Below are positions 1-30,263 of a stretch of 30,263 nucleotides of DNA, one piece after another; position 1 is the first letter of the stretch, and each line of letters starts with the position of its first letter. A program made the translations under genes and the position numbers. This DNA is from a virus: positions 1 to 30,263 of IMG/VR virus record IMGVR_UViG_3300037225_000038. One strand, given 5' to 3'. The notes under the pieces are model-generated. The model ran no database searches. It was not told the origin of the DNA and worked only from the letters and a program-made list of their open reading frames with translations.

Positions 1-157
1 CTTCGGCCGTTATGTTGTCAATGTGAGAAATTCTTTTTTCGTAGGCTATAGCTATGCCCGCAACGGTTAAAATAAGACCAAAAGCTACAACAGCAAGCCA
101 CTTCCATGGCACAAAAATGCTCTTGCATATTTCTATATTGTCGTCGCTTCGAGCCAT
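1..157 (-). CDS. Small single-span membrane protein, partial (C-terminus beyond window)
   Basis: Reading frame opens at an ATG at 157 and runs off the left edge; 52 residues are visible. It starts MARSDDNIEICK, followed by one hydrophobic span (about residues 20-38) and then a charged stretch (YEKRISHIDN), giving a short cytoplasmic head, one membrane helix and the beginning of a soluble, possibly coiled-coil tail. The start is supported by a GAAGGA site about 7 nt upstream, and the ATG lies 2 nt after the stop of the neighbouring 100-aa gene, so the two are co-transcribed. Location after the fibre gene, where lysis genes are common, makes a spanin, holin accessory or similar lysis protein possible, but no family motif is seen. 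Confidence 0.6.
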   Translation of the reverse strand, partial: MARSDDNIEICKSIFVPWKWLAVVAFGLILTVAGIAIAYEKRISHIDNITAE

Positions 158-159
158 AG

Positions 160-462
160 TTAATCCTTCAATGACGCTGGTGATTTCAGCCTTTCAACCC
201 ATTCCGCCAGCTCTCTGATTTCACGTCCCGAAAGCATGGTGCGCGTGAGTTTTATTCTTATCGATCCTCCCTGGGCCTTGCAGATAAGGGCATAGGGCCG
301 CCCGTTCGTGTCTGGAAGATTTACGCTCACGGAACATGGTGGCGCTGACTGCTGGGCCTTCCTGACCGCCTCAACCGGATCGAGTGGTGTCGCCGCGTTG
401 AGCGCAATTGCGAACAGAAACAGGAACGCGAAAAAAGCGAACAGGAAAACAAAGAGTTTCAT
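160..462 (-). CDS. Small protein with N-terminal hydrophobic anchor or signal peptide, unknown function
   Basis: A 100-aa protein. Residues 1-22 are strongly hydrophobic and end in ALNAA, compatible with a Sec signal peptide or a membrane anchor. The rest is a small basic domain with two cysteines (about residues 43 and 61) in CSVSVNLP and ALICKAQGG segments, followed by an amphipathic helix (REIRELAEWVERL). The two cysteines could form a periplasmic disulphide. It lies 37 nt downstream of the fibre gene and directly before the membrane protein at the left edge, so a lysis-cassette or superinfection-exclusion role is possible. I do not recognise the family. The Shine-Dalgarno site is weak (GTGGG), so translation may depend on upstream coupling. 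Confidence 0.6.
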   Translation of the reverse strand: MKLFVFLFAFFAFLFLFAIALNAATPLDPVEAVRKAQQSAPPCSVSVNLPDTNGRPYALICKAQGGSIRIKLTRTMLSGREIRELAEWVERLKSPASLKD

Positions 463-499
463 TAGTTACCCACGGTTTAAGTTTATGGCGCTACCCAGC

Positions 500-2131
500 C
501 TATTCCCAATGCACTCCCAAAGCGACCGAATATTTTAATGACGCGGACCCTGTCGGTTTCGGCAATCGCTGCCATGTTGGTGTAGCCTTGGCAGCTTCTG
601 CGCCGCACGAAGCGAATGAATTCTGTGAATTTTCGTTATTGTAAATTGTCAGAATTTCGGCCGCGGATAATTGTCGGACATAATACCGTATAGAATCCAC
701 CAGGCCATTAAGCTGCGCTCCATACCCAAACCAGTTTCCGAATATTGTTGCGTAACCAGTATAGGTTCCTATATATCCAGAAATGTTCCATGTTTCTACA
801 TACTGTCCGTCTGCGTAAAAAAGCACACTGGTATTCGATGCGCATACAAAGACGAGATGATGCCACGCATTATCGTCGTATGCTGATGGAGTAGTTCCAC
901 CAAAATCATTCTGTCCATTTTTAGCAAACGTCCAGTTTAATTTTCCGTCACTTCCTAACCACATACGATAATAATTTTTGTCTACACCGTTGTTGTAATA
1001 CCCTCTAGTAAGGATAAATTTGTTTTGCCCGGTAGATGCAACTTTTATCCATAAACCAATCGACCAAGTAGAGCCAGCGTTAAATTCAAGCCCGCCATCT
1101 AATCGGCTGGTCGTGTTTGCCAAGCTTAGCCCTTTTCCAACTTTTCCGTCCACCACGGTTGCCAGTGTAGAACTACCAGATGACCCGTTTGGGCCATAAT
1201 CGGTTGGCGTTGCTGTCTGTAAGGGATAATACCTGTCCGTTGCGGCGAAAGTGTCCGAATCATTTGCGCGAGTATATACCGTGCCGTATCGACAATAAAT
1301 CACCTTATTAGACGCGGTATTGATTGCTGGTATCTGCACGTGTATTTCGCATTTGCTTGTCCCCGCCGAAAAGTAGACGATGGTGCGTTTTAATTCGGTT
1401 AGATTATCAGTGTCAAAAAAGCGAATGTCAAGTCCGCCGGCATCGGCCACATGCGTAAAAAATCCAGCAGGCACACTTGTTGCTGCATCGGTGAAGGCAT
1501 AAACGTAGCCACCTATTGAACCGCCAACCTTTGTTTTGTCAATCGATATTGCGAAGGAATAATATCCACGAGGAACGAACAAAATATCATCCTCTTGCGG
1601 AGTGGCGGCCTGGGTATCGGAATGGGTGGTGGAAAGCAGAGCGTGTGCAATCGGCGCATATAGGTCCGCAAGCGTTACCACGCCTGTGCGGCCGTCGACG
1701 CTTGCAACAGCTTCCGCCGCCGCAGTCCCCAAGTCGATCCATTCGGTGCCTGTCCAGATCGATGCGGTGTTTATGTTTTTGATCCATATTTCCAGACCAA
1801 CATCGGGGATTTGCTCTGTGTAAACCGTTCCGGTCCAGGTATAAAGGCGGTTGACCGTCCAGCCGTGAGCGGTCGCGGTCGCCTGATAAACGTCGCCGAC
1901 CGTTGGCGCCACAGGAAGATTCGGCGTAGGGTCAAACCGTTGCTTGACGTTAAGAAGACCTAAGTTTTGTATTTCAGGTATGACCGCATTGGCAATACAC
2001 TCCGCCAACGGTTTTGCATTTGCATTTGCGTTGTCGGGTTGCCAAGCAGCAGGAGCGCGATATACGCGCCCGACAGCATCAGCTATTCGAAGTTGTGCTA
2101 TTATCTCCTCTCGTAGTGTTGCTGCGCTCAT
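500..2131 (-). CDS. Tail fibre or receptor-binding protein with DUF2341-like and LamG-like domains
   Basis: A 543-aa protein at the distal end of the tail operon, where receptor-binding proteins usually sit. Residues 1-60 form an N-terminal, probably baseplate-attaching segment. Residues 70-135 contain WTGT repeats (LYTWTGTVYTEQ, SIWTGTEWID), and VDGRTGVVTL at about 145-154 is a motif typical of phage fibres. Residues about 190-285 resemble DUF2341 (DIRFFDTDN, IPAINTASN, IYCRYG). Residues about 310-500 resemble a LamG/concanavalin-like jelly roll (TWSIGLWIKV, NAWHHLVFV, GLVDSIRYYVRQLSAAEI). DUF2341 next to LamG is a common pairing in carbohydrate-binding surface proteins, so glycan recognition on the host surface is the likely role. 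Start ATG has AAGGAT 4-5 nt upstream. The short C-terminal tail ends in GVHWE. No chaperone gene is obvious beside it. Confidence 0.85.
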   Translation of the reverse strand: MSAATLREEIIAQLRIADAVGRVYRAPAAWQPDNANANAKPLAECIANAVIPEIQNLGLLNVKQRFDPTPNLPVAPTVGDVYQATATAHGWTVNRLYTWTGTVYTEQIPDVGLEIWIKNINTASIWTGTEWIDLGTAAAEAVASVDGRTGVVTLADLYAPIAHALLSTTHSDTQAATPQEDDILFVPRGYYSFAISIDKTKVGGSIGGYVYAFTDAATSVPAGFFTHVADAGGLDIRFFDTDNLTELKRTIVYFSAGTSKCEIHVQIPAINTASNKVIYCRYGTVYTRANDSDTFAATDRYYPLQTATPTDYGPNGSSGSSTLATVVDGKVGKGLSLANTTSRLDGGLEFNAGSTWSIGLWIKVASTGQNKFILTRGYYNNGVDKNYYRMWLGSDGKLNWTFAKNGQNDFGGTTPSAYDDNAWHHLVFVCASNTSVLFYADGQYVETWNISGYIGTYTGYATIFGNWFGYGAQLNGLVDSIRYYVRQLSAAEILTIYNNENSQNSFASCGAEAAKATPTWQRLPKPTGSASLKYSVALGVHWE

Positions 2132-2149
2132 ATTTATCCTTTAAGAGAA

Positions 2150-2222
2150 GCGGCGGTTTTACCCGCCGCCCTTTTGCCAGTGCAAGGATCACTGGCGCCC
2201 GGCCCGGAGGAACCGGGGTTGA
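2150..2222 (-). terminator. Cluster of three hairpins between tail gene and fibre gene, probable weak terminator
   Basis: In the 95-nt gap between the 169-aa gene and the fibre gene, three inverted repeats follow each other. Arms 2150-2156 and 2163-2169 (GCGGCGG / CCGCCGC, 6-nt loop) make a perfect 7-bp GC-only stem, followed in the minus direction by TTCTCTT, a weak U-tract. Arms 2176-2182 and 2190-2196 (GCCAGTG / CACTGGC) are also perfect. A third stem (CCCGG/CCGGG type) lies at about 2204-2218. The first resembles a rho-independent terminator that would reduce fibre transcription. The others may be RNA-stability or processing structures. Confidence 0.55.
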
Positions 2223-2226
2223 TGGA

Positions 2227-2736
2227 TTAAGAGGTTTTCCGGACAATGTATGTATACACAGTCGAACTGGCGCCACCAGGCCGGGGAATCGCAAGATAAT
2301 CAACCCCTCCGGATGTTTTCAAATATGCCTCCGCAAGACTGGTAATCGAATTGTCGGCCGCTATACACTGCACTTGAATAATCATACAGTTTGCGCGAGT
2401 CAACGCACTGTTGATGGACGATAGTGCAATCAATGTTGGAGTACTCCCCGAATCGGTTGCGCCACCATAAAAGGTATTGCTTGAGTGCCAGCCAAACGAA
2501 AAAAACCAACGTATCCACTGCGTTACTATCCGAAAAAGCCGGTTCATGTTGTTGAAAATAGGAATGCCGTTACCAGGCCATCCGCTTGCCGGGACACCTG
2601 TTTGCATGGTCGCCGCCACATTCGGCATGCCGCTTTCGCTGTCGGTGATGTTGTTGTCCGTTCCATCACTGTTGACGGCAATGTCCGGATAAATAGGGGT
2701 CCCCGCGTGAATTGCATCTTGCACTAAGTTTGACAT
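2227..2736 (-). CDS. Tail or baseplate-distal protein of unknown function
   Basis: A 169-aa protein between the DUF2612-like baseplate gene and the fibre. The N-terminal half contains a Gly/Pro-rich segment (TGVPASGWPGNGIPIFNNMNRLFR) and a Trp-rich stretch (TQWIRWFFSFGW). The C-terminal half is Ser/Thr-rich and beta-like, ending in VYTYIVRKTS. There is no recognisable enzymatic motif. Position suggests a structural adaptor between baseplate and fibre or a short fibre. The stop is followed by a hairpin cluster at 2150-2222. The start ATG is 3 nt from the end of the upstream gene, consistent with translational coupling. Confidence 0.75.
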   Translation of the reverse strand: MSNLVQDAIHAGTPIYPDIAVNSDGTDNNITDSESGMPNVAATMQTGVPASGWPGNGIPIFNNMNRLFRIVTQWIRWFFSFGWHSSNTFYGGATDSGSTPTLIALSSINSALTRANCMIIQVQCIAADNSITSLAEAYLKTSGGVDYLAIPRPGGASSTVYTYIVRKTS

Positions 2737-2739
2737 ATT

Positions 2740-3414
2740 CTACTCCGTAAATAAAGGTGTCGCTAATTGTCCGCCGTTTACGTCCGTTGAATTATTCCCG
2801 AATCCTTTTCCGTTTGAATACCACGGCGTCGCGCTGTCCACGGAAAAACAGAAAGGCCGCGCTGTGCTCTTTTGAATCTCCAAAGCAACGCCGGCCGTTT
2901 TTACTTTGTCCATTGTCTGCTGAATAAGCCAAGTTGCAATAGGTAATGGGTTTTCTGGATTTTCCAAATTCAGGCATACCGTCGCCGGCTGTATTTCGAT
3001 AAGGTCGATTTTTGGATGATTGTTTCCCGGAGTCGTGATTATCTGTTGAAGTGCTGCGACAAGGCGCTCAGGCTCGCCCTGGGAGGCATTCATTTGAATC
3101 TTTGCTTTTATGGAGAGTGCGTAATCAACATTCAATAATGATTGCCTGGGGGCCCCAACAATTGAACCGATGTCGTCGAGAACAGGATTAACATTGCTTG
3201 CCCACCCCTGATCTGCTCCATAAGCAAGCGCTGAATCAATCCCGCGATAGGTGTAGACAATGAAAGCTGCATCTTCCAGCTCCTGCACTTGATCTGCAAA
3301 CGCCCGCATTTCCTTTGCAAAATTCGACTGGTCGCTGTCCGCATTCTTTTTTAGAAATTGCGGAGTCAGGCTTTCGGCCCGGTTTGCATAGTCAGTGATT
3401 GGTGTCATCCCCAT
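2740..3414 (-). CDS. Baseplate protein, DUF2612-like (functional analogue of Mu gp48/P2 gpI)
   Basis: A 224-aa protein directly after the baseplate J gene, whose stop overlaps this start in a TAATG. The N-terminal half is helical and acidic (FADQVQELEDAAFIVYTYRGID). The central GADQGWASNVNPVLDDIGSIVG segment resembles the LDxxGxxxG-type motif of DUF2612 and related proteins that sit beside baseplate J in Mu- and P2-like phages. The C-terminal part is probably beta-rich. The likely role is to link the wedge to tail fibres. The assignment rests on synteny plus the motif, so the family name is tentative and the structural role more secure. Confidence 0.75.
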   Translation of the reverse strand: MGMTPITDYANRAESLTPQFLKKNADSDQSNFAKEMRAFADQVQELEDAAFIVYTYRGIDSALAYGADQGWASNVNPVLDDIGSIVGAPRQSLLNVDYALSIKAKIQMNASQGEPERLVAALQQIITTPGNNHPKIDLIEIQPATVCLNLENPENPLPIATWLIQQTMDKVKTAGVALEIQKSTARPFCFSVDSATPWYSNGKGFGNNSTDVNGGQLATPLFTE

Positions 3415-4580
3415 TATGGCCCCACAACCGTTACAGTTACGGCGCCCGGCTCTGGATATTCATTGTACGCCATGGCAATATCGTCTGTCTGCATACCACC
3501 CGACGCCTTGCTCTGCCGAATTGTTATCTTATCAACGCCCGAGCATGCCGCATAAACCGGCCCAAGCCAGCGGTCAATGAGTAAGTCTTGTCCGGTTTTG
3601 AATGTGGCCGCGTATTCCTGGATAGCTGCGGTTATAAGGTCTTCGTAATTTGTCGGCAGAGTTTCTTCTGAATATCGTGTGATCGTAACCTCGACGGCGA
3701 TAGCGACAGGAGTTGGCCGAGTGAATTTAATGGTTTGGTTGTTTCCCTGCGAGTCCTGGACAACCACAGAAGCGGTTCCCGTCAAGGCGATTCCACCCGC
3801 CTTGCATGCCCAAAGAGCGTTTCCTATATCTCCTCCGGTCCCGCCGACAACCATAATTTCTATCGAGTGCGGAGGGCGCCCGTCGCTATCCGTGGTGTCT
3901 GTTGGATTTTCAAATCCGCGGCATAGCGTTACGTTCGGCACGTTGTTTTTAATTCTTGCAACAATCGCGTCGAGAGCAGATGCGCCGATCACCTGTAGGC
4001 TCTGCGCGCGACGGATACGCGCCTCTGCCACAGTTTCTTCCAGGCGCCCCACGTTGCCGGCAAGAGCGTTTTCAACGCTGTCCCATCCGGTTATCTGTGT
4101 GCTGATAGTCCACGTGGTGCCGATGTCCACCGGAACAGGTCCGGCAACAACCGCTTGGAAAACACCATCAATGGAACCGCCGCCCGGAATAGTAACGGCC
4201 TCCGTCAGCGCAAAAACGTTACCTGACGGGTCTGTGATAAGATAACCCGCCGATAAAGGTACGCCAAATCCTTCGTTCGTAGCACACTGGCAAATAACCT
4301 CTGATTTGGCTGCGGGAAGCATTTGTAGGCCCACCAGGTCCATGATGTCCGGGAAGCTGGCGTCATCACCCCTTGCTGGGAAAGGTGCGTTATATACGCC
4401 CGCAAGTGCGTCCCAGGCATCTTTGAGCTGCTTTGCCATAATTCCGATGCGGAACCCGATCACCGACCCGCTGCCGGTGTTTGGGGTGCCGTAAATGGCT
4501 TGATACGCGTCCACCAAGTCGTCGGTGATGTTTTGCAGGGTCGGCACCACAAAGCCAGTTGATTGTATTCCGTAACTCAT
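3414..4580 (-). CDS. Baseplate J-like wedge protein (Mu gp47-like)
   Basis: A 388-aa protein with the features of the baseplate J/gp47 family: an N-terminal helical start (LQNITDDLVDAYQAIYG), a DLVGLQMLPA segment, a central beta domain (GVPLSAGYLITDPSGNVFAL, IPGGGSIDG), the conserved ALAGNVGRLEETVAEARIRR stretch, then the IVARIKNNVPNVTLCRGFEN and SIEIMVVGG core. Proteins of this family assemble the wedge that links the hub to the fibres and triggers sheath contraction. Length is normal for the family. It starts 2 nt after the stop of the gp46-like gene and is followed without a gap by the DUF2612-like gene, the standard order in Mu-like baseplates. Confidence 0.93.
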   Translation of the reverse strand: MSYGIQSTGFVVPTLQNITDDLVDAYQAIYGTPNTGSGSVIGFRIGIMAKQLKDAWDALAGVYNAPFPARGDDASFPDIMDLVGLQMLPAAKSEVICQCATNEGFGVPLSAGYLITDPSGNVFALTEAVTIPGGGSIDGVFQAVVAGPVPVDIGTTWTISTQITGWDSVENALAGNVGRLEETVAEARIRRAQSLQVIGASALDAIVARIKNNVPNVTLCRGFENPTDTTDSDGRPPHSIEIMVVGGTGGDIGNALWACKAGGIALTGTASVVVQDSQGNNQTIKFTRPTPVAIAVEVTITRYSEETLPTNYEDLITAAIQEYAATFKTGQDLLIDRWLGPVYAACSGVDKITIRQSKASGGMQTDDIAMAYNEYPEPGAVTVTVVGP

Positions 4581-4582
4581 AT

Positions 4583-4942
4583 TTAAAGCTCCAGGTTTGA
4601 AAATGAAACAGAACCGTATTGCGATAAGGCTTGAAACGAAATGCTCAATTTTCTTTTGGCACGATCTATGCTTGATGAATACGCCGTCAATGTCGTCACT
4701 TCCGGCGTTTCCGCGATTGTCGATTTTATGATGATGTCGATTGCTGATAGGTCAGGATTTTTCACGAATATTTTTTCAAACCACGGAACCCCGTCCTGGA
4801 CGTTCATAAACCATTCTCCATAAATCAAACGTAGTCGGCATTCTATATTTTGTGCTACCTGTAAAAGATCGGCAACGACAGACCCGTTGTTTTCAGAGAA
4901 CGCAAGATCGTGCTGCGAAGTGTCGAGTGCTTCGTCTATCAT
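4583..4942 (-). CDS. Baseplate wedge protein, gp46/gp25-like
   Basis: A 119-aa protein if the start is the ATG at 4942 (MIDEALDTSQ), which overlaps the stop of the spike gene in ATGA. The frame stays open to 5014, but that extension would overlap the spike gene by about 75 nt and looks unrelated. The segments LLQVAQNIECRLRLIYGEW and VPWFEKIF followed by IKSTIAETPEVTTL match the general pattern of the Mu gp46/T4 gp25-like lysozyme-fold wedge family, in which the protein contacts the sheath and seeds its polymerisation. Its place between spike and baseplate J is the canonical one. Confidence 0.88.
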   Translation of the reverse strand: MIDEALDTSQHDLAFSENNGSVVADLLQVAQNIECRLRLIYGEWFMNVQDGVPWFEKIFVKNPDLSAIDIIIKSTIAETPEVTTLTAYSSSIDRAKRKLSISFQALSQYGSVSFSNLEL

Positions 4943-5601
4943 GGTACGAGTCCCTTTGCAAGTACGGTTAGTGAAACAACAGGGTGCGGCGCTCCGGTAA
5001 TTGAACAGGAACACATGCCCGTTACAACGCCGTCGGTTGGCAACAGGGTTCCTCCGTCAGAAACCAATTTTCCATTCAAAGTCACTTTCCCAAGTGGAGG
5101 TGTTTCGATTGCCACGTTTCCGCTGTCAAGAAGCGATGCCTTCACAGTTCCCAAAGTTGTTTTGTGAGCAATGACAGTATCCGTATTTCCGTAGGTTGCA
5201 TCTGCAATGACATTAAAATTGAACGGAATTGCGAAAGCGTCCGCGAGTTCAAACATGCGTCCAGGAATGGTATCGGCAATATTGTTGTCGGCCTTCCATT
5301 TATCAAGCGAGCGTTCGCAAAAAACGAGAAGCACAAGATCGCCAGTTTTTACTGGCATGTAGATCGAAGATTTTGAGGTTCCAAGCGTTAAAAGAAGAAC
5401 GCCAGAAATAATATTAAAATCCCTTTGTACCCCTGACACACCAACAGAGCGCAAAAGGGGCATTACGTTCACTGTGAGAGGGGAACCCGGCGTTACGCTT
5501 TCCACCCGCGCGGGCATTGCTGTGTGGATTTCGCGTGAAAGCAAATTCATAAACAGCGACTGTATCGCTTGCCCTACGTCCCTTTCATTAATTGAGTTCA
5601 C
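4939..5601 (-). CDS. Gp138-type membrane-puncturing spike protein
   Basis: A 220-aa protein. The N-terminal domain (about residues 25-105) looks like an OB-fold spike base of the Gp138 N-terminal family: ARVESVTPGSPLTVNVMPL, then SGVLLLTLG and VKTGDLVLLVFCERSLDKW. The C-terminal part (about 140-220) has short beta repeats (TVKASLLDSGNVAIETPPLGKVTLNG) typical of the trimeric beta-helical needle. No peptidoglycan hydrolase domain is visible, so this is a compact spike without lysozyme. It overlaps the hub gene start region by 4 nt (stop of hub at 5598) and the gp46-like gene, so it belongs to one translationally coupled baseplate unit. Confidence 0.9.
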   Translation of the reverse strand: MNSINERDVGQAIQSLFMNLLSREIHTAMPARVESVTPGSPLTVNVMPLLRSVGVSGVQRDFNIISGVLLLTLGTSKSSIYMPVKTGDLVLLVFCERSLDKWKADNNIADTIPGRMFELADAFAIPFNFNVIADATYGNTDTVIAHKTTLGTVKASLLDSGNVAIETPPLGKVTLNGKLVSDGGTLLPTDGVVTGMCSCSITGAPHPVVSLTVLAKGLVP

Positions 5602-6503
5602 AGTTTACGGCCCTTCACGGTTGTTTTCCAGTCCGCTCCGTGCGTATCTCCGGCATGGTGAACTTCTGAAATCTGCAATTTCACCGGAGAGTTAGGAATA
5701 GTTTTTGATGACAATTCTACGATATTTCCAGGCTCCACCTTTGGTGCAAGTAAGCAATCAAATTCGTATCCGCCATAATCTATTGATTCGATTCCCTGTT
5801 GCATCTTAGCAATCCGCCGAGGGCTGCCGATAAGAACCGCGCTGAACGTGCTTTTTGTTGCTGTTCCTGGCTTCCCGTTTTTATCGAATGCGCTGTATAT
5901 TTTCATGACATTGTTTTGGATATGCCAGCGCAAGCCGTATCCATTGCAGACGCGATTGAGCGCGTCCGACGCCAATCCATTGAAAGTGTATCCACGCGCG
6001 TAAACATAATCTGGCCTATCAATTGAAACGAAACTGAATGGTGATTGAATAGAAACTCCGAGAGAGTCCACGATGTCGTTGATGATTTGCGAGACGCGCG
6101 TCCCTGCGTTATATTGTTTATCGAAGCGAGACTTCCTTATGGAAATACCAGCGTCCCAGCATGTGAGCGTAGTAACGACTTCCGGCTTCGTTATGTCGTG
6201 AGTTGAGGTCATGATGTCGCCAACAAAGAGAGTGGATAGGTTGTCGCGGCCTTCCATTTCCTCATATCCGGCCTTTAGAATTATGGTCATCCCCTGCCCG
6301 TCTTGATTTGGCCTTTCCTTGATAAAAGCCCGCGTATCGTCGGAAAGATTATTTATTGTGATAGTGCAGGAGTTCCCGCCGGGAAGTTCGCTCTTTGTTA
6401 TATCAAAAGTCAAGCGCAGGCCCGAAATCATTTTGGCCTTCTGCTGTTGCAAAGGAAAGCCAATAGTTAAAGAGTAAATGCGATTAAAATAATATTGGTT
6501 CAT
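5598..6503 (-). CDS. Baseplate hub protein (gp27/gpD/Mu gp44-like)
   Basis: A 301-aa protein between the baseplate plug and the spike. The pattern GLRLTFDITKSELPGGNSCTITINNLSDDTRAF is a hallmark of phage hub proteins of Gram-negative myoviruses. It is followed by a TMIILKAGYEE segment, a VGDI strand and TLTCWDAGISIRKSR, then a helical YNAGTRVSQIINDIVDSLG stretch and a second beta domain ending in KTTVKGRKL. The trimer sits at the centre of the baseplate, connects the tail tube and carries the spike. Start overlaps the stop of the plug gene in ATGA. Length is in the usual 280-350 aa range. Confidence 0.88.
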   Translation of the reverse strand: MNQYYFNRIYSLTIGFPLQQQKAKMISGLRLTFDITKSELPGGNSCTITINNLSDDTRAFIKERPNQDGQGMTIILKAGYEEMEGRDNLSTLFVGDIMTSTHDITKPEVVTTLTCWDAGISIRKSRFDKQYNAGTRVSQIINDIVDSLGVSIQSPFSFVSIDRPDYVYARGYTFNGLASDALNRVCNGYGLRWHIQNNVMKIYSAFDKNGKPGTATKSTFSAVLIGSPRRIAKMQQGIESIDYGGYEFDCLLAPKVEPGNIVELSSKTIPNSPVKLQISEVHHAGDTHGADWKTTVKGRKL

Positions 6504-6835
6504 ACTGCGCTCACATAAAGCAAATCAAGTTTTCGTCCCGTTGTAAAATCGTGGCGTCCCGGCTCCACGTTCTGTGTCGTCGCGCTCGGATCAACGAGTA
6601 AAAACTCTCCCTTTGGAAGTGCCGGATTAGTGTACTGCAATTTTAGTGGATACCAGATTACGAGCCGTATTCCGGACTGAATAAGCGTTCCGTTTCCGTC
6701 AGATATATCCATGCTCCAAAATTCTCCGCGTATGTTCCAGCAAAAGGCGAGGTCATAGTTCTGACCGTCCAAAGAAACGGTTTCAGTGAAATTGGCGTTG
6801 TCGAATAATGGTATTGATACTGGCATAGTCACCAT
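6500..6835 (-). CDS. Baseplate plug/hub accessory protein
   Basis: A 111-aa beta-rich protein. The patterns NYDLAFCWNIRGEFWSMDI and GIRLVIWYPL, then LPKGEFLLVDPS, are characteristic of the small phage baseplate plug family found between the Dit-like protein and the hub in many contractile phages. The C-terminal part (GRKLDLLYVSAV) is the conserved end. It overlaps the Dit-like gene by 7 nt and the hub gene by 4 nt. By family, it probably plugs or bridges the hub-tube junction. Confidence 0.85.
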   Translation of the reverse strand: MVTMPVSIPLFDNANFTETVSLDGQNYDLAFCWNIRGEFWSMDISDGNGTLIQSGIRLVIWYPLKLQYTNPALPKGEFLLVDPSATTQNVEPGRHDFTTGRKLDLLYVSAV

Positions 6836-7539
6836 GAGAAAGCCTGTTTAAACATTCCCGTTATTCCCTTGCCGTTCTGCAATGCTTTCAATGCCGATAT
6901 GTGCTCGGCCGGCGGTTCTTTCGTCTGTTGTGTTCCCTTATCCGCCGCGTCTGTTTGGTCTGGCGTTCCCGCCGATCCGTAAAGGCCGCCTGTTGTAAAA
7001 TTTATTGTCGCCCCTTTGGTCGTTACTTTTCGTACACGCTTAGCCTGGGCCTTAAAGGGGAGGGCGTCACCAGTTTTATTATCGAAATCGAATGTAAGGT
7101 CTTCAAGTATCATGTCGCTAAAAACCCGCAGATGAGTAGAGATGTCAATGATTTTCGGCTTTGTTTCAATAGTGATGTTGACAAAATCGCCGCTTCCGTT
7201 CGGGGTCTTCACTAATTTTCTCCCGGCGATAAGAAGCAGCGCCTCATAAGCCGTCATTACTCGGTCTTTTCCGCCATTAATTATTGTTTTAAAATCGGTC
7301 AGAAGGGGAAAGAAAGATACCGGGGAATTCGTGACAATGCCTTCAAGCGAAAATGTTTCCGGCTCCTGGCGGACGTGATCTGAAATATCAAGCCCCTGCT
7401 CGACAGGATAGGAAGTTACAGTATTTTTATACTTGTGGCTCTCATTAAGTGATGCGTCCAGTTTCACCAATATGGCAGAACCGCCCGAATCCATGATTGA
7501 GGTAGTTTCCCGTTTACGTCCTAAAAGAATGTCGATCAC
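6829..7539 (-). CDS. Dit-like tail protein, baseplate-tail tube adaptor
   Basis: A 236-aa protein directly downstream of the tape measure gene (adjacent, no gap). The stretch SYPVEQGLDISDHVRQEPETFSLEG is the conserved N-terminal signature of Dit-like phage tail proteins of contractile phages, followed by FFPLLTDFKTII and a DVILEDLTFDFDNKTG-type strand region (DMILEDLTFDF). The last 50 residues are low-complexity (TPDQTDAADKGTQQTKEPPAEH) and end in a helix. It likely forms the ring linking the tube to the hub. Confidence 0.85.
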   Translation of the reverse strand: MIDILLGRKRETTSIMDSGGSAILVKLDASLNESHKYKNTVTSYPVEQGLDISDHVRQEPETFSLEGIVTNSPVSFFPLLTDFKTIINGGKDRVMTAYEALLLIAGRKLVKTPNGSGDFVNITIETKPKIIDISTHLRVFSDMILEDLTFDFDNKTGDALPFKAQAKRVRKVTTKGATINFTTGGLYGSAGTPDQTDAADKGTQQTKEPPAEHISALKALQNGKGITGMFKQAFSW

Positions 7540-9129
7540 TTAATCGCCTTTGTGAAGATTGAATATTTGATCGCAAAGTTTTTTTGATACATGAGTATAT
7601 ACCTTCTCGGCATGATCCGCGATTGCTTTCTTTCCCGCTTCCGTCACGTCGGAAGTAACAGGTGTGGTAACGTTTACCTGAAAAGAAAGATTTTTACCAG
7701 CCCCCAAAGCAGAGGCCGGAGAGTTCATCCAATTTGATGTTGGCTGGTCAGTTCCTTTTCCGAATACGTTTTTGTCATTCTGGAAAATAATACTTTTAAT
7801 CCAATCAGGCAAAAGAGTGTCGCCCAGGGTTTTCCACGGGTTTGCCCATAGGTCGCCCCACCAAGCCCGTACCTGCGCCCACACCTCGAAGAAATATTCC
7901 ACTATCTTATTGATTGCGTTGTCGAAAGTATTTCCCCATACCTTTGACATGTCGCCAAATAATGAGGCATCTTTTCCGTATTTGACGTACATGTAAATGT
8001 CCTGAATAAGCAAGTAGACAATAAGGAGTGTCGCAATTACCGGCCCCAAGGTCATTACGATGCTGCCGATTCCCTTTCCGAACCCCCCGAGCATACCCAT
8101 GATACCGCCCGCGCCTTTCATAAATCCTGCTGCCTTAAAAACCATAATAGCGGAATTGAGGCCGATAAAAAGATTAAGAAGTTTTCCTATTCCGACAAGT
8201 GCGGGCCCTATCGCCGCAGCTATGCCAAAGGTAACGACGAGAAACGTTTTCCATCCTGGGCTCAATTTATTAATGTGGTCAGTCAGCTTGCTGATCCATC
8301 CAGTCAGTTTTTGTAAAATATTTGATAAACCAGTTGATTTTGTAAGCATATCACCGATCCCCGCGCGCAATAGAAAAACAGAGTGCCACAAATTATCGAA
8401 ACCTTTTTTTAGGGTCACGCTACGTTCTTCCGCTTTACCGTAGTATTTTCCGCCCTGTCCGCCTTCGCGCTGGAAAAGACTTTCAATCATAGACGAGGTT
8501 ACGCGCCCACGATCCGCAAATTGCATCATGCGTTTCATACCCATGCCGCTCGACAGATCAATACCCATCATTTTTCCTAATTCTTTTCTGTCTATTGCGC
8601 CGGACATTATGAGATGCTTTAATTGGCGACCCGTTGCGTACCCTATGTTGTTAATCATCTGCATTGTCTGCATGAGGAAGCCCGCATCAAGGCCGGAACC
8701 CGCCGCAATATCCATAAACATTTTCATTCGAGGAAGTATTTTGTCGGTTTGTACACCCATAGAATGCAGTTCCTTGGCATATCCGGCAATCTGTTCAGTG
8801 TTGTATGGTGTTTTTTCTTCGAGGTCCATCATCTGGCGGGTGAAGTCAATTCCCTTTTCCTGGGAATTAAGCATGACACCCCATTCGTTTTGCAGGTCTT
8901 CGAGTTTTACTTTGGCCATGACCGAAACGGTTGCGAGAGCCGCGAGGGGTGCGGAAATATACATGGACATTTTCTGTCCTATATTTGTTATTCCATCCGC
9001 TGCGCGACTGAGGTTTTTATAAAGGCCGTCTGTTTTATCGTAGATGCGGCCAATGGCTTTGTCGTATATGTCGACTCCCCTCTCGTCAACGACAAAACCG
9101 ATTTTAGTTATCAATTCCCTGATGTTCAT
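7540..9129 (-). CDS. Tail tape measure protein (short, 529 aa)
   Basis: The protein begins with a helical segment (YDKAIGRIYDKTDGLYKNLSRAADGITNIGQKMSMYISAPLAAL) characteristic of tape measure proteins. An ELHSMGVQTDKILPRMKMF core follows, with hydrophobic helices at about 298-350 and 367-395 that fit membrane-insertion segments. It is short for a myovirus tape measure. At the usual 1.5 angstrom per residue, it predicts a tail of about 80 nm. Start overlaps the stop of the chaperone frameshift extension (ATGA at 9126-9129), and the Dit-like gene follows directly. No lysozyme or peptidase motif is visible. Confidence 0.93.
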   Translation of the reverse strand: MNIRELITKIGFVVDERGVDIYDKAIGRIYDKTDGLYKNLSRAADGITNIGQKMSMYISAPLAALATVSVMAKVKLEDLQNEWGVMLNSQEKGIDFTRQMMDLEEKTPYNTEQIAGYAKELHSMGVQTDKILPRMKMFMDIAAGSGLDAGFLMQTMQMINNIGYATGRQLKHLIMSGAIDRKELGKMMGIDLSSGMGMKRMMQFADRGRVTSSMIESLFQREGGQGGKYYGKAEERSVTLKKGFDNLWHSVFLLRAGIGDMLTKSTGLSNILQKLTGWISKLTDHINKLSPGWKTFLVVTFGIAAAIGPALVGIGKLLNLFIGLNSAIMVFKAAGFMKGAGGIMGMLGGFGKGIGSIVMTLGPVIATLLIVYLLIQDIYMYVKYGKDASLFGDMSKVWGNTFDNAINKIVEYFFEVWAQVRAWWGDLWANPWKTLGDTLLPDWIKSIIFQNDKNVFGKGTDQPTSNWMNSPASALGAGKNLSFQVNVTTPVTSDVTEAGKKAIADHAEKVYTHVSKKLCDQIFNLHKGD

Positions 9130-9407
9130 TTTGTTTCCATCTTTGGCATTGTGATTTCGCTTATCGCTGCCTCGACTTCGCTTTTAAATTCCAGTACCGC
9201 AAGCGCAACCTGAATGTCCATGAAGGTGTAACTCTCATTTATTTCCTGTCGTGTTGCCACGCCCTCAGTAATCAACCGCCAGATGTCAAGCCTCGACATC
9301 ACCGATTCGTCGAGGTATCCAGCAAGTTCTTTTACTTTTTCAGCAATTCGGTCGGACTCTGCGGTTCGCTTACCTTCATAGCGCCAGAGCCGACCACGGC
9401 GAAAAAA
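9126..9407 (-). CDS. Tail assembly chaperone, -1 frameshift extension
   Basis: This frame is -1 relative to the upstream chaperone and overlaps its 3' end. It has no credible start: only a GTG at 9437 without a suitable ribosome site. A -1 slip would give a 242-aa fusion whether it occurs at the T TTT TTC heptamer (9401-9407) or at the AAA AAG TAA end (9332-9340). The added region reads ELAGYLDESVMSRLDIW and INESYTFMDIQVALAVLEFK, a helical domain typical of the downstream partner. In known systems the fused protein binds the tape measure while the short form binds tube subunits. It ends by overlapping the tape measure start. Confidence 0.82.
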   Translation of the reverse strand, partial: FFRRGRLWRYEGKRTAESDRIAEKVKELAGYLDESVMSRLDIWRLITEGVATRQEINESYTFMDIQVALAVLEFKSEVEAAISEITMPKMETK

Positions 9408-9853
9408 TCTGCGTAGTTCGCCTCCAAAGTAAACCACAAAACCTTATACTCAAGCATGATGTGTCCGGAAAAAACGTCGTCGAAATGCGCCTTATCACCA
9501 ACGGCCCTGTTGTTTACCGTCGTTCTTGACAAAGTTAGCTTAATAAAATCAAGCCACTCCTGCGCTGTCATTTTTTCGTGGATAGAGTCGAACACCTGGG
9601 AAAGTTCCTTGAAATCTATCCTTGATAAATCGGTTTCAAGAAACTTTTTGAAGTCAATTTTTGTTTTTCCGTCCTTTTTCTCCCCTGCTTCAACCGCAGG
9701 AAGAAAGACCGATTTCAGCGCCCCAAGCGCCGTCATAAGGGCCGGGGCCAGGCATTTTTGCAGTTGATAAAAAACCAGCGTCGCTGTTTCACCCGTCAAA
9801 GGCATAACGTAGACGCTTTGCCCGTCGATTGTTTTTATGCTCGGTGCAACCAT
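9332..9853 (-). CDS. Tail assembly chaperone (upstream, zero-frame product)
   Basis: A 173-aa protein between the tail tube and the tape measure, where lambda G/GT-type chaperones sit. It is mostly helical: FYQLQKCLAPALMTALGALK, a lysine-rich centre (GEKKDGKTKIDFKKFLE) and VFDSIHEKMTAQEWLDF. It ends in LEANYADFFAVVGSG and ELLKK. The GGAGGA site 6 nt upstream of the ATG indicates efficient translation. The 3' end contains two possible -1 slip sites that extend it into the downstream frame. It is expected to be absent from the mature virion. Confidence 0.82.
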   Translation of the reverse strand: MVAPSIKTIDGQSVYVMPLTGETATLVFYQLQKCLAPALMTALGALKSVFLPAVEAGEKKDGKTKIDFKKFLETDLSRIDFKELSQVFDSIHEKMTAQEWLDFIKLTLSRTTVNNRAVGDKAHFDDVFSGHIMLEYKVLWFTLEANYADFFAVVGSGAMKVSEPQSPTELLKK

Positions 9854-9893
9854 TGAAATCCTCCGTTTCGTTAGGTTGACAACTGGAAAATGA

Positions 9894-10325
9894 TTAATTT
9901 ATGCTTCCGCCAAAGAACTCCTCAAGGTCTGCTGCATCGAACGTCCATTCGACTTCCTTTGAATCCTTGCCGAGTTCGTAGTCAGGGTTTTTCCGTATCC
10001 ACGCCTCGGGGCAAGTGATGGTGGTTAGACTGTTAAAATCTTTGAGCACGATAGGAACCACGCCAGCGTTCGACATATCATCGAGCAATCGCAGGCCAGA
10101 AAATACGTTATTCAACGGTGACGCCTGCATAAGTTTGAACACGATTTCGCCGGTTTTGTTGTACTGCTTCGAGCGCGTGACTTCTCCCAGGACACCGATC
10201 TGTTTCGTGTACGAATCCTCGGAGCGTTTCACCGTGAGTACGTTGTCGCCCGCCAAGCCAATGACCGGAATACCGCCCACAATGATCGCCCACTTTTTAA
10301 GGTCATAGCATTTTGTTGATCCCAT
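9894..10325 (-). CDS. Tail tube protein, DUF3277-like
   Basis: A 143-aa beta-rich protein following the sheath gene. The KWAIIVGGIPVIGLAGDNVLTVKR opening, the GVLGEVTRSKQYNKTGEIVFKLMQASP core and the EVEWTFDAADLEEFFGG end match the DUF3277 tube family of contractile phages. The family has the same fold as the Hcp-like inner tube. Length is normal. AAAGGAGA lies 5 nt upstream of the start. Between the sheath stop and this start is a 48-bp gap with a parS-like palindrome, so tube translation is initiated independently of sheath. Confidence 0.92.
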   Translation of the reverse strand: MGSTKCYDLKKWAIIVGGIPVIGLAGDNVLTVKRSEDSYTKQIGVLGEVTRSKQYNKTGEIVFKLMQASPLNNVFSGLRLLDDMSNAGVVPIVLKDFNSLTTITCPEAWIRKNPDYELGKDSKEVEWTFDAADLEEFFGGSIN

Positions 10326-10353
10326 GTTTTTCTCCTTTATAAAAAGTTAATAA

Positions 10354-10369
10354 TGTTTCACGTGAAACG
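10354..10369. promoter_or_regulatory. parS-like centromere site
   Basis: The 16 bases TGTTTCACGTGAAACG match the well-known bacterial chromosomal parS consensus (TGTTNCACGTGAAACA) at 15 of 16 positions. The only difference is the last base, A to G. The central 14 bp (10355-10368) are a perfect palindrome. It sits alone in the 48-bp gap between the sheath stop (10374) and the tube start (10325), not in coding sequence. It has no GC-rich stem or U-tract, so it does not look like a terminator. In bacteria this site loads the ParB CTPase clamp. Host ParB binding here is an inference. Confidence 0.8.
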
Positions 10370-10373
10370 GTAT

Positions 10374-11465
10374 TTACAGAATAACGCCGTCGATCTCCAC
10401 CGTGTGAATGCCGTCCGTATACCAGCACCCGAACTTGATCCCGGAAAGGTGCCGCGTCGCCTTGTCAGAATTTGAACGCAGAGACATGTCCGGAAGGTTG
10501 ATGAAATACCCGCCGTTCTGTTTCTTGTCTTCGTCCTGAGAAAACGCGGTAATGGCGTTGTTCGCCTGGCCGAGTTTGAACACGGGCTCCATGGCGTTCT
10601 GAATCATGGCCGCACCGTTGATGTCGCCAGGAACCTTCGGTACACTGGCGAAAAGTCCGAAAATTGCTTCCTGCAAGCGTGCTTTGAGCCAATCCTTGAA
10701 GATGATGTAGTCAATGAATTTTCCGGACGCCACAACTCCGTAACGGAACCTGCCGGCGCCGCCAACGTTCTGGTATGTGTTGCAGCACTTACCCTGATCA
10801 TCGTTCTGTTGGTCACCGAGCACAGCGTCTTCTTCTGCGCTTGTGAGCGCATCCGTGGCCTGCCCTACGAGCTTTTTGTAGCAGGCGGTATACGAGCCTG
10901 GCTTGTCCTGCGCACCAAGGAACCCGGCCAGAGCTGCGTCTGCGCGCTCCGTGGTGTAATCCGCCTTGTAGATACCGGCAGACCTGTTAAGTCCAAGGTC
11001 TTTGAGGAGGTAGGCGATGTCTTCAGTTGAATTCGGGTCAAGGATGTCGGAGTCCCCCGAAGCGTAAATGAACAGTTTTGTCATTGTTTCAAGGTGTTCG
11101 GCGAGTGGTTGCACGTCATTCGGATCGCGGTCTGTGCAGATGCAAAGATACCAGTCGTCGTCTTCAAGGCGGATGGCGTCAACAGCATCCGACAGTGTTT
11201 CGTATTGCGCTACCCTTCCGACCTTGATTGATGTGGGAGCGGGGTTCTGTGCGAAAATCGCCTCTGCCGCTTTGTAGGCGTTCGAGCTTGGCCCACCCGT
11301 CAGGTCTGCCGCAAGCGTAGAGTCCGCCGCGGTATATGATTTGGTACGTGCCTGAAACGTTGCGTCAGGTGTCAGGATCAATACGGTTCCGAATCCCAGG
11401 ATTGATACTCCCTGGGCCGCTTCGGTGATTGAAATTTTTATCATCTTGTCATATTGTCCGGCCAT
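10374..11465 (-). CDS. Tail sheath protein, DUF3383-like
   Basis: A 363-aa protein with the N-terminal pattern VSILGFGTVLILTPDATFQ, then an ALAADLTGGPSSNAYKAAEAIFAQNPAPTSIKVGR-type region, the signature of DUF3383 sheath proteins. The central part (WYLCICTDRDPNDVQPLAEHLE) and the C-terminal domain (FINLPDMSLRSNSDKATRHLSGIKFGCWYTDGIHTVEIDGVIL) are the polymerising and handshake regions. Length is in the range of short sheaths. The start has AGGAGGCCCACA immediately upstream. The protein forms the contractile outer cylinder around the DUF3277 tube encoded next. Confidence 0.93.
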   Translation of the reverse strand: MAGQYDKMIKISITEAAQGVSILGFGTVLILTPDATFQARTKSYTAADSTLAADLTGGPSSNAYKAAEAIFAQNPAPTSIKVGRVAQYETLSDAVDAIRLEDDDWYLCICTDRDPNDVQPLAEHLETMTKLFIYASGDSDILDPNSTEDIAYLLKDLGLNRSAGIYKADYTTERADAALAGFLGAQDKPGSYTACYKKLVGQATDALTSAEEDAVLGDQQNDDQGKCCNTYQNVGGAGRFRYGVVASGKFIDYIIFKDWLKARLQEAIFGLFASVPKVPGDINGAAMIQNAMEPVFKLGQANNAITAFSQDEDKKQNGGYFINLPDMSLRSNSDKATRHLSGIKFGCWYTDGIHTVEIDGVIL

Positions 11466-11484
11466 TGTGGGCCTCCTTATAGGT

Positions 11485-12285
11485 TTATGATGGATTGACT
11501 AAAACAGTTTCGCCGTTTACTTCACCTGTCGCTTCCGCCGATTCCAGAACCTCTATGACTGTTGACCATTCGCTTGTTGTGCGGAAACGTATATCGAGTA
11601 TTGCCCGGTCTTCCGGCATGGTATCAAGAAACTGGTGCGCATCAATCACGGGCTCAGGCCAAACAGGAGTTATGCCGTCCGCCTGCAAAGATTCGATTGA
11701 AGCGCTGTCTTCGGTCGCGTCGGAAATCTTTTGAAGGACGGTAAGTGCGTTCGCGCCAAAGTATTGAAGATAAAGCATGAATTCCCGGACGCCGGCCTGC
11801 CGTTTCGATCCCTCGTTGTCAGGATTGAAAACAGCGTCGCGCCCTATTTTTTGGAAACTGGAAACTCGGCCCATGAGCAGCGGCGTTGGCATTCTCTCGA
11901 CATCCTGCATGTGCCAAACCATGAGGGCCTTCCCGGTGCGGTTGGCTGGGATAGATGACAAGGGAATAACCGTGGCAAGCCAATCATATATTTTCCTTTG
12001 TAAATATTCCTCATCGAGCTGCCCAGGCATTGACTTGATAATAGCCACATCGCTTGTGACTGTTCCGCTTCCATTGGAAATTGTTACTGCATAGGAACCC
12101 TCGTCGGCATAGGAAAAACTGCTCTTACCATATTCATCAGCGACAGCCCCGGAAATATCTACACCGTCTTTTTGCCACTGATAAGACAATGGCGCGGTCT
12201 CGGACGCGACAACGGAAAGCAGAAGCGTTTCACCAATCTTGAAGCGCTGCGTTTTCGGTTGTACGGTGATGCTTGGTGCCGCCAT
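11485..12285 (-). CDS. Neck/tail terminator protein (LIC_12616-like) with N-terminal Ig-like domain
   Basis: A 266-aa two-domain protein. Residues about 4-86 form an I-set-type immunoglobulin-like domain: ITVQPKTQRFKIGE, LSYQWQKDG with Trp37, and the DEGSYAVTISN signature (Asp61-x-Gly63-x-Tyr65). The disulphide cysteines are absent, as is usual for phage Ig domains. Residues about 90-266 (EEYLQRKIYDWLATVIP, VWHMQDVERMPTPLLMGRVSS, VIDAHQFLDTMPEDRAILDIRFRTTSEW) match LIC_12616-type neck terminator proteins, which cap the tail tube before joining to the head. The position directly before the sheath is right for this role. The Ig domain would be displayed at the neck, possibly for weak binding to host-surface or mucus glycans (inference). 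Confidence 0.85.
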   Translation of the reverse strand: MAAPSITVQPKTQRFKIGETLLLSVVASETAPLSYQWQKDGVDISGAVADEYGKSSFSYADEGSYAVTISNGSGTVTSDVAIIKSMPGQLDEEYLQRKIYDWLATVIPLSSIPANRTGKALMVWHMQDVERMPTPLLMGRVSSFQKIGRDAVFNPDNEGSKRQAGVREFMLYLQYFGANALTVLQKISDATEDSASIESLQADGITPVWPEPVIDAHQFLDTMPEDRAILDIRFRTTSEWSTVIEVLESAEATGEVNGETVLVNPS

Positions 12286-12286
12286 T

Positions 12287-12634
12287 TTAAAAATCCTGGG
12301 CGTTTTCTATTTTGGTAACGATATACCGCTTGTTCGGCATAACACCATTGTCCCACATTGATTTCGCGGAAACCTCGTATTGTTCGCCTTCAATTTCAAC
12401 CCAGTCGGCATTTGTTGATTGTGTTGCAAGATTTAAATTGTCCTCGCTGATTAAAACACTGTTTTGCCGTGTACGTTTTCCCTCGTCAAGCAAGATCAGT
12501 TCTGCTGGCGTAATTGCCTGGACGCTCGCCTTGACCGTAAATTCTGTTGTCGTTCCTTTGGTGTATTTTCCATGGTCGCCGGTACTTGCCGAAAACCGTT
12601 TGCAGTTCAATGTTTTTCTGTTGAAAACCAGCAT
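12287..12634 (-). CDS. Head-tail connector/head closure protein
   Basis: A 115-aa beta-rich protein in the neck module. It shows the stretch FTVKASVQAITPAELILLDEGKRTRQNSVLISEDNL, similar to small phage adaptors with a QPLxPxELxxLPEGxR-type core, and YEVSAKSMWDNGVMPNKRYIVTKIE at the end. It is predicted to sit between portal complex and tail terminator. The start directly follows the stop of the GIY-YIG endonuclease gene (TAAATG), which was inserted between this gene and the gp10-like gene. The terminator gene follows after one base. Confidence 0.78.
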   Translation of the reverse strand: MLVFNRKTLNCKRFSASTGDHGKYTKGTTTEFTVKASVQAITPAELILLDEGKRTRQNSVLISEDNLNLATQSTNADWVEIEGEQYEVSAKSMWDNGVMPNKRYIVTKIENAQDF

Positions 12635-13285
12635 TTACTTTTTATCCAGACTGCGAATGTTTCGCATTTTTTCTTTAGTTGCTTCTGTGTGTTTCCATCC
12701 CTTTTGGGCGCGTATTTTTTTTCGAGTTTCTTCCGTTACAATTCTTCCTTTAAGGGATTTTCCTATCGCTTTTTTGTGAGCGTCACTAAGCAAAATTCCT
12801 TTATGAGCATCACTTAATTTATTTTTTTGGTCTGTAGTCCAATGTTTTCCTTTATTCCAAGGAGAAAATCCTTTTTTAAAAAATGACACACTTGCCTTCT
12901 TTGCTATTTCTGGATTTTTCATTGGGTTTTTATTCCCCAAGCGAGAATAACTTATTGCTTTTCTTGCACTATCTGAAACTTCATGTCCTAAAGAATACCC
13001 CTCCCCGCCTTCTGTCTTATTTGTTAAACAACATCCAGATTTACGCTCGAACGCAATCCAGTCACGTTCCCGTTCTTTCCAAACAGATTCGTCGCACTGC
13101 TCAAGAATTTGCAGTATTGGATTAAAGCCTTGTTTTAAAAGAGATGTAATCCAATGCGTTTTGTAGCAAGGATATTTATCAACTAAATGTTGACAATATC
13201 TGCGATATGGGTTATCCGCCTTTCCTACATATCGCACTTCGAGAGTGCGCGGATCGCAAAGAGCATAAATAAAGGTGGTATTCAT
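12635..13285 (-). CDS. GIY-YIG homing endonuclease with NUMOD3-like repeats
   Basis: A 216-aa free-standing endonuclease. Residues 1-95 are a GIY-YIG nuclease domain: the IYAL (6-9) and RYVG (18-21) strands are the variant GIY and YIG motifs, PYRRYCQH follows, and WKERERDWI plus LTNKTEGGEG supply the usual Glu/Asn region. Residues about 100-216 are DNA-binding NUMOD3-like modules (LGNKNPMKNPEIAKK, LSDAHKG, SDAHKKAIGKSLKG, TEETRKKIRAQKGWKHTEATKEKM). It sits between two neck genes, with start overlapping the upstream stop (ATGA) and stop touching the downstream ATG. This is typical of an intergenic homing insertion, as in SegA-like T4 proteins. A deleted relative lies at 26326-26657. Confidence 0.92.
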   Translation of the reverse strand: MNTTFIYALCDPRTLEVRYVGKADNPYRRYCQHLVDKYPCYKTHWITSLLKQGFNPILQILEQCDESVWKERERDWIAFERKSGCCLTNKTEGGEGYSLGHEVSDSARKAISYSRLGNKNPMKNPEIAKKASVSFFKKGFSPWNKGKHWTTDQKNKLSDAHKGILLSDAHKKAIGKSLKGRIVTEETRKKIRAQKGWKHTEATKEKMRNIRSLDKK

Positions 13286-13821
13286 TTTTTATCTAACGAA
13301 TTAATAAATGTAAGACTGTTCACGAGCTGGCCCGAATCCACCAATGGTTTCGATGATCCCTTTTTGTCTCTTGTCCTCTGCGTATTCGGTTTCCAGGAAC
13401 CCTTTAAAATTGATTCCCTGATTTTCGATTGCATCCAAAGCCCGATGTCCTCAAGTGCCTGGTGCGGAGTAATTTTCTTATTGAGAAACAGATTGTATAT
13501 TTTCCCCTTAAAATCATTTAGCGCCTCTCTGTTTCCATCAATGGCATTTCTGAAAAATGGACGCGATGGTATTCCTTTGCCATGCTTCCCAGGAACCCCA
13601 AACTCATTCCAGACAGCGATGCGCGCGACTTCGCTCATGTTGGCGTAGGGCTTCGGTTGTTTTCCCTTCGGGTGTTTATGTCCGGGATCGCCCTGCGCGC
13701 CAGGTGTTTTCCCTTCCGGAAAACCCACCTTTACATATCCGCCCGACAACTGTAAAAGATCTTCCTTGAATTTATCGTACAAGTTCGACTTTTCCACCAC
13801 TTCAAGGCGTGGCCGCAACAT
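13282..13821 (-). CDS. Virion morphogenesis/neck protein, HK97 gp10-like
   Basis: A 179-aa protein. EVARIAVWNEFG, then GIPSRPFFRNAID, then ALEDIGLWMQSKIRESI and GSSKPLVDSGQLVNSL match the HK97 gp10-like/Mu gpG-like tail-completion family (the WNEFG, PxRPFxR and KPLxDSGxL signatures). The family takes part in head-tail joining or tail completion. A glycine/lysine-rich loop (EGKTPGAQGDPGHKHPKGKQ) precedes the core. It ends in NSLDKK, and its stop overlaps the endonuclease start; the endonuclease itself also ends in SLDKK. Start follows the DUF4054 gene with a one-base overlap. Confidence 0.85.
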   Translation of the reverse strand: MLRPRLEVVEKSNLYDKFKEDLLQLSGGYVKVGFPEGKTPGAQGDPGHKHPKGKQPKPYANMSEVARIAVWNEFGVPGKHGKGIPSRPFFRNAIDGNREALNDFKGKIYNLFLNKKITPHQALEDIGLWMQSKIRESILKGSWKPNTQRTRDKKGSSKPLVDSGQLVNSLTFINSLDKK

Positions 13822-14213
13822 TAAATATTGTCCCCTTGCCTGTCAATCAAACTATCCATTGAGCCGGAACCAACGGCAAGGTGCGAAACGATGTTGCCAT
13901 CCATGAGTTGTGCCAGCTGCATTCCGAAAGCTGTACTGCACAAATCCCCGTAGCGCTTCTGTAAGTCGGCCGGGATAGAATAAGATTGCGAAACTGATCC
14001 CTCTGTTGCCGATGTCACGGCCCCAGAGCTACCCGCTCCGACAAGGGGGTTGCGCGCAATTAAATGACATACCCGGAGAGCTATCGCAAGCTCATAGTTC
14101 ACCCCAAAGCGGCTACGGCTCGTCTGCTGCGTCGCAAGACTCGTAAAGGTAGATAGGCGAGAGTCGCTTGCATAGTCCGGCGCCAAAGCCGCTATGAGGG
14201 AACTTACGCTCAT
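13821..14213 (-). CDS. Head-tail connector, DUF4054-like
   Basis: A 130-aa protein. The N-terminal region ASDSRLSTFTSLATQQTSRSRFG is followed by ELAIALRVCHLIAR, GAVTSATEGSVSQSY and KRYGDLCSTAFGMQLAQLM. This is the DUF4054 adaptor pattern (helices, then the VTSxxxGSVSxSY hairpin). Such proteins dock below the portal, like HK97 gp6 or SPP1 gp15. The start overlaps the stop of the 156-aa gene by 4 nt. The neighbours, an uncharacterised gene after the major capsid and a gp10-like gene, fit the canonical order. Confidence 0.85.
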   Translation of the reverse strand: MSVSSLIAALAPDYASDSRLSTFTSLATQQTSRSRFGVNYELAIALRVCHLIARNPLVGAGSSGAVTSATEGSVSQSYSIPADLQKRYGDLCSTAFGMQLAQLMDGNIVSHLAVGSGSMDSLIDRQGDNI

Positions 14214-14680
14214 TCTTTGAAAGTCCCTTCCGATCCGCCGAATTCCATGTTTCCTGGATTCGTTTTCGGTAAATGCGGCGCCTTATTGTCCATGGTCTGC
14301 TGACGTTCCTCAAGCTGTTTTTCAGCTGCCGCAATGACGGCCCGGCGTTTGTCATTCCTGATAATTTCCTTGAGGTCAACACCGTCGATGATTTCCCCGA
14401 TAACGGAGATTGCTTTTTCTTCCGGCAAAGAAGCGACGGTTTCCGCAAGGTTCTTTTTTACTTCGGGAAGCTTTCCGTCTTTGCCCGGCTTCAGCAGGTC
14501 GGCGGAAATGTCGTCGGGTGGAGTAACGACGGACATTAACCCGGCCTTGAGTTGATTTTTAAAATCCTGGTTTTTTTCGAGTTTTGATCGGTAGATGTCG
14601 TCTGAAATGAATTGGTTGCCCGGATGAAAAGTAACTCCTTCAAGGATGTGATCGTTAGGGGCTTTGCGGTTTACTATCAT
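14210..14680 (-). CDS. Uncharacterised head-neck region protein
   Basis: A 156-aa acidic and charged protein between the major capsid gene and the DUF4054 connector. The N-terminal segment (HILEGVTFHPGNQFISDDIYRSKLEKN) could be a small structural fold. The rest is helical (SLPEEKAISVIGEIIDGVDLKEIIRNDKRRAVIAAAEKQLEER) with a disordered C-terminal tail. There is no catalytic motif. The location suggests a virion or assembly protein. The start has GGAGGGTACT upstream. It lies beyond an intrinsic terminator at 14701-14735, so it is probably expressed at lower level than capsid. Confidence 0.75.
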   Translation of the reverse strand: MIVNRKAPNDHILEGVTFHPGNQFISDDIYRSKLEKNQDFKNQLKAGLMSVVTPPDDISADLLKPGKDGKLPEVKKNLAETVASLPEEKAISVIGEIIDGVDLKEIIRNDKRRAVIAAAEKQLEERQQTMDNKAPHLPKTNPGNMEFGGSEGTFKE

Positions 14681-14700
14681 AGTACCCTCCGTGTTATGTG

Positions 14701-14735
14701 GTTAAAGAAAAGGCGGGCGGCCCTTTACCGCCCGC
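14701..14735 (-). terminator. Intrinsic terminator after the major capsid gene
   Basis: Arms 14713-14720 and 14728-14735 (GCGGGCGG / CCGCCCGC) form a perfect 8-bp GC-only stem with a 7-nt loop. In the minus direction it is followed by CCTTTTCTTT. It lies 30 nt downstream of the major capsid stop. The role is probably to end most capsid transcripts, letting only part continue into neck and tail genes. This is a common way to make capsid mRNA more abundant than tail mRNA. Confidence 0.85.
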
Positions 14736-14764
14736 TAATAATTTCGTGTGCTTACCTCCTGCCT

Positions 14765-15829
14765 TTATGTTCCGGTTGCCGCAAGGGAAGTCCCGGTGAG
14801 CATTGCCATGGCCTTCGGCTTTTTCGTGATAACGCCCGCTGTCGTCGAGTAGCACGGAACGATGTAGTTGAATCCACGCTCCTGTATCGGAAGCATGGTA
14901 TACGTCCTGGGAAGTATTAGCTTGCAAACGTCCCGGTCTTTTTTGAACGCCAGGATTATGTCGCTTGCAGTCGATATGCTCCCGCCCGCAGGTACACTTT
15001 TTGCGTTGACAAGCGTGTCAACCATTGTCACTTCAGGGTGATTTTCTCGGAACTTCTGCATGATATTGATAAGCGGATACTGTGCAGACAGCGGAGTATT
15101 CACGAGCATGTTGTAGTGCTCGATAGGCATGAGGATCGTGTCGGCTGCGTATCGGTCGAGAGTCGCAACCCTGATTGACGTGAGAAGTTTGTCGAGGTCA
15201 GTCAGAATATCTATTGGGTCCTTGATACGGACGCCTGCTGTTGAACCGAACCATGTGGTATGCGTGTTCGAGTTCGTGACACCCGCCGTTGCCGCCACTG
15301 TGCCGATATAGGTGTTGTAGAAAACGCCTGTCAGGCCGGCATAGGCTTTTGAGCTTGCATTCGCAAACCAGGCAATCTTGTCAACCAACTGCTGGTAAGC
15401 CTCGAAACACGCTTTGGCTTTCTGCATTTCGATCTGCATAGAAGGCTGATCGGGATGATTGGCCGCTGCCTGCTTGCCTGCCAGGAGCTCGCGGACGTTG
15501 TACTTGAATCCGCCCGTAAGCATCCTGATGGGAACCGGCAGTTCCGAGCCCATGATATTGACTTCGGGAATGTCGTCGGCGTCGTCGCTGCCTATTTTCC
15601 ACGTTCCCACCCTGTCAAACAGACGCCAGGTGTACCACAGGTTGTCTCCGCCGAGTGATTCGATGGGAATGTGTTTGAAGGATTTGAGTTCGCCGTATTC
15701 GACGAAATTGAGTTCGCTTTCGATGAATTCGAGTTGGCGCTGAAAGAACACCGACAGGTTGGAGTCGATGCTGTCCAGTTTCTGCTTGAGATAACCGATG
15801 AAGTCGGTCTTGATCACTTGCTTCGGCAT
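14765..15829 (-). CDS. Major capsid protein, DUF2184-like
   Basis: A 354-aa HK97-fold capsid protein of the DUF2184 type. Signs are the N-terminal LSVFFQRQLEFIESELNFVEYGELKSFKHIPIE region, GTWKIGSDDADDIPEVN and VPIRMLTGGFKYNVRELLAG (the conserved E-loop and spine segments), then PIDILTDLDKLLTSIR, DTILMPIEHYNML and AFKKDRDVCKLILPRTYTMLP. It follows the protease/scaffold and cement genes, the usual order. The start has AAAGGAGCCCGAAT upstream. No protease cleavage site can be assigned by eye. An intrinsic terminator follows. Confidence 0.93.
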   Translation of the reverse strand: MPKQVIKTDFIGYLKQKLDSIDSNLSVFFQRQLEFIESELNFVEYGELKSFKHIPIESLGGDNLWYTWRLFDRVGTWKIGSDDADDIPEVNIMGSELPVPIRMLTGGFKYNVRELLAGKQAAANHPDQPSMQIEMQKAKACFEAYQQLVDKIAWFANASSKAYAGLTGVFYNTYIGTVAATAGVTNSNTHTTWFGSTAGVRIKDPIDILTDLDKLLTSIRVATLDRYAADTILMPIEHYNMLVNTPLSAQYPLINIMQKFRENHPEVTMVDTLVNAKSVPAGGSISTASDIILAFKKDRDVCKLILPRTYTMLPIQERGFNYIVPCYSTTAGVITKKPKAMAMLTGTSLAATGT

Positions 15830-15892
15830 ATTCGGGCTCCTTTGGTTAGGTTTTGTTTTCTGTTTATTAAAATCCTGCTTTTGACTTCACCG

Positions 15893-16714
15893 TTACTGGG
15901 GCAAATTGACGGTCACCGGCACAAGGCCCGCTGCCGTGATGGTCGCCATTGCTTTTGCGCCCGTAAATGCAACGCACTTGGATGAATCGGATGATTTTCC
16001 GATATATCCTGCATATTTCGTCGAGTTGTTGACCAACCGTGCGTACAGGGCGTCGCCAGGTGAAAGCGCTTCCTCACCATACACCCACACGGTCCCGCCC
16101 TGCATGATGTTGACGGGTTCTTTGTCCATGTAGTAGGTCGTGCCGTCGATCTGCTGCTGCCTATCGTGAGTGAGATAGGATATTCCGAGAATGTCAGCGC
16201 CCGCATCTTGCGAGCTTATCGCGTCCACTGCGGATGCGTCGTCACCGGAGCCTGCGCCTGTGAAAGTCGTTGCAACCGCGGTTACATCTTCACCGTCGCC
16301 GATATAGGTGATAACGGCAGCGGCGCGAACACACGAATAGCAGTCGCCAAGAGCCGCAGCAATGTTCGCCGCGTGCTGTATCATGGTAGCCGCAAGGTTG
16401 GTCACCCATGCGGTGCTGATTACGTCGGTGGTGGTTACTGCCGCCACTTCGCCGTCCGCTGCGGTACCGTGCGTGATTGTTGTCACCATGAGGCCGGCGC
16501 TCATTGTAGTTCCGGATACCGTGATGGTGAATTTGTTTGAGCGGGCCATACGGCAAACGTTGTCGTACAACCGACTCTGGACTACCACGCGGCCGTAGTA
16601 GATGATGCCCGAAGCTATGCGAGAAATCTTCCGGGCCAGTTCCGACGCGAGCGCCTGCATTCCGAGTATGGCAGGCTCGAAGTACATTTGGTAAGAGGTC
16701 TGCGGGATGTTCAT
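15893..16714 (-). CDS. Capsid cement/decoration protein, gp24/DUF2190-like, with an inserted domain
   Basis: A 273-aa protein between scaffold and major capsid genes. Residues 1-55 (QTSYQMYFEPAILGMQ, ASGIIYYGRVVVQ) and about 175-273 (GGTVWVYGEEALSPGDALYARLV, AGLVPVTVNLPQ) together look like one small beta-barrel cement protein of the gp24/DUF2190 type. Between them (about 59-163) is a beta-rich insertion with KFTITVSGTTMSAGL, AWVTNLAATMIQHAAN and TYIGDGEDVTAV, resembling small repeat domains in fibre proteins. The insertion is probably displayed on the capsid surface. The ribosome site AAAAGGAGAAAG precedes the ATG. Confidence 0.8.
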   Translation of the reverse strand: MNIPQTSYQMYFEPAILGMQALASELARKISRIASGIIYYGRVVVQSRLYDNVCRMARSNKFTITVSGTTMSAGLMVTTITHGTAADGEVAAVTTTDVISTAWVTNLAATMIQHAANIAAALGDCYSCVRAAAVITYIGDGEDVTAVATTFTGAGSGDDASAVDAISSQDAGADILGISYLTHDRQQQIDGTTYYMDKEPVNIMQGGTVWVYGEEALSPGDALYARLVNNSTKYAGYIGKSSDSSKCVAFTGAKAMATITAAGLVPVTVNLPQ

Positions 16715-16766
16715 ATTTTCTTTCTCCTTTTTAGGGTTTTGGTTTCTGTTTATTGCTTCTTAAAAG

Positions 16767-17399
16767 TTACTTGGCTTCCTGCTTTTTGGTGAAGGAGTCC
16801 TTTATGTTTTTCTTCCACATGTCGTTGATGTCGGGTTTTTCCTTCGACACACAGGCGTCGCACTTGCACCCGGAAACGTGCTCGGTGCTGTCATTTTTGG
16901 GATCGTTAATGGCCCTGCGATTTGCTGCGGCAGCTTGGTCAACAACGTCGTTCTTGACAGTCGAGAGTGCGGCGTCATACCACACCTTGACAGCGGTAAG
17001 GTCTTCTTTTTTTACGGCGGCAATTTTGTCCTTGGCTTCCGGGAACGCCCTGGTCGCAACGGCCAGCATGATTTCCGCGTCGGAAAGGCTGTCGATTTTC
17101 TCGACTTCGGCAACGTCCAAATGCGGTTTTGCCTGGGCAACGAGTTCCGCTCGCGCCTTGCCTGCTGCGGTGATCTTTCCGGGAAGTGCGGCGATTTCGG
17201 TATTGGCCGCATCGAGTTTGGTTTTGGTCGCGTCGCGCTCCGCGGTCATTGCGTCGAGCTTGGTCTGGACAGCGGCAACAGCGGTGATGCTGTCTTTTTT
17301 CAGCGTTTCGATGGTCGCCAGAGATTCGGCAAAGGCTGCGGCGACTTCCGGTGCCTGATCGTTATACACGATACCTTTAATGGTTATGGGAACGGGCAT
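16767..17399 (-). CDS. Nested internal-start scaffold protein
   Basis: An in-frame ATG at residue 265 of the protease fusion is preceded by GAAAGGAGCCGACCA, a canonical Shine-Dalgarno (GGAG, 7 nt spacing) that is better than either upstream start. The resulting 210-aa protein begins MPVPITIKG and contains only the helical scaffold: VQTKLDAMTAERDATKTKLD, the AKPHLDVAEVEKIDSLSDAEIMLAV stretch and the C-terminal KNIKDSFTKK. This is the arrangement of lambda C/Nu3, where scaffold is made in excess from inside the protease gene. The internal start is inferred from sequence alone. Confidence 0.7.
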   Translation of the reverse strand: MPVPITIKGIVYNDQAPEVAAAFAESLATIETLKKDSITAVAAVQTKLDAMTAERDATKTKLDAANTEIAALPGKITAAGKARAELVAQAKPHLDVAEVEKIDSLSDAEIMLAVATRAFPEAKDKIAAVKKEDLTAVKVWYDAALSTVKNDVVDQAAAANRRAINDPKNDSTEHVSGCKCDACVSKEKPDINDMWKKNIKDSFTKKQEAK

Positions 17400-18191
17400 T
17401 GGTCGGCTCCTTTCAAAAGGTGAATTATCTATTGAGTCTTTATGAATTGTCAATTCGCTTACGTGATAAGTTGAATGGAATGAATTTTCGCCTTCGCCAT
17501 GTTGAACTGTATATCTGTCTCCTCCATGTCTTGCAGTTATTCTTCCTTTTAAACCTGTTTTTTTTGCGGTCACTCTCGTTCCAAATTCAGGATGCCGTCC
17601 ACTTCCTGGGCCACCGTCTTCTTTGAAATTCGGCTCTCCACATTCGTAAACGTCGGCGGCGTCAAGGTGAAGGCTTGCCACATTCCCGGCGCGCCCGAGG
17701 TCGCAGATAGCGACGTGGTTGTAGCGACGGTTTGTCTGTCTGCGGTCGTATGCCTGGCCCTGCCACACTCCGGGTTCTTCGATTTCGTCACAGACATATC
17801 CGGCAGAGAGTTCGCGCTTGCCGCCGTTCACTTCGGCAATGGCGTTTTTATCGTTGATTGTGATGGAGGTAGAAAGAAGTTGGCCGTCGCATTGAGTCGT
17901 TTCTCCTGTGAAACCTACTTGAAACTGCTTTACGTTGTCAGGATTGACGCTTCGTGTGGAGGGGTGGTTATTCGTGACCGGCTTCATCTTCAGGGTGTTT
18001 ACGGAGTCGGCTTTTGCGAGTTCTTCCGGGTCTACGAGTTCGCGAACAATCTTTCCGCACTCGTAGTATTCCAGGATGCCCGAGCGCGCAACAACCGCGG
18101 TGCCCTGCAAATATCCGTCATCGGTTTGCTTGATTGACCCGACAATGCGGGCCTTATCTATGCGGGCTACGTCTTTTTTGATGGTTGGCAT
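16767..18191 (-). CDS. Prohead protease-scaffold fusion, DUF2213 family
   Basis: A 474-aa protein if started at MPTIKKD. Residues 1-180 are a DUF2213 serine protease domain: TNNHPS (His76) and RELSAGY (Ser129) are the likely catalytic residues, and RRYNHVAICDLGRAG is the conserved end of the fold. A glycine-rich linker (EDGGPGSGRHPE, 191-202) leads to a small inserted basic beta domain (about 205-250). Residues 265-474 are a helical scaffold (Ala/Lys/Glu coiled coil) with a C-terminal CKCDAC motif. The frame is open to an ATG at 18245, but that would place an intrinsic-terminator hairpin inside the coding region, and the family-like protein starts near 18191. The alternative start cannot be excluded. 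It is the first gene of the capsid-tail operon. Confidence 0.88.
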   Translation of the reverse strand: MPTIKKDVARIDKARIVGSIKQTDDGYLQGTAVVARSGILEYYECGKIVRELVDPEELAKADSVNTLKMKPVTNNHPSTRSVNPDNVKQFQVGFTGETTQCDGQLLSTSITINDKNAIAEVNGGKRELSAGYVCDEIEEPGVWQGQAYDRRQTNRRYNHVAICDLGRAGNVASLHLDAADVYECGEPNFKEDGGPGSGRHPEFGTRVTAKKTGLKGRITARHGGDRYTVQHGEGENSFHSTYHVSELTIHKDSIDNSPFERSRPMPVPITIKGIVYNDQAPEVAAAFAESLATIETLKKDSITAVAAVQTKLDAMTAERDATKTKLDAANTEIAALPGKITAAGKARAELVAQAKPHLDVAEVEKIDSLSDAEIMLAVATRAFPEAKDKIAAVKKEDLTAVKVWYDAALSTVKNDVVDQAAAANRRAINDPKNDSTEHVSGCKCDACVSKEKPDINDMWKKNIKDSFTKKQEAK

Positions 18192-18199
18192 TTGGTTCC

Positions 18200-18242
18200 C
18201 AAAATAAAAAATGGGCTCCAGGCTTTTGGCCTGAAACCCATT
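18200..18242 (-). terminator. Leader hairpin with U-tract, terminator or attenuator before the capsid operon
   Basis: In the minus-strand RNA the arms at 18242-18229 and 18223-18210 pair over 14 bp, including two G-U pairs, around a CAAAA loop. The same DNA on the plus strand would contain two C-A mismatches, so the structure favours minus-strand RNA. The right arm is followed directly by a TTTTATTTT tract. It lies between the promoter at 18298-18326 and the likely start at 18191. That makes it a transcription attenuator or a remnant upstream terminator. Confidence 0.8.
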
Positions 18243-18297
18243 CATGGTCCCTCAAAAGGAGGTCATCGAATTAGGGTGCTACTGTCGCGTTGATTAG

Positions 18298-18326
18298 AAT
18301 ATAACGTCAAAAAATTAAAATGTCAA
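18298..18326 (-). promoter_or_regulatory. Consensus sigma70-type promoter of the capsid-tail operon
   Basis: Reading in the minus direction, TTGACA (18326-18321) is separated by exactly 17 nt from TATATT (18303-18298). This is nearly perfect sigma70 consensus and is embedded in AT-rich non-coding DNA. Transcription would start near 18291 and give a leader of about 100 nt before the protease gene. No promoter of similar quality is seen elsewhere in the minus-strand structural genes. Confidence 0.8.
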
Positions 18327-18448
18327 CTATTTTTTTTAATCACGCGGCGCCCACACAAAAATTATGACAAATAATATTCCTTTCCAAGCTATCCGCGCTG
18401 TCCTGGCCGCCCCGCAAACCAAAGGAGCAATTTTAATTCTAATAATGT

Positions 18449-18480
18449 AATAATACGTTTGCTCTGCACAAACGATTATT
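18449..18480. repeat. Inverted repeat, possible operator
   Basis: AATAATACGTTTG and CAAACGATTATT form an almost perfect 12-bp inverted repeat, with one extra A in the left arm, around a CTCTGC spacer. It lies in the 370-bp non-coding gap between the leftward capsid promoter and the rightward 76-aa gene. It is AT-rich at its outer ends and lacks a U-tract, so an operator for a dimeric regulator is more plausible than a terminator. The rest of the gap (18327-18448 and 18481-18545) shows no gene or clear motif. Confidence 0.5.
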
Positions 18481-18562
18481 ACAAAAATTCTGTTATAGCC
18501 ACACAATTAACGGAATATGCGGCCTGTACGCTTATTAAAACAATTAACAGAAGGGAAAGATT

Positions 18563-18793
18563 ATGGATCAGGAAACGAAGAAGTATTTAAGAGAACTTAC
18601 GAATGAAATCGTAGATGCACAATTAACAACCGCACTTTTTCGGCAAATTGATAAGAACAAAAAATTAGAAGAAAATGAAATAAAGGAAATGCTTAAGACT
18701 TGGGTGGGTATAAAATCTCGCGTGCATGATTTAAGAGATCAGCAATCTCCTGACAAATACGACCTGACGGCTCTCTCCAAGTGGGACGGGTAG
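18563..18793 (+). CDS. Small charged protein ending in a copy of the TerL C-terminal peptide
   Basis: A 76-aa protein on the strand opposite to the structural genes, with AAGGGAAAGATT just before the ATG. The body is helical and highly charged (TKKYLRELTNEIVDAQ, FRQIDKNKKLEENEIKEMLKTWVGIK). The C-terminal ten residues before the last glycine, YDLTALSKWD, match the TerL C-terminus YDLTAMSNWD. Eight are identical and two are conservative changes, while the codons differ mostly at third positions. No family is recognised. A role that involves the partner of the TerL tail (portal or procapsid), or a regulator of packaging, is a speculative inference. It is transcribed towards the terminator at 19031-19055. 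Confidence 0.75.
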   Translation: MDQETKKYLRELTNEIVDAQLTTALFRQIDKNKKLEENEIKEMLKTWVGIKSRVHDLRDQQSPDKYDLTALSKWDG

Positions 18794-18796
18794 GCC

Positions 18797-19030
18797 GAGA
18801 ATACAAAACAATAATAGGACAAATAATCGGAGCTATAACAACGGGATCAATCCGTCTCTCCGCTTCGGCGGGCTTCTGTTGCGTGCGTGAAACCTTTGCG
18901 TGCCGAAAACAAAAAGTTCCGAGCAGTCTTTTTAATGCTGTCTTAGCCGAGACGATTATCCCGGCGTTAGAATTAAAATTGCGGGAATTCATACCTTACC
19001 TCCATGTTGTTAAATATAACAGTGAATGCT
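18797..19030. other. Stretch without a confident gene
   Basis: This 230-bp stretch follows the 76-aa gene. It contains a CCGC-TTCG-GCGG tetraloop hairpin near 18860. On the minus strand, a GGAGGTAAGGT ribosome site lies directly before an ATG at 18992. That opens a 99-aa frame (MNSRNFNSNAG...) running to 18693, antisense to the end of the 76-aa gene. The composition of that frame is not convincing and it has no recognisable motif. A long plus-strand 3' UTR or a small RNA ending at the terminator is an alternative reading. Confidence 0.4.
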
Positions 19031-19055
19031 CCACGGGCACAAGGCCCGTGGTTTT
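19031..19055 (+). terminator. Intrinsic terminator of the 76-aa gene transcript
   Basis: CCACGGGC (19031-19038) and GCCCGTGG (19044-19051) form a perfect 8-bp stem with an ACAAG loop, followed by TTTTCTCT in the plus direction. It isolates the 76-aa gene from the next rightward promoter at 19099-19128. Confidence 0.88.
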
Positions 19056-19098
19056 CTCTCGTAGGAGATCATAAAATATGAATAATGCAATAATTTCC

Positions 19099-19128
19099 TT
19101 GCATTTCCATTTTAATAATATTATACTA
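19099..19128 (+). promoter_or_regulatory. Promoter of the secreted cargo gene pair
   Basis: TTGCAT (19099-19104) is separated by 18 nt from TATACT (19123-19128). The block CTTGCATTTCCATT, including the -35 element, is repeated exactly before the plus-strand gene at 29179. It lies 30 nt upstream of the first signal-peptide gene, directly after the terminator at 19031-19055. The flanking DNA is strongly AT-rich. Confidence 0.7.
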
Positions 19129-19158
19129 TTATTATACAAACAACTAAGGAGGGTTCCG

Positions 19159-19536
19159 ATGAATACGAGAAAGATGATTTTGATTTTTTTGTGCGCTTTG
19201 GCAATGCAGGGACGCGCGGAATTATGCGACACAATGACGGTCAGTCCAGATGCGGGCGGAAGTAATTTTGCAAGTTATGCCCAGCTAATTCAGGTCGTAA
19301 ACGGGTATCTCATATTTCAGTACAAGGGCGAATGGTCTGGCCCTGACGGATTGTTTTACTATCCCATTGCTTTCAAAATCAAAAGCGCAAAAGCAGCCGC
19401 GACGCTAACCGAGGGCACTCCGTTGTGGCGAATACTACCTTCGGGAACCGTAATTTACAAAATAGGCACAGTGGAAATGAAAACGATTAGCGGGTTTTCC
19501 CATGAAGTAAGGCTATACGAAATTCTGCACTATTAA
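19159..19536 (+). CDS. Small secreted protein of unknown function
   Basis: A 125-aa protein. The ATG at 19159 is chosen because AAGGAGGG lies 6-7 nt upstream and the protein then begins with a classical Sec signal peptide: MNTRK, a hydrophobic core (MILIFLCALA) and a probable cut after GRA near residue 21. The frame is open to 19078, but that extension crosses the promoter. The mature part is beta-rich (YAQLIQVVNGYLIFQYKGEW, LWRILPSGTVIYKIGTVEMKTI) with one cysteine close to the cleavage site. It is followed after 37 nt by a second signal-peptide gene. I do not recognise the fold. As a moron-like cargo gene it may act in the envelope during lysogeny (inference). Confidence 0.78.
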   Translation: MNTRKMILIFLCALAMQGRAELCDTMTVSPDAGGSNFASYAQLIQVVNGYLIFQYKGEWSGPDGLFYYPIAFKIKSAKAAATLTEGTPLWRILPSGTVIYKIGTVEMKTISGFSHEVRLYEILHY

Positions 19537-19573
19537 GGGACAGATTTTAGCTCACACTTAACCGGAGGGCACT

Positions 19574-20182
19574 ATGAAAAAGATTTTCGTCCTACTGTTC
19601 CTGGCAGGCCCGGCGTTCTCGCAAATACCAGAGCTGCATGACACCACTGTTCCCTATTTTGGTGATATCCTTCAATTTCACGAAATAAATTACACCGGTA
19701 TTAGCGAAACATTCCAGGCTTTCCGAATTGGTAAGGCGTGGCCCTCCATAGCCCAAACACCCGACACGATGCTGGTAGAAATATCCACCAACCTTCACAA
19801 TTTCCCTGAGTACAATTATTTGAATGAGGACGGAAATCCTAATGCCGGGTGGAAAGTCAGTTTTGGAGGTTTGGATTCGTTGTTGACTATGCATAGATCA
19901 AACGGAAAAAACGAGGACACGCTTTTAGGTTTTTACCAGGGGCCAAACTGGGGAATATTTATGTTGGTGGGGAACGCCAAATATGCGTTTAGTTTTGATA
20001 ATTGGCCCTCTACGATCCGCGACCTTTTTAATTCGCTGAAACCAACCACATCAACCATACACCCTCGGGTGTCGTCGATGTTGGTTAGAAACGTTCTGGA
20101 GAGGTCTTATTTGGTCAATGGCAGGCTTATTCAAAACCAAAACAGCATGCGGTTCGTTCCTAACCGGATTTTTGTACGATAG
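19574..20182 (+). CDS. Secreted protein with a possible C-terminal sorting-like tail
   Basis: A 202-aa protein with an N-terminal signal peptide (MKKIFVLLFLAGPAFSQ, probable cleavage after AFS) and CCGGAGGG just upstream of the ATG. The mature part has Trp/Phe-rich beta segments (GWKVSFGGLDSLL, GFYQGPNWGIFMLVGNAKYAFSF). The last 35 residues read RNVLERSYLVNGRLIQNQNS and then RFVPNRIFVR. The pattern resembles the YDxxGRLV...GxYxV end of type IX-like secretion tails found in Bacteroidota and Fibrobacterota, but the match is loose. It shares a transcript with the 125-aa gene and converges with the minus-strand gene ending at 20160, overlapping it by 23 nt. Confidence 0.78.
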   Translation: MKKIFVLLFLAGPAFSQIPELHDTTVPYFGDILQFHEINYTGISETFQAFRIGKAWPSIAQTPDTMLVEISTNLHNFPEYNYLNEDGNPNAGWKVSFGGLDSLLTMHRSNGKNEDTLLGFYQGPNWGIFMLVGNAKYAFSFDNWPSTIRDLFNSLKPTTSTIHPRVSSMLVRNVLERSYLVNGRLIQNQNSMRFVPNRIFVR

Positions 20183-20372
20183 GCAGATCAAGTTCGGACG
20201 CTCGGGTAAATTCAAAGATGGTCACTTTTTTTTCTGACAAGGCAAACTGTATTTTGCATATCCCGCCCTGAGAACATTCGGCGTGAATATCAATACTGCC
20301 GGTGTGCTTACGGTCTTCCACCGAAGTTTTTAAAAGTCGCGCAACGATTTCGGTAGCTTCAATGGCCTTCAT
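20160..20372 (-). CDS. Small protein of unknown function at the end of the glycosyltransferase cassette
   Basis: A 70-aa protein. Its start overlaps the end of the methyltransferase gene by 14 nt, consistent with coupling. The sequence has an N-terminal helix (AIEATEIVARLLKTSVED) and beta strands (IDIHAECSQGGICKIQFALSEKKVTIFEF) with two cysteines. No motif was recognised. The ribosome site is weak. It is the last leftward gene before the plus-strand cargo genes. Confidence 0.6.
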   Translation of the reverse strand: MKAIEATEIVARLLKTSVEDRKHTGSIDIHAECSQGGICKIQFALSEKKVTIFEFTRASELDLPIVQKSG

Positions 20373-20895
20373 TTTTAAACCGTCCAGGCGTTTTCTTTAC
20401 GAGCCACGACGTGTCAGTGAAAACAAAATCAGGCTCCCCAAACATTTCATCCACGGCCTTTTTTACAAGTATCCCATCGCTATCGTAGTAGTCATGTCCG
20501 CCGACATATCCGCCCGGAATTACTTTGGAGTAATAATTTAAAATGTCTTTCTTTACCGCATCGTAAGTATGTACAGCGTCAATATAAACAAGGCTGAAAA
20601 ACGATTCGGGAAATTCTCCGACCGCGTCGTCTGTCTTTTTGCTAACTAAATAAATATTTCTTCCCTCTGTATTTTTTATAAAAGATGCTTTTGTTTTTTC
20701 GTCTTCCAATGGGTCAACGCAATGCAACTCGTCAAAGAATAGAGATAAAACACTTGCAGATTCCCCAATGTAAGAACCTAACTCTATCGCTGGTGTGTGT
20801 CTTATCTTGGGAGGTAACGACAAAAGGAGTGTTATCAAACCATCAAGCAATTCGTAACTATTCCTATAAAATTTTTCACGTTCGATCTTTTGCAT
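20359..20895 (-). CDS. Class I SAM-dependent methyltransferase (Methyltransf_24-like)
   Basis: A 178-aa Rossmann-type methyltransferase. Motif I is IELGSYIGESA (37-47), the acidic residue after beta-2 is HCVDPLED (Asp61), the beta-4 motif is LVYIDAVHTYDAVKKD (102-117), and the beta-5 region is IPGGYVGGHDY (126-136). The YIDAxHxYxxVKxD and GGxxxxHDY signatures are typical of the Methyltransf_24/cephalosporin-hydroxylase-like group found in glycan and natural-product clusters. The substrate is probably a sugar or small molecule, not DNA. It starts one base after the stop of the third glycosyltransferase. Confidence 0.87.
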   Translation of the reverse strand: MQKIEREKFYRNSYELLDGLITLLLSLPPKIRHTPAIELGSYIGESASVLSLFFDELHCVDPLEDEKTKASFIKNTEGRNIYLVSKKTDDAVGEFPESFFSLVYIDAVHTYDAVKKDILNYYSKVIPGGYVGGHDYYDSDGILVKKAVDEMFGEPDFVFTDTSWLVKKTPGRFKNEGH

Positions 20896-20896
20896 A

Positions 20897-21709
20897 TTAT
20901 TTCTTTCCTGGCCTCATAACAGGACAGCCGATTTTATCCCTGCATCCTTCGCATTGGTCGTTTGAGCAGCAGTCAAAAGTCCACCCCCCAAGTTGTGTCC
21001 CATTGTAATGGTGTATTGTAAAAGGCATATCACCAACAGGGGTTGGGTGATTGAAAAAATATTCTTTCGGAAATATGTTTACTTCTGGATATTTGTTTAT
21101 AATTCGTACAAGTGGGCATACTGTAATATCGCAAACATCCCACATGTGGGCCGGATAGCGCCCACTTTTTACCATGTCGGCATAAACGTCCAGGATATAC
21201 TCGTACATTTCTTTGTTGATTTGTGATTTTGGCGGAGCGCCGAAAAATGCCGTACATACCACTTTTTGAGGTTTGGGTATTGGCGGTCTTTTAAAAACAA
21301 ATTCTGGAAATTCAAGACCAGCAGCCCCCCGGTCCCTCTCGTATCCACAAACATAAGGCATTGACAAAAATTCGTCTCTGATATTATTTATCTTTATATC
21401 AATGTCAGCGTAAAATCCACCATAGATAAAATTAATAACGAAACGAAGAATGTCCCCCTTCATCACGAGGGGTAATCTCTCGTCTTTTATCATGGCAAAC
21501 ATTAATTTATCCACCTCATTTGTTAAGTCGATGAATTCGTAATGATTGTCTTTTTTTCGAGCAATTTTTCCCTGTTCTGTAATTGTCCAGAACCAATAAT
21601 CAAATCCATTTTCTCGGCTATACTTTGCGGTTGCGGCCATGAAAGACGCTAACCGCTCCGTCATTGGGTCTATGCCCGGCCAGATTTGATGTATTATTTT
21701 TGGTATCAT
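20897..21709 (-). CDS. GT32-type glycosyltransferase with a Cys-rich C-terminus
   Basis: A 270-aa protein with the Gly_transf_sug architecture. The N-terminus is IPKIIHQIWPG, the conserved acceptor/donor segment is VMKGDILRFVINFIYGGFYADIDI with the DXD motif at 102-104 (DID), and the C-terminal FTIHHYNGTQLGGW motif completes the domain. It is a retaining, metal-dependent nucleotide-sugar transferase by family. The last 30 residues add a cysteine-rich tail with five Cys (DCCSNDQCEGCRDKIGC), unusual for the family and possibly metal-binding. The start has GGAGAT close upstream and lies 92 nt inside the 3' end of the bifunctional gene. Confidence 0.88.
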   Translation of the reverse strand: MIPKIIHQIWPGIDPMTERLASFMAATAKYSRENGFDYWFWTITEQGKIARKKDNHYEFIDLTNEVDKLMFAMIKDERLPLVMKGDILRFVINFIYGGFYADIDIKINNIRDEFLSMPYVCGYERDRGAAGLEFPEFVFKRPPIPKPQKVVCTAFFGAPPKSQINKEMYEYILDVYADMVKSGRYPAHMWDVCDITVCPLVRIINKYPEVNIFPKEYFFNHPTPVGDMPFTIHHYNGTQLGGWTFDCCSNDQCEGCRDKIGCPVMRPGKK

Positions 21710-23060
21710 TTTCTATCTCCACAAATAAATAATTTTTCGCAGTAATTGGCTTGTCATCAACCCTGAAAAACTTGCTAACTGTTTTTTCGCCAAAATGCCG
21801 TCCGTCGATCCACCAATCTTCAAACGGCTGCCTTACATCGTTTATAGCTATATTTCCCGCAACAAGGATATATCCAGCTTCCGATAAAATTCTCCGGCTC
21901 TCACTCCTCGCAAGTTCGCATTCCCGCGCAGTTGCCAGTTCCCTATTGTAATAATCATGTTCATAAGTAATTATTGAAAACCTTGTTTTGCATTTAAGTA
22001 TCTCAATAAGGCATTCGAGGGTCTTGGTGTTTGGGTCAATATCGAGTGACAAATAGTCAACCCTGTCAACCCCATTAAGTAGAGAGCAATAATCTATTTT
22101 AAGGGCGTTCCCAATTATCAAATCGCCCTTGCGCCCAGATTGAATAAACTTGTTTTTCACATCTTCGATTTCTATTGACGTGCCCTTCCAGCCAAATGTC
22201 TTTTCAAGCAGAAATGTATTAGACATAAAGACCGGGTCGTAAGCTCCTATTTCTAAAAATGATCCTTTGCCGCCCCCCATAACTGACAAAACAAATATGT
22301 CCTGCAAGGACTGTGCGTGGCTTCGACTTATTAAATTGAATCCCGGAAATGGGTATTTTAGTTTATGATTGGTAAGCAGGCTTTTGGTGTAAGTAAAGTT
22401 ATCCCATTGCTGGTTTTCCTGCGACATAACCACCCGTCGCGTCCATCCTGTTTCTGAGCAACCTTGAAAATAATGTATTGTGTTGGGAATCCTTGCGGAT
22501 CGTGGGTCAGGATAAAAATTATTTTTAGAGATAGGAGATATTTGATATTTTTTATAAAATCTAAACAACAGTGACGGACCGCAAAAGTTCATTATTTCCT
22601 TGACGGTTTTCGGCGCTCCGTAACTTTTGTATTTATCTCCTGATACTTTCAGCATGTCAAAAGTTAAGGGATGAAAGGATATTGCGCCAAGCACTCCTGT
22701 TCCGCATAAGGTTTCTCCGTCAAAGGCTATCAGGAAGGGAACGTCAAGCAACTCGTCGAAGTTTCTTAATGTTTCAATGTCGGTATCAAGATAAATTCCA
22801 CCAAACAACCTCAATATTTCAAAGCGCAATATATCTGTTTTGGCAACAACCGGCACATCAGCGTCTTGCAGGATTGTGCTTGACATATTAAGCATGAATG
22901 GATAAAGTTTTTCTGTCTTATAATTATCCCATAAAATACTTTCATATTCTCGGCAAGTTCCCTCTTGCATTTTAATAAATTGCTTTGCTGTTTCAGAAAG
23001 TGGTTTTGGCCCTATCCATATTCTGTGAATTATTTTTGGAATTATTTGAGGCTTATTCAT
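21618..23060 (-). CDS. Bifunctional GT32-type glycosyltransferase-FkbM-like methyltransferase
   Basis: A 480-aa fusion. Residues 1-210 are a GT32 domain: IIPKIIHRIWIG, the AKTDILRFEILRLFGGIYLDTDIE core with DTD at 92-94, and TIHYFQGCSETGW. Residues about 245-450 are an FkbM-type methyltransferase: SLQDIFVLSVMGGG, the SAM motif FLEIGAYDP (268-276), TSIEIED (294-300), VDYLSLDID (334-342) and IITYEHDYY. Transfer and O-methylation of a sugar by one chain is the simple reading. The last 30 residues, after the expected end at KNYLFVEIEND, are low-complexity and lie inside the 92-nt overlap with the next gene. The start overlaps the first glycosyltransferase in ATGA. Confidence 0.88.
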   Translation of the reverse strand: MNKPQIIPKIIHRIWIGPKPLSETAKQFIKMQEGTCREYESILWDNYKTEKLYPFMLNMSSTILQDADVPVVAKTDILRFEILRLFGGIYLDTDIETLRNFDELLDVPFLIAFDGETLCGTGVLGAISFHPLTFDMLKVSGDKYKSYGAPKTVKEIMNFCGPSLLFRFYKKYQISPISKNNFYPDPRSARIPNTIHYFQGCSETGWTRRVVMSQENQQWDNFTYTKSLLTNHKLKYPFPGFNLISRSHAQSLQDIFVLSVMGGGKGSFLEIGAYDPVFMSNTFLLEKTFGWKGTSIEIEDVKNKFIQSGRKGDLIIGNALKIDYCSLLNGVDRVDYLSLDIDPNTKTLECLIEILKCKTRFSIITYEHDYYNRELATARECELARSESRRILSEAGYILVAGNIAINDVRQPFEDWWIDGRHFGEKTVSKFFRVDDKPITAKNYLFVEIENDTKNNTSNLAGHRPNDGAVSVFHGRNRKV

Positions 23061-23728
23061 TTCCGTTTTCCAATCGTTTCCCGATACCAGCCGTCATCAT
23101 CCATGCCAGACCAGTGATGTATGCAGTATGCGTTCGGATATTGCTCGGGACTTATCACCTTTCCCTCTTTGCGTTGCCCCCAGGAAACAGGATAGAAATA
23201 TTCCTGCGGATAAATCTTGTCGCAGTCAAGCAGCATTTTCCCGGCCAAGTTGACGCCGTAGTCAACGATGTTTTTATTTGCATCCGCCAAGTTGCCTTTT
23301 ATTTTTTCAGCGTGAGCGCAGGCAATTTGTAAAAATAACGGATACCCTTTTGCGGAACCCACGACGGCGTTTCCTGCTATTCCGGGAGTGATACTTTTCC
23401 CACAGAAAGCGATGTCCTTTAAAAAAATATCCATCGGTTTCAAACATTCAACGTCAGTGTCCGAATAAATGCCGCCATAAAACCACACGAGCAACCAGCG
23501 CGCAATGTCCGATTTTAAAACCCAGTGCAGGTCAGGATGTCGCAGCATTTCAGCACAGATGGGCGGAAACTTATCGTAGGGCAAATCTTCGAGGCGCCAG
23601 AAACGAAAATCCCAGGCCGGGTTGCAGCGCATCCACGACGCGCGGAAAGCGTAGAACTTCGGCAAGAAGTTGTTCGGTGTGCACCAAACGAGGTGATGGA
23701 TGGGGGGGGTCATTATGTTTCTCTGCAT
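23057..23728 (-). CDS. GT32-type glycosyltransferase
   Basis: A 223-aa protein with start ATG at 23728 (MQRNIMTPPIHHLVW). The frame is open to 23812, inside the minor head gene, but similarity to the family begins only at IHHLVW. The possible ribosome site GGAGGG lies about 22 nt upstream, rather far, so the next ATG at 23713 is an alternative. The core LKSDIARWLLVWFYGGIYSDTDVE has DTD at 90-92. The end YCIHHWSGMDDDGW is the C-terminal HHW motif. No signal or membrane anchor is seen, so the enzyme is cytoplasmic. It is the first gene of the cassette directly behind the minor head protein. Confidence 0.85.
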   Translation of the reverse strand: MQRNIMTPPIHHLVWCTPNNFLPKFYAFRASWMRCNPAWDFRFWRLEDLPYDKFPPICAEMLRHPDLHWVLKSDIARWLLVWFYGGIYSDTDVECLKPMDIFLKDIAFCGKSITPGIAGNAVVGSAKGYPLFLQIACAHAEKIKGNLADANKNIVDYGVNLAGKMLLDCDKIYPQEYFYPVSWGQRKEGKVISPEQYPNAYCIHHWSGMDDDGWYRETIGKRK

Positions 23729-23766
23729 AGTAATAAAATATCGTTTATCTCCCTCCGGTTGAATGA

Positions 23767-24726
23767 TTAAGCAAATATCGTCGAAAAGTCGGGATCTGCG
23801 TAGCATCTGCATTGATAATCTTGCCCCGGATGTAATTCAACGCCGGGGCCTTTTTCTATATTTTTCCTTGATTTCCATTTACCCTTGTCTGCCGCCTCAA
23901 TTGTATCGGCGTAAACGGTCGGATCATCCCACTGGCACACCTTACCGTCCATACATGCATGAGAAGGCTTTGAGTTCGGGTACTTGCCCGACGGATCACC
24001 GCGGACACGTTCATCTTCCATCGTCCGATAAATATAGCGAGTTATTCCCGCGCCGGCCTGCCGCTTCTCTGCGAGGTTCCCATAGAGTTTTGTGGTCTGG
24101 TCCCTGGCAATCAATTCCGCCCGCGTTTCCACCTTGTCGAAAACTCCCGGGCCCAGGTCTGTACTCCCGGTGATTTCGTCCGCCAGGGTCTCCCACCGCT
24201 TGCCCTGTTGGAACCCTCCCATGACTATCCGGGATATGTCACTCTGCACGTCGGACTGTACTTTGGTTATCAAATCCACGTTGACGTGAACAAACGCCTT
24301 GCTCTCTGAGGCTATCCACGGTTCAAACGAAAAGACATCCACTCCCATGACCCGCTTGGCTATCTCGTACCATTGACGGTGCGAAACGCCGTTAACGGCC
24401 ATAAAGGTACCGTTTGCAATGTCGGCTGACTGTTTGGATATGACGTCGTATTCGTTGGAAAGTAGCGATAATTGGCGGGTAAGTTCATCCGGCCAAGAGT
24501 CGGTGCGCATGCCGCCCGGACGCTCAATCTCGACAAGGCGCTGAATACCAGGCAGTTTTTCGATGATAAGGCGTTTAGCCGCCTCCTTCCATTTATCCAC
24601 AATTTCGGCCTGCAGCTGGTCGCGGTAATCCTTCCAAAGTCGATCTGGGGAACGCAATACCGGCGCGCGGGGAAAGCGCTTTGGTTTTCTTATGTGCCGG
24701 AGTGCATGTTGGAGAAGTACGTTCAT
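23767..24726 (-). CDS. Minor head/morphogenesis protein, Mu gpF/SPP1 gp7-like
   Basis: A 319-aa protein following portal. The conserved Mu F-like segment is VETRAELIARDQTTKLYGNLAEKRQAGAG (199-227), continuing with YIYRTMEDERVRGDPSGKYP and HPGQDYQCRCYADP. In this family the arginine-rich RAELIARD helix and the paired cysteines are hallmarks. Members are packaged in a few copies and assist head assembly or DNA ejection. The N-terminal 150 residues are helical. The start overlaps the stop of the 80-aa gene in ATGA. The downstream glycosyltransferase begins 39 nt after the stop. Confidence 0.9.
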   Translation of the reverse strand: MNVLLQHALRHIRKPKRFPRAPVLRSPDRLWKDYRDQLQAEIVDKWKEAAKRLIIEKLPGIQRLVEIERPGGMRTDSWPDELTRQLSLLSNEYDVISKQSADIANGTFMAVNGVSHRQWYEIAKRVMGVDVFSFEPWIASESKAFVHVNVDLITKVQSDVQSDISRIVMGGFQQGKRWETLADEITGSTDLGPGVFDKVETRAELIARDQTTKLYGNLAEKRQAGAGITRYIYRTMEDERVRGDPSGKYPNSKPSHACMDGKVCQWDDPTVYADTIEAADKGKWKSRKNIEKGPGVELHPGQDYQCRCYADPDFSTIFA

Positions 24727-24965
24727 TTCTTTTTCTTGCCCTGCTTTTTTACCAGGCCGTCAACAACTTCTTTGAGTTCCTTCACGGTGTCGCCCAGCAG
24801 CAGGACGTTGTTCACCCGGTTTTGCAGAGTGCGGAATTTTTCTTTGATGTCGGCATTTTCGGTAAGAATTTCCCGCAACTGTTTTGCCACGAGCTCGATC
24901 TGCGGCAGGGCGTCCTTGACCAGCGCAGCGGCGTCCCTCAATTCTTTTTCTTCCTGTTCCGTCAT
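24723..24965 (-). CDS. Small coiled-coil protein between portal and minor head genes
   Basis: An 80-aa almost wholly helical, charged protein (EEKELRDAAALVKDALPQ, LREILTENADIKEKFRTL, VKELKEVVDGLVKK) with a lysine-only tail. A perfect GGAGG site precedes the ATG, so it is a real gene. No family was recognised. Its place in the portal-head operon suggests an assembly factor or small scaffold-like partner. Translation of the minor head gene is coupled to it (ATGA). Confidence 0.8.
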   Translation of the reverse strand: MTEQEEKELRDAAALVKDALPQIELVAKQLREILTENADIKEKFRTLQNRVNNVLLLGDTVKELKEVVDGLVKKQGKKKK

Positions 24966-24985
24966 CCTTCACCTCCGGTTAAAGG

Positions 24986-26329
24986 TTAATTTGCTTCCGT
25001 CAATTTCCCAGGGTCTTCCTCTTCTTCCTCTGCTTCCGGAGCTTCCTTGCCTTGCAGTTTCATGTCGTATGAAAAAGAATCTCCGCCGAAACGTGCGTCC
25101 CTGATTTCTTGCGGATCGAGCACACCCATGTCGAAGTGTGCGCGGTCAATTGTTGCCTGCTTGCCCTTATTGTCCAACTGCGTCGCCAGGCTGTCTTCCT
25201 GGATAGGAGCCCAGATCAGTTTCCAGTTCGGCAATTCCTGGCCGCCGAACGGCCCCGCCTTTTGTAACTGGATAAGGCGCACAAGGCGCTCCATTGGATT
25301 TTGCGCGTGCTTGTCCCGCTGGCCTATTACCCACTCGTTGTAGTCGTTGGTTTCCTGGTCGCCATCTTTGCCGAGCCCCGCTGCCTGAATAGGGGAACCA
25401 AACAGCTTGCGGATAGGAATTTGCACGTCGGCGCTCAGCCCCATCATCAGCACCTCAATGAGGTCTTTAAGCCCCGTGGTCGTAGCACTCGTGCGGGTAG
25501 CGTCTTCTCCGTCGAGGTCAACGGCATACCCACCCATGAGGTGCCGCGTCATGTTGTTTATGACAATGCGGTTAATGACTTCGCTCTCTTTGTTTTCTGC
25601 CAGCTTTTGGGAAAGCCCCTTGATTTTCATAATCATCAAAAGAAATTCCCCGATGATATGCTCAACGTTCAGATAACTTTCTCCCAGGCCGCGTAGCCGC
25701 TGATAGATAGATTGATAAACCGAATCTCCCCACCACTGGTTCCCCACGCGGATTTCCGGCGCCACATCCACGCCGTCGAATACCAGGCATCGGCTTTCAT
25801 GCACGAAAAAACTTCTCTGGAAAGGTTGGTTTGGTGCGATTAAAAACGTTTCCGTTTCTCCGTACTTCGGATCGTTTTCGTCGAGATAATACGACATCCT
25901 GGACACTCGCCAGCGGTGGTACACGCGCAGCCTTTCAATGTCCCGGATGTTATTTTCGTCAAGCGGTTCATCCAGTAACCTTCCATCGTTTGCCATGACA
26001 ACAACAAGTGTGCCCCCGTAGCACCTTGACCATGACCAGCCGCGAGACATTTCTTGTTTGACGGAAAGGCGCTTGCATTCGTTAAGAATCAAGTTGTCGG
26101 TGTCGCCTTCAAGTGTGAACCATTTTCGGAAAGCGTCGGTAACCGGCATTTCACAGATTCGGCGCGCGAGGCCGCTGTAAGTGAATAAATTCCTGCATAA
26201 CTGTTCGTTAAGGCGGTATTCGGAAGAGAATGTTGTTGACTCTTTGCGGTCGCGGCCAAGAACCCCCAAACCTGTAACCAAGTTAGACCACGAGTCGGAT
26301 CGAAAATGATCTACTGTTTTGTTTTTCAT
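24986..26329 (-). CDS. Portal protein, DUF1073-like
   Basis: A 447-aa protein with the DUF1073 portal pattern: FTYSGLARRICEMPVTDAFRKWF near the N-terminus, the SWSRCYGGTLVVVMANDG core, HRWRVSRMSYYLDENDPKYG and VHESRCLVFDGV, followed by GLSADVQIPIRKLFGSPIQAAGLGKDGDQETNDY. The C-terminal tail is acidic (EAPEAEEEEEDPG). Twelve copies form the DNA-entry vertex and the docking ring for terminase. The start has AAGGA upstream, and its ATG overlaps the last stop of the deleted GIY-YIG gene. Length is typical. Confidence 0.92.
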   Translation of the reverse strand: MKNKTVDHFRSDSWSNLVTGLGVLGRDRKESTTFSSEYRLNEQLCRNLFTYSGLARRICEMPVTDAFRKWFTLEGDTDNLILNECKRLSVKQEMSRGWSWSRCYGGTLVVVMANDGRLLDEPLDENNIRDIERLRVYHRWRVSRMSYYLDENDPKYGETETFLIAPNQPFQRSFFVHESRCLVFDGVDVAPEIRVGNQWWGDSVYQSIYQRLRGLGESYLNVEHIIGEFLLMIMKIKGLSQKLAENKESEVINRIVINNMTRHLMGGYAVDLDGEDATRTSATTTGLKDLIEVLMMGLSADVQIPIRKLFGSPIQAAGLGKDGDQETNDYNEWVIGQRDKHAQNPMERLVRLIQLQKAGPFGGQELPNWKLIWAPIQEDSLATQLDNKGKQATIDRAHFDMGVLDPQEIRDARFGGDSFSYDMKLQGKEAPEAEEEEEDPGKLTEAN

Positions 26330-26657
26330 TTTGAACTGTCCTTTTTATGCACATCAATCATGTGCTTTCTGTATTCGGGTAATTGCCATTTTTTACTTAT
26401 TGATTCTCTTATTTTTTGCCGTGTAGCTTCTGTTCAATCTCCCGTTTTTCCCATTCAGAAATATCGCATTGCTCAAGGATTTGAAGAATAGGGTTGAGGC
26501 AGACTTTCAACAGTGTAGAAATCCAAAAACATTTATGGGTATTTCCTTTTTCAACCAAATGTTGACAGTAACGTTCATAGGGATTGTTGGATTTTCCCAC
26601 ATACCGGACTTCGAGGGTTCGTGGATCACAGAGGGCATAAATGAAGGTGGTTGGCAT
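26326..26657 (-). pseudogene. GIY-YIG homing endonuclease remnant, internal deletion plus frameshift
   Basis: The frame 26409-26657 encodes 82 residues that closely match the first 76 residues of the intact endonuclease at 12635-13285 (identical IYALCDPRTLEVRYVGK and PILQILEQCD blocks). It then stops after REIEQKLHGKK. In another frame, 26326-26433 encodes TEATRQKIRESISKKWQLPE and a basic tail, matching the C-terminal NUMOD3-like part (TEETRKKIR) of the intact copy. About 100 internal residues are missing and the two parts are out of frame. The final TGA overlaps the portal ATG, showing that the original gene ended exactly there. The remnant sits precisely between terL and portal. Confidence 0.85.
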
Positions 26658-26658
26658 T

Positions 26659-27843
26659 TTAATCCCAGTTTGACATTGCGGTAAGGTCGTATCCTGTTAT
26701 GTTTCCAAGACCAGCAATCGCATACCGCCGCGAGTCCATGCCATGAGAAAAATAATGCGTCGTTTTCTCAGTGAACTTGCCGTTCTTGTCTTTAATATAC
26801 ATAAAATTTCTTTGCTCTTTAATACAATTTGTTGATGACCTTATCCAGTGCTGCTTGTACTGGTTTACTTTCTGATGTCCAAACTCGACGCTGCCGGACG
26901 GCTTTTCAACGCCGATAATATTATATCCATAGTCGTGGATTTCTTCAATACTTTTGGGTTCTGCGCTGTCCGCGATAATGACATCGTGGTTTTTTTGTAT
27001 TCCAATTTCCTCAAATTTTTTTGCGATTGCCGTGTTGGTCATATCGCGTTGATAGATAAGTTCCTCACTGTAAAGATTTTTTTCATTGATACGGTTTCTT
27101 GTAAAAGCTGTTGGATCAATTGTGAAACCAAAATCCAGACCGAATATCTCTTGATAACTGGAAAGTGCGGGAAAGGCGTCAATGATTGTGAAGAACGGAT
27201 ATACCAGCCCTTCAATTTTTCCCACATTCCCCAGGCCGTAGACATTCCACCAATTCGGGTCCTTGTCTTTGTTCGATTCGATATTCCGCACGACGGCTGG
27301 ATCAAGAACATGGACGGCATCAAGATAAGTACTGTGAATAAAAGCATTTTCATCGTATGGAATAACTCTTTCGTGCGCCCAAAATTCAGCAACAGGGTTG
27401 TAATCCATGAAGGTAAAAAGTCGCGTGCGGATGTCGAGTTCCATATATCCGTCGTAGGAAACATTATTACACTCATTGAGGAAAAGAATGTCGCGACGTC
27501 CGCCCCGAAGTTTTGAGGCGTCATCGGCTGAAAAAAATTCAATCTGTGCGCCATTGGCGAAAGTGTAGATATGTTCTGTTTTATTCCAGCGCTTGTCCTC
27601 AAAACTTTCCCCGAGTATTTTAAAAAAATCTCTCCGAGCGCCACGGCGCAAATGTGGCACGCTTTCAGAAACGACCGATATGAGAATTGGAAATAAAGAA
27701 TGTATCGCGATGAAAATAAGCAGCTGGATAATAGAGAATGTTTTTGACGAAGATGTTCCGCCCTGATTGACGGCCCGGCGTATTTTTTTATTAAGGTAGG
27801 CATCGAGGTTCCGTGTAAAAACGTTGGTTGTTATGGTTATCAT
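26659..27843 (-). CDS. terL: Terminase large subunit
   Basis: A 394-aa protein with both terminase activities. The ATPase domain has Walker A GGTSSSKT (28-35), and ILFLNE (119-124) is the Walker B with catalytic glutamate. FTFMDYNP is the coupling motif. The RNase H-like nuclease has GLDFGF (Asp237) and IIADSAEP (Asp292), with a probable third acidic site near HGMDSRR. The type is the PBSX/Terminase_3 group, somewhat short but complete. It overlaps terS in ATGA. The last residues YDLTAMSNWD are reproduced by the 76-aa protein at 18563. Confidence 0.95.
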   Translation of the reverse strand: MITITTNVFTRNLDAYLNKKIRRAVNQGGTSSSKTFSIIQLLIFIAIHSLFPILISVVSESVPHLRRGARRDFFKILGESFEDKRWNKTEHIYTFANGAQIEFFSADDASKLRGGRRDILFLNECNNVSYDGYMELDIRTRLFTFMDYNPVAEFWAHERVIPYDENAFIHSTYLDAVHVLDPAVVRNIESNKDKDPNWWNVYGLGNVGKIEGLVYPFFTIIDAFPALSSYQEIFGLDFGFTIDPTAFTRNRINEKNLYSEELIYQRDMTNTAIAKKFEEIGIQKNHDVIIADSAEPKSIEEIHDYGYNIIGVEKPSGSVEFGHQKVNQYKQHWIRSSTNCIKEQRNFMYIKDKNGKFTEKTTHYFSHGMDSRRYAIAGLGNITGYDLTAMSNWD

Positions 27844-28424
27844 TTTCCGTCAGGAGCCATAGTCTGTGCTGCCGGAAGTTCTGGCGGTTTCTGTGATTCC
27901 CGGCCATTGCCGGCAACTATACTTTCGCAGAGCTCTTTTGTTTTAGTATCAATGACCTGAAAAACAGGACGTTCGGTTTTAAATGGTTTCCCGTCATTCG
28001 AGTGATCAAATTTATAAGTGTTCTGCCAGTTGATTTTGTCGCGGTTGCACAAAAAGAAAATAAGAGCTACGTCTGAAGGTGGAATAAATTTTTTAGTTAC
28101 CGTTCGTTCGATGTCACCGTTGAGAAGTACACCATTAACAACCTTGCCCTTTTGCTTCGTGGAAACTTCTTCGTATTCGTAGCCGGTGCATCTTCTCAGC
28201 AGTGCCGAAACCACATCTGGCAATTCTCGGTAAAGGTGCAGGTTGTAAATCCTCTGGCCTCGTTTTAAATACCGCGAAAAGAGATGCAGGTTACGCTTGA
28301 ATGTTCCCCTATCTATGTTGAGCGTTTCGCAAATCAACTTATCTGTGGCACCCTGACAGGCAAGATTGTAAACGTCAATTTTGTCTTTTTTTGACGGTAT
28401 ATATTTTACTCCGGGTTGAGCCAT
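27840..28424 (-). CDS. terS: Terminase small subunit
   Basis: A 194-aa protein directly before terL. A helix-turn-helix (ATDKLICETLNIDRGTFKRNLHLF, about 31-54) would bind the packaging site. The central YEYEEVSTKQKG and PPSDVALIFFLCNRDKINWQNTY segments are typical of phage small terminases, in which they form the oligomerisation region. The C-terminal tail (ESQKPPELPAAQTMAP) is disordered and could contact TerL. The start overlaps the glycosyltransferase stop (TAATG), so packaging genes and the TAGT gene share a transcript. Confidence 0.88.
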   Translation of the reverse strand: MAQPGVKYIPSKKDKIDVYNLACQGATDKLICETLNIDRGTFKRNLHLFSRYLKRGQRIYNLHLYRELPDVVSALLRRCTGYEYEEVSTKQKGKVVNGVLLNGDIERTVTKKFIPPSDVALIFFLCNRDKINWQNTYKFDHSNDGKPFKTERPVFQVIDTKTKELCESIVAGNGRESQKPPELPAAQTMAPDGK

Positions 28425-29128
28425 TATCTTTCCACCTTCACCTGAGTCAATTCGCCGGTGTCCGATATATTATAATTCAAATAATTTCCCCACTTCTTGA
28501 TGATGTACTCGGTGTCAGCCTGGTACCTTGCCTTAGTTCGATAGATCGAGTTTCCGCCAGTGTTGTTTCGCCGTTCTTGAACAAATGCGTATCGGTTATC
28601 CACCAAAATTATACGATCATATAATAGGCAAGTCAAGCAAAAGTCTACGTCGACCTTGAAGTACGATGTCAAGAAGCGGTGTTTCCTCCCGACAATTCCG
28701 ATCACGCCGCCGATCCATCCTGTGAAAGAAAACGGTTTCGATGGTTTGTATTTTCTGACGTCCCAGGATTGATCGTATCCGAAACATGAAACGCCGAGGT
28801 CTTGAGCCATGATCGCAAGATTGTCAACCAGGATCGAAGGGTTCGGCTCGTGCCGGCCAGTTTCGCCGACATTACACCACATTTTCTTAATATCGTCGTC
28901 GATCATGACCACGACATCTTCAGGACAATTGTCAAGAACGTAGTTGCGGACATTTCCAAGTCCGCACACGTCGTCAGGAACCGCGGTAATTGCAAGGCCG
29001 GTATGCCGATATGATTCTGTTTCTGAGTTTGGGCACCACAATTCAGCATCCGGGAAAACAAGGTGCGAGATAATGGAGTCGGCACGGCCGCGACTTATTA
29101 TAATTTTTCTTGCATTTCCATTATACAT
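28424..29128 (-). CDS. TET-associated-type glycosyltransferase (TAGT), putative DNA-base glycosyltransferase
   Basis: A 234-aa protein. The order IIISRGRADSI, FPDAELWCPNSETESY, VPDDVCGLGNVRNYVLDN, VVMIDDDIKKMW (DDD at 77-79) is the pattern of the TET-associated glycosyltransferase family, whose phage members glycosylate modified (hydroxymethylated) bases. The region GWIGGVIGIVGRK and FKVDVDFCLTCLLYD adds the acceptor side. No TET dioxygenase, hydroxymethylase or kinase is visible in this window, so the acceptor is unknown. The start has AAGGAT about 11 nt upstream. Only 50 bp separate it from the divergent RarA/MgsA-like gene. Confidence 0.83.
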   Translation of the reverse strand: MYNGNARKIIISRGRADSIISHLVFPDAELWCPNSETESYRHTGLAITAVPDDVCGLGNVRNYVLDNCPEDVVVMIDDDIKKMWCNVGETGRHEPNPSILVDNLAIMAQDLGVSCFGYDQSWDVRKYKPSKPFSFTGWIGGVIGIVGRKHRFLTSYFKVDVDFCLTCLLYDRIILVDNRYAFVQERRNNTGGNSIYRTKARYQADTEYIIKKWGNYLNYNISDTGELTQVKVER

Positions 29129-29138
29129 TTATTATATT
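29110..29138 (+). promoter_or_regulatory. Promoter of the RarA/MgsA-like gene
   Basis: TTGCAT (29110-29115) and TATATT (29133-29138) are 17 nt apart. CTTGCATTTCCATT is identical to the corresponding part of the promoter at 19099-19128. It overlaps the first codons of the leftward TAGT gene, so firing of one may interfere with the other. Confidence 0.68.
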
Positions 29139-29178
29139 ATCCTTATGCCATTTACCATGTAACACAAGGGGTTACGAT

Positions 29179-29733
29179 ATGATACACAACGACATTAGGA
29201 CAAAACAGGGATACGATTTTTATGAGGTTACGAGTTCGCTTCAAAAGGCTGTTCGCAGAAATGACCCGGCAACCGCTGGATTTTTCGCGCTTGAGTTGTA
29301 CCATTCGGGATACTGGAAATATGTCTGGAAACGTCTTTTCGTGATTTCTGCCGAGGATTGTGCCGGCCTGATTACTCAGGAGATTGAGGCGCTTTTCAAG
29401 GCTTTCTTGCTGGTTAACGAGGGAAAGCCGTTCGAAAAAGGCAGGATTTTCATAAGCAAAGCTGTTTTGTTGCTTTGCGAGGCAAAAAAGTGTCGGGATT
29501 CGGACCATCTTCAGAACTTTATCTATGATCGCCACAAAATCGACGATAAAACCGTTCAGGAATACCTCAAAAGCGTAACGGAAGTCGAACGCCTTGCGAT
29601 ACCGACATACGCCCACGATGTCCATACAGCCCGCGGCAGAGCCCTTGGAAAGAACAAAACTGACTTTTTCGAAGATGAGTTGCACGCTTTGAACCCCAGG
29701 AAAACAGGATTATTTGACAGCGTTATCGAGTAG
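29179..29733 (+). CDS. RarA/MgsA C-terminal-domain-like protein without ATPase
   Basis: A 184-aa protein. The ATG at 29179 is used because AAGGGG lies 7-8 nt upstream; the frame is open to 29110 only through the promoter. YDFYEVTSSLQKAVRRNDPATAGFFALELYHSG followed by YVWKRLFVISAEDCAG and RGRALGKNKTDFFEDE resembles the C-terminal clamp-loader-like tetramerisation domain of RarA/MgsA, which is known as a stand-alone phage protein family. The AAA+ motor (Walker motifs) is missing. A role in phage replication or in poisoning host RarA is inferred. It is the only gene on this strand in the area and overlaps the ParB-like gene end by 24 nt. Confidence 0.72.
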   Translation: MIHNDIRTKQGYDFYEVTSSLQKAVRRNDPATAGFFALELYHSGYWKYVWKRLFVISAEDCAGLITQEIEALFKAFLLVNEGKPFEKGRIFISKAVLLLCEAKKCRDSDHLQNFIYDRHKIDDKTVQEYLKSVTEVERLAIPTYAHDVHTARGRALGKNKTDFFEDELHALNPRKTGLFDSVIE

Positions 29734-30263
29734 ATCGAAAAGGCGTTTGCAATCCACTATCCTTCCAAGTCCTGGTTTTGAATTCCCGGAAACAAACGAT
29801 GTTTCGACACGGTCAATCTTAAGAACGGTGTGCAGCCTGGCAAGGTCGATGTCGTTCTTTGCCACAATCACAACGTAATCGTACTTTTCAAAAGCCGCAA
29901 GTTCCATTTGCTCGAGGTGTTCGACTGTTCCTGGTCCGGATCTAGTATCGAGCAGGTTCGACAATTCGGACGGCCTGAAAAATTCCTCAAGTTCAACGCC
30001 CTGGTCTTTGAGTTTCTGAAGGTTCACGGCATCCCACTCGAGGTCCACTTCCCCGACTCTGTTATCGGCAATAGCCAGACCACGAGCGGCCGGATCATTG
30101 ATGTCGAGGTCAGTACGTTTGACGGCGATTATCTCCTTGCCGTCAGTTTCCACGATGCGAACCTTATCGTACCCTACCTGCCCGGCAGTTTCCGCAGTCT
30201 TGTTCCCGGCTATAATCACATTGTTCTTGTCGAGCAGGATTGACCGTCCAGCGCCGAATTTCT
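29710..30263 (-). CDS. ParB/sulfiredoxin-like domain protein, partial (N-terminus beyond window)
   Basis: The frame is open to the right edge; about 184 residues are visible. KFGAGRSILLDKNN followed by VIIAGNKTAETAGQVG and KRTDLDINDPAARGLAIADNRVGE matches the phage ParB-like nuclease (ParB_N/Srx fold) group. The ParB CTP-binding GERR box is replaced by AGNKT, and no helix-turn-helix of partition ParB is seen, so it is probably not a centromere-binding ParB. The C-terminal half (YDYVVIVAKNDIDLARLHTVL) resembles domains often attached to these proteins. The likely role is DNA modification or nuclease-related; uncertain. Confidence 0.75.
   Translation of the reverse strand, partial: KFGAGRSILLDKNNVIIAGNKTAETAGQVGYDKVRIVETDGKEIIAVKRTDLDINDPAARGLAIADNRVGEVDLEWDAVNLQKLKDQGVELEEFFRPSELSNLLDTRSGPGTVEHLEQMELAAFEKYDYVVIVAKNDIDLARLHTVLKIDRVETSFVSGNSKPGLGRIVDCKRLFDLLDNAVK

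Follow-up and report, generated by a model that had tools for sequence, protein, structure and literature searches.

What would genes for building and methylating a glycan do among the head genes of a tailed phage, and on which molecule would their products act? The IMG/VR virus record analyzed here (the window, i.e., the whole stretch of 30,263 bases) raises this question, as it comprises the structural half of a tailed-phage genome, its gene order like that of contractile-tailed phages, and within it a cassette of glycosyltransferase and methyltransferase genes. In the sections below we describe the cassette, its site and its variation among related phages, and then weigh its possible acceptors.

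A glycosyltransferase–methyltransferase cassette among head genes

The minus strand encodes, in order, TAGT, the terminase subunits, the portal, Mu-F, the cassette, the DUF2213 protease, the cement protein, the major capsid protein, and neck and tail genes. The cassette (20359-23728, minus strand) lies between the gene of a Mu-F-like minor head protein and that of the head protease. The same DNA is present in two further metagenome contigs, one 99.99% identical over the whole cassette (L004) and one 100% identical over GT32a and most of the GT32b-FkbM fusion (L030), so the cassette is not an assembly artefact. Two predicted secreted proteins adjoin the cassette in the window phage (19078-20182). 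No tRNA gene was found for this phage, and a host search of 84,980 species genomes gave no match to GT32a or to the portal. The features discussed below are the following:

28424-29128: TAGT gene beside the terminase (PF20691, E=9.8e-7)
23767..24726, minus strand: Mu-F-like minor head protein, bounding the insertion site upstream (PF04233, E=3.6e-12; phrog_324, E=3.6e-51)
23057..23713 (ORF readable from 23728), minus strand: GT32a, putative initiating glycosyltransferase (PF04488, E=1e-8; DTD)
21618..23060, minus strand: fusion of GT32b with an FkbM-like methyltransferase, 480 aa (PF04488, E=2.4e-8; DTD)
21708..22325, minus strand: FkbM-like methyltransferase domain inside the GT32b fusion (35-46% identity to FkbM-like parts of phage proteins; fold)
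20897..21709, minus strand: GT32c glycosyltransferase (PF04488, E=0.001; DID)
20359..20895, minus strand: Methyltransf_24 enzyme (PF13578, E=3.4e-12; 47.6 bits against a cut-off of 26.3)
20160..20372, minus strand: small core head-operon gene, 70 aa, not in the glycan pathway (homologues after Mu-F in GT32-less loci)
16767..18245, minus strand: DUF2213 head protease, downstream boundary (PF09979, E=1.9e-36)

An earlier note on this DNA had read the cassette as encoding three GT32-type enzymes with intact DXD motifs, and this description stands. GT32a and GT32b exceed the PF04488 cut-off; GT32c falls under it (20.1 against 23 bits) and can be aligned end to end with its orthologues in the related phages L042 and L044, which do exceed it. 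The DXD motif is retained in all 11 GT32 copies from four phages (DTD, DTD, and DID in the window), and the same copies share a DI(L/A)R motif ahead of it and a C-terminal H...G....G(W) motif. GT32b also carries a WIG motif. Caps_synth (PF05704) came up as a weak second match. A "VFxGRN" tail shared by GT32b of the window and of L051 was discarded as a conserved feature, since it is an alternate-frame reading of the overlapping GT32c start.

The two methyltransferases named in the earlier note were likewise recovered. One is the Methyltransf_24 enzyme, whose PF13578 match is over the cut-off and which has a 57% identical orthologue in L044, a similar gene in L051, and a replacement in L042. 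The other is the domain fused to GT32b, which is recognized by sequence likeness and by a modelled class-I SAM methyltransferase fold (residues 246-451; Z 13.2 to METTL13). Neither the fusion protein nor the methyltransferase domain alone matched Pfam Methyltransf_21 (PF05050), and two phage relatives of the domain matched it weakly, below the cut-off (E 0.04-0.06). Because no match passes that cut-off, we file the domain as FkbM-like only and not as a member of FkbM (PF05050). Among phage proteins, its relatives are mostly TPR fusions.

The spacing of 1-4 nt, or overlap, that had been described throughout the cassette holds except at its upstream end, where 38 nt separate Mu-F and GT32a, or 53 nt with the start at 23713 that comparison with relatives favours. 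GT32a and GT32b overlap by 4 nt, GT32b and GT32c by 92 nt, and Methyltransf_24 and the small gene by 14 nt, while GT32c and Methyltransf_24 are 1 nt apart. The small gene itself had been counted as a cassette member and is better left out. It is a core phage gene, a homologue of which (TGxIxI...CxxGGI) follows Mu-F in at least 20 loci that lack GT32, and the cassette was therefore inserted between two core genes.

The cassette occupies a fixed site in a group of related phages

With the cassette proteins, the portal, and Mu-F as queries, six relatives were retrieved, namely L042 (27.9 kb), L043, L044, L045, L051 (24.2 kb), and L053. Their Mu-F proteins are 55-64% identical to that of the window, and those of the next relatives 39% and below. 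In each of the seven phages whose Mu-F reaches 55% identity (the window and these six), a GT32 gene directly follows Mu-F, and glycosyltransferase genes are thus fixed in the structural region across the lineage. Among 84 more distant loci, which include some near-duplicates and 69 of which read through to the protease, none had a GT32 near Mu-F. The association is not circular for L044, L045, L051, and L053, as these were recovered by a Mu-F search that was blind to GT32. In GT32-less relatives, none of 49 ORFs at the same site encoded a glycan enzyme; two such loci had large fibre- or decoration-like ORFs there instead.

The occupied site in seven of seven phages, together with apparently purifying selection, agrees with the earlier reading of a dedicated glycan-building and methylating cassette in the head operon. 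Beyond this group, GT32c had no match among 50,697 phage records and GT32a had matches of only ~27%, so no isolated phage with this cassette, or belonging to this group, came to light. The cassette is real, conserved, and modular, and the literature searched contained no description of a GT32 cassette within the head operon of a phage.

A conserved putative anchor and exchangeable parts

The gene content at the site differs between phages. L053 has a single GT32, from the GT32a clade, whose stop codon shares an ATGA with the start codon of the small gene, which implies that GT32a can serve alone. L044 and L051 have GT32a, GT32b, GT32c, and Methyltransf_24. The window adds to this set the FkbM-like domain inside the GT32b gene, which occurs nowhere else in the group, the GT32b orthologues of L042, L044, and L051 having no methyltransferase domain. 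In L042, GT32a and GT32b are fused in one frame and are accompanied by GT32c, a radical-SAM/SPASM protein, and a different methyltransferase, while L043 shows the same fusion before its contig ends. GT32c orthologues are present in L042, L044, and L051. A midpoint-rooted tree sorts the GT32 copies of the different phages into three groups corresponding to a, b, and c, of which the b group is moderately supported.

These parts also differ in conservation. For GT32a, identity is 57-75% among five phages (dN of 0.2-0.45, dS saturated) and falls to 54% in L051 and to 40% in L053, and the cassette is apparently under purifying selection. Identities across phages are 39-54% for GT32b and 37-52% for GT32c. 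The G+C content of GT32a (0.48-0.49) is nearest to that of the phage backbone (0.51-0.53), and GT32b, GT32c, and the methyltransferases range from 0.38 to 0.45. GT32a is thus the best conserved part, with greater divergence and a higher A+T content in GT32b, GT32c, and the tailoring enzymes. Vertical descent of GT32a with Mu-F was set aside, as their distances agree weakly (Mantel r 0.45, p 0.087), which suggests that parts of the cassette probably moved between lineages. Since GT32a ranks first in conservation and stands alone in L053, the natural reading is that an old anchor enzyme would act on a constant acceptor and that later extension and capping steps would be exchangeable.

Possible acceptors of the glycan

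The GT32b-FkbM fusion, the one of the three GT32 proteins that was modelled, gave an AlphaFold model with pLDDT 78.9 and pTM 0.52, in which the arrangement of the glycosyltransferase domain (~residues 1-212) relative to the methyltransferase domain (~residues 246-451) is uncertain. The solved folds closest to its GT-A domain were PaToxG (Z 19.6) and YeGT (Z 19.3), followed by Och1 (Z 17.0). PaToxG and YeGT are GT32-type protein glycosyltransferases, and YeGT modifies tyrosine (PMC11152714). With effector protein-glycosyltransferases as nearest solved folds, the cassette could act during infection on a cytosolic protein of the host, in the style of GT32 effectors, with the later steps elaborating the sugar. 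We regard this as very improbable, as three sequential GT32 enzymes plus methyltransferases exceed the need of a simple mono-glycosylating effector, and a place in the late operon is unusual for host take-over genes. As far as the model goes, the GT32 fold does not choose the acceptor, because the family also includes sugar-extending enzymes such as Och1.

No membrane segments were detected in the GT32 copies tested or in the window Methyltransf_24 (maximum hydropathy < 1.46). A cytosolic acceptor, either protein or DNA, fits this better than a membrane lipid, but the observation does not settle the choice. DNA could be the acceptor if the TAGT enzyme glycosylated a hydroxymethylated base and the GT32 enzymes and methyltransferases then extended and methylated the added sugar. 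The TAGT gene does lie beside the terminase in the window, and virus-made multi-sugar DNA glycans have been reported (Pyle 2024, as cited in PMC12619734). However, TAGT was not found in the six other GT32 carriers (L042, L043, L044, L045, L051, and L053, available as fragments of 5-28 kb), and the suggested link of the cassette to this gene therefore finds no backing beyond the window phage among the available carrier records, all fragments. Tet_JBP had no match in the available records either, which weighs little, as the genome is incomplete and the positive control was silent too. Altogether, DNA hypermodification appears improbable.

A third alternative is that the enzymes modify the host surface, through a late cytoplasmic change of lipid-linked or capsular oligosaccharide precursors that would mask receptors and so limit superinfection or the loss of progeny on debris. 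Surface-polysaccharide loci often contain GT32 and FkbM enzymes, Caps_synth is a weak second match, and secreted proteins are predicted next to the cassette. Moreover, the glycosyltransferase islands of pelagimyophages were read by their authors as modifying the host O-antigen (PMC7029224). On the other hand, no membrane protein, flippase, or nucleotide-sugar synthase lies beside the cassette, promoter-like sequences occur there no more often than expected by chance, and the cassette is packed with overlaps into the late head operon at a single site fixed clade-wide. We consider a host-surface role unlikely.

Proposed glycosylation of the virion

The reading that we put first, and to which we give an even chance, is that a late-expressed modular cassette builds a short glycan on the particles of the phage itself, the acceptor most likely being a virion protein. 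A virion protein is favoured by the late-operon position, the overlapping genes, the fixed site, and the conserved anchor, and location, lack of membrane segments, and evolutionary pattern together point to the virion over DNA or the host surface; late-operon genes, however, need not act on the virion. The genes and their catalytic motifs, the fold of the fusion protein, the fixed site, the conservation, and the gain and exchange of parts were observed; enzyme activities, order of action, and acceptor are inferred as follows. GT32a, as a soluble GT-A enzyme with a nucleotide sugar as donor, would put the first sugar directly on a conserved late-phase acceptor, most likely a Ser, Thr, or Tyr of a protein of the head or neck that the same operon encodes. 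The second and third sugars would be added by GT32b and GT32c, and the FkbM-like domain and the Methyltransf_24 enzyme would O-methylate the product. By exchanging extension and capping enzymes (none, Methyltransf_24 alone, or radical-SAM with another methyltransferase), sister phages would carry different surface glycans on the same anchor.

One candidate acceptor was dropped. The cement protein has a Ser/Thr-rich insert in the window, L042, and L044 that is absent from five of the six first comparators, and as a glycan acceptor it looked promising in nine phages; a survey of more than 50 loci, however, found cement proteins of similar length in many GT32-less phages. The AlphaFold model of the cement protein was set aside (pLDDT 43.5).

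Comparison with known systems

Virion glycosylation has been demonstrated in mycobacteriophages (Freeman et al. 2023), as related in PMC11256854 for Che8 and in PMC12619734 for capsid and tail-tube glycans. Che8, Corndog, and their relatives resemble the proposed system in encoding glycosyltransferases that are believed to attach glycans covalently to structural proteins. Corndog is said to be among the glycosylated mycobacteriophages of that 2023 work. The cassette described here, a candidate for such a system, differs in its GT32 enzymes, its place in the head operon after Mu-F, its methyltransferases, the radical-SAM protein of one phage, and the lineage-wide exchange of parts.

The other comparisons are with single enzymes or with host-directed cassettes. 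YeGT and PaToxG share with GT32b the GT-A fold (Z 19-20), the DXD motif, and WIG, whereas the phage enzymes are short, stand alone, and occur as a set of three in one operon together with methyltransferases. Och1 shares the GT32 fold and differs in being a Golgi membrane mannosyltransferase that extends preformed N-glycans. The TPR-FkbM proteins of aquatic phages (most of the records L006-L028, and Synechococcus phage S-SCSM2R) have an FkbM-like domain ~35-43% identical to that of the window, fused to TPR repeats and not to GT32. Likewise, the Gtr serotype-conversion cassettes of temperate phages carry phage-borne glycosyltransferases, but they include a membrane flippase and membrane transferases, neither of which was found in the gene lists for the cassette.

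Implications for phage biology

The pattern of variation allows a further and tentative proposal, possible although we would not favour it, of serotype-like glycan switching. An anchor enzyme at a fixed head-operon site would prime a virion protein, and lineages would swap the extending and capping enzymes, radical-SAM included, thereby changing the head glycan, possibly with on/off control through a G8 tract. G/C tracts can switch genes by slippage. The G8/C8 tract in question (23702..23709, minus strand), a possible slippage site, is the only G or C run of at least 7 in the window and lies just inside the GT32a start; L044 has C6 where the window has this C8. No length variation of the tract was seen in the L004 and L030 contigs.

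Few phages have been shown to glycosylate their particles. One site occupied by one enzyme, by three, or by three with varied tailoring enzymes is a natural series for working out what selects for such glycans in nature and what each sugar and methyl group contributes, be it to the stability of the capsid, to immune or receptor shielding, to adhesion to mucus or particles, or to evasion of capsid-sensing host defences.

Variation of the glycan cassette among relatives

GT32 genes of relatives, and enzymes of the tailoring types in phage contigs, were found in these arrangements:
L042:12379-13890 and L043:6290-7702, GT32a and GT32b in a single frame, joined by a linker
L042:14645-15574, radical-SAM/SPASM protein within the phage glycan cassette, alongside a second methyltransferase
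L027:8780-10660, phage protein of 627 aa in which a TPR-like middle links Methyltransf_24 and FkbM-like domains

The GT32a-GT32b linkers of the relatives L042 and L043 have the motif (V/I)F(Y/F)G(K/P)N in common. This motif is also present 3' of GT32a in the relative L045 (4314-5096), after which the contig ends. In L044, another relative with GT32 after the Mu-F-like minor head gene, the expected start position of GT32b (L044:8221-8260) contains no ATG, GTG or TTG, and an ACG codon lies there 8 nt downstream of GGAGG. The radical-SAM/SPASM protein may point to sugar epimerisation or C-methylation. Both methyltransferase types of the window cassette (Methyltransf_24 and FkbM-like) are united in the 627-aa protein.

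Neighboring genes and putative mobile elements

Further features were located in the window:
12635-13285, gene resembling GIY-YIG homing endonucleases, NUMOD3 motifs present, within the neck gene group
19030-19075, 46-bp repeat with hairpin, CCACGGGCACAAGGCCCGTGG
19078-19536 and 19574-20182, plus strand, two ORFs whose products seem to carry signal peptides, flanked by the small gene and the protease gene
26409-26657, truncated short copy of the GIY-YIG homing-endonuclease-like gene, between terminase and portal
28424-29128, TAGT-family glycosyltransferase gene, adjoining the small terminase subunit

The two signal-peptide ORFs run opposite to the late operon and have no match in Pfam, and no counterpart of them was found in L042 or L044; they are possible lysogeny or envelope genes. 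The hairpin repeat resembles a terminus or a leftover of an IS200/IS605-type element and matches at 96% a copy in L030:1016-1060, a metagenome contig that shares part of the window's cassette DNA, where it precedes a TnpB-like ORF (L030:1133-2248) outside the window. The terminase-portal site of L043 holds a longer version of the homing-endonuclease-like gene (L043:2553-3113). No TET/JBP enzyme was recognisable in the available sequence of the TAGT-bearing window phage.

Exchange and insertion in the packaging and head modules

The following loci were noted in relatives:
L044:1399-2931 and L045:80-1585, large terminase subunit, not of the type present in the window and L042
L054:1271-2977 and L080:7803-11705, Mu-F head proteins (568 and 1300 aa), each with a long extension at the C-terminus
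L054:2974-4038, P-loop ORF directly after the extended Mu-F gene
L037:3125-6679 and L040:3581-8827, very large fibre- or decoration-like ORFs between Mu-F and protease

While L044 and L045 differ from the window and L042 in terminase type, portal and Mu-F are 55-66% identical: an exchange of the packaging module. The one-base deletion of L004, a metagenome contig with the same DNA as the window, within the 3' portion of portal (window 25024) is probably a sequencing error. The Mu-F extensions look like toxin-type domains, and the P-loop ORF is probably the zeta-toxin match from the survey of ORFs at this site in GT32-less relatives. Since the large fibre- or decoration-like ORFs occupy the site in the GT32-less L037 and L040, the Mu-F-protease interval is an insertion hot spot.
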